Positions 1 to 41,624 of a stretch of DNA of 41,624 bases are shown here, in pieces. Under the pieces are notes generated by a model, which had not been told where the DNA came from, did no database searches, and was given only the letters and a program-made list of their open reading frames with translations. The position numbers and the translations under genes were made by a program. The DNA lies in contig CASICS010000004.1 of NCBI GenBank assembly GCA_949373255.1, positions 1 to 41,624 on the forward strand. The letters are read 5' to 3'. The DNA is from an uncultured SAR86 cluster bacterium. Its GTDB lineage: Bacteria; Pseudomonadota; Gammaproteobacteria; Magnimaribacterales; AG-339-G14. Numbering within the stretch: position 1 is the first letter of the stretch; every line of letters starts with the position of its first letter.

Positions 1-424
1 TAGCTTCAGGAAAGACAACTGTACCCATATCTCTTCCATCAGCAATTAGTCCTGGTCCTTTAAATGAGAAACTTCGCTGAATAGAAAAGAGGAAATCTCT
101 GACTTCTGGAATAGTTGCAAATTCCGATGCTGATTTTGCAACATCCTCATTTCTTATAAAGCTTGATATATTTTCTTCATCTAAAAACAAAGAAATACTT
201 GAGCTATCATTTTGATACGAAAAGGATATTTCTTGTTTTTCAATTTCTTGTTTAATTTTTAAAAAATCTTTAGTTTTCAGCTTTACTGAAAGATATCCAA
301 ACATTCTGTAAAGAGAACCGCTGTCAAGTACCACCCAGCCTAATTCATCTGATAAGTTTTTAGCAAGAGTTCCTTTACCAACTCCACTAGGGCCATCAAT
401 AGTTATTATTTTTGAATTTTCCAT
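1..424 (-). CDS. cmk: Cytidylate kinase, N-terminal part (cut by window edge)
   Basis: Phosphorylates CMP and dCMP with ATP in the cytoplasm. My translation of the minus strand from the ATG at 424-422 gives a P-loop at residues 10-18 (DGPSGVGKG), then the family motif DSGSLYR, and near the window edge ADGRDMGTVVFP, all typical of Cmk. About 141 codons are present; the rest lies beyond base 1. The start overlaps the aroA stop by one base (TAATG), so translation is probably coupled. Cmk closes the gyrA-serC-pheA-hisC-tyrA-aroA-cmk supraoperon known from Pseudomonas; rpsA would be expected next, outside the window. Confidence 0.95.
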   Translation of the reverse strand, partial: MENSKIITIDGPSGVGKGTLAKNLSDELGWVVLDSGSLYRMFGYLSVKLKTKDFLKIKQEIEKQEISFSYQNDSSSISLFLDEENISSFIRNEDVAKSASEFATIPEVRDFLFSIQRSFSFKGPGLIADGRDMGTVVFPEA

Positions 425-1734
425 TAGTTAATATCTATATTTATTCCCGAGGATTTACATAAATCTATAAAATTAGGAAATGATGTTGAAACATTTTCAA
501 TGTTTAGGATTTCATTTTCACCATCTAACCTTGAGCAAGCAATTGCTGAAGCCATTGCTATCCTATGGTCTCCAAATGAATCGATTTTAATAGATTTATT
601 AAATTTTGTTTGTCCCTCAATATCAATGCCATCTGAATAAAGTTTAAAATTCACACCGAGAGCTTTTAATGAATGAGACATGGCTTCGAGCCTATCTGAT
701 TCTTTTGCTCTAAGTTCTTGTGCCCCTCTAATTCTTGTTTCGCCTGATGCAAATGCAGCAGCTATAAAAAGAACTGGAAGTTCGTCTATTAAGTTTGGAA
801 CTAATTTCTCGTCTAAATCTATGCCTATTAAGTTTGAAGTTTTTATTAAAATATCTCCAGATGGCTCATATTCGTTAAGAATATTTTTTATTTGTATATC
901 TGCTCCCATTTTTATCAACACATCTAATAAAGCTGTTCTAGTAGGATTTAATCCAATATTCTCTAGTAAAATTTCTGAATTAGGATTTATTAAAGCCGCT
1001 AAAATAAAAAAAGCAGCGGAAGAAAAATCTCCAGGAATATTAATATCTGAAGCCAAAAGACTTTTTGAGTTCTCTACTTTTATGTTCTTTGTATTATTTA
1101 TTTTTTCTACTGAGATATTCACTCCAAATTTTTTAAACATTTTTTCAGTGTGATCTCTTGTCTGATCATTTTCCACTATTTCCATTTCATGATTTCCATA
1201 TAGTGCTGCAAACATCAAAGATGACTTCACTTGAGCACTTGCAATTGGAAGAGTGTATTTGAAACCATTTAAATTTTTAGAATGGTTTATCGAAACTGGG
1301 GGAGTTCCAGATTCTTCACAAAATATCTCAGCTCCCATATTCCTTAGAGGCTCAATTATTCTCAGCATAGGTCTTTGAGAAAGTGATTTATCTCCTGTCA
1401 GTTTAGAAGAAAAATTTTGACCGACAAGAAGGCCTGCCATAAGACGCATAGAGGTTCCTGAATTGCCTAAATATAAATCTTTTTTAGGAGCTTGCAGTCC
1501 ATTCATGCCAACTCCTTTAATGACCATCCTGCCTTCTTGATTATCAATTTTTACACCCATTTCTGTAAAAGCTTTCGCAGTGTATAGACAGTCGTCTCCG
1601 TGCAAAAACCCAGTAATTTTTGATTCTCCATCTGCTATCGAAGCGCACATTATTGATCTATGTGAGATTGACTTATCTCCTGGAATTATAAATTTTCCGT
1701 TAAGACTGTCTTTTTTTTTAACTCTAAAATTCAT
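424..1734 (-). CDS. aroA: 3-phosphoshikimate 1-carboxyvinyltransferase (EPSP synthase)
   Basis: Joins shikimate-3-phosphate and phosphoenolpyruvate, the sixth step of the shikimate pathway. The 436-residue protein shows the substrate-binding start PGDKSISHR (18-26), the PEP-site motif GNSGTSMR near residue 90, TRDHTEKM in the middle, and LRAKESDRL plus GDHRIAMA towards the C-terminus. The RPMLR segment after SLSQ and the overall pattern resemble class II enzymes more than the E. coli AroA type, but the position matching Gly96 of E. coli is still glycine. It lies 3 bases after tyrA and overlaps cmk by one base. In some pseudomonads aroA is fused to tyrA; here the two are separate genes. Confidence 0.97.
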   Translation of the reverse strand: MNFRVKKKDSLNGKFIIPGDKSISHRSIMCASIADGESKITGFLHGDDCLYTAKAFTEMGVKIDNQEGRMVIKGVGMNGLQAPKKDLYLGNSGTSMRLMAGLLVGQNFSSKLTGDKSLSQRPMLRIIEPLRNMGAEIFCEESGTPPVSINHSKNLNGFKYTLPIASAQVKSSLMFAALYGNHEMEIVENDQTRDHTEKMFKKFGVNISVEKINNTKNIKVENSKSLLASDINIPGDFSSAAFFILAALINPNSEILLENIGLNPTRTALLDVLIKMGADIQIKNILNEYEPSGDILIKTSNLIGIDLDEKLVPNLIDELPVLFIAAAFASGETRIRGAQELRAKESDRLEAMSHSLKALGVNFKLYSDGIDIEGQTKFNKSIKIDSFGDHRIAMASAIACSRLDGENEILNIENVSTSFPNFIDLCKSSGINIDIN

Positions 1735-1737
1735 TTT

Positions 1738-2583
1738 TTAAATTAAAGAGTCTCTAAAGATTTTTGCTTTTTTAATATAGTCATTAATTTTTTTAGCATC
1801 AGAGTTTTCTATCAAGTTTTCTAAATCTTTTATTTCTGTCTTAAAGCTATTTAAAGAATCCAAGATATTCTCTTTATTGGAAATAAAAATATCTTCCCAC
1901 ATCTTCGGATCACTTGAAGCAATTCTCGTAAAATCTTTAAGTCCTCCTCCAGATAATAAATTAGCTTTACCAGATTTCATTTTTGAAACTGCAGAAATTA
2001 AACAGAATGAAATTAAATGAGGCAGGTGACTTGTTGATGCAAAAAAGTCATCGTGATCTTCCAAAGATAGTTCTATAGTAGAGGCTCCCATCGCTTCCCA
2101 CATTTCTGAGCAAATTTCATAAGCTTTACTAGATGTTTCTGGTAATTTTGTTAAAACAGATATTTTATTTACAAATAGATTTGAAGCAGAGTTATTGAAT
2201 CCACTTTTTTCTGAGCCTGCAACAGGGTGAGAAAGAACAAAATTAGAAGTATCGACTCCTTTAGAGCTAATAGTTTCATTTAAATCTTTTTTGACACTCA
2301 AACAATCCGAAACAAGTGAAGCTCTTGAAATAATTTCTTTATTTTTCTCTAGCTCTTTTGAAAAGGATAGAACAGGCAAAGTAAAAATTAAGATTATTTC
2401 TTTTTCAAGATCTATATCTTCTAATCTGCCATTAATAACTTTATCTTTAAAAGCAATTTCTAATGCTTGATCATCCGGATCATCTGCAAAGATTTCATAT
2501 CCTTGTTGAGATAATGATCTCGCTATAGAGCCCCCAATTAAACCTAATCCAACAATTCCAATTTGGAAATCTTTATTAAGCAT
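1738..2583 (-). CDS. tyrA: Prephenate/arogenate dehydrogenase
   Basis: Oxidative decarboxylation of prephenate (or arogenate) in tyrosine synthesis. The 281-residue protein starts with a Rossmann NAD(P) motif GLGLIGGS (12-19), has an acidic residue at the end of the second strand (FADDPDD), the SHPVAGSEKSG loop, and SHLPHLISF in the helical dimer domain. The length fits a stand-alone TyrA with no chorismate mutase or ACT domain. Its ATG overlaps the hisC end by 8 bases, which fits translational coupling. Whether it prefers prephenate or arogenate, NAD or NADP, cannot be read from the sequence alone. Confidence 0.95.
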   Translation of the reverse strand: MLNKDFQIGIVGLGLIGGSIARSLSQQGYEIFADDPDDQALEIAFKDKVINGRLEDIDLEKEIILIFTLPVLSFSKELEKNKEIISRASLVSDCLSVKKDLNETISSKGVDTSNFVLSHPVAGSEKSGFNNSASNLFVNKISVLTKLPETSSKAYEICSEMWEAMGASTIELSLEDHDDFFASTSHLPHLISFCLISAVSKMKSGKANLLSGGGLKDFTRIASSDPKMWEDIFISNKENILDSLNSFKTEIKDLENLIENSDAKKINDYIKKAKIFRDSLI

Positions 2584-3685
2584 TAAGCGACCTTTTATAT
2601 TCTTCTAAGACTGAAAGAAAAATATCTATTTCTTCTTCAAGGCCAATAGAAACTCTAAGATGAGTCGGCATTTCATAGACTTTTAACGATCGAAGAATAA
2701 TTCCTTTTTTTAAGAAAAAATCAAAACTTAAGTCTGAATCTTTCTGCGAATCAAAACTAATAAAATTTCCATACGACTCGATAAAGTCAAAGTCATGTTT
2801 CTCAAAAGCAATTTTTACTCTTTCTAAGCCTTGTTTATTTATTTTTACAGACTTTATTATGTGATCTTCGTCATTAATAGCTTCTATTCCAGCTGCAAGA
2901 GCAAGAGTATTGGCATTAAAAGGTTGACGCACTCTGTTCATAAAATCAGAAACTTCTTCTGAGCTTACTGAGTATCCCAATCTTAAAGCGGCTAATCCAT
3001 GAGCTTTAGAAAAGCTTCTAGAAATAATTAAATTCGGGAATTGTTTAACTAAGTCAAATGAAACTCTATATTTATCTTCTTCGATATATTCAAAATATGC
3101 TTGATCTATAAAAATCGCAATATTTGCAGGCACTTCTTTTAAAAAATTTATAAGGTCGTTTGTTTCTAAAACAGTTCCGGTCGGATTATTTGGAGAAGCT
3201 ATGTAAATGATTTTAGTATTCTCATCAATTAGATTCTTCATTAATTCTAAATCATGCCCCCAATTTTTAGCATCAGCTTTAATAGGAGTAGCTCCAGCAG
3301 CTTGAATTGCAAGCGGATAAATTGCGAATCCATGCTGAGAATAAATAGCATTATCGCCTTCTGATAAAAAGCATTTAGCTACAAATTCAATAAGATCATT
3401 AGATCCATTTCCAACTGTAATCATTGAAGTTTTGATATTGTATAAAGATGCAACTTTTTCTTTAAATTTTGTGGCGTTACCATCTGGGTATCGATTTAAA
3501 TCACTTTTACTTGCTATTACTGCTAACGCCTTAGGGCTAATGCCGAGAGGATTCTCGTTACTTGCTAGTTTTATAATATTTTTTAAACCTAATTCTTTTT
3601 GAGTTTGCTCTATTGGTCTTCCTGGCTCATATGGCTTTAAGCCCATAATTCCTTTATTTGCCCTATCTAAAAGTGAATCAGACAT
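2576..3685 (-). CDS. hisC: Histidinol-phosphate / aromatic aminotransferase
   Basis: PLP-dependent class I/II aminotransferase of 369 residues. Visible are LASNENPLG (40-48), SPNNPTG (164-170), the D-Q-A-Y segment (194-197) and the PLP lysine in SRSFSKAHG (K227), followed by LRLGYS. In this operon position between pheA and tyrA the enzyme is thought in pseudomonads to transaminate aromatic keto acids as well as histidinol phosphate, so it may supply the last step of tyrosine and phenylalanine synthesis. It overlaps the pheA stop by one base (TAATG). No other his gene is in the window, which supports the aromatic role; the substrate range is inferred. Confidence 0.93.
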   Translation of the reverse strand: MSDSLLDRANKGIMGLKPYEPGRPIEQTQKELGLKNIIKLASNENPLGISPKALAVIASKSDLNRYPDGNATKFKEKVASLYNIKTSMITVGNGSNDLIEFVAKCFLSEGDNAIYSQHGFAIYPLAIQAAGATPIKADAKNWGHDLELMKNLIDENTKIIYIASPNNPTGTVLETNDLINFLKEVPANIAIFIDQAYFEYIEEDKYRVSFDLVKQFPNLIISRSFSKAHGLAALRLGYSVSSEEVSDFMNRVRQPFNANTLALAAGIEAINDEDHIIKSVKINKQGLERVKIAFEKHDFDFIESYGNFISFDSQKDSDLSFDFFLKKGIILRSLKVYEMPTHLRVSIGLEEEIDIFLSVLEEYKRSLNA

Positions 3686-4773
3686 TAAAAAGCTTTTGGG
3701 TAAGAGCCTAGTAGTTTTAAGCTAAGAGTTACTAAAGAAAGATTTGCTATTAATTTTTTTACCTTTGTATCGTTTCTGTGACCCTCAAAGTCTAAAAAGA
3801 AAGAATACTGCCATTTATTAGCTTTATCTGGTCTGGACTGGATATGAGTTAAATTTATTTTACTACTTTCAAAAGTTTTTAAAACTTTAGATAAGGCTCC
3901 TGGTTGGTTTTTTAAGGAAATCAATACTGATGTTTTATCATCACCACTTTGTTTTGCATCTGATTTCCCAATAACTAAAAATCGAGTCGTATTATTTTTT
4001 TGATCTTCTATATTGCTCTTTAAAGTGCTTAGTTTGTAATCTTTGGAACTAGACGAATGAGCAATTGCCAGTGAATTACTTGTTGATTTAGCCTTTTCTA
4101 AAGCAATTCCACTACTTTCCACAGAAATGAGTTTAGCTTTGGATAAATTTGTTCCTAACCAATTTCTACACTGGGCTATTGCCTGTTCATGACCATAAAC
4201 TTTATCCACCTTATCTAGATTAATTTTTTTACCTATCAAGGAATGATTAATCGATAACTCCATTTCTCCGCATATGCTCAAATCATTTGCCTGCAAACAA
4301 TCTAATGTTTGATTTACAGAGCCTTCTGAAGAATTTTCTACTGGAACTACGCCGAATGAATTTTCTTCTTTGATAGATTCAAAAATTTGGTTTATATCTG
4401 AACAGGATACTTTTTTTGTAGAGCTTCCAAAGTGATCTATTACAGCTATTTCAGAATAGGTTCCTTTAGGACCTAAATAGAAAATATTTATTTCTTTCTC
4501 TAGAGAGAAACAAGCGGATATTATTTCTCTATAAATAGCTTTTATATTTTGCGCTTTCAATTCGCTTTTATTGAGGGATAAAAGATTTTTTATAATTTGT
4601 GCTTCTCTTTCGGGTTTATAAAAAGAATTGTCACCTATATTTTTTTTACTGCTTCCTGCTTTTATTACTAATTGAGCTCTTTTAGATAAAGATTTTAAGA
4701 TAGCTAAATCAACAGTATCTATTTGATCTCGAATTATATTTAATTCTTTATTGGTAATATTTTTTTTAACCAT
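3685..4773 (-). CDS. pheA: Bifunctional chorismate mutase / prephenate dehydratase (P-protein)
   Basis: Converts chorismate to prephenate and then to phenylpyruvate. Three domains are visible in 362 residues: an AroQ-type chorismate mutase (about 8-93, with R15, D18, K39 and the R-E-x-x-I segment near 82-85), a prephenate dehydratase domain (about 95-272) beginning FYLGPKGTYSE and carrying the catalytic NTTRF (261-265), and a C-terminal ACT domain (about 282-355) with GALSKVL and the IQSRP motif used for phenylalanine binding. Feedback inhibition by phenylalanine is therefore likely. It overlaps serC by 8 bases and hisC by 1 base within the supraoperon. Confidence 0.97.
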   Translation of the reverse strand: MVKKNITNKELNIIRDQIDTVDLAILKSLSKRAQLVIKAGSSKKNIGDNSFYKPEREAQIIKNLLSLNKSELKAQNIKAIYREIISACFSLEKEINIFYLGPKGTYSEIAVIDHFGSSTKKVSCSDINQIFESIKEENSFGVVPVENSSEGSVNQTLDCLQANDLSICGEMELSINHSLIGKKINLDKVDKVYGHEQAIAQCRNWLGTNLSKAKLISVESSGIALEKAKSTSNSLAIAHSSSSKDYKLSTLKSNIEDQKNNTTRFLVIGKSDAKQSGDDKTSVLISLKNQPGALSKVLKTFESSKINLTHIQSRPDKANKWQYSFFLDFEGHRNDTKVKKLIANLSLVTLSLKLLGSYPKAF

Positions 4774-5848
4774 TTTTATTTGAGAAATCTTTCATAAAAT
4801 CAATCAAGGCATCTACTGCCTCTTCACTCACTGCATTGTAAATACTAGCTCTCATACCGCCTACAGATCTGTGACCGCCTAAATTAAGCAGACCTGCTTC
4901 TTCTGATTCGGATAAAAACCTAGAGTCCAAAGAATCATCATTCAACAAAAAGGGAACATTCATGATTGAGCGAGAATTTACGTCGACGTCATTCATATAG
5001 AAACCACTTTCATCTATATAAGAATAAAGTTTCTTAGCCTTAGACTCATTTATTAATTTTCGGTTCATTAAGCCGCCATTATTTTTTAACCATTTAAAAA
5101 CCATACCCGATAGATACCAAGCGAAAGTTGGTGGCGTGTTGTACATAGAATCTGAATCTGCATATGTTTTGTAACTCATCATCGCTGGTAAATTGGGCTT
5201 ATCTCTTAATAAATCTTTCTTGATAATAATTATTGCTAATCCAGCAGGACCTATATTTTTTTGAGCGCCCGCATAGATTATCCCAAATTTTGATACATCT
5301 AAGGGTTCTGAAAGGATACATGAAGAACAATCAGCAACGAGATTTGTTTGTGGAAGATTATTTAAATCTTTTAAACAAACTCCATCTATTGTTTCATTTA
5401 CAACTAAATGAGTGAATTTTGAGTTCTCACTAAGCTTCCATGATTCAGGGCTTGGATATTTTTTATAGGATGCCTCGGCAGATGAAGCTGCAATATTTAC
5501 GTTTCCATATTTTTTTGCTTCTTTAATAGCTTTTATTGACCATTGACCAACATCTAAATAATCACAGATAGAATTTTGATCATCTAAAAGGTTCATTGGA
5601 ACCATAGAAAATTGCAAAGAGGCTCCGCCTTGAATGAACAAGACCTCATAATCATCGCTAACTTCTAATAAATCTATAAAATCCTGCTTTGCAGTTTCAG
5701 CTATTTCAACGAACTCTTTACTTCTGTGACTCATCTCCATTGTAGATAACCCATGGCCTTGCCAATCTAAGAGCTCAGTTTTTAAATCATTCAGAACTTC
5801 AAATGGTAATGCAGATGGGCCTGCGCAAAAGTTATATTTTCTAGACAT
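4766..5848 (-). CDS. serC: Phosphoserine aminotransferase
   Basis: PLP enzyme that makes 3-phosphoserine from 3-phosphohydroxypyruvate and also acts in pyridoxal phosphate synthesis. The 360-residue protein begins NFCAGPSALP (6-15), has HRSKEF (41-46), QGGAS (73-77) and the PLP lysine in AGAQKNIGPAG (K197); the C-terminal GGHRSVGGMRAS is the SerC signature. It lies 12 bases downstream of gyrA and overlaps pheA by 8 bases. The position between gyrA and pheA is the conserved supraoperon position. Confidence 0.97.
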   Translation of the reverse strand: MSRKYNFCAGPSALPFEVLNDLKTELLDWQGHGLSTMEMSHRSKEFVEIAETAKQDFIDLLEVSDDYEVLFIQGGASLQFSMVPMNLLDDQNSICDYLDVGQWSIKAIKEAKKYGNVNIAASSAEASYKKYPSPESWKLSENSKFTHLVVNETIDGVCLKDLNNLPQTNLVADCSSCILSEPLDVSKFGIIYAGAQKNIGPAGLAIIIIKKDLLRDKPNLPAMMSYKTYADSDSMYNTPPTFAWYLSGMVFKWLKNNGGLMNRKLINESKAKKLYSYIDESGFYMNDVDVNSRSIMNVPFLLNDDSLDSRFLSESEEAGLLNLGGHRSVGGMRASIYNAVSEEAVDALIDFMKDFSNKNG

Positions 5849-5860
5849 TATTTACCCTTC

Positions 5861-8422
5861 CTATAGATCGTCTTTAATTTGTTCAGGTAGAGGATTTTCC
5901 TCATCTTCAATAGTAAGCGCCATGCCGTTTAACAATTCATTTGCTTTTAGTTTTATGACTCTTACGCCCTGTGTATTCCTTCCGATAATACTTATTTCAG
6001 AAACTTTTGTCCTCACTAAGGTACCTTTATTAGAAATCAATATAACCTGATCATTTTCAGTAACTTCATTTGCAGCAATTAACTTTCCATTCCTTTCTGA
6101 AAGTTGCATCGCGATAACTCCTTTCGCGCCTCTTTTTGTTTTCCTGAATTGGTCAACTTTAGATCTTTTACCAAAGCCATTCTCCGAAACAGTTAAAATC
6201 TGATTATTGTTATCAGGCATTATTAACGAAATTACTGACTGATCTTTTTCTAAGGTAATTCCTTTAACTCCTCGTGTATCTCTTCCAAGCGGTCTCGCAT
6301 CTTTTTCATTAAAAAATACTGCTTTACCTGCATCGCTGACTAACATTAAGTCGTTAGAACCAGTTGTTATGGAAGTGCCAACTAATTCATCATTTGAATC
6401 TAGCTTGATTGCTCTTTTTCCAGATTTTCTTGGAAGTTTAAAATCACTTAAAGGAGTCTTTTTAATAACTCCATTTTTTGTTGCCATGAATACATAACCG
6501 TCTGCATCAAAGGTTTCAACATTTAACAGGCTGGTTATTCTTTCTGATTCATCTAATTGAATTAAATTAACCAAAGGTCTTCCTTTGGCAATTCTAGAAG
6601 CTTGAGGAATTTCATAAACTTTCAACCAGTAAACCTTTCCAAGATTTGAAAAACACAAAAGAGTTCTGTGCGTGTTGGCTACAATCAACTGCTCTACGAA
6701 GTCATCATCTTTTACTGAAGCAGCTGCTTTTCCAACTCCCCCTCTTCTTTGAGAGCGATAATCTTCCAGTGGTTGAGTCTTTGCATATCCAGCATGAGAT
6801 ATAGTAACAACCATATCTTCGGGCTTAATTAAGTCTTCTGTAGATAAATCTAGACGCTCTTCAATGGGGGTCCTTCTCTCGTCTCCGTACTCTTCTCTAA
6901 CCTCAAGAAGCTCATCTTTGATTACCTTTTGAAGTTCTTCAGGATTTTCTAAAATATTTTGTAAAAATTTTATTTCTTCAAGAATTAATTCATATTCTTT
7001 TACTAAATTATCCTGTTCTAATCCTGTTAGTTTTTGGAGCCTTAAATCTAGAATAGCTTGCGCTTGAATTTCAGAAAGCTTGTAAGAAGAGCTCGTTAAT
7101 CCATAATCATCTGGCAAAAAATCTGGCTTAGTAGTTATCGAACCTGCTTTTTTAATTAATTTTACTACAATTCCTGCTTTCCATTTCTTTGACAATAACT
7201 TTTCTTTTGCAGTAAGCGGGTCTTTTGATTTTTTTATTAAATCAATAATTTGATCTATGTTTGCTAAAGCAACGGTTAACCCTTCTAAAATATGACCTCT
7301 ATCTTTTGCTTTTTTTAATTCAAATTCGGTTCTTCTGGAAACAACCGTCCTTCTATGCGAAAGAAATATTTCTAGGATTTGTTTTAAATTTAAAAGTTTG
7401 GGAACTTTATTTACTAAAGCTACGTTATTAACTCCAAAAGCACTTTCTAAAGGGGTAAGTGCATATAAATTATTCAAAATAACTTCTGGATTTTGTCCAC
7501 TTCTAATTTCTATTACTATTCGAACACCATCTTTGTCAGATTCATCTCGAATTTCAGACATTCCTTCTACTTTTTTGTCCCTTGCTAGCTGAGCAATTTT
7601 TTCAACTAACCTGGCTTTATTTTGTTGATATGGTATTTCTGTTATGACTATTTTAGATTTGTCTTTTGCATCTGTTTCAATATCTGCCTTAGCTCTTACA
7701 ACCACTCTTCCTCTTCCAGTCTTAGCTGCATCTAAAAGACCATGAGATCCATTTATAATTCCCCCGGTTGGAAAATCTGGCCCTGGAATAATTTTTATTA
7801 AATCTTCTATTTCTAATTCAGGATTTTCTAAAAGTGCTAAACATGCATTTAAAGCTTCTGTTAAGTTGTGGGGAAGCATATTAGTAGCCATGCCCACAGC
7901 AATTCCAGAAGAGCCGTTAACTAATAGATTGGGAACTTTGGTTGGCAAGACATCTGGAATTAATTCTGTTCCGTCATAGTTTTCTACGTAATCAACAGTA
8001 TTTTTTCCTAAATCGGCTAAAAGCTCTTGAGCAATTTTAGCCATACGTATTTCTGTATACCTCATAGCTGCAGCCGAATCTCCATCCATGGAACCAAAGT
8101 TTCCTTGACCGTCAACTAAAGGGTATCTAAGAGAAAAATCTTGAGCCATTCTTACAATGGTTTCATATACAGCAGAGTCTCCATGGGGATGATATTTACC
8201 AATAACATCTCCAACTATTCTTGCTGATTTTTTATGAGCTAAATTCCAATTATTATTCAACACATTCATAGCAAATAATGTTCTTCTATGCACTGGTTTA
8301 AGACCATCTCTAGAATCTGGAAGAGCCCTTCCAACTATTACGCTCATGGCGTATTCCATATAAGAGCTTTTCAGCTCATCTTCTATATTTAAAGGTATTA
8401 TCTCTTTAGCTATATCGTCCAT
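5861..8422 (-). CDS. gyrA: DNA gyrase subunit A
   Basis: Breakage-reunion subunit of type II topoisomerase. The 853-residue protein has the N-terminal winged-helix region with LKPVHRRTL (41-49), the quinolone-determining loop GDSAVYE (81-87, serine at 83 as in sensitive enzymes, Glu at 87), and the active-site tyrosine Y122 in AMRYTE. A coiled-coil arm is followed by the beta-pinwheel with repeated GYV/GVIKKT-type blades and an acidic tail. The GyrA-box at about residues 556-562 reads QRRGGVG, with valine where E. coli has lysine (QRRGGKG). It leads the aromatic supraoperon from its own promoter; the spacer to serC is 12 bases. Confidence 0.98.
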
Positions 8423-8489
8423 TTAGAGGGATTTATTTATATATTTTATTAATTTTTAGTAAGAAATTTAGACTCATTTAAGAGCCTCA

Positions 8490-8498
8490 ATTATATCA
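8490..8498 (-). promoter_or_regulatory. Extended -10 promoter of gyrA operon
   Basis: On the minus strand the gene-free gap 8423-8535 contains TGATATAAT, a perfect TATAAT with the extended -10 TGn element. No good -35 hexamer stands at 16-18 bases, as expected for an extended -10 promoter. The predicted start site leaves a leader of about 60 bases before the gyrA ATG at 8422. No strong Shine-Dalgarno sequence precedes that ATG. I see no convincing hairpin terminator for pntB in the same gap. Confidence 0.55.
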
Positions 8499-8535
8499 TC
8501 TTGGAGGATTGTTAAGGGGGTTATTTTCCTTAATT

Positions 8536-9942
8536 TTAAGACTTAAATTCAGAGACTAGAGTCGATATAGACTCCTTAGCATCACCGAATAACATTCTAG
8601 TATTTTCTTTAAGGAATAAAGGATTATCTATACCTGCAAAACCAGATGCCATTGATCTTTTAAGTACAAAAACGGTTTTTGCTCTATCTACCTCAATTAC
8701 TGGCATACCATAAATAGGGCTTCCTTCATTTTCTCTGGCGTCAGGGTTAACCACATCATTTGCCCCTATCACAACACATACATCAACAGTTTCCATGATT
8801 GGATTTACATCATCAGGTTCAACTAACAGATCATATGAAACATTAGCTTCTGCTAATAAAACATTCATGTGACCTGGCATACGACCGGCTACTGGATGAA
8901 TTCCATATTTAACATCACAACCATTTCCTTCTAGAAGCTCTCCAAGCTCTCTGACAGAGTGTTGAGCTTGAGAAACAGCCATTCCATAACCTGGAACAAA
9001 TAGGACTGAATTAGCCGCTTCTAATATTAGATATGAATCAGCGACGTTAATGGGTTTAACTTCTCCTTGTATCTCTGTAGATCCTCCAGCAGAGGATTTA
9101 CTCGGCGCTCCAAAGCCCCCGAACAAAACGTTTGTAAGAGACCTATTCATAGCCTTACACATAATCTGAGTTAAGATAACTCCACTTGCTCCAACTAATG
9201 ATCCAGCAACTATTAAAACATTATTATTAATAACAAAACCTGCTGAAGCTGCTGCCAACCCTGAATAACTGTTCAAAAGGGCAATAATTACAGGCATATC
9301 TGCTCCACCAATAGGAGCTGTTAAAAGAATTCCCAATATCAAGGCGACTAAAATCAGTGACGCTAAAATTGCTAGTTTTGATATTCCTAGAATGCCGGTA
9401 TCGATGATTATTTCTGCACTTAAAGCTAGACCTAACAATAAGAAGGTTATAAGTACAATTCTCTGGCCAAAAAATAAAAAAGGTTTCCCATCTAAGATTT
9501 CTGAAAGCTTTCCAAAAGCCAATAAACTTCCTGAAAAGGTAACTCCACCAATTAAAATTGTTAAAGATACAGCTGATAAAGCTATGAAGTTAAGAGCATT
9601 AAAATTAAGAAATTCTGCTGAGCCTACTAATAGACTAGCTATGCCGCCAAAACCATTAAATAAAGCGACTAATTCTGGCATGGTGGTCATTTTTACCGTA
9701 GTTGCTGCTGATGCCCCTACAATTGCTCCAGCAATTAGTGCAATTGATAAGAATTGATAAGAAATAATTGATTGATCTAAAAGAGTAACTGCTATTGCTA
9801 AAAGCATTCCCAAGGATGATATTAAATTTCCTCTTTGTGCTCTTTCTGGATTTCCTAGCATTCTTAAGCCAAAGATAAATAAAATTGATGCACAAATATA
9901 TGCAAAATCTACGAAAAAATCTGATTGAAAAAAATTGCTCAT
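8536..9942 (-). CDS. pntB: NAD(P) transhydrogenase subunit beta
   Basis: Inner-membrane subunit that carries the NADP(H) site of the proton-translocating transhydrogenase. The 468-residue protein has about eight to nine hydrophobic segments in its first 270 residues and a soluble dIII domain at the C-terminus with PGYGMAVSQAQH, HPVAGRMPGHMNVLLAEA, DLLVEPDDVNP and GANDVVNPDAR, all diagnostic. The start overlaps the preceding subunit by 4 bases (ATGA). A 101-residue open frame at 9656-9961 on the same strand is an out-of-frame shadow of this gene. Confidence 0.97.
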   Translation of the reverse strand: MSNFFQSDFFVDFAYICASILFIFGLRMLGNPERAQRGNLISSLGMLLAIAVTLLDQSIISYQFLSIALIAGAIVGASAATTVKMTTMPELVALFNGFGGIASLLVGSAEFLNFNALNFIALSAVSLTILIGGVTFSGSLLAFGKLSEILDGKPFLFFGQRIVLITFLLLGLALSAEIIIDTGILGISKLAILASLILVALILGILLTAPIGGADMPVIIALLNSYSGLAAASAGFVINNNVLIVAGSLVGASGVILTQIMCKAMNRSLTNVLFGGFGAPSKSSAGGSTEIQGEVKPINVADSYLILEAANSVLFVPGYGMAVSQAQHSVRELGELLEGNGCDVKYGIHPVAGRMPGHMNVLLAEANVSYDLLVEPDDVNPIMETVDVCVVIGANDVVNPDARENEGSPIYGMPVIEVDRAKTVFVLKRSMASGFAGIDNPLFLKENTRMLFGDAKESISTLVSEFKS

Positions 9943-10220
9943 TTCTTTTTAAACATCCCAAGCATTCTATTGGTTACTAAATATCCACCAACAACATTAA
10001 CAGTTGCAAAAAATACTGCTGCGGTTCCAAGAATAGTTGTCAAAAAAGTACTTTCAGAACCTGATGAAAGAAGAGCTCCAACAATGGTAATTCCTGAGAT
10101 TGCATTTGCTCCAGACATTAATGGAGTATGAAGAGTAGACGGAACTTTATTTATTAATTCAAAACCTAGAAAAATAGATAAAACCAGAACGAAAAGTAAT
10201 AAAATAAATAAGCTATCCAT
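9939..10220 (-). CDS. pntAB: NAD(P) transhydrogenase subunit alpha-2 (membrane part)
   Basis: A 93-residue protein with three hydrophobic segments that matches the membrane domain fused to PntA in E. coli but separate in three-subunit enzymes such as those of Rhodospirillum rubrum and Pseudomonas. The conserved core VPSTLHTPLMSGANAISG is present near residues 27-44. It is joined to pntAA by a TAATG overlap and to pntB by a 4-base overlap, so the three chains are probably made in a fixed ratio. With pntAA and pntB it forms the complex that makes NADPH at the cost of proton motive force. Confidence 0.95.
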   Translation of the reverse strand: MDSLFILLLFVLVLSIFLGFELINKVPSTLHTPLMSGANAISGITIVGALLSSGSESTFLTTILGTAAVFFATVNVVGGYLVTNRMLGMFKKK

Positions 10221-11347
10221 TAGTTAAATTTCTCCTTTACTATTGAGTTTATAAATTTTCCTTCGTGAGTAACTAAACATCCGGATAAAATTTCATCCTC
10301 TTCATTTATTTCTAGAATCTTGGTTTCTTTATTCCAGAATTCTTCTATTAAGTTAAAAATATTTGCTGCATAAACCTGGCTAGAATGGATTGCAACTTCT
10401 CCAGGAAGATTGGTATTTCCTACTATTGTAATACCATTCAATTCTTTATTTTCATTTGGAACAGAGCCTTCTACGTTTCCTCCAGTACCAACTGCCATAT
10501 CGACAATCACACTTCCTGGATTCATGTCTTCAATCATTTCCGAAGTGATAATTTTTGGTGCCGGTCTTCCAAATACTTGTGCAGTAGTAATTATTACATC
10601 TGAACTTGAACATACCTTCTTCATTCCAGTTCTTTGCATTTCAATTTGCTCGGGTGTTAGTTCTTTGGCATATCCTTGATCTGTTTCTTCAGTCTCGCCA
10701 ATATCAATTTTTACAAATCTAGCTCCTAAAGATTTAACTTGTTCCTCAACGACAGGTCTTGTGTCAAATGCTTCTACTCTAGCTCCTAATCTTTTTGCTG
10801 TAGCAATTGCTTGAAGTCCTGCCACTCCAACACCGACTACAAATACTTTCGATGGCGAGATCGTTCCTGCAGCAGTCATCATCATCGGAAAAGATTTAGA
10901 TAGAATATTTGAAGCAATTAAAACAGCTGCATAACCACCTAAATTAGCTTGAGAACTTAAAGCGTCCATTTTTTGAGCTCTGGTTATTCGAGGTACTAAT
11001 TCCATGCTTATTGAAGATAGTTTTTTTTCCTTTAAATTATTAACTAAATCCATTTCATTGAATGGATCTAAAAAACTCACGATTAGAGCTTTTTCCTTAA
11101 GAAGATCCAAGTCTTCGTTTCTAAGTTTGTTAACAGAACAAATTATATCTGCAGAAGATAAACCCTCTTCTCTTTCAACAACGTTAACGCCTAAATCAGA
11201 AAAATCTAAATCAGAAAACCCAAGGTGAGTACCTAAATCTTTTTCCATGGAGATATCAACCCCAATGGATAAATATTTTGTTACAACATCATTTGTAAGA
11301 GAAACCCTATTCTCTGAATCATGTTCTTTTGGAAAAAATGCTTTCAT
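10220..11347 (-). CDS. pntAA: NAD(P) transhydrogenase subunit alpha-1 (NAD-binding)
   Basis: Soluble dI subunit that binds NAD(H). I start it at the ATG at 11347, giving 375 residues and the family N-terminus KAFFPKE; a longer frame starts at a TTG at 11377 and adds ten unlikely residues. Visible are RVSL (14-17), PRITRAQKMDALSSQA (119-134), the Rossmann motif VGVGVAGLQA (171-180) and EAFDTRP, followed by a helix rich in charged residues. No strong Shine-Dalgarno site precedes the ATG. It is divergent from ubiG across a 62-base spacer, so the two promoters are close together. Confidence 0.96.
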   Translation of the reverse strand: MKAFFPKEHDSENRVSLTNDVVTKYLSIGVDISMEKDLGTHLGFSDLDFSDLGVNVVEREEGLSSADIICSVNKLRNEDLDLLKEKALIVSFLDPFNEMDLVNNLKEKKLSSISMELVPRITRAQKMDALSSQANLGGYAAVLIASNILSKSFPMMMTAAGTISPSKVFVVGVGVAGLQAIATAKRLGARVEAFDTRPVVEEQVKSLGARFVKIDIGETEETDQGYAKELTPEQIEMQRTGMKKVCSSSDVIITTAQVFGRPAPKIITSEMIEDMNPGSVIVDMAVGTGGNVEGSVPNENKELNGITIVGNTNLPGEVAIHSSQVYAANIFNLIEEFWNKETKILEINEEDEILSGCLVTHEGKFINSIVKEKFN

Positions 11348-11370
11348 GTAATAATTTTTTTTTAATAATA

Positions 11371-11400
11371 ATGACAAAAAGTATGTAAATCTAACATAAT
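11371..11400 (+). promoter_or_regulatory. Sigma-70-like promoter of ubiG, near-leaderless
   Basis: ATGACA (11371-11376, five of six matches to the -35 consensus), an 18-base spacer and CATAAT (11395-11400, five of six). The ubiG ATG at 11410 begins only 9 bases after the -10 box, so the transcript would start at or within about 3 bases of the start codon. There is no Shine-Dalgarno sequence. Confidence 0.5.
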
Positions 11401-11409
11401 GATCAAAAT

Positions 11410-12105
11410 ATGAATATCGATCCTTCAGAAAAAGAAAAATTTAATCAAATTGCTGAAGAGTGGTGGGATGCTACAGGAAAATTTGCTCCCCTTCACGTTA
11501 TCAACCCTCTTCGCTCTAATTATATTGCAGAAAAAGTTGATCTTAATGGTAAAAATGTTATCGACGTGGCCTGTGGTGGAGGTTTATTAGCCGAAGCTAT
11601 GCAAAAATTAGGAGCTAAAGTTACTGGTGTAGATATTTCTGATGTGGCCATAAATACAGCGAAGATACATGCAGAGAAAACTAACTGTGATGTCACTTAT
11701 ATTAATGGAGAAGCTGAAGATCTTTTAGCTGATTCTAAGGGCAGTTTTGATGTGGTTACTTGTTTAGAAGCTATAGAGCATGTTCCTGATCCACAGCAAT
11801 TAGTTCAAACTTGCTCTGACCTTTGTAAACCAGGTGGCACAATAGTTTTTTCAACAATCAATAGAAATCCTAAGTCTTTTCTTTTTGCTATCATCGGAGC
11901 TGAATATATTCTCAGGCTTCTACCTAAAGGGACACATGATTTTAAAAAATTTATCAAACCTTCTGAGCTTTCAAGCATGATGAGGAACTCAAATTTAGAA
12001 GTTAAAGAAATTATAGGAATGAGTTACAACCCTTTAACTAAAAATTATTGGCTTGGCAAAGACGTGGATGTTAATTTTATGATCCATGCAAAAAAGCTTG
12101 AATAA
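11410..12105 (+). CDS. ubiG: Ubiquinone biosynthesis O-methyltransferase
   Basis: SAM-dependent methyltransferase that performs both O-methylations of the ubiquinone ring. The 231-residue protein shows EEWWDATGKFAPLH (16-29), the SAM motif VIDVACGGGLLAEA (50-63), VTGVDIS, VTCLEAIEHVPDP, and the UbiG-specific GTHDFKKFIKPSEL and GMSYNPLTK. The start is the first ATG; the region before it fits a promoter and not coding sequence. The next gene overlaps its 3' end by 20 bases. An aerobic respiratory chain with ubiquinone is implied. Confidence 0.97.
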   Translation: MNIDPSEKEKFNQIAEEWWDATGKFAPLHVINPLRSNYIAEKVDLNGKNVIDVACGGGLLAEAMQKLGAKVTGVDISDVAINTAKIHAEKTNCDVTYINGEAEDLLADSKGSFDVVTCLEAIEHVPDPQQLVQTCSDLCKPGGTIVFSTINRNPKSFLFAIIGAEYILRLLPKGTHDFKKFIKPSELSSMMRNSNLEVKEIIGMSYNPLTKNYWLGKDVDVNFMIHAKKLE

Positions 12106-12751
12106 AAAATATAAATACCTTCTTTTTGATTTAGACGGGACTCTGTTAGATACAGCTCACGAATTTCATTACTCTTTAAACTTATTACTCAAAGACGAAA
12201 AACTACCTTTAATTGATTTTAGTCTCGTGAGGAATATGGTCTCAGATGGAGCTGGAGCTCTAATCACTCTCGGGTTTGGCATAGGCTCAGAAAACAAATA
12301 CTTTGAATCAAAAAAACAAAAACTTCTTAAAATTTATCAAAAAGTTTTTTTAAAATCAAAGCCATTTCAAGGCATCAATAGTTTAATTAAAGAACTTTCT
12401 AACAAGGAAGTGGCGTGGGGAATAGTTACCAACAAGCCGAAATTTTTTGCCGATAAAATTTTTAATGAGCTCGAGTGGAATCTCAAAACTGATATTTTAA
12501 TCTGCCCTGATGATGTTGGTAAAAAGAGTAAGCCTGACCCTTCTTCTTTAAATCTTGCAATTGAAAGAAAAGGTTTCTCGAAAAATGAAACTATCTATAT
12601 CGGTGATAATTGGAGAGACATAAAAGCTGCAGATAATGCACAAATAGCTTCCATACTTGCTTTATACGGATATCTAGACAAAGAATCTGCTGCCAACATA
12701 AAAGCTACTTTTTATGTAGATAAGCCTACAGATATATTCTCTTTCTTTTAG
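12086..12751 (+). CDS. HAD-family phosphatase, phosphoglycolate phosphatase / MupP type
   Basis: A 221-residue haloacid dehalogenase-like hydrolase. Motif I DLDGTLLDT (15-23) supplies the nucleophile and acid-base aspartates, motif II is the threonine of VTNKP, motif III the lysine of KSKPDP and motif IV GDNWRDIKAA. A helical cap sits between motifs I and II. The place directly after ubiG is that of the Gph-like gene, shown in Pseudomonas to be N-acetylmuramate-6-phosphate phosphatase (mupP), so either phosphoglycolate or MurNAc-6-phosphate is a candidate substrate; the sequence does not decide. The ATG lies 20 bases inside ubiG. The TAG stop interlocks with the TAA stop of convergent rluB. 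Confidence 0.9.
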   Translation: MQKSLNKKYKYLLFDLDGTLLDTAHEFHYSLNLLLKDEKLPLIDFSLVRNMVSDGAGALITLGFGIGSENKYFESKKQKLLKIYQKVFLKSKPFQGINSLIKELSNKEVAWGIVTNKPKFFADKIFNELEWNLKTDILICPDDVGKKSKPDPSSLNLAIERKGFSKNETIYIGDNWRDIKAADNAQIASILALYGYLDKESAANIKATFYVDKPTDIFSFF

Positions 12752-13455
12752 AAAAAGTCTTTTATTTCTTTCTCATTTAATCTTTTAAATTTGCCGGGTG
12801 ATAAAGTAGCAGGTAAGAAAATATGCCCTAATCTAGTTCTTTTTAATCTTGAAACTTCAAACCCAAGTTCATTCCATAATTTTCTAACTGCTCTATTTTT
12901 CCCTTCCATAATAACCATAGCAAACCATGTATGTGAGGTTGTTTGCCTGCCTTCGACAACATCTGTAAATTTTAAAAAGTCTCCTTCCACATCAAATCCT
13001 TCAATTAGATTATTTATATCGTCCTTAGAAGGTTTGCCTCTAATCCTCGCTAAATACTCTCTTTCAATTTGATTTTTTGGATGAATTATTCGATTAGCTA
13101 AAGCTCCATTATTTGAAAAAAGTAAAAGTCCACTGGTATTTATATCTAACCTTCCTAAAGCAACCCATCTACCTGATTTTAACTGGGGTAAATTATCAAA
13201 AACTGTGGGCTTTCCATATCCTGATTTTGAACAAATTTCGCCAATGGGTTTGTGATACATAATCATTTGATCTGACATTTTCTCAGATTTAACTTCCTTT
13301 CCATCTATAAAAATTTTATCGGCCTCAGTTACCTTATCGCCGATAGAAGCCTTATCTTTGTTGATAAAAACTCTACCTGATTTTATTAATTCTTCAGCTT
13401 TTCTTCTGGACGTAAAGCCGCTATCGGCAATGGCCTTTTGCAGACGCATACTCAT
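12748..13455 (-). CDS. rluB: 23S rRNA pseudouridine synthase, RsuA/RluB family
   Basis: The 235-residue protein has an N-terminal S4 RNA-binding domain (about 3-50: LQKAIADSGFTSRRKAEEL) and an RsuA-type catalytic domain with the nucleophile aspartate D104 in GRLDINTSGLLL, then NQIEREYLARI and GKNRAVRKL. In E. coli RluB modifies U2605 of 23S rRNA. The place directly after scpA-scpB supports the RluB call over RsuA, RluE or RluF. It starts 2 bases after the scpB stop. It lacks the long basic C-terminal tail of some RluB proteins. Confidence 0.9.
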   Translation of the reverse strand: MSMRLQKAIADSGFTSRRKAEELIKSGRVFINKDKASIGDKVTEADKIFIDGKEVKSEKMSDQMIMYHKPIGEICSKSGYGKPTVFDNLPQLKSGRWVALGRLDINTSGLLLFSNNGALANRIIHPKNQIEREYLARIRGKPSKDDINNLIEGFDVEGDFLKFTDVVEGRQTTSHTWFAMVIMEGKNRAVRKLWNELGFEVSRLKRTRLGHIFLPATLSPGKFKRLNEKEIKDFF

Positions 13456-13457
13456 TA

Positions 13458-14048
13458 TTATTCCTGTGTGGAAGTGATATCTTCCTGAGGGTCTTCAATG
13501 AGCAAGGGCATTTGAATCTCTTCAGGTAAATTTCCAATATCTGGAAGATCAGGAAGTTCTGATAATTTGGAAATATTCAGATCGTCTAAAAATTCTTTAG
13601 TTGTAGATAATAAAGCTGGTCGTCCGGGAACATCTCTATGTCCTACTATCTTGATCCAGCTTCTTTCTAATAAGGTTCTAATAATTTGACTACTCACCGA
13701 TACACCTCTTACCTCTTCAATCTCTCCTCTGGTGATCGGTTGTTTATAGGCAATTAATGCAAGCGTTTCCATCATGGCTCTTGAGTATTTTTGAGGCTTC
13801 GATTCCCAAAGTTTTGAAATCCAAAGAGAATAATCTTGTTTAATTTTTAGCCTATAGCCATTTGCTACTTTTACTAATTCAAAGCTTCTATCAGAATAAA
13901 ATTCTTTTAAATCAGAGAGAGCGATTCTAACCTCATCCATATTGATATCTTCTTCTTGGCTGAAGGCTTTTAAAATATCAGATTCGGACAGTGGTCTTGA
14001 GGCCGAAAGCAACAAAGATTCTATTATCTTTTCTAGATTTTCTTTCAT
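13458..14048 (-). CDS. scpB: Segregation and condensation protein B
   Basis: Kleisin-interacting winged-helix protein of the Smc-ScpAB condensin. I start it at the ATG at 14048 (196 residues), which sits 1 base after the scpA stop and gives the family start ENLEKIIESLLLSASRPLS; a longer frame to 14090 would run well inside scpA. Two winged-helix domains are visible, the second holding ALIAYKQPITRGEIEEVRGV, the best conserved ScpB stretch, followed by GHRDVPGRPALLSTT. The C-terminal tail is acidic and proline-rich. No smc gene is in the window. Confidence 0.95.
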   Translation of the reverse strand: MKENLEKIIESLLLSASRPLSESDILKAFSQEEDINMDEVRIALSDLKEFYSDRSFELVKVANGYRLKIKQDYSLWISKLWESKPQKYSRAMMETLALIAYKQPITRGEIEEVRGVSVSSQIIRTLLERSWIKIVGHRDVPGRPALLSTTKEFLDDLNISKLSELPDLPDIGNLPEEIQMPLLIEDPQEDITSTQE

Positions 14049-14049
14049 A

Positions 14050-14865
14050 TTAATGAATTTCCTCTTTTGCAGATAAATGAATTTGGCCAAAATCCTCAGA
14101 TTGAATAATAGTAATAAGGGAATCTTTAACTAACTCAAGCATAGCTAGAAAATTAACAATTATTCCTAATCTCCCATCTTCGCTTTTACAAATTTTAGAA
14201 AAATCTAAAAACTTATCTTTCACGAGTAGTTCAAGAATGTGAGACATCTTTTCTCTTGTTGAAAGCTTTTCAAATTCGATAATATGACTAATGTTTAGCT
14301 TTTGCCTTTCGATGAGTTCAGCAAAAATTTTGCTTAGCTGGCTTATTTCAATAGTTGGTAAACTTTCTTTTGATTCGAACTCTGGAAGCGCAGAAGAAGC
14401 AATAAAAAAATCTCTGTTGACCCTTGGCATAGACTCCAAGTTATTCGATGCTTCTTTATACCTTTCATATTCTTGAAGCCTTCTTATAAGCTCAGCTCTT
14501 GGATCTCCTTCTTCTCCTTCATCATCAAATTCTTTAGGAAGCATCATGCGAGACTTAATTTCAGTTAAATATGCTGCCATCACCAAATATTCTCCAACTA
14601 AATCGAATTGAAGCTTTTCCATCATGTCAATATATTGAACATATTGATCTGTTATTTTCGAAACATCTATTTGTAAAATATCAATATTTTGTTTTTTTAT
14701 AAAATAGAGCAAAAGATCAAGGGGGCCCTCAAAAGACTCGAGGAAAATTTTTAGTGCGTTTGGAGGAATATATAAATCATCAGTGGGCAGAGATACCTCC
14801 TCGCCATTTAAAATAGCAAGGTTGAATTCAGCTTGTTTAGGCTGAATACCTGATAAATTATCCAT
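14050..14865 (-). CDS. scpA: Segregation and condensation protein A (kleisin)
   Basis: Kleisin that bridges Smc heads. The ATG at 14865 gives 271 residues; an upstream GTG at 14904 would add thirteen residues that do not look conserved. The N-terminal domain carries FEGPLDLLLYFIKKQNIDI, the kleisin signature that contacts the Smc neck, then YLVMAAYLTEIKSRMMLP. The C-terminal winged helix (about 205-271) contains the conserved FLAMLELVK-type helix. scpB follows after one base (TAAtATG). ScpA regulates chromosome organisation; expression is probably coupled to scpB and rluB. Confidence 0.95.
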   Translation of the reverse strand: MDNLSGIQPKQAEFNLAILNGEEVSLPTDDLYIPPNALKIFLESFEGPLDLLLYFIKKQNIDILQIDVSKITDQYVQYIDMMEKLQFDLVGEYLVMAAYLTEIKSRMMLPKEFDDEGEEGDPRAELIRRLQEYERYKEASNNLESMPRVNRDFFIASSALPEFESKESLPTIEISQLSKIFAELIERQKLNISHIIEFEKLSTREKMSHILELLVKDKFLDFSKICKSEDGRLGIIVNFLAMLELVKDSLITIIQSEDFGQIHLSAKEEIH

Positions 14866-14877
14866 AAATATAGAGTA

Positions 14878-14883
14878 ATTATA
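14878..14883 (-). promoter_or_regulatory. Possible -10 box for scpA-scpB-rluB
   Basis: A perfect TATAAT on the minus strand, 12 bases before the scpA ATG at 14865. No good -35 hexamer is found at the usual distance. A start here would leave a leader of about 5 bases. It lies in the 75-base gap after nadE, so scpA may have its own promoter or be read from nadE. Confidence 0.35.
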
Positions 14884-14940
14884 GGTCAAAAACCTCAAAT
14901 GCACAGCATATAGTGCTTTTTTATATTTATTTGCCTATAT

Positions 14941-16554
14941 TTAGGGTTTCCATTTGTTTGTAATAGGATACCTTCTGTCCTTTCCAAAATTTCTATCAGA
15001 AATTTTAATCCCTAGTGGAACTTGTCTTCTTTTGTATTCGTTGAAATCTATTAAGGCTAGAATTCTTCTTACTTCGCTCTCCTCATAGCCTTTAGAAATT
15101 ATCTCTTCCGGGCTTAAATCTTTTTCAACATACATTTCTATTATAGGGTCAAGAACATCGTAATCTGGCAGTGAATCAGTGTCTTTTTGATCAGGAGCAA
15201 GCTCTGCAGATGGCGGGCGATCTATAATTCTTTGGGGAATGATAGGGGTTATTTGATTTCTATAATTAGCTAATTCATAGACCAAAGTCTTACTTACATC
15301 CTTTAAAACTGAAAATCCGCCTGCAGTATCTCCGTATAAAGTCGAATAGCCCACCGCGGCTTCACTTTTGTTACCAGTTGTTAGAACGAGAAAACCTAAT
15401 TTGTTAGATAAAGCCATTAAAGTAACCCCTCGGCAACGTGACTGAAGATTTTCTTCTGTTTTATCTGGGTCTTTTCCCTTGAATGATTCAACTAATGAAT
15501 TAGAAAAAGCTTCATACATTTTTTTAATAGAAATTATGGAATGATTTATGGACATATTATCGGCTAATTCTTGAGCGTCATTTATGCTTATATCCGCAGT
15601 AAAGTCGAAAGGCATCATTACTGTATTTACTTTTGAAGAGCCTAAAGCATCATATGCTATTGCAGCTGTTAAAGCAGAGTCTATTCCTCCCGAAGAGCCT
15701 AAAATTATTCCATTGAATCCATTTTTTTCAACATAATCCTTCGCGCCTAAAACCAAAGCGTTATAAATATCTTCTAGTTCTGAATAAATATTTTTTCTTT
15801 CGTCAATAACACCCATCAAGATTTTATCTTTTTTGGTGATAACTAACTCTTTATAATCTACATCAAAGCTTTTTAATGAAACTATCTTGGATTGTTCAGA
15901 TCCAATAATCAACGAGGACCCATCAAAAACTAATTCATCTTGGCCGCCCACTTGATTTACATAAATAATTGGAACATCCAATTCGTCAAAATATTCTTCA
16001 AGCATTGACAATCTGGTTTCTTTTTTTGTTATTGTATAAGGCGATGCGCTGAGATTAATGATTAATTCAGCCCCTTCATCTACAAGATCTTTGGTGAAGT
16101 CTTTTGACCAAATATCCTCACAAATAGATAAGCCTACCTTTATACCTTTTAAATTTAAAATTGAATTATTTTCACCGGATGAAAAGTATCTTCTTTCGTC
16201 AAATTCTTTGTAATTGGGAAGTCTTTGTTTTGAATAAACCTCAGTTAGTACTCCATTTTCAATTAAAAGAGCTGAATTAAATATTTTTTGCCCCTTTCTT
16301 GTAGGCGCACCGAAAAGTAACGCTATATCTTTAGTATTTTTAGCAAGTTTTTTAATAGATTCATCAATCTTGCTAATAAAGTCAGATCTAATAACTAGAT
16401 CTTCTGGCGGATATCCACTTACGAACATTTCGCTAAAAACGAGCAAATCTATATCGTTTGATGAAGCTTTATCAACTTCCTCTTGAATTTTTTTAATATT
16501 TCCAGAAATATCACCTACTATGGGGTTTTCCTGAATAATTTTGATTTTTAACAT
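14941..16554 (-). CDS. nadE: Glutamine-dependent NAD+ synthetase
   Basis: Last step of NAD synthesis: amidation of nicotinate adenine dinucleotide. The 537-residue protein is the two-domain, glutamine-using form. The N-terminal nitrilase-like glutaminase domain shows the Glu-Lys-Cys triad (E42 in FSEMF, K109 in SKQRLPNYKEFDERRYF, C145 in LSICEDIW). The synthetase domain has the ATP loop SSGGIDS (287-293), TTGNKSE, the YGDTAGG segment and PPSAELAPDQKDTDSLP. The protein is the length usual for the Pseudomonas-like shorter glutaminase form. It is divergent from the DAHP synthase gene across 57 bases. Confidence 0.97.
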   Translation of the reverse strand: MLKIKIIQENPIVGDISGNIKKIQEEVDKASSNDIDLLVFSEMFVSGYPPEDLVIRSDFISKIDESIKKLAKNTKDIALLFGAPTRKGQKIFNSALLIENGVLTEVYSKQRLPNYKEFDERRYFSSGENNSILNLKGIKVGLSICEDIWSKDFTKDLVDEGAELIINLSASPYTITKKETRLSMLEEYFDELDVPIIYVNQVGGQDELVFDGSSLIIGSEQSKIVSLKSFDVDYKELVITKKDKILMGVIDERKNIYSELEDIYNALVLGAKDYVEKNGFNGIILGSSGGIDSALTAAIAYDALGSSKVNTVMMPFDFTADISINDAQELADNMSINHSIISIKKMYEAFSNSLVESFKGKDPDKTEENLQSRCRGVTLMALSNKLGFLVLTTGNKSEAAVGYSTLYGDTAGGFSVLKDVSKTLVYELANYRNQITPIIPQRIIDRPPSAELAPDQKDTDSLPDYDVLDPIIEMYVEKDLSPEEIISKGYEESEVRRILALIDFNEYKRRQVPLGIKISDRNFGKDRRYPITNKWKP

Positions 16555-16561
16555 TTAACTA

Positions 16562-16567
16562 ATTATG
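16562..16567 (-). promoter_or_regulatory. Possible -10 box for nadE, leaderless spacing
   Basis: CATAAT on the minus strand (five of six matches) ends 7 bases before the nadE ATG at 16554, so a transcript initiated from it would begin on or beside the start codon. The -35 region is weak. Confidence 0.3.
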
Positions 16568-16591
16568 ACTTTCAATTAAGATCAGAATAGA

Positions 16592-16597
16592 TACAAT
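16592..16597 (+). promoter_or_regulatory. Possible -10 box for the DAHP synthase gene
   Basis: TACAAT (five of six matches) 14 bases before the ATG at 16612, in the 57-base divergent spacer shared with nadE. The -35 match is poor. The predicted leader is under 10 bases and has no ribosome binding site. I see no TyrR or Trp operator. Confidence 0.3.
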
Positions 16598-16611
16598 CAC
16601 TATCGAATGCT

Positions 16612-17682
16612 ATGCAATATTTGACTGATAATACCAGAATAACTGGGCTTTTGGAGGTTTCACCTCCCAACGATGTAATATCTGAGTTTCCTATAACTTC
16701 AACTAGTTCTGAGTTAGTTTTTAAAGCAAGACAAGACATATCAAAAATTATGCATGGAGAGGATGATCGTCTAGTAGTTGTCGTGGGTCCATGCTCTATT
16801 CACGATCCTAAAGCTGCGATTGAATATGCAAAAAAATTAAAAAATATTGAGTTGTCTCTAAATAATGAATTAAAAATTATTATGAGAGTGTATTTTGAAA
16901 AGCCGCGAACTACAGTTGGATGGAAGGGTCTTATTAATGATCCTAACTTAGATGACAGTTACGATGTTAATAAAGGCTTAAGAGAGGCTAGAAAGGTCTT
17001 GCTTGAAGTTAATGAAATAGGACTTCCTGCGGGAACTGAATACTTGGACATAATAACTCCTCAGTATATTTCAGATTTAATTTCATGGGGCGCAATTGGA
17101 GCTAGAACAACTGAAAGTCAAATTCACAGGGAGCTTGCATCTGGTTTGTCTTGCCCGGTAGGCTTTAAAAACTCAACTACCGGATCTATTCAAGTTGCAA
17201 TAGACGCAATTGGTTCTTCATCTAAGCCTCATATATTTTTGTCTATAACTAAGGAAGGTAAATCGGCTATTTTTAATTCTGCTGGTAACGAAGATTGTCA
17301 TGTAATTTTAAGAGGCGGAAAGACTCCAAATTTTGAGAATGAATTCATAAAAGAGACTACAAATATACTTAGAGATTCAGGATTGAGTCCTTCGATCATG
17401 GTTGATATGAGTCATGGGAATAGTCAAAAGCAATTTAAAAAACAGCTTTTGGTAAACAAAGATATAGCTGATCAAATAGCTGGGGGAGAAAAAGGAATTT
17501 TTGGAGTGATGATTGAAAGCCACTTGGTAGAAGGGAATCAATCGATTGGCCCTAAAGATTCTTTAACATATGGTCAAAGTATTACAGATGCCTGTGTTAG
17601 TTGGGAAGATACTGAAATTATGCTCAACTTATTGGCATCAGCAGTTAAATCTAGAAGAGAAAATCTAGAAAAGACTGCCTAA
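16612..17682 (+). CDS. aroG: 3-deoxy-7-phosphoheptulonate (DAHP) synthase, class I
   Basis: First step of the shikimate pathway, condensing PEP with erythrose-4-phosphate. The 356-residue protein matches the AroF/AroG/AroH family: VVVGPCSIHDPKAA with the metal-ligand cysteine, MRVYFEKPRTTVGWKG, DPNLDDSYDVNKGL, AGTEYLDIITPQY, GARTTESQIHRELASGLS, GFKNSTTGSI, HVILRGG and MVDMSHGNS. Which aromatic amino acid inhibits it cannot be assigned safely, so the symbol stands for the family. Its TAA stop shares one base with the ATG of the DnaT-like gene (TAATG), an unexpected coupling of a metabolic gene to a replication-type gene. Confidence 0.93.
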   Translation: MQYLTDNTRITGLLEVSPPNDVISEFPITSTSSELVFKARQDISKIMHGEDDRLVVVVGPCSIHDPKAAIEYAKKLKNIELSLNNELKIIMRVYFEKPRTTVGWKGLINDPNLDDSYDVNKGLREARKVLLEVNEIGLPAGTEYLDIITPQYISDLISWGAIGARTTESQIHRELASGLSCPVGFKNSTTGSIQVAIDAIGSSSKPHIFLSITKEGKSAIFNSAGNEDCHVILRGGKTPNFENEFIKETTNILRDSGLSPSIMVDMSHGNSQKQFKKQLLVNKDIADQIAGGEKGIFGVMIESHLVEGNQSIGPKDSLTYGQSITDACVSWEDTEIMLNLLASAVKSRRENLEKTA

Positions 17683-18638
17683 TGACAGAAAAACACAAAG
17701 ATATAAATTTTTCATCTGAAATAGCAGATTCTATTGGTTTAGAAGAAGCGATAATATATTCAATTTTAGAAAAAAATATTACAAATCAACTTACTCTATT
17801 GGAACTTGACCAGAGATTGGGTTTTTTAAATATTCAAAGAAAATTTGATGCTATCTCTAAACTAGAAAAACTAGGCTTGGTTATAAAAGATGATTTGAGC
17901 TTGAGTTTGAAAAATAAGCTAATAGTTAAAAACGAAATACCTATCGTTAAAGATCCTTCCTTTAATTTCTCCGAAGAAACTATCAATCAGGCAAAGAGCT
18001 TTGGTATGCCTGATCAATTCATTAGAGAAAAAATAATTCATTTTAAATCATTCCAGACCAATGGCGTCGATTCAGAATATAACTCAAATTATAAATTGCT
18101 TAAATTTCTTATTAGAGAATGGCGAAAATATGAAAAAGAAGAAGTAGTTGAGTCGAAAAAAACATTAATTCAAAAGGATTGGGAGCCTTCTGAGGATGGA
18201 CTATCAATTCTTGCATCGGCGAGTATAGAAAGTGACTTTATAAATAAGTCTATTCCTGAATTTATTTTATATTGGCAAGAAAAGAAGATGAAATCAGATA
18301 CTTGGAACAGTCTATTCATAAATCATGTACGCAGACAATGGGCTAGATACAAAAACATCATAGAAGATAACGTGTCTCCAAAAAAAATGGCTACAGATTG
18401 GTATCCTCATGCCAATTGCTTTGATGTTCTTAAGCTGGCTAGAATTGAAGAAGAATTTGCTAAAAATCAGTTACCAGAGTTTAAAATTTATTGGATTGAC
18501 TCCAATCAAGTGATGTTGTCTTGGAATTCGAAATTTATTCAACACGTGAAATATAAATGGTTTAAAGAAAACCCCAAAGCATCGGGTATAATTTCAAGAT
18601 TAACAGATAAAGAGTGGGCAATTGAATACTCAGATTAA
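17682..18638 (+). CDS. DnaT-like primosomal protein with winged helix and repeated DnaT domains
   Basis: A 318-residue protein without a standard name. Residues about 15-70 look like a winged helix of the phage replication-initiator kind (IGLEEAI, a helical pair, then LGLVIKDD). Two clear repeats follow, at 165-222 and 238-294, each with DW-x-P, a short helix, a second helix with E-x-x-F, PEF-x-x-YW and SWNS-x-FI-x-HV-x-x-x-W, the pattern of the DnaT ssDNA-binding domain. A third, degenerate copy without the tryptophans is seen at about 96-150. E. coli DnaT (about 179 residues) has one such domain. It overlaps aroG by one base and the next gene by 17. I infer a role in primosome or helicase loading; a prophage remnant is possible, but no phage gene is nearby. 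Confidence 0.72.
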   Translation: MTEKHKDINFSSEIADSIGLEEAIIYSILEKNITNQLTLLELDQRLGFLNIQRKFDAISKLEKLGLVIKDDLSLSLKNKLIVKNEIPIVKDPSFNFSEETINQAKSFGMPDQFIREKIIHFKSFQTNGVDSEYNSNYKLLKFLIREWRKYEKEEVVESKKTLIQKDWEPSEDGLSILASASIESDFINKSIPEFILYWQEKKMKSDTWNSLFINHVRRQWARYKNIIEDNVSPKKMATDWYPHANCFDVLKLARIEEEFAKNQLPEFKIYWIDSNQVMLSWNSKFIQHVKYKWFKENPKASGIISRLTDKEWAIEYSD

Positions 18639-19200
18639 AATTCCAGAAAATCAAATAGATTTGGTTAATATTCTATTTACTCAACTAGAGATTACTTATC
18701 ATAATCAATTTCACAAGGCATTCCCTGATGCAGATAGTCTCAAGTTAGCAAAACAACTCTGGCTTCAAAAAATTTCCGCCTTTAAAAATGAGATTGTTTT
18801 TAAAAGCGTTGATCACATAATGAGCACTTCTGAATATTTACCTTCTTTGAGCAGCGTATTGAAAAAGTGTAAAGAACTAACGCTGGATGCTAATGGCATT
18901 CCTAGTTTAGAAAAATCTTTTAAAGAAGCTTCGGTATATTGCGATGACCCTTCTAGCCATGAATGGTCTCATCCTTTGGTTTACCAAACAGGCAAGAGGA
19001 CAGGATGGTTCTTTTTAAAGAGTGAATCTGAGAAGAACGCCTTTAAAGAGTTCTCAAAGTACTTTGATCTTTCAATTCAAGATTGGATGGAAGGTAAAAA
19101 ATTTAGCTCTCCTGAAGTTCCCAAAATAGAAAGGAATAAAGAACCCGTTGATAAGTTAGAACAATTAGACTTGATAAAAAAATTAAAAAATAAGTACTAA
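18622..19200 (+). CDS. Lambda replication protein P-like helicase loader (putative)
   Basis: A 192-residue protein that starts with a TTG at 18622, 17 bases inside the DnaT-like gene; no in-frame ATG lies close by. Residues about 12-83 follow the layout of replication protein P-like proteins: LVNILFTQLEITYHNQF, LAKQLWLQKISAF, then YLPSLSSVLKKC. Residues 115-160 (WSHPLVYQTGKRTGWFFL, then a helix with F-x-x-F) resemble the second half of chromosomal P-like proteins. The tail is charged. No Walker motif is present, so it is not a DnaC/DnaI AAA+ loader. Lambda P brings DnaB helicase to the origin; pairing with a DnaT-like gene suggests the same here. The family call is from memory of the pattern, not from a search. 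Confidence 0.55.
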   Translation: MNTQIKIPENQIDLVNILFTQLEITYHNQFHKAFPDADSLKLAKQLWLQKISAFKNEIVFKSVDHIMSTSEYLPSLSSVLKKCKELTLDANGIPSLEKSFKEASVYCDDPSSHEWSHPLVYQTGKRTGWFFLKSESEKNAFKEFSKYFDLSIQDWMEGKKFSSPEVPKIERNKEPVDKLEQLDLIKKLKNKY

Positions 19201-19243
19201 TTTAAGACGTTTTTTAAATTGCTTATAATTCCTCTTTTATCCT

Positions 19244-19252
19244 TGATATAAT
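19244..19252 (+). promoter_or_regulatory. Extended -10 promoter of RND efflux operon
   Basis: TGATATAAT, a perfect -10 with the TGn extension, in the 76-base gap between the lambda-P-like gene and the adaptor gene. No matching -35 at 17 bases. The transcript would have about 18 bases before the ATG at 19277, or about 57 before the ATG at 19316. Just upstream, AATTTAA (19199-19205) and TTAAATT (19214-19220) could pair, but an all A/T stem is too weak to call a terminator. Confidence 0.5.
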
Positions 19253-19276
19253 CTGTTTCAACACCACTATTTATAT

Positions 19277-20350
19277 ATGTTTAGTAAGTATATTACTTTA
19301 ATTAAAGAAACCTTGATGACTCGATCAAATATTGAGTGGTCTGCAATGTTTCTTGGCTTTTCAGCAATTTGGATGGTTTCAGGTTTTTTTGCACAAGAAG
19401 AAGCGATACAGGAAATTGTCTTTGATAAAGAATCAACGGTAAGAGTCATCGATCAGACTTCAAAATCATATGTTCGTGAAATTTTAGTTAAAGGATTTGC
19501 AGAAGCAGACAAAAAAGTTGAATTAAAAGCAGAGACCTCAGGGAGAGTCATTTCCCTTCCAGTAGAGCAAGGTTCATTTGTAAAAAAAGGTCAGCCGATA
19601 TGTTCAATATTTATGGCTGAAAAAGAATCTTTTTTTAAAAAAGCAGAGCTTGAATTTAAATCAGCGGAAAAACTTTTTGAGGAAGGATTGTATTCTTCTA
19701 ATCAATTCCAAAATATTAAATCTAATTACGAAAGAGCTAAATTAGAGTTAGATAACGCAACTATCAAAGCACCATTTCCAGGTATTATCGATCGAATTGC
19801 TTTAGATGAAGGAGACTTTTTAACTCGAGGTTCAACTTGTGCAGTTTTACTAGATCTTGATCCGATGATTATTATTGGAGATATTTCCGAAACTGATATT
19901 GGTTTTATAACAATTGGTTCTGCAGCAAAAGTTGAAACCTTAGATGGAAATCAGTTTGAAGGAAAAATTAGTTTTATTTCGTCTTCAGCTAACAATAAAA
20001 CTCATACTTTTAGAATAGAAGTTACTGTCGACAATAAATTAGGAAATATTAAAGATGGCGCCTCAGCCAGAATATTTCTTCAAGGAGAAAACCAATTAGC
20101 TACCCTGGTGCCGCTGTCCATATTAAGATTAGATGATGCTGGAGATTTAGGTGTAAGAATCGTTGATGAATCTGGATTGGTAAAATTTATAAAAATTAAT
20201 CTTATTCAAGATACTAAACAAGGTGCCTGGGTTTCCGGTCTACCTAATAAAGCGAGAATAATTACCGTCGGTCAAGATTATGTAAGCGATGGCGAAAAAG
20301 TAGAAGTAGCCATTGATGAGAGATATATGACAGATGAACGCGTTAATTAA
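19277..20350 (+). CDS. RND efflux periplasmic adaptor (membrane fusion protein)
   Basis: A 357-residue HlyD/AcrA-type adaptor. One hydrophobic segment (about 22-39) anchors it to the inner membrane or is a signal peptide. A lipoyl-like half is seen at VISLPVEQGSFVKKGQPI, a short coiled coil at about 113-153, the second lipoyl half at IKAPFPGIIDRIALDEGDFL, then beta-barrel and membrane-proximal domains. A second possible start is the ATG at 19316 (MTRSNIEW), which leaves the hydrophobic segment nearer the N-terminus; I keep the first ATG. It overlaps the pump gene by 17 bases. Substrate unknown. No TetR-type regulator or outer membrane factor gene is adjacent. Confidence 0.88.
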   Translation: MFSKYITLIKETLMTRSNIEWSAMFLGFSAIWMVSGFFAQEEAIQEIVFDKESTVRVIDQTSKSYVREILVKGFAEADKKVELKAETSGRVISLPVEQGSFVKKGQPICSIFMAEKESFFKKAELEFKSAEKLFEEGLYSSNQFQNIKSNYERAKLELDNATIKAPFPGIIDRIALDEGDFLTRGSTCAVLLDLDPMIIIGDISETDIGFITIGSAAKVETLDGNQFEGKISFISSSANNKTHTFRIEVTVDNKLGNIKDGASARIFLQGENQLATLVPLSILRLDDAGDLGVRIVDESGLVKFIKINLIQDTKQGAWVSGLPNKARIITVGQDYVSDGEKVEVAIDERYMTDERVN

Positions 20351-23300
20351 TTTCTGTATAGATAGGTACAAAGCAACCTTAACTTTCCTTGCCTTAATTC
20401 TCGTCTGGGGAATAACTTCCGTATCTCAAATACCAGCCTCAGCTTATTCAGATATAAATATTCCTTACGTTTTTGTATCAACCTTTTATGAAGGAGCCTC
20501 TCCTGAAGATGTTGAACGATTAATCACAAGACCTCTGGAAGATCGACTCAGATCGGTTGACGATTTAAAAGCAATGGAATCCTATAGCAGAGATAGCATG
20601 TCTTATGTAATTTTAGAGTTTCCTGATAATGTTCCCAAAGCTGAATCTATGGTCAATGTAAAAGATGCAGTAGATGAGATACTTTTAGATCTTCCGGGTG
20701 AATCTGAAAAACCATTTGTTAAAGAATTCAGCTTTGATGCCTTTCCAGTAATGAATGTGAATTTTGTTTCAGATACCGCCTCTGAGAGAGAATTAATAGG
20801 TTTTGCGAGAGAGGTTGCTAACGAAATTGAAGCCCTTCCTGGAGTATTGGAAGCTGTCCTGAGTGGCGCACCAGAAGAAGTGTTAGAAGCAACAATTGAT
20901 AAAACAAAATTAGACAGTTACCAAGCATCTGCCTTGGATATTTACAACGCCATCCAGCAAAATAATAAGGCAATTCCAGCAGGGAATATTATTTCTGGTA
21001 CGGGGAAATTTTCAGTAATAGTTCCTTCTGTTTTTGAAACTGCTGAAGATGTTAAAAATATTCCAGTTTTGGAAAGTAACAATGCAGTAGTTTCTTTAGA
21101 TGATCTGGTCGATTTAAGAAGAACTTTTAAAGATAGAACGAGTTATGCGAGAGTGAATGGAAGGTCTTCATCGACGGTTAGTGTTCTAAAGAAAACGGAT
21201 GCAAGAGAGGTCGTTGTGGCTCTACAAATTGCTTCAATAATTAAAGAAGCTCAAAAAATTCTACCTCCGGATGTTGAAATAATCGTTACAGAAGATCGAA
21301 CTAAATACTCAGGTGAATTAATTGAAGAGCTTGCTGGAAATATTCTGACTGCTCTTGTCCTTGTTATGACAATTGTTGTTGCAGCGATGGGGCTTAGATC
21401 TTCTACGATGGTTGCTTTAGCTATTCCGACCTGTTTTCTTTTTGCTTGTATCACCTTAAATATTATCGATTACACCTTTAACTTCATGGTCTGTTTTGGA
21501 TTCTTAATTTCTTTAGGCATGCTGATAGATGGAAGTGTCGTAGTGGTTGAATATGCTGATAGGAAGATGAGTGAGGGCATGGATAGAGTTGAAGCTTATC
21601 GCGTCGCAGCTAAAAGAATGTTTTGGCCTGTAATTATTTCAATAGGAACGACACTGGCAATTTTCTTTCCATTATTTTTTTGGGAGGGAATTTCTGGACA
21701 ATTCATGAAGCCAATGATTACAACTTTATTTTTGGTTTTAATTGGCTCTATTCTTTACGCACTAGTTTTTACTCCTGCTATTGGTTCCAGATATGCAAAT
21801 CTAGGAAATAGAAATATTAGAACATTAAATAATTCAGCGACTCTTGAAAGAGGAGATCCTAAGTCTCTGGACGGAATAACAGGTATTTACGCAAGATTCT
21901 TAGATAAATTATTAGATCAACCTGGAAAAGTTATTACATTTATTTTACTCAGTGTGATCACTATTTATACTCTTTATGGAGATCATGGTCCAGGTGGCCA
22001 ATTTTTTGTAGATGAAGATCCGGATACGATCATTGTTGAGGTTCAAGGTAGAGGAAATTTAAATGCAACAGAAACTTTAAATTTTTTAAAAGAGATAGAA
22101 AAAATAATCTTAACCGTCAAAGGTCCAGAAAGTGTTTACTTGGAACAAAGCGGTGAAGGCGATCCAAGAGACAGAGGAAATGCTGATACTGTTGGTAAAA
22201 TTTATGTAGGTATGCCCTTCGATAGAGATGCTCTCATTCAAACAGGAGCGGCCGTAGTTACAGAGCTGAAAGAAAAATTAAAAGATATTCCTGGAATAAA
22301 AGTTGCAGTTAGAGTGAGAAATAGTGGTCCCCCAACAGACAATCCAATAGAAATAGATATTTTTGGACGTGATTACCAAATGGTTTATGAAGCAACTGCT
22401 GCGTTAACTCAATTTATGGATCAAAATATTTCAGGAGCAATTAATGTTTACAGCACTATTCCTGAACCACAGTTAAAGTGGAAAATAAATATTGATAAAG
22501 AAAAAGCATCGCAATTTGGTGTCACCACTTCAGAAATAGGCACAGCAATTCAGTTTTTAACTGCCGGCGTGAAAGTAGGCGAATATCGTCCTGCTGATCT
22601 AGATGAATCGATTGATATTAGAGTGAGATTTCCAGAAGAACAGAGGAGACTAGATTTATTTGATCAGCTCACTATCAATACAAGATACGGAAGTGTTCCT
22701 TTAAGTAGTTTCGTCTCAATTAAGCCATCATACGAAGCTCCTTCGATTAGAAGAGTGGAAGGAGAAAGAGCATTTACCGTTGCAGCTGACTATGCACCAG
22801 GCGCTCTTACTGAAGAAGTTATGCCTAGAATTGAACAATGGATAGAAGATAATAATGAATATAAAAAGTTAGCATTCGATTTTGGAGGGCAAGCTGAGCA
22901 ATCAGCTGCAGATGCTGCATTTTTTGTTTCTGCTGCCACTGTAGGACTATTTTTAATGGCAATTTTATTGATGATTCAGTTAAATAGTTTTTATCAAGTT
23001 TGGATTGTAATTTCTGCAGTTTTTTTATCAACAGCAGGAGTTTATCTTGGGCACTTAGTAACTCAATTCCCTTCAAGCTTTCTCTTTACTAATTTAGGAA
23101 TAATTGCTCTTGCTGGAATTGTTGTGAACAATAATATTGTGTTAGTTGATACCTTTAATGTCTTGAAAAAAGAATTTGTAAATGCGCCTATTAAAGATTT
23201 AATAATCAGAACAGCAGCGCAAAGAATAAGACCAATCGTACTAACCACCGCTACAACAGTTGTTGGCTTGTTGCCTTTGGCTTTAGGTTTGGGTGTCGAC

Positions 23301-23498
23301 TTAATGTCTAGAGAAATTGGTATTGGTGGAAGAGTTGTCGAATGGTGGACACCCCTATCGTTTGCAGTTGTTTGCGGCCTTTCCTTTGCCTCGATTATGA
23401 CTTTAATTTTAACTCCTTGCTGGTTAATGCTTCCAACCAAAATTAAAGAATTGTTTGCTGGATTTAATTCTGTAAAATCAAGTTCAGAAACAATATAA
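20334..23498 (+). CDS. RND efflux transporter permease
   Basis: A 1054-residue inner-membrane proton-driven pump of the AcrB/MexF superfamily, with the expected two halves: TM1, a large periplasmic loop (about 30-330), TM2-TM6, linker, TM7, a second loop and TM8-TM12. YEGASPEDVERLITRPLED is the typical porter-domain start. In TM4 the proton-relay region reads GMLIDGSVVVVE: D399 is present but its usual partner aspartate is G400. TM10 reads GIVVNNNIVLVD (928-939), with asparagines around the place where AcrB has Lys940. These changes are met in divergent RND subfamilies, so transport is still likely. The substrate cannot be told. It probably works with a TolC-like channel encoded elsewhere. 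Confidence 0.92.
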   Translation: MNALINFCIDRYKATLTFLALILVWGITSVSQIPASAYSDINIPYVFVSTFYEGASPEDVERLITRPLEDRLRSVDDLKAMESYSRDSMSYVILEFPDNVPKAESMVNVKDAVDEILLDLPGESEKPFVKEFSFDAFPVMNVNFVSDTASERELIGFAREVANEIEALPGVLEAVLSGAPEEVLEATIDKTKLDSYQASALDIYNAIQQNNKAIPAGNIISGTGKFSVIVPSVFETAEDVKNIPVLESNNAVVSLDDLVDLRRTFKDRTSYARVNGRSSSTVSVLKKTDAREVVVALQIASIIKEAQKILPPDVEIIVTEDRTKYSGELIEELAGNILTALVLVMTIVVAAMGLRSSTMVALAIPTCFLFACITLNIIDYTFNFMVCFGFLISLGMLIDGSVVVVEYADRKMSEGMDRVEAYRVAAKRMFWPVIISIGTTLAIFFPLFFWEGISGQFMKPMITTLFLVLIGSILYALVFTPAIGSRYANLGNRNIRTLNNSATLERGDPKSLDGITGIYARFLDKLLDQPGKVITFILLSVITIYTLYGDHGPGGQFFVDEDPDTIIVEVQGRGNLNATETLNFLKEIEKIILTVKGPESVYLEQSGEGDPRDRGNADTVGKIYVGMPFDRDALIQTGAAVVTELKEKLKDIPGIKVAVRVRNSGPPTDNPIEIDIFGRDYQMVYEATAALTQFMDQNISGAINVYSTIPEPQLKWKINIDKEKASQFGVTTSEIGTAIQFLTAGVKVGEYRPADLDESIDIRVRFPEEQRRLDLFDQLTINTRYGSVPLSSFVSIKPSYEAPSIRRVEGERAFTVAADYAPGALTEEVMPRIEQWIEDNNEYKKLAFDFGGQAEQSAADAAFFVSAATVGLFLMAILLMIQLNSFYQVWIVISAVFLSTAGVYLGHLVTQFPSSFLFTNLGIIALAGIVVNNNIVLVDTFNVLKKEFVNAPIKDLIIRTAAQRIRPIVLTTATTVVGLLPLALGLGVDLMSREIGIGGRVVEWWTPLSFAVVCGLSFASIMTLILTPCWLMLPTKIKELFAGFNSVKSSSETI

Positions 23499-23510
23499 AA
23501 GTTAATTTAA

Positions 23511-23747
23511 ATGACTGAAAAAAATAATACTAAAGACTTTGAATCTTCTCTAGAAAAACTAGAAGAAATAGTTGCAGAACTGGAATCTGGTGACCTTCCT
23601 TTAGAAAAGTCTATTAAGGCATTTGAAGATGGAATAAAGCTTACAAGGCATTGTCAAAATTTATTATCAAAGGCTGAGTTAAAGATACAAAAGCTAGTAG
23701 AGTCCAGTGATGGTTCTTTAGATTTAGAAGCTTTTGATGAAGACTGA
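23511..23747 (+). CDS. xseB: Exodeoxyribonuclease VII small subunit
   Basis: A 78-residue helical protein with the family core FESSLEKLEEIVAELESGDLPLEKS (longest conserved part near 11-35) and the helix ending CQNLLSKAELKIQKLV. It binds the large subunit XseA, not in this window, to degrade single-stranded DNA. It starts 12 bases after the RND gene and overlaps ispA by 11 bases. xseB-ispA-dxs is a widely conserved proteobacterial operon. Confidence 0.95.
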   Translation: MTEKNNTKDFESSLEKLEEIVAELESGDLPLEKSIKAFEDGIKLTRHCQNLLSKAELKIQKLVESSDGSLDLEAFDED

Positions 23748-24633
23748 TGATCTAAATTTTCTGGACAAAAATCTCTCCAGAATCAATCAAGCTATTTTAA
23801 AGTCCCTTCCTCCGGAAAATTTTTCAAGGATTACTGAAGCAATTCATTACTCAATAATGAATGGCGGTAAAAGGATTAGACCGCAGATAATATTATTAAT
23901 GAGTGATGCCATAAAAGTTGATGTATCGGACGCTACAGTTGATTTGATCGCTGCTGCTGGTGAATTAATTCATTGTTATTCATTAATTCATGATGATTTA
24001 CCTGCAATGGATGATGATGATTTCAGAAGAGGGCAATTAAGTTGTCATAAAAAATTTGATGAGGCTACAGCAATTTTGGCCGGTGATGCTATACAGCCCT
24101 TATCTTTAGAAATACTAACCACTATCGAAGATCCTAATTTAAGCTCTGAAATTAAATTAAAAATCATAAATTTATTTTCTAGGGCTTGCGGTCCTAAAGG
24201 AATGGTAGAGGGACAAAGTCGTGATATCTTATCTGAAAATAAATTATTATCTGAAGATGAATTAGATGAAATGCATTATTTAAAAACAGGTAAATTAATA
24301 GAGGCTTGTGTCCTGTGTGTTTGTTTATTAAAAAAGGATATCTTTGAGGCTCAAATAAACCAGTTCATTGAATTTTCTCGAAAGTTTGGATTAGCTTTTC
24401 AAATAAGAGATGATGTTCTGGATATCATTGGTAACGAAGAAGAAATCGGCAAGCCAATTAATTCAGATATTAATAAAAATAAATCTACTTATCCCTCAAT
24501 ATTAGGAGTGGAAGAATCGCAAAAAAAAGCTGAAAGTTTGGGCAAGGAGGCAATGGCTATTTTAAAAGAATTACCTTATGAAACCAAAAATTTAGAAAGC
24601 CTTTGTACTTTAATAGTGTCCAGAAATAATTAA
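23737..24633 (+). CDS. ispA: (2E,6E)-farnesyl diphosphate synthase
   Basis: Makes farnesyl diphosphate from IPP and DMAPP for quinones and undecaprenyl lipids. I start at the ATG at 23737 (298 residues), not the TTG one codon upstream. The first aspartate-rich motif is DDLPAMDDDD (86-95), preceded by GGKRIRP (43-49); the second is QIRDDVLD near residue 222. The residue pattern before the first motif (LIHCYSLIHDD) is that of short-chain, IspA-type synthases, not of octaprenyl synthases. It overlaps xseB by 11 bases and is 4 bases before dxs. Confidence 0.95.
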   Translation: MKTDDLNFLDKNLSRINQAILKSLPPENFSRITEAIHYSIMNGGKRIRPQIILLMSDAIKVDVSDATVDLIAAAGELIHCYSLIHDDLPAMDDDDFRRGQLSCHKKFDEATAILAGDAIQPLSLEILTTIEDPNLSSEIKLKIINLFSRACGPKGMVEGQSRDILSENKLLSEDELDEMHYLKTGKLIEACVLCVCLLKKDIFEAQINQFIEFSRKFGLAFQIRDDVLDIIGNEEEIGKPINSDINKNKSTYPSILGVEESQKKAESLGKEAMAILKELPYETKNLESLCTLIVSRNN

Positions 24634-24637
24634 GGTT

Positions 24638-26506
24638 ATGAAAAATTTTAAAGAGCTTCCTAAAGAAAAACCTGAAACTCCTCTTTTAGATTCTTTGAAT
24701 GATCTTAAGGAATTATCAAGTTTTAATAATAAGGAATTAATTAAATTAGCTGATGAATTAAGAGAGTTTCTTTTGTATTCAACAAACATATCCGGTGGCC
24801 ACTTTGGTGCTGGCTTGGGTGTAATCGAGCTTACAATTGCTTTGCATCATGTATTTAATACCCCCAAAGATAAAATAATTTGGGATGTTGGTCATCAAGC
24901 TTATCCACATAAAATTCTTACTGGAAGAAAAGACAGAATGATAAGTATCCGGCATAAAGATGGTTTAGATCCTTTTCCTTCTAGAAGCGAAAGCACATAT
25001 GATTCTTTTGGGGTTGGGCATTCTAGTACTTCAATTAGTGCGGCATTAGGTATGGCGCTTGCAGGATCAAAAGAAAACAAATATATATCCGTCATTGGAG
25101 ACGGTGCTATTACCGCTGGAATGGCTTATGAGGCTCTAGCTCATGCGGGTTCGGTAGATAACAACCTACTAGTTATTCTTAACGACAATAATATGTCTAT
25201 TTCTAATAATATCGGTGGCATATCAAATTACTTAGCAAAGATATGGTCTAGTAAATGGTACATTCAGGCTCGTGAAAGCGGAAAAACAGTGCTTAGAATG
25301 ATTCCTTCAGCTAAAAGATTTGCGAAACGAACGGAAAGCCACATCAAAGGCATGCTTTCTCCTGGGACTCTTTTTGAAGAGCTTGGGTTTCAATATATAG
25401 GCCCAATGGATGGTCACGATCTAAAAAATATAGTCAGAACTCTTAAGAATATTAAAAATCTATCTGGACCAATTTTTTTACATCTGGTGACACAAAAAGG
25501 TAAGGGATTTATCCCTGCTGAATTAGATCCAGTTAAATATCATGCTATTTCAAAAAAAGATTTAAATTCATCTTCTAAGAATCTAGGTCCTAAATATCAA
25601 GATGTATTTGGGGAGTGGTTAACTAATAAAGGAGAGGAAGGTGATAAGGATTTAGTAGCTATTACTCCAGCAATGTCAGAAGGTTCTGGTATGGTAAATT
25701 TTGCCAACCAATTCCCTGATCAGTTTCATGATGTAGCAATAGCTGAACAACACAGCATGACTTTAGCAGCGGGTTTTGCATGTGAAGGGAAAAAACCTGT
25801 GCTGGCTATATATTCAACATTCTTACAAAGAGCTTATGATCAGCTTATTCATGATGTTGCATTGCAAAATCTTGATGTCTTATTGGGAATAGATAGAGCG
25901 GGATTTGTTGGCGAGGATGGAGCTACTCATGCTGGAATATTTGATTTAACTTATCTTAGGTGCATTCCTAATATGGTCATCATGACTCCATCTAATGAAG
26001 ATGAGTGTTGGAAAATGCTCGATACTGGTTATGATTTTAAAGGTCCAGCTGCGGTTAGATACCCAAGGGGAAATGGTCCTGGTGAAAATATTTTAAAAAG
26101 CAAAGAATTAATAGAAATAGGCAAGGCAAGAGTAATTAAAGAATCGGATTCTAAGATTGCTATTTTGTCTTTTGGAGCGGTTCTAGATATATGCTCTAAA
26201 GTTTCTGATGAATTAAATGCCACCTTAGTTGATATGCGATTCGTTAAACCTCTAGACGAAAACTTGATAAAAAATCTTTGCGATAGTCATGACTTAATAG
26301 TTACCGTTGAGGAAAACGTAGTTGCTGGTGGGGCAGGATCCGGCGTAAATGAATTTATTCATGCTAACTCTTTAAAAGTTGATTTATTGAATTTAGGAAT
26401 TCCCGACGAATTCCCTTCTGTAGGGACACACGCAGAGCAAAAAGATTCTGCTGGGCTAAATTCTGAAGAAATAATTAAGAAAATAGAAACAAAAATAAAC
26501 TTGTAA
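24638..26506 (+). CDS. dxs: 1-deoxy-D-xylulose-5-phosphate synthase
   Basis: Thiamine diphosphate-dependent entry enzyme of the MEP isoprenoid pathway, condensing pyruvate and glyceraldehyde-3-phosphate. The 622-residue protein shows GGHFGAGLGVIELT, WDVGHQAYPHKILTGR, the TPP motif from GDGAITAGMAYEAL to LNDNNMSIS, PMDGHD, VAIAEQHSMTLAAGFA, DRAGFVGEDGATHAG and RYPRGNG. The length is normal. Its last 32 bases overlap the 3' end of pgpA on the other strand. The thiL gene, which makes its cofactor TPP, lies next door in the convergent operon. Confidence 0.98.
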   Translation: MKNFKELPKEKPETPLLDSLNDLKELSSFNNKELIKLADELREFLLYSTNISGGHFGAGLGVIELTIALHHVFNTPKDKIIWDVGHQAYPHKILTGRKDRMISIRHKDGLDPFPSRSESTYDSFGVGHSSTSISAALGMALAGSKENKYISVIGDGAITAGMAYEALAHAGSVDNNLLVILNDNNMSISNNIGGISNYLAKIWSSKWYIQARESGKTVLRMIPSAKRFAKRTESHIKGMLSPGTLFEELGFQYIGPMDGHDLKNIVRTLKNIKNLSGPIFLHLVTQKGKGFIPAELDPVKYHAISKKDLNSSSKNLGPKYQDVFGEWLTNKGEEGDKDLVAITPAMSEGSGMVNFANQFPDQFHDVAIAEQHSMTLAAGFACEGKKPVLAIYSTFLQRAYDQLIHDVALQNLDVLLGIDRAGFVGEDGATHAGIFDLTYLRCIPNMVIMTPSNEDECWKMLDTGYDFKGPAAVRYPRGNGPGENILKSKELIEIGKARVIKESDSKIAILSFGAVLDICSKVSDELNATLVDMRFVKPLDENLIKNLCDSHDLIVTVEENVVAGGAGSGVNEFIHANSLKVDLLNLGIPDEFPSVGTHAEQKDSAGLNSEEIIKKIETKINL

Positions 26507-26978
26507 AAATAGCGGCATAGATCCCTGCGACTAAATCATCTAAAACGACACCAAATCCGCTTTTCATTTTTGCATCAATCAGAGATATTGGATAAGGCTT
26601 CCAGATATCAAATAATCTAAATAATAAAAAAGCTACTACAGAATACAAGAGTATCTCTCTAACCATAATTAGTCCTGTTAGAGGCAAGAGAGCTATCCAT
26701 AACCCTGCAAGCTCGTCTATGACGATAGACTTTTGATCTTTATCCTTTTTACTGAGCTCTCTAGTGGCATAGTGACACACTAAAATTGAAACAATTACTA
26801 AGGAGGCTGTAAGTAAAATAATTATTTCAGAACTAAATGAGAGATATATAGCCACATAAAGATAAGCCATAAGTGCAGCTAAAGAACCCCATGTACCAGG
26901 AGCAATAGGAAGAAGTCCAATGCCAAATAAAGTTGCCAAGAGATGACTAGGTTTTTTTAAAATAGGAAAACTATTCAT
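26475..26978 (-). CDS. pgpA: Phosphatidylglycerophosphatase A
   Basis: Membrane phosphatase that makes phosphatidylglycerol. I start it at the ATG at 26978 (167 residues), which overlaps the thiL stop by 8 bases; a longer frame to 27029 would run inside thiL. Conserved features are GIGLLPIAPGTWGSL near residues 19-33, VIDELAGLW and FRLFDIWKPYPI, plus LDDLVAGI, with four hydrophobic segments between them. The 3' end runs 32 bases into the 3' end of dxs, leaving no room for a terminator. thiL-pgpA is the usual gene pair. Confidence 0.95.
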   Translation of the reverse strand: MNSFPILKKPSHLLATLFGIGLLPIAPGTWGSLAALMAYLYVAIYLSFSSEIIILLTASLVIVSILVCHYATRELSKKDKDQKSIVIDELAGLWIALLPLTGLIMVREILLYSVVAFLLFRLFDIWKPYPISLIDAKMKSGFGVVLDDLVAGIYAAIFTSLFLFLFS

Positions 26979-27918
26979 TAAAGTGATTGTATCCTGATTG
27001 ATCAAAATGAATTTCTTTTTCGTTATCAAGTACCGTTACTTTGTGACCTGCTTTCATAGTGCCAATCTTAGTTACCTTTAAAGAATATTTGCTCGCTAAC
27101 GAGTCTAGATTCTTTTCCTTAGATGACGGTAATGAAAAACACAATTCATAATCATCGCCCCAGGTTAAAGCTCTTTCATGGTCTCCAGAAAAAGGAATTT
27201 TTTCTAAAAATAAAGTAGCACCTAAATTACTCTTTTCACATATATGATTTAAATCGCCTAGTAGTCCATCAGAGAGGTCGATGCAGCTATTAGCTATCAA
27301 AGAAAGTTCCTTAGCAAATTCAAATTCTATTTTTGGTTTTAAATACTTGTTTGTATATTTAACTTCAGATTCACTTAGGCTCTTATTTTCCTTTAAAAAA
27401 TTTAAACCTAAATAAGCATCGCCAAGAGAGCCAGTGACATAAATATCATCATTTAATTTAGCGCCGCTTCTAGACATAAAATTATCTTTGTTTATGGAGC
27501 CACAAACACCAACTGAAATTGAACATTCTTTGCCTTTGGCTAAATCACCACCTAAAACAGGTACTTTGTAGGTATTAACAAACTCGATAATGCCTTTCGC
27601 AAAATCTTCAATCCAACTTTTATCTTGTGTCGCAAGAACCAAAGAAATAGATATCCATTTTAAAGATCCACCGCAAGCTGCGATATCGCTCGCAGCGACG
27701 ACGCAAGATCTAAAGGCAATTTTATTGGGTTCTAAGTTTTCAAGAAAATGAACACCGGAAACAGAAACATCTGTTGAAAAGATTAATTCTTTATTTGGTT
27801 CTGAAAATAAACCAGCATCATCGCCAGGACCAATTATGAGACCAGAGGAGTCATGAAATTGACTCCCTAGATCTTGAAAAAATTCTTTAAGAATTGAGAA
27901 TTCATCCGTTTCTTTCAT
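26971..27918 (-). CDS. thiL: Thiamine-monophosphate kinase
   Basis: Phosphorylates thiamine monophosphate to thiamine diphosphate. The 315-residue protein has IIGPGDDAGLF (22-32), STDVSVSGVHF, the SDIAACGG motif, GGDLAKG, GSLGDAYLGL and the C-terminal CIDLSDGLLGDL and WGDDYELCFSLP, all ThiL signatures of the PurM/ThiL fold. The start ATG at 27918 lies 24 bases after the thiolase stop, so it may be read with it. In many gammaproteobacteria thiL follows nusB; here nusB is about 14 kb away. Confidence 0.96.
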   Translation of the reverse strand: MKETDEFSILKEFFQDLGSQFHDSSGLIIGPGDDAGLFSEPNKELIFSTDVSVSGVHFLENLEPNKIAFRSCVVAASDIAACGGSLKWISISLVLATQDKSWIEDFAKGIIEFVNTYKVPVLGGDLAKGKECSISVGVCGSINKDNFMSRSGAKLNDDIYVTGSLGDAYLGLNFLKENKSLSESEVKYTNKYLKPKIEFEFAKELSLIANSCIDLSDGLLGDLNHICEKSNLGATLFLEKIPFSGDHERALTWGDDYELCFSLPSSKEKNLDSLASKYSLKVTKIGTMKAGHKVTVLDNEKEIHFDQSGYNHFNE

Positions 27919-27942
27919 TAAAAGAAGCGGATGATTTCTAAT

Positions 27943-29142
27943 TTAAGATTTGTATGCTTCAAAAAGGCCAGTAGCACCCATACCACCACCAACACACATG
28001 GTAACAATACCGTACTTTCCACCTCTTCTATTAAGTTCTCTAGCCAAGTGACCTACTTGTCTAGAACCTGTCATACCGAATGGGTGACCAATTGAAATTG
28101 ACCCACCATTAACGTTAAGCTTGTCTTCAGGAAGATTGAGCTTGTCTCTGATGTAAACAACTTGAGAAGCAAAAGCTTCGTTAAGCTCCCATAAATCTAT
28201 ATCTTCTACTGATAAACCAGCAGATTTTAATAACTTTGGAATTGAATATACTGGTCCGATCCCCATTTCGTCTGGCTGACAACCTACAGTTGTAAAACCT
28301 CTGAAATAAAGCATAGGCTCTAATCCAAGTTCAAGAGCTTTTTCTTCACTCATAACAAGTGTTACAGAAGCTCCGTCTGAAAGCTGCGAAGAGTTACCTG
28401 CAGTAACTGTTCCGTTTTCAGGATCAAACACTGGTTTTAAAGATTGTAAGCCTTCCATAGTAGTTGTTGGACGGTTGCAATCATCTTTATCAACAGTAAC
28501 TTCAACATCTTTAGCTTCACCAGTCTCTTTATTGTAGAGTTTCATGGTAGTAGTCATTGGCACGATTTCATCATCGTAATAACCTGCTTCTTGTGCAGCA
28601 GCAGTTCTTTGTTGACTGGCTAAAGCAATTTCATCTTGCGCTTCTCTAGAGACGTTATAACGTTTAGCAACAGTTTCAGCGGTATGACCCATAGCCATAT
28701 ATATACCTGGCATTTCAGCAGCAAGCTTATCGTTGACATACATGTTCATATTCAAACCAGCTTCGCCTAAAACGGTACTGATACTTTCAACACCACCAGC
28801 TAGCATACAATCTGAATGCCCACTAGCCACTTGATTACAAGCCATAGCAATTGAATTCAAACCAGATGAGCAATAACGATTAATCGTTGTTCCGCCCGTT
28901 TCAATTGGAAGCTTAGATAATACTGCAGCATTTCTCGCAATATTGTGTCCTTGAGCTCCCTCAGGGTTACCGCAACCCAAAATAAGATCTTCTACCAAAG
29001 CCGGATCAACCTTAGGGTTTCTTTCCATGATGGCATCAATTAAGTGAGCAACCATATCGTCGGCTCTAGTGATATTAAAACCACCTCTGTGAGATTTCGC
29101 TAAACCGGTTCTAACGCTATCTATTATTACTACGTTTTTCAT
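27943..29142 (-). CDS. Acetyl-CoA acyltransferase / C-acetyltransferase (thiolase)
   Basis: A 399-residue thiolase that cleaves or forms 3-ketoacyl-CoA. The acyl-accepting cysteine is C91 in NRYCSSGLNSI, the general base H353 in GHPFGMTGSR and the second cysteine C383 in CVGGGMGATG. RTGLAKSHRG at the N-terminus and the loop AEMPGIYMAMGHTAE resemble degradative thiolases (FadA/FadI-like or catabolic types) more than PhaA. No fadB partner is beside it. A good AGGAG ribosome binding site stands before the ATG at 29142. Whether it serves fatty acid, sterol or amino acid breakdown cannot be told; lying between thiL and the receptors it may be an inserted gene. Confidence 0.92.
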   Translation of the reverse strand: MKNVVIIDSVRTGLAKSHRGGFNITRADDMVAHLIDAIMERNPKVDPALVEDLILGCGNPEGAQGHNIARNAAVLSKLPIETGGTTINRYCSSGLNSIAMACNQVASGHSDCMLAGGVESISTVLGEAGLNMNMYVNDKLAAEMPGIYMAMGHTAETVAKRYNVSREAQDEIALASQQRTAAAQEAGYYDDEIVPMTTTMKLYNKETGEAKDVEVTVDKDDCNRPTTTMEGLQSLKPVFDPENGTVTAGNSSQLSDGASVTLVMSEEKALELGLEPMLYFRGFTTVGCQPDEMGIGPVYSIPKLLKSAGLSVEDIDLWELNEAFASQVVYIRDKLNLPEDKLNVNGGSISIGHPFGMTGSRQVGHLARELNRRGGKYGIVTMCVGGGMGATGLFEAYKS

Positions 29143-29186
29143 TTTTTCTCCTAAAAATTTTTTCCAAAATAAATTGGTTGAGTGTG

Positions 29187-29215
29187 ATTATAGAGAGTTT
29201 CATTGATTATTTCTA
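29187..29215 (-). promoter_or_regulatory. Promoter of the thiolase gene
   Basis: On the minus strand TAGAAA (four of six, 29215-29210), a 17-base spacer and a perfect TATAAT (29192-29187). The transcript would have a leader of roughly 38 bases including the AGGAG site. This lies in the 150-base gap that also holds the terminator of the upstream receptor gene. Confidence 0.5.
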
Positions 29216-29251
29216 ATGTTTATATTCGTCTTAACCTAATTTTAAATGCAA

Positions 29252-29276
29252 AAAAGCCCTGTAAAACAGGGCTTTT
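29252..29276 (-). terminator. Rho-independent terminator of first receptor gene
   Basis: A perfect 10-base-pair inverted repeat (AAAAGCCCTG / CAGGGCTTTT) with a 5-base loop, starting 17 bases after the receptor stop at 29293. Read on the minus strand it ends in a run of T. The stem core is the same as in the terminator of the second receptor. Confidence 0.85.
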
Positions 29277-29291
29277 CTGAGGTTAAGATTG

Positions 29292-29487
29292 ATTAGAAGT
29301 TAATTCCAAAATCTAAACCAGCTCGCATCCCTTCAGAGTAAGTTACGAATATAACTGCACCCTGTAAGTTACTTGTTCTATTAGTAGCTGTCATTTGACG
29401 TTTGTCAGCTAAGTTTTTAGCCCACAAGTTCAAGTACCAGTCACCTTGGCTTGGCTCATAAGTAGCATTCAGATCAATGTACTCTTG
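29292..29487. repeat. Near-identical 3' end shared by the two receptor genes (copy 1)
   Basis: 196 bases that match 32566-32761 with a single difference (A at 29380, G at 32654), covering the last 64 codons and stop of each receptor. Similarity drops sharply at 29488. The codon changed by the single difference is synonymous, since the two protein ends are identical. Confidence 0.9.
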
Positions 29488-32349
29488 CGCACCAGTATTA
29501 AAACGTGCGTTGTTGTACAAATCTCCCGCGAATGCATCTTTGAAAGAATATCCCAATCGAACCGCACCACTACCGTTCATACCTTCGTATAATTGCGTTA
29601 AGCTCACAGTTGCTTCCATGTCAGAAACTCCAGGAATTTTATTCCCACCGAGTTCTTTCATGACAGCACCGGTTAATGAGTTAGCGCCAGCCGGAGCAAG
29701 CGTACTACCTAATATCTGCGCTAATCCAGTTGGATTCATCAAGATGTTTCCGGCACTAGTAACGTTGTAAGCCGAAACAGCACAACCAGTTAAGCCAGCA
29801 GCATTACAAGTACCTAATACAGCTGCTTGTCTAGTTGCAGCTTGAGTTGCAGTAAACGCTGTAGTTACACCAACATTTGATGCGTCCTGTAAGTGCGCAA
29901 TTAATCCAGCGGCAGTTAAAGATCCACTCCAAGAAGTTGATTGGTCTGGGTTGTGTGGGTCGATAGATTTAGAACCTACTGAGACCAATGAGTTACCCGG
30001 ACCTCTTCCTTCTCCTGAAGACGAAGTTACAAGTTCACTGTCAGTCAACAAGACGTTAGCTGCTAGAGCTAATGAATCGGTTATGAAGAACTGCGTATCA
30101 AGCTGTAAACCTTGGTGAAGAATATCATGAGGTTCGGTATAAGCAGAGTTTCCTCTAATTAAAGAATAAGGCGAATCCGCTTGTTCGTGTCTGAATATGT
30201 TTGCATTCAGTTTCAAACGACCATCCATGAGGATATTTTTAGAACCCACTTCGTAAGAAGTAGCTTTTGATCCTTTAAACTTTGAACCATCTGGATTTGC
30301 ACCACCGGCACGGTCACCCGTAGTCATTGATACATAAGCCATGCCTTGATCGTAAGAATACTGTAAGACACCTTTATAAGTGTCTGCATAGTTATTTTCC
30401 CACGCTAAAACATGAGCAGCTTGCCAGCAAGCTTCATAATTAGCTTCACGACATACAGATGTATTGGAATTTCTTAGGCCTCGTGCATAACCATTGGATT
30501 TAACACCAATGTTATAAGCACCATCGGAAAGTCCATTAACTGTTCTTGTTTCGAATCTGTTTTCCATGTAACGAGCACCTAACGTAAGTTTCCAGTTATC
30601 TAAGAACGTATAGTAATACTCACCAAATATGGCTTTAGACTCTGTTGCTGTTCGTTGGTCATTGATTAACCCACCCGCTTGGTGCGGCATAGATTTAGCA
30701 CAAGCTCCACCATTTTTATCTACCTTAGCAACACCAGCTGCATCATTTCCAACATATGTTCCTGCACAACCACCAATAATGGTAGAGACAAGGGTATCGG
30801 CGACTGCTTTAACACCAGCAGCAGTAATATCACCACCAGCTGCTACAATTGCATTGCCAAGTGGAGTAGCGGCGCTAGCTAAAACAGCAGCTAAAGTGCC
30901 ATAAAAAGACTGTCCACCGTAACCATCTAATGCGCCACCAGTGAACATTCCAGATAAAGGATGGTTTTTGAAGTCATTCATTAATAGGTAAGCCGTAGTT
31001 TGAATCGTGTATTCATTGATACCGGTATCGTTATCATTGTATGCACCAACCACAAAGTTGTGATTATCAAAATCAGATGTAACGTTTATTTCAAATGCAT
31101 TTGATTCATTTTGTGCTCTTGAACATTCAGAAGCTCCAGCAAATTGAATGTTGGTTTGTGTTCCAAAACATGTAGTCTCTAAACTAGCAATTGTCATCGT
31201 TCCACGCGGTTGAAAACCTGAACCAATTTTCGATGCAGTTCCACCGATTACTGAGTCGCCGTGATCGTTATCATCTACTTGGTAGTAGGCGGTATTTGAG
31301 TTGGTTGCTTTAACTCTAAGTTCTAAGTTACCAGGAGCAACATTGAAACCAGTGATGTATTCCAATTGAGCTAAAGAACTTTTTTGTTGTCTTTTAGCAT
31401 CGTAAGATTTTCTGACCGTATTGATGTCTTTAGATCTAGCAGTATCGGCAGCCGCTAAAGTATCAGTTCCAGTAGTAATGAAAGTCAATGTATCAAAAGT
31501 ATTACTCACAGTTCCCGATGTAAACACAGGTCTGTTTATGTGCGCTTCAACATTTTGGGTATCAGGAGAACAACCAAAGAAAGATTCTCTATTACAAGAA
31601 GCCGTTCCAAGGTTCAAACGATTATCGTTGATACTGTAACTATCATAGTTAAAATTAAGCTGATTGTTGTCATCAATTGCCCAGTCCAATGAAAGTCTGG
31701 CACCAAAAGCGTCACGATTATCAATCATGTTTCCAGTTCCTAAGTTATTTACTACACCATCTTTATCGAACTTGGATATAGCTATTCTTCCTTGAACGTT
31801 TGCAGCAACACCAAAATCTGCTGCCGTTTTAACCATTGTGTAACCGTCTTCACCAACTGAAGCTTTTAAGTAGTTTCCAGCTCCAGGTCGAGCAGAAATT
31901 AAATTCATTAAACCAGTAGTTGTATTTCTTCCGTATAAAGTTCCTTGCGGTCCTTCTAGAATCTCAAGACGCGCAGCATCTAAGAAACCAACTTCAGCCC
32001 AAGCACTTTGACTTGCTGAATGGCCATTTAACTGAAGGTCGGCGGCAGCTACTGTGGCAGCTCCTATTCCAGGTACTACTAAACCTCTCAGTTTGATTCC
32101 AACACCGGAACCGATTCCGTTAGAAAAAGAAACACCGGTAGTACTGTCAGCTAGATCAGCCGCAGTTTCTATATGTTGTTCCATTAAGTCTTCACCAGTT
32201 ATGGCTTGAACAGACAGAGCAATATCTTGCAGAGACTCTGCTTGTCTTGCCGCTGTTACAGTGACTTCTTCAACAGTCTGCGCGAAAGCCGACACATGGA
32301 AACCCATGGCCAGTACGACAGCTGTCATTAAATTAAAAAAACGTTTCAT
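29293..32349 (-). CDS. TonB-dependent outer membrane receptor (paralogue 1)
   Basis: A 1018-residue receptor. I start it at the ATG at 32349, which follows a strong GGGAGGAG site; the frame runs 21 codons further without support. Residues 1-24 are a signal peptide ending AFAQ, followed by a TonB-box-like TVEEVTVTA. The plug domain (about 35-155) has IKLRGLVVPGIG and EGPQGTLYGRNTTTGLMN. The rest is a 22-strand barrel by family, ending NLADKRQM and a terminal phenylalanine (GINF), the outer membrane assembly signal. It has ten cysteines in five close pairs, all in the predicted loops. The substrate is unknown. It is a tandem paralogue of the next receptor. Confidence 0.93.
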   Translation of the reverse strand: MKRFFNLMTAVVLAMGFHVSAFAQTVEEVTVTAARQAESLQDIALSVQAITGEDLMEQHIETAADLADSTTGVSFSNGIGSGVGIKLRGLVVPGIGAATVAAADLQLNGHSASQSAWAEVGFLDAARLEILEGPQGTLYGRNTTTGLMNLISARPGAGNYLKASVGEDGYTMVKTAADFGVAANVQGRIAISKFDKDGVVNNLGTGNMIDNRDAFGARLSLDWAIDDNNQLNFNYDSYSINDNRLNLGTASCNRESFFGCSPDTQNVEAHINRPVFTSGTVSNTFDTLTFITTGTDTLAAADTARSKDINTVRKSYDAKRQQKSSLAQLEYITGFNVAPGNLELRVKATNSNTAYYQVDDNDHGDSVIGGTASKIGSGFQPRGTMTIASLETTCFGTQTNIQFAGASECSRAQNESNAFEINVTSDFDNHNFVVGAYNDNDTGINEYTIQTTAYLLMNDFKNHPLSGMFTGGALDGYGGQSFYGTLAAVLASAATPLGNAIVAAGGDITAAGVKAVADTLVSTIIGGCAGTYVGNDAAGVAKVDKNGGACAKSMPHQAGGLINDQRTATESKAIFGEYYYTFLDNWKLTLGARYMENRFETRTVNGLSDGAYNIGVKSNGYARGLRNSNTSVCREANYEACWQAAHVLAWENNYADTYKGVLQYSYDQGMAYVSMTTGDRAGGANPDGSKFKGSKATSYEVGSKNILMDGRLKLNANIFRHEQADSPYSLIRGNSAYTEPHDILHQGLQLDTQFFITDSLALAANVLLTDSELVTSSSGEGRGPGNSLVSVGSKSIDPHNPDQSTSWSGSLTAAGLIAHLQDASNVGVTTAFTATQAATRQAAVLGTCNAAGLTGCAVSAYNVTSAGNILMNPTGLAQILGSTLAPAGANSLTGAVMKELGGNKIPGVSDMEATVSLTQLYEGMNGSGAVRLGYSFKDAFAGDLYNNARFNTGAQEYIDLNATYEPSQGDWYLNLWAKNLADKRQMTATNRTSNLQGAVIFVTYSEGMRAGLDFGINF

Positions 32350-32468
32350 TGACTCCTCCCAATTTGAGTACAAATAGTTATAAAGAAACAAACTTTCTGT
32401 TTCTAAATCCATTTATATTGAAAGGTTGAAGCGTCCTGCTCCAAGTAAAAATGTCTCCCCTTAACTTA

Positions 32469-32497
32469 ATACTAACTCAGCTTTTTTTATAAGACAA
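32469..32497 (-). promoter_or_regulatory. Promoter of first receptor gene
   Basis: Minus strand TTGTCT (32497-32492), 17-base spacer and TAGTAT (32474-32469), each four of six matches. TGAGTTAGTAT here corresponds to TGAGTTATTAT before the second receptor, and GTTAAGGGGAG downstream to GTTAAGGGAG. The predicted leader is about 113 bases, equal to that of the second receptor. The shared layout is the main support. Confidence 0.45.
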
Positions 32498-32524
32498 GCA
32501 TTCGTGTGTTAATAACCCAAACAA

Positions 32525-32550
32525 AAAAGCCCTGTCGAGACAGGGCTTTT
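32525..32550 (-). terminator. Rho-independent terminator of second receptor gene
   Basis: A 12-base inverted repeat (AAAAGCCCTGTC / GACAGGGCTTTT) closing on a very short loop, read on the minus strand into a T run, starting 17 bases after the stop of the second receptor at 32567. It shares the stem core of the first receptor's terminator, but the loop and inner stem differ. Confidence 0.85.
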
Positions 32551-32565
32551 CTGAAGTAAAGACTA

Positions 32566-32761
32566 ATTAGAAGTTAATTCCAAAATCTAAACCAGCTCGC
32601 ATCCCTTCAGAGTAAGTTACGAATATAACTGCACCCTGTAAGTTACTTGTTCTGTTAGTAGCTGTCATTTGACGTTTGTCAGCTAAGTTTTTAGCCCACA
32701 AGTTCAAGTACCAGTCACCTTGGCTTGGCTCATAAGTAGCATTCAGATCAATGTACTCTTG
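32566..32761. repeat. Near-identical 3' end shared by the two receptor genes (copy 2)
   Basis: Partner of 29292-29487, with one difference in 196 bases. The flanks diverge at once on the gene side (from 32762), which suggests gene conversion or a short recombination tract and not simple recent duplication. Confidence 0.9.
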
Positions 32762-35611
32762 TGAAGCTGTTTTAAAACGTTCGTTGTTATAAAAATCTCC
32801 ATAAAAGTCATCTTTGAAAGAATATGCTAAACGAACCGCTCCACTACCACCAGCACCTTGATAAAATTGCGATAAGCTCACAGTTGCTTCCATGTCAGAA
32901 ACTCCGGGAACTTTATTCCCACCAATTTCTTTCATGACTGATCCAGTTGCAGTAGCAGTTCCATTAACGCCTACTAATGCAGCTAGTCCCGTAGGATTCA
33001 TCAAGATGTTTCCTTTGTTAGTGATGTTATAAGCCGAAACACCACAAGCAGATGCACTTACGGCTGCATTACATGCAGTTCTTGCATTAGATATTGCAGT
33101 TGTAGCAGCTGAGTTTGATAACCCGCCACCAGCAGCACTTTCTAAGTAAGCAACCGCCGCAAGGTCTGTATTTTGTGCTTGAGTATTTCCTCCTGGAGTT
33201 GCTGCACTCACTATGGCACCACTCCAACCAGTTGCTTGGTCTGGGTTGTGAGGGTCGATAGATTTAGAACCTACTGAGACCAATGAGTTACCCGGACCTC
33301 TTCCTTCTCCTGTAGTCGAAGTCACAAATTCACTGTCCGTCATCAAGACATTAGCAGCTAGAACTAGAGAGTCAGTCACAAAGAACTGCGTATCAAGCTG
33401 TAACCCTTGGTGAATGATGTCATGCGGTTCGGTGTATGCTGAGTTAACTCTAATTATAGAATAGGAAGCATCGTCTTGTTCGTGCCTGAATAAGGTTGCA
33501 TTCAGTTTCAAACGGCTATCCATGAGGATGTTTTTAGAACCTATTTCGTAAGAAGTGGCTTTTGATCCTTTAAATTTTGAACCATCTGGGTTTGCACCGC
33601 CAGCTCGGTTACCCGTAGTCATTGATACGTAAGCCATGCCTTGGTCGTAAGAGTACTGTAGAACTCCTTTATAAGTGTCGGCGTAGTTTTTATCAGTAGC
33701 TAGGATATGAGCAGCTTGCCAACAAGCTTCAAAATCAGCTTGATTACATACATTTGTATTTGAATTTCTCAATCCTCTTGCATATCCATTGGATTTAACA
33801 CCAATGTTGTAAGCGCTGTCAGAAAGTCCATTAACTGTTCTTGTTTCAAATCTATCGTCCATGTAACGCGCTCCAAGAGTTAACTTAAAGTTATCCATAA
33901 ACGTATAGTAATACTCACCATATATAGCTCTGCTGTCTATTGTAGTTCTTTGGTCATTGATTAACCCACCAGCATTTTTTGGCATAGTCTTTATGCAAGT
34001 ACCACCTTTCTCATCCGGTGTGCTACCAGCCAGTCCAGCACATTGTCCAATTATTGTATTTACGAACGTATCAGTTACAGTTTTAACTCCAGCGGCAGTG
34101 ATATCACCACCAGCTGTTGCTATTGCGCCTCCTAAGGCTACTGCATTAGCTCCAATTTGGCCTGCTAAAACACCGTAAAAATTTTGTCCACCGTAACCAT
34201 CTAATGCGCCACCAGTGAACATGCCAGATAGAGGGTGCTTGCTGAAATCATTCAATAGTAAGTAACCCGTAGTTTGAATAGAGTAATCATTGATGCCTTT
34301 AGAATTATCCATGTATGCACCAACCACAAAGTTGTGATTCTCAAAATCAGATGCAACATTTATTTCAAAGGCATTTGTTTCAGTTTCAACTCTTGAACAT
34401 TCAGTAGATCCAGAATATTGAACGTTGGTTTCTGTACCAAAACAATTAGTTTCTAAACTAGCAATCGTCATGCCCATGGGCTGGAGAGCAGATCTAATTG
34501 TTCCTGCAGCTCCAAGACTAGCTGAATCGGTGTGATCGTTATCATCAACTTGATAATAGCTATTTTGTGTATTTGTTGCTTTAACTCTAAGTTCTAAATC
34601 ACCAGGAGCAACGCTCAAGCCAGTGATGTATTCCAATTGAGTTGCAGAAAGTTTTTGTTGTCTTTTAGGATCGTATGATTTTCTGACCGTATTGATGTCC
34701 GTTGACCTAGTAGTATCCAAACCTATCAGTTGATCGGTTCCATTAGAAATGAAAGTTAAATTATCAAAAGTATTACTTACTGTTCCGGAAATGAATACAG
34801 GTCTTTGAATATGAGCTTCTACGTTTGTTGTGTCTGGATGACAACCAAAGAAAGCGTCTCTATTACAAGATGATACTCCTAGATTTAAACGATTATCGTT
34901 AATACTGTAACTGTCGTGGTTAAAATTCAATTGATTGTTGTCATCAATTGCCCAATCCAATGAAAGTCTGGCACCAAAAGCATCACGGTTATCGATCATA
35001 TTGCCGGTACCAGTATTTTTTACTGTACCGTCTTTATCGAACTTGGATATAGCTATTCTTCCTTGAATGTTTGCAGCAACATCAAAATCTGCTGCCGTTT
35101 TAACCATTGTGTAACCGTCTTCACCAACTGATGTTTTGAGGTAGTTACCAGCACCAGGTCGAGCAGAAATTAAATTCATTAAACCAGTGGTTGTATTTCT
35201 TCCGTATAAAGTTCCTTGCGGTCCTTCTAAAATCTCAAGACGCGCTGCATCCAAAAATCCAACTTCAGACCAGGCTGATGCAGAGATTGAATGGCCGTTT
35301 AATTGGGCGTCGGCAGCATCGACTGTTGCAGCTCCTATTCCAGGCACTACTAAACCTCTCAGTTTAATTCCAACACCGGAGCCGATTCCGTTAGAAAAAG
35401 AAACACCAGTAGTTGAGTTTGCTAGATCAGCAGCAGTCTCTATATGTTGTTCCATTAAGTCTTCACCAGTAATGGCTTGGACAGACAAAGCGATATCTTG
35501 CAGAGATTCTGCTTGTCTTGTTGCAGTAACTGTTACTTCTTCAACAGTCTGTGACAAGACTGGGAAAGATAGAACAGCTATGAAGGCTGCGATTAAATAT
35601 TTTTTTAACAT
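32567..35611 (-). CDS. TonB-dependent outer membrane receptor (paralogue 2)
   Basis: A 1014-residue receptor closely similar to paralogue 1. The ATG at 35611 is chosen because AAGGAG stands just before it and the signal peptide (1 to about 21, ending VLSQ) starts there; the frame could extend 50 codons further but runs through the promoter. TVEEVTVTA is the TonB-box candidate, and the plug has the same IKLRGLVVPGIG and EGPQGTLYGRNT. Differences from paralogue 1 cluster in predicted outer loops, notably the segment of about 60 residues near 830-895 and the small-residue loop near 525. It ends in GINF. The same five cysteine pairs are present. It is divergent from nth. Confidence 0.93.
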   Translation of the reverse strand: MLKKYLIAAFIAVLSFPVLSQTVEEVTVTATRQAESLQDIALSVQAITGEDLMEQHIETAADLANSTTGVSFSNGIGSGVGIKLRGLVVPGIGAATVDAADAQLNGHSISASAWSEVGFLDAARLEILEGPQGTLYGRNTTTGLMNLISARPGAGNYLKTSVGEDGYTMVKTAADFDVAANIQGRIAISKFDKDGTVKNTGTGNMIDNRDAFGARLSLDWAIDDNNQLNFNHDSYSINDNRLNLGVSSCNRDAFFGCHPDTTNVEAHIQRPVFISGTVSNTFDNLTFISNGTDQLIGLDTTRSTDINTVRKSYDPKRQQKLSATQLEYITGLSVAPGDLELRVKATNTQNSYYQVDDNDHTDSASLGAAGTIRSALQPMGMTIASLETNCFGTETNVQYSGSTECSRVETETNAFEINVASDFENHNFVVGAYMDNSKGINDYSIQTTGYLLLNDFSKHPLSGMFTGGALDGYGGQNFYGVLAGQIGANAVALGGAIATAGGDITAAGVKTVTDTFVNTIIGQCAGLAGSTPDEKGGTCIKTMPKNAGGLINDQRTTIDSRAIYGEYYYTFMDNFKLTLGARYMDDRFETRTVNGLSDSAYNIGVKSNGYARGLRNSNTNVCNQADFEACWQAAHILATDKNYADTYKGVLQYSYDQGMAYVSMTTGNRAGGANPDGSKFKGSKATSYEIGSKNILMDSRLKLNATLFRHEQDDASYSIIRVNSAYTEPHDIIHQGLQLDTQFFVTDSLVLAANVLMTDSEFVTSTTGEGRGPGNSLVSVGSKSIDPHNPDQATGWSGAIVSAATPGGNTQAQNTDLAAVAYLESAAGGGLSNSAATTAISNARTACNAAVSASACGVSAYNITNKGNILMNPTGLAALVGVNGTATATGSVMKEIGGNKVPGVSDMEATVSLSQFYQGAGGSGAVRLAYSFKDDFYGDFYNNERFKTASQEYIDLNATYEPSQGDWYLNLWAKNLADKRQMTATNRTSNLQGAVIFVTYSEGMRAGLDFGINF

Positions 35612-35730
35612 TACTTTCTTCTCCTTAAGTAAATAAATTAATAAGGAATTAAAAGTTAAATGCAGGAATGGAAAAGGATTTATCATCCATGACCCCCTAA
35701 AAGAAACAGCTACTCCCTTAACCGTGAAGC

Positions 35731-35736
35731 TATAAT
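35731..35736 (+). promoter_or_regulatory. Possible -10 box for nth, overlapping the receptor promoter
   Basis: Perfect TATAAT on the plus strand, about 38 bases before the nth ATG at 35775; the -35 match is poor. It overlaps, on the other strand, the -10 box of the second receptor (35737-35732), so the two polymerases could not bind at once. Confidence 0.35.
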
Positions 35737-35761
35737 AACTCATTATTAAAAAAAAGGGCAA
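35732..35761 (-). promoter_or_regulatory. Promoter of second receptor gene
   Basis: Minus strand TTGCCC (35761-35756, four of six), 18-base spacer and TATTAT (35737-35732, five of six). The leader to the ATG at 35611 is about 114 bases. The TGAGTTA-K-TAT core and the downstream GTTAAGGG match those before the first receptor. Confidence 0.45.
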
Positions 35762-35774
35762 TAATTTTTAACGC

Positions 35775-36428
35775 ATGAACAAAAAAGAAAGAGCTATTCT
35801 TATTGAAAAAGAACTTGGTAGGTTATATAAAAATCCAAAGCCACCGCTCGACTTTAGTAATCCTTTTACTTTATTGATTGCTGTTTTATTGAGCGCTCAA
35901 TGCACAGATGAAAGGGTCAATATTGTTACCAAAGATCTGTTTAAAGAAGCAAAAACTCCAGAGGCAATGGCAGCTTTAGGCAAGAACAAGATATTCTCTT
36001 ATATAAAGACATGTGGGCTGGCGCCAAAAAAATCTAAAGCCATCTTAGAAACTTCAAAGATACTTATAAAAAAATTCAATTCAAAGGTTCCTCAAACTAT
36101 TGAAGAATTAATTACTTTACCGGGCGTTGGTCACAAAACTGCTTCGGTTGTTCTTAATCAAGCTTTTGGTCAAGCTACTTTTGCAGTGGATACGCACATT
36201 CATCGTTTAGCCCAAAGATGGAAACTAACTAATGGCAAAAATGTTGAGCAAACCGAGCGGGATTTAAAAAAATTATTTCCAGAAGGAAATTGGGGTGCTT
36301 TGCATTTGCAAATTATTTTTTATGGAAGAGAATTTTGTGAAGCTAGAAAGTGCTATGGCTTAGAATGTAAATTGTGCACGACTCTCTTTCCAAAGAGAAA
36401 TAGTAAGGTTATAACCAATAAGGCATAG
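35775..36428 (+). CDS. nth: Endonuclease III (DNA glycosylase / AP lyase)
   Basis: Base-excision repair glycosylase for oxidised pyrimidines. The 217-residue protein has [12 protein letters not shown] (38-49), the helix-hairpin-helix [10 protein letters not shown] (115-124) with catalytic K121, and [13 protein letters not shown] with catalytic D139. Four cysteines at the C-terminus (C188, C193, C198, C201) should hold the [4Fe-4S] cluster, but their spacing is C-x4-C-x4-C-x2-C, where the family has C-x6-C-x2-C-x5-C. The DNA was read directly and shows no frameshift. The cluster may be bound differently or weakly. The gene is divergent from the second receptor. Confidence 0.95.
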
Positions 36429-36447
36429 CAAAGATTTTTCATCGAGG

Positions 36448-36453
36448 TATAAT
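36448..36453 (+). promoter_or_regulatory. Possible -10 box for glyA
   Basis: Perfect TATAAT 24 bases before the glyA ATG at 36478, with a poor -35. AAGGA at 36471-36475 lies unusually close (2 bases) to the ATG. No riboswitch-like structure is evident in this 49-base gap. Confidence 0.4.
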
Positions 36454-36477
36454 TATTTTTTTACTTATTTAAGGAAT

Positions 36478-37734
36478 ATGTACGGTAACAATTTATCTAT
36501 AGAAAGTTTTGATAAGGACCTCTGGGAAGCTCTGGAAGGAGAGCGTGTCCGTCAAGAACATCACATCGAACTCATCGCCTCTGAAAACTACGCCTCACCA
36601 AGAGTGATGGAAGCTCAGGGTTCGGTTCTAACTAATAAATACGCGGAAGGTTACCCTGGAAAAAGATATTATGGCGGTTGTGAATTTGTTGACGTTGCCG
36701 AACAGTTAGCGATTGATAGAGCCAAAGAATTATTCGGCGCAGACTTTGCAAACGTTCAGCCCCACTCAGGTGCTAGTGCCAATGCCGCAGTATTTTTAGC
36801 GCTGCTTAATGCTGGAGACAAAATTTTAGGAATGAGCCTTGATCATGGTGGTCATTTAACCCATGGATCAAAAGTTAACTTTTCCGGAAAAATTTATGAG
36901 TCTTACAGTTATGGGATTGATCCTTTGACTGGTGATATAGACTATGAAGAAGTCGAAAAACTAGCTAATGAACATAAGCCTAAATTAATCATTTGCGGGT
37001 TCTCTGCCTTTTCTGGTGTTTTAGATTTTAAAAGATTTAGAGAAATAGCCGATTCAATTGGTGCCTTTTTACTGGCTGATATTTCTCACGTTTCTGGACT
37101 GATTGCTGCTGGACTGTATCCCAATCCAATACCTTTTGCTGATGTCGTCACCACTACTACTCACAAAACTCTAATTGGACCGAGAGGAGGTTTGATCTTA
37201 GCCAAAGCTAACGACGATTTACATAAAAAATTAAATTCAGCTTTATTTCCCGGGTCCCAAGGCGGTCCTTTAATGCACGTCATTGCAGCTAAAGCGGTTT
37301 GCTTCAAAGAAGCTATGGAACCAGAATTTTTAGAATACCAAAAACAAATTCTAGCAAATGCCCAAAGAATGAGTTCGGCCTTAATGGAAAATGATATTGA
37401 TATTGTTTCTAACGGCACCGCAAATCATATGTTTTTAGTTAATCTGGTCAAAAATGAAATAACCGGGAAAGTCTTAGATGCAGCTCTAGGCCAAGCCAAT
37501 ATTACTGTTAATAAGAATTCAGTTCCTAATGACCCTCAATCACCTTTCGTAACCTCAGGCATAAGAATAGGAACTCCTGCGGTGACGAGAAGAGGTTTCA
37601 AAGAAGCGGAAATGGATTTAATAGCTACATGGATAAAAAATATTATTCATGATGTTGAAAACGAATCTTTAATTTCTAAAACTAGAAATGAAGTTACTGA
37701 GCTTTGTAATCAGTTTCCTGTTTACTCAAAATAA
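36478..37734 (+). CDS. glyA: Serine hydroxymethyltransferase
   Basis: Interconverts serine and glycine with tetrahydrofolate, the main source of one-carbon units. The 418-residue protein has [11 protein letters not shown] (31-41), [17 protein letters not shown] (53-69), QPHSGASAN (94-102), [14 protein letters not shown] and the PLP lysine K230 in [14 protein letters not shown]. The C-terminal [14 protein letters not shown] is also standard. It precedes nrdR by 3 bases and probably leads the nrdR-rib-nusB operon. Confidence 0.98.
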
Positions 37735-37737
37735 ATT

Positions 37738-38190
37738 ATGCATTGCCCTTTTTGTACCTTCGAAGAAAGTAAGGTTATAGATTCACGTCTTATTGCTGAG
37801 GGAAATGAAATTCGTCGCAGACGAGAATGCCTTAAGTGCCAAGAACGATGGACAACATATGAACTAGCAGAATTGGTAATGCCAAAAATTATTAAACAAG
37901 ATAATTCTAGAGTCCCATTTGATGAGGCTAAACTTAAAGAAGGAATTGCTAGGTCTTTAGAAAAAAGGCCTGTGAGTGAGGAAACTTTTCAAACGTTAAT
38001 TGAAACAATTAAGAAAGAACTTCGATCTCTGGGAGAAAGAGAAGTTCCATCAGATAAAGTTGGAGAAACAGTTATGACCAATCTCAGAAAAATAGATGAG
38101 GTGGCATTTGTTAGATTTGCATCAGTTTATAGGAGCTTTCAAGATCCTATGGAGTTTAGTGAGGAAGTCAAACGTTTAAGTGATGACTGA
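37738..38190 (+). CDS. nrdR: Transcriptional repressor NrdR
   Basis: Zinc-ribbon / ATP-cone repressor of ribonucleotide reductase genes, responding to dATP and ATP. The 150-residue protein has cysteines C3, C6, C31 and C34 around RRRRE, then ERWTTYE and the ATP-cone from about 46 to 136 with ALVMPKIIK-like and KRPVS segments. It overlaps ribD by 8 bases. I did not find an NrdR box in this window, and no nrd gene is present. Confidence 0.97.
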   Translation: MHCPFCTFEESKVIDSRLIAEGNEIRRRRECLKCQERWTTYELAELVMPKIIKQDNSRVPFDEAKLKEGIARSLEKRPVSEETFQTLIETIKKELRSLGEREVPSDKVGETVMTNLRKIDEVAFVRFASVYRSFQDPMEFSEEVKRLSDD

Positions 38191-39289
38191 ATCTAGTTTT
38201 ATGCTAGAAGCATTAGAACTGGCAAAAAAGGGGCAATTTACTTCGGGAAAAGGTGCTTGTGTAGGCTGCATTATCTCTAAAAATAACCAAATTATTGGCA
38301 AAGGCTTTTATGAGTTTTTTGGTGCTCCGCATGCAGAGATTATGGCTATCGAATCTGTAAGGAAAAAGTATAGAAATAATTTTAATGAAGTCCTAGCTGG
38401 TAGCACCATAACAGTGACCCTGGAGCCTTGCAGTGAGTTTGGTAAAACACCTCCCTGCCTAGATGAAATTCTAAAATATAATTTTAAAAAAATAATAATT
38501 GGTCAGTTAGATGCTTCTCAATCCAGTTTAGAACGCCTAAAAAAATCTGATATCGAGGTTGTTACTGAAGAAATCCCTAACGAACTTAACAAAGGGTTTT
38601 TTAAAAATTTAAAATATAAGAAGCCTTATGTCAGAGCAAAAATTGCAATGTCAGAGGATAAAAAGATAGCCTTTATAGAAGATGACAATCAATGGATCAC
38701 TTGTTCAGCTTCAAGGTTAGACGGGCATAAATTTAGAGCCTTATCAGATATAGTTTTGACTGGTTCAGGGACAATTAAAAGGGACAACCCTGCGCTAGAT
38801 GTCAGGGATAGCGAGATTACCCAATTAAAAAATTTCCAACAGCCCATAAGAGCTATTATTGCATCTGAATCAAAATTAAATGCGGACCTAAAATTCTTTA
38901 AAACTCCCGGTCCAAAAATAATATTCTGCAGCAATAAGGATGTTTATAAAAATTTAGATTCTGTAGTGGATTTAGAAGTATTTGAAATAGAAGATTCAAA
39001 AATAAAAATTAATTTATTAAGACTACTGGACGAGTTATCTTCACAAGACATACATGATGTTCTATTGGAATCAGGACCCAAATTAATTACTTCATTCATA
39101 GAAGCCGATTTAATAGATGAGTTCATTATTTACATTGCGCCGAAGATACTATCAAATACAGCTCTATCATTTTTTGAAGGTGAGGATTCTAAAAGTCCTT
39201 TCAACTCAAAAGATTTTATACTGAGCGAAGAAGCGTCAATAGAAAGTGATAAAAGAATAATATACAGAAGAAAAAATGGAATTAAATAA
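38183..39289 (+). CDS. ribD: Bifunctional riboflavin deaminase / reductase
   Basis: Second and third steps of riboflavin synthesis. I start at the ATG at 38183 (368 residues), one codon inside a longer frame that begins at GTG. The deaminase domain (1 to about 140) has the zinc motif HAE (50-52) with EPCSEFGKTPPC (C83, C92). The reductase domain (about 147-368) shows PYVRAKIAMSEDKKIA, DIVLTGSGTIKRDNPAL and the GPKLITSF segment. It overlaps nrdR by 8 bases and ribB by 14. Confidence 0.95.
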   Translation: MTESSFMLEALELAKKGQFTSGKGACVGCIISKNNQIIGKGFYEFFGAPHAEIMAIESVRKKYRNNFNEVLAGSTITVTLEPCSEFGKTPPCLDEILKYNFKKIIIGQLDASQSSLERLKKSDIEVVTEEIPNELNKGFFKNLKYKKPYVRAKIAMSEDKKIAFIEDDNQWITCSASRLDGHKFRALSDIVLTGSGTIKRDNPALDVRDSEITQLKNFQQPIRAIIASESKLNADLKFFKTPGPKIIFCSNKDVYKNLDSVVDLEVFEIEDSKIKINLLRLLDELSSQDIHDVLLESGPKLITSFIEADLIDEFIIYIAPKILSNTALSFFEGEDSKSPFNSKDFILSEEASIESDKRIIYRRKNGIK

Positions 39290-40370
39290 AACAGAAGAAC
39301 TGATCGCTGAAATCAAGAAAGGAAATATGGTTCTTTTGATGGATGATGAAGATCGAGAAAATGAAGGCGATTTAATCTTAGCTGGAGAGATGGTTTCTCC
39401 GGATAAAATTAATTTTATGGCAAAAAATTGTAGAGGTTTAATTTGTTTGGCTATGAGCCAGGAAAAATGTGATGCTTTAAATCTTAGTCAGATGGTTTCT
39501 GATAATAAAAGTGGCCATGGTACTGGTTTTACAATTTCTATTGAAGCGGCAAGTGGAATAACTACAGGAATTTCAGCAGCTGATAGATCTAGAACCGTTA
39601 AAGTAGCTTCTAAATCTCGAGCTAAAGCTAAAGATATAGTTTCACCGGGGCATATTTTTCCAGTGAAGGCTGTTCCAGGAGGAGTTTTATCTAGAGCTGG
39701 TCATACCGAAGGCAGCACTGATCTTTGCCGCCTAGCCGGCCTAAATGAATCGGCAGTAATTTGTGAAGTCATGAACGAAGATGGAACTATGGCCAGAAAA
39801 AAAGGATTAATAGAATTTAGTAAGAAATATAATTTAAAGATTGGAACTATTGCCGACTTAATCAATTATCGAATCATCAATGAACAGACCGTCGAAAAAG
39901 TAGAACAAAAAATTGTTAAAACGGAATATGGAAAGTTTACCTTGATGCTTTATAAGGATTCTATAAGTGGCGAAACTCATGTTGTTTTTAAAAAAGGAAG
40001 AATTTCTAAATCAAAACCTGTTTTAGTAAGAGTTCAGCAAACAAATGTAATGCATGACCTTCTTAGAGTGGACGAATATGGCGCAAGATGGTCCCTAGGT
40101 GATGCTATGAAAAAAGTTAATAAAGAAGGTTCTGGTTTGATAATAGTTATCGATGGTGGAAAAACAAACGATGAGGTCATTCAAGAAGTAGAAGCCCTAA
40201 AGGACCCTTATAAGAAATCTTCGACTGGTATAGATGTAAGAAGAATTGGAGCAGGCTCTCAAATCCTTAGAGATCTGGGAGTTAAGAAAATTAAACTCAT
40301 GGGCTCGCAAACAAGATACCCTTCTATTTCTGGATTTGGCTTGGAAGTAACTAAATACATTCAGAAATGA
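39276..40370 (+). CDS. ribB: 3,4-dihydroxy-2-butanone-4-phosphate synthase fused to inactive GTP cyclohydrolase II-like domain
   Basis: Makes the four-carbon unit of riboflavin from ribulose-5-phosphate. The N-terminal RibB domain (1 to about 200) has DDEDRENEGD (23-32) and RAGHTEGSTDL (140-150), the catalytic signatures. The C-terminal part (about 205-364) keeps the RibA fold trace (VRVQQTNVMHDLL, RIGAGSQILRDLGVKKIKLM) but has no cysteine at all, so the zinc site of GTP cyclohydrolase II is missing. The same arrangement (RibBX) occurs in Pseudomonas. It overlaps ribD by 14 bases and ribH by 4. A separate ribA must exist elsewhere for riboflavin autotrophy. Confidence 0.94.
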   Translation: MELNKTEELIAEIKKGNMVLLMDDEDRENEGDLILAGEMVSPDKINFMAKNCRGLICLAMSQEKCDALNLSQMVSDNKSGHGTGFTISIEAASGITTGISAADRSRTVKVASKSRAKAKDIVSPGHIFPVKAVPGGVLSRAGHTEGSTDLCRLAGLNESAVICEVMNEDGTMARKKGLIEFSKKYNLKIGTIADLINYRIINEQTVEKVEQKIVKTEYGKFTLMLYKDSISGETHVVFKKGRISKSKPVLVRVQQTNVMHDLLRVDEYGARWSLGDAMKKVNKEGSGLIIVIDGGKTNDEVIQEVEALKDPYKKSSTGIDVRRIGAGSQILRDLGVKKIKLMGSQTRYPSISGFGLEVTKYIQK

Positions 40371-40819
40371 GTAAAAATAATCCAATAAATTTTAAGCTAC
40401 GAAAAACAGACTACTCTGATTACAAAGTCTTGGTTATTAAGACGAAATGGAATTCTGAGATCATTGCGCCAATGGTAGATGATTGTTTAAAGGAATTAAA
40501 AAATCAAAAAATAGTTCCTGAAATCATCTCAGTGCCAGGAGCATATGAAATTCCTTTTATTGCGAATAAAAAAGCAAGTAAATTTGATTTAATAATTACC
40601 CTTGGAGCTATCATCAGAGGAGAAACTCCTCATTTTGATATCATCGCTCAAACGATAAGTGACTCCATAATGCAAACCAGCTTAAATAAAGATACACCCA
40701 TAATTTTTGGAGTCTTGACTACAAACAATATTGATCAAGCCAAAGAAAGAGCAGCTCAAAAAGGTAGTGAGCTGACACTAAGCGGACTTAATATCTTGGA
40801 TAATCTATCAGATGATTAG
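40367..40819 (+). CDS. ribH: 6,7-dimethyl-8-ribityllumazine synthase
   Basis: Condenses the pyrimidine with the butanone phosphate to lumazine; forms icosahedral or pentameric assemblies. The 150-residue protein has KWNSEII (27-33), VPGAYEIP (56-63) and GAIIRGETPHFDIIA with catalytic H89. Its start overlaps the ribB stop by 4 bases (ATGA) and its end overlaps nusB by 8. The gene normally between ribD and ribB, riboflavin synthase, is absent. Confidence 0.97.
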   Translation: MSKNNPINFKLRKTDYSDYKVLVIKTKWNSEIIAPMVDDCLKELKNQKIVPEIISVPGAYEIPFIANKKASKFDLIITLGAIIRGETPHFDIIAQTISDSIMQTSLNKDTPIIFGVLTTNNIDQAKERAAQKGSELTLSGLNILDNLSDD

Positions 40820-41213
40820 ATTAAAAAAATTACCGTCACCTGCAAAAAAAAGAGAATTGATTATTCAGGCGCTTTATCAGAAAGAGATATCTGGTTGTTC
40901 TAATACAGAAGTTTTCAAACAATTTAAACAAAATCATAAGTCCATAGATTTACAGGAATTTGAAGATATTCTTAAGGCAATTAAAAGAGATAATTTAAAA
41001 ATAGATGCAGAAATAATAAATTTTTCTAAAGTAGAATTATCTGAAATAACTGAAATTGAATTATCTATTTTACGTTTAGCTATCTTTGAACTAAAAGAAA
41101 ATACTTTAGATAAGGCTATTGTTATTAATGAGGGAATTAGACTTGCTAAAAAGTTTGGCCAAGACTCAAGTCATAAATTTGTTAATGCAGTTTTAGACAA
41201 GATCGTTGTCTAA
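40812..41213 (+). CDS. nusB: Transcription antitermination factor NusB
   Basis: Small all-helical RNA-binding protein that works with NusE (S10) in rRNA antitermination. The 133-residue protein shows KKRELIIQALYQKEISG (13-29), the ELSILRLAIFEL core and the C-terminal AIVINEGIRLAKKFGQDSSHKFVNAVLDKI. It closes the operon, 2 bases from the convergent purA stop. Confidence 0.96.
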   Translation: MIRLKKLPSPAKKRELIIQALYQKEISGCSNTEVFKQFKQNHKSIDLQEFEDILKAIKRDNLKIDAEIINFSKVELSEITEIELSILRLAIFELKENTLDKAIVINEGIRLAKKFGQDSSHKFVNAVLDKIVV

Positions 41214-41215
41214 GC

Positions 41216-41624
41216 TCAGAGATCAGGGTTCATTAAAATTGTACTTGCATCATCTGGACCAGTAGAAATAATATCCACAGGGACCCCACAAACTTCTTCG
41301 ATTTTTTTAATAAAGATTTTTGCATTTTCAGGAATTTCTTTATAGGAGTTTACTCCTGCACAAGGTTCAGTCCAGCCAGCACATTCAATATAGGAAGGCT
41401 CCACATCATCTAGCTCCATGCATTCAGCAAAAGCTAATTTAGCAGCGTCTTGATTGTAATCTGTACAAATTTTTATCGACTCCATTCCATCTAAAACATC
41501 TATTTTGGTTAAACATAAGGCTGAGACACTGTTGGACTGAACGATTCTTTTCACAGTCACTGCATCAAACCATCCACATCTTCTTGGTCTTCCTGTGGTT
41601 GCTCCAACTTCACCGCCTTTAGTA
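41216..41624 (-). CDS. purA: Adenylosuccinate synthetase, C-terminal part (cut by window edge)
   Basis: Converts IMP and aspartate to adenylosuccinate. From the window edge my translation runs through TKGGEVGATTGRPRRCGWFDAV, the PurA signature, then SVSALCLTKIDVLDG (base-binding NKxD-like LTKIDVLD), YKEIPENA and ends DIISTGPDDASTILMNPDL. The apparent start at 41560 is only an internal GTG; the gene continues beyond 41624. The stop TGA lies 2 bases from the nusB stop, convergent, without room for a terminator. Confidence 0.97.
   Translation of the reverse strand, partial: TKGGEVGATTGRPRRCGWFDAVTVKRIVQSNSVSALCLTKIDVLDGMESIKICTDYNQDAAKLAFAECMELDDVEPSYIECAGWTEPCAGVNSYKEIPENAKIFIKKIEEVCGVPVDIISTGPDDASTILMNPDL

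Follow-up and report, generated by a model that had tools for sequence, protein, structure and literature searches.

The locus analysed here raises the question of why two neighbouring receptor genes that differ over most of their length end almost identically, and whether this likeness was copied from one gene to the other or held in place by selection. The window, that is, the whole stretch of 41,624 nucleotides that was analysed, carries two TonB-dependent receptor genes in tandem on the minus strand: A (29293..32349; 1018 aa), which adjoins a thiolase gene (position t), and B (32567..35611), which adjoins nth (position n). Both start with ATG, preceded by GGGAGGAGTCA in A and by AAGGAGAAGAAAGTA in B. 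The thiolase gene (27943..29142, minus strand) and nth, encoding an endonuclease III-type glycosylase (35775..36428, plus strand; Pfam HhH-GPD), were both recognised with Pfam and form the two borders of a slot that are conserved in relatives. A and B are 78% identical as proteins and 79% identical in the DNA of their bodies, and they are the two receptor copies of this kind in the window genome. A plug, a beta-barrel and a TonB-box-like N-terminus were found in them with Pfam, a fold model and Foldseek: the Pfam cut-off for Plug was passed by both A (1.9e-10) and B (6.5e-11), that for the barrel model was passed by B (2.8e-8; 34.5 vs 27) and missed by A (24.3), and the N-terminal motif EEVTVTA is what I take to be the TonB box.

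The original prediction, which had placed a conversion tract at the 3' ends of the two genes, located it exactly: 29292..29487 in A (minus strand; approximately codons 954-1018 and the stop codon) and 32566..32761 in B (minus strand) differ once in 196 bases. The sole difference, an A in gene A against a G in gene B at 29380, is silent (Asn, AAT/AAC). It separates two perfectly matching runs, of 107 and of 88 bases, which are the longest two in the pair, both fall inside the tract, and together span -194 to +1 around the stop codon. On the gene side, identity breaks off as abruptly as had been claimed, with 17 differences in the next 76 bases, and past the stop codon the next 30 bases of the two genes differ at 7 positions. 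Terminator-like hairpins with T-runs, seen in the sequence, lie 3' of A (29250..29277, minus strand) and 3' of B (32523..32551, minus strand) and have diverged from each other. The centres of the genes are indeed more diverged and contain indels, with residues agreeing at 236 of 357 positions in low-confidence loops and at 284 of 334 in barrel strands.

Silent changes were then compared at codons encoding the same amino acid in both genes, with Met, Trp and the leader excluded. A and B differed silently at one of the last 60 comparable codons and at 200 of 755 overall, and 0 of 10,000 shuffles gave a value as low (P <= 1e-4). By Nei-Gojobori counts, dS between A and B was 0.05 in the tail and 0.41-0.78 in five other segments, so that the uniform identity over the genes that had been named in advance as grounds for giving up recombination was not seen. 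Purifying selection at the protein or nucleic-acid level might hold the two ends alike without any recombination, and in many comparisons the barrel is indeed best conserved at its C-terminal strands, while the tails of some orthologous pairs are modestly conserved at silent sites. The relevant comparison is with G004 (genomes are numbered here, and the window genome is G000), the one close relative that has an A/B-type receptor, present as a single copy equidistant from A and B: tail dS was 0.96 between A and G004 and 1.05 between B and G004, against the 0.05 between A and B, and 19 of 48 and 19 of 47 silent tail codons, respectively, had changed. Because the tail has diverged silently from G004, the view that purifying selection kept the two ends identical was rejected as scarcely credible for this pair. 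Silent homogenisation is found in a bounded tract and not elsewhere, at sites that are not silently conserved in the single-copy relative, which bears out recent recombination between A and B: the identical 3' ends are very probably a product of gene conversion, not of constraint.

Nevertheless, part of the contrast between tail and body could come from local constraint or from recombination between strains, since the tails of some other pairs were also somewhat conserved at silent sites (suffixes t and n denote the position in the slot): 14 of 60 codons differed between G008n and G026t (P 1e-4) and 9 of 60 between G011t and G014t (P 3e-4), with milder effects for G011n and G011t (22 of 60, P 0.026) and for B and the G004 receptor (22 of 60, P 0.047). 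Within A, the plug domain contains a second and weaker homogenised run (31762..31866, minus strand), where 31 codons are silently identical to those of B (P 0.004 once the tail was removed).

The slot was followed through a sample of 30 regions around receptor matches, which was chosen by those matches. The full order of thiolase, one or two receptors, and nth was present in 20 of the 30 regions, ten with two receptors and ten with one; of the remainder, nine were other loci, and in one (G023), which lies at a contig end, the nth side was visible. Searching genome contigs with gene A gave no match, and searching them with the family alignment returned distant receptors alone among the 80 loci kept. 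In G004, a degraded relic between nth and the single receptor (L038, within 8823-9264) ends in FSQGMRVGIDFYLEF followed by a stop codon. Read by eye it resembles a receptor C-terminus, and since this end is kept within the slot, G004 has probably lost the second tandem gene.

The longest identical run lay at the 3' end, with a low chance probability (calculated on the assumption of independent sites), in three of the ten tandem pairs at the slot: besides the window genome these were G008, with 51 bases from -23 to +27 around the stop codon, and G003, with 70 bases from -20 to +49 that include the terminator. The terminator shared by the two G003 genes is similar to those at position t in G002 and G005, whose pairs each have two different terminators, and this suggests that copying in G003 ran from t to n. 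The other seven slot pairs had no long 3' run. Nor did any of the seven tandem receptor pairs outside the slot, and the tract as a general trait of tandem receptors was accordingly rejected. Among 20 pairs compared between genomes, the longest run fell within the last 200 bases or past the stop codon in five, of which four were runs of 18-24 bases and the fifth, of 144 bases, was shared by G002n and G005n, which are close orthologues; in the other 15 it lay elsewhere, seven times in or beside the leader.

These comparisons also bear on whether the draft assembly, by taking a consensus of strains or collapsing a repeat, made the ends of A and B identical. The window genome is indeed a draft of 26 contigs at 77% completeness, but its gene order, flanks and leaders match those of independent relatives, 3' homogenisation occurs likewise in G008, which is one contig of 1.19 Mb, and the two exact runs in A and B are split by a silent difference. 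An artefact is consequently very improbable.

What the converted tract encodes was assessed by modelling A with AlphaFold2. In the model, which has a mean pLDDT of 64.8 (approximately 90 in the barrel strands, below 50 in the long loops), the protein folds into a plug and a barrel counted as 22 strands. Here the tract corresponds to strands 20-22 and the last extracellular loop and starts beside the loop at 938-954; covering only these, it would homogenise a structural end of the protein, and by this model the large loops are not moved by the tract itself. The suggestion that recombination shuffles ligand-binding loops between otherwise constant barrels is not, then, borne out by the tract. 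It fares better for the family in another form, in which entire receptor bodies are exchanged while the leader stays fixed, a pattern visible only on comparing relatives. The best Foldseek matches of A were siderophore receptors, namely FyuA (E 1.1e-34), followed by Fiu, FhuE, FhuA and FoxA, with which it shares the plug and the 22-strand barrel; unlike these receptors, to which it is 11-13% identical, A has much longer, low-confidence loops.

In that comparison, the leaders and bodies of the slot receptors had plainly discordant histories. The leader at position t was taken as promoter region, 5' untranslated region and signal peptide. In G008 and G026, whose flanking genes are 92-95% identical, the two t receptors share 95% of the leader and 57% of the barrel, while G026t and G008n share 49% of the leader and 73% of the barrel; a barrel tree made by a quick method grouped the latter two at 100. 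In AU tests, barrels rejected the groupings G026t with G008t (p 1.7e-8), G026n with G008n (5.7e-46) and G001t with G002n and G005n (1.9e-5), and leaders rejected G026t with G008n (0.0014), G000n with G000t (0.00027) and G003t with G003n (2.9e-7). These p-values are somewhat optimistic, because some of the groups were named after the identity tables had been viewed. The tree of flanking genes joined G008 with G026 and G000 with G004, both at 100/100. Control receptors at other loci were 85% (G008/G026) and 82% (G000/G004) identical in DNA, against 57% and 64% for the slot barrels, whereas in an unswapped pair, G002/G005, the slot barrels (87% and 97%) exceeded the control receptor (78%). The A leader was present at the slot in all eight genomes of the window's genus, and in five of these it was 82-88% identical while the barrels behind it were 43-44% identical to A. 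Judged from these alignments, slot bodies are evidently exchanged among SAR86-type relatives with the 5' leader staying with its position, and the trees confirm the swap.

The leader RNA of A (32344..32461, minus strand) is the DNA match found at the slot throughout the genus and is covered by a leader model, R1, built from nine leaders. The leader of B (35612..35761, minus strand) is unlike it (45% identity), and its closest counterparts are the n leaders in G001 (60%) and G006 (55%). Single-strand folds of t-type leaders from two genera had z-scores of -1.55 to -4.06 and put the ribosome-binding site within a helix; truncation before the ribosome-binding site gave a z of +0.06, and n-type leaders and those of genus g3 gave -0.19 to -1.13. 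In the nine leaders, two pairs had changed on both sides (reached in 59 of 500 shuffles) and 92.2% of cells were paired (18 of 500). As this covariation is modest and 12 leaders from two genera gave a weak consensus fold, the leader structure is to be read as a lead. Rfam gave no match at the gathering threshold in the window, and all low-threshold matches over leader and terminator were below their own family's gathering score.

Searching 40 genomes with R1 recovered its nine leaders together with four others. Three of these are t leaders, from G011, G014 and G026, and the fourth, in G023 (L163, 210-330), precedes a different receptor of 828 aa at another locus. Another copy, in G002 (L161, 4332-4437, minus strand; one of the nine), precedes a 160-aa outer-membrane-like protein with a Pfam OMP_b-brl match of E 0.022, which is below the family cut-off. 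Given that the leader also stands before these two proteins, it may mark out a regulon of surface proteins, possibly via CsrA. This protein recognises GGA motifs in the loops of hairpins, and it was found in 16 of 21 genomes searched, a set that includes relatives G000-G012 and G037-G044: in 13/13 of the window's family, 3/3 of f2, 0/3 of f3 and 0/2 of f4. The link of CsrA to the leader RNA is only an idea. It is also conceivable, though rather doubtful, that the slot acts as an expression site, in which a leader RNA folding over the ribosome-binding site would stay fixed together with promoter and signal peptide and control whichever body has recombined in, the shared 3' ends serving as a second crossover anchor.

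Taken together, A and B are very probably paralogues in a fixed slot, where recent homologous recombination copied the tail as one product of a general exchange of bodies under position-bound leaders. RecA-type recombination, with RecA encoded in all 21 genomes searched, would have copied the last ~195 bases of one gene onto the other, in an event that may have been gene conversion or an unequal crossover leaving the same mark. More generally, bodies in the slot would be lost, give way to others or be copied from one position to the other, and each position would meanwhile retain its 5' leader and signal peptide. These would stay put because one crossover falls near the conserved N-terminal TonB box and plug and the other near the C-terminal strands or terminator, the breakpoints being approximate. 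The likely effect would be that an existing expression site gains a new ligand specificity, or a form that phages or bacteriocins do not recognise.

Since bodies at the slot are replaced between lineages, the tail might also have entered one or both genes from the DNA of another strain, as an allelic replacement rather than by copying between A and B within the cell. Near-identical tails nevertheless require a common recent source, for which the neighbouring gene is the nearest, and no third genomic copy was found; entry from another strain is therefore unlikely, and copying between the neighbours remains the preferred reading. Site-specific inversion of the shufflon type was rejected, since no pair of inverted repeats of 30 bases or longer was found in 20000-41624. 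Natural transformation via ComEC was likewise rejected as an entry route for foreign bodies, as the competence channel (PF03772) was found in 0 of the 21 genomes and in 10 of 14 in a control search. It can thus be speculated that such bodies arrive by phage, vesicles or some other route.

Comparable systems are known elsewhere. In the available parts of the accounts of Helicobacter pylori homA/homB and babA/babB (PMC2795765; PMC4552749, citing Pride and Blaser, 2002), concerted evolution is described for paralogous outer-membrane protein genes in which, as here, the 3' segment is homogenised within a strain, the middle varies, and chimeras have 5' regions exchanged between loci. The present case differs in concerning TonB-dependent receptors instead of Bab/Hom, in one tandem slot of a free-living ocean bacterium, and in that its leaders stay with position. 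The Pseudomonas aeruginosa fpvA pyoverdine receptor types and oprD mosaics (PMC2777410) are similar in that a single locus carries very divergent receptor alleles, which are mosaic from clone to clone, and in that bacteriocin pressure is suspected; unlike the slot, neither a tandem pair nor 3' conversion is described in the accessible text of that account.

For SAR86, the portions available report that TonB-dependent transporters are abundant (PMC11582366) and that a hypervariable region contains glycosyltransferases and other outer-membrane modification genes (PMC3569297). This region shares surface-related variability with the slot but, in the same portions, holds no receptor slot (PMC3569297). 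A literature search combining SAR86 with gene conversion found nothing. Among records on gene conversion with TonB-dependent receptors, outer membrane and recombination, the subject was absent from titles and abstract openings, and those on SAR86 with TonB, hypervariable region or genomic islands showed no such slot at the same depth. The phenomenon is thus known in kind, and the SAR86 slot with its position-bound leaders appears new within the literature searched. If true, swapping of bodies behind a constant leader would explain how small genomes change uptake, and how the entry of phages or bacteriocins changes, without new regulation, and the slot would be a precise place to seek recombination in ocean reads.

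The assignment of the window genome and its relatives to SAR86 at the level of the order is an inference from kinship: AG-390-L13, which is a named record, and G056 are 82-93% identical in their two longest, near-collinear DNA matches, and G056 is placed in the same order as the window genome. At another tandem receptor locus (L048, L129), within matches that are otherwise 82-93% identical, the receptors of AG-390-L13 and G056 showed 61% and 73% DNA identity.
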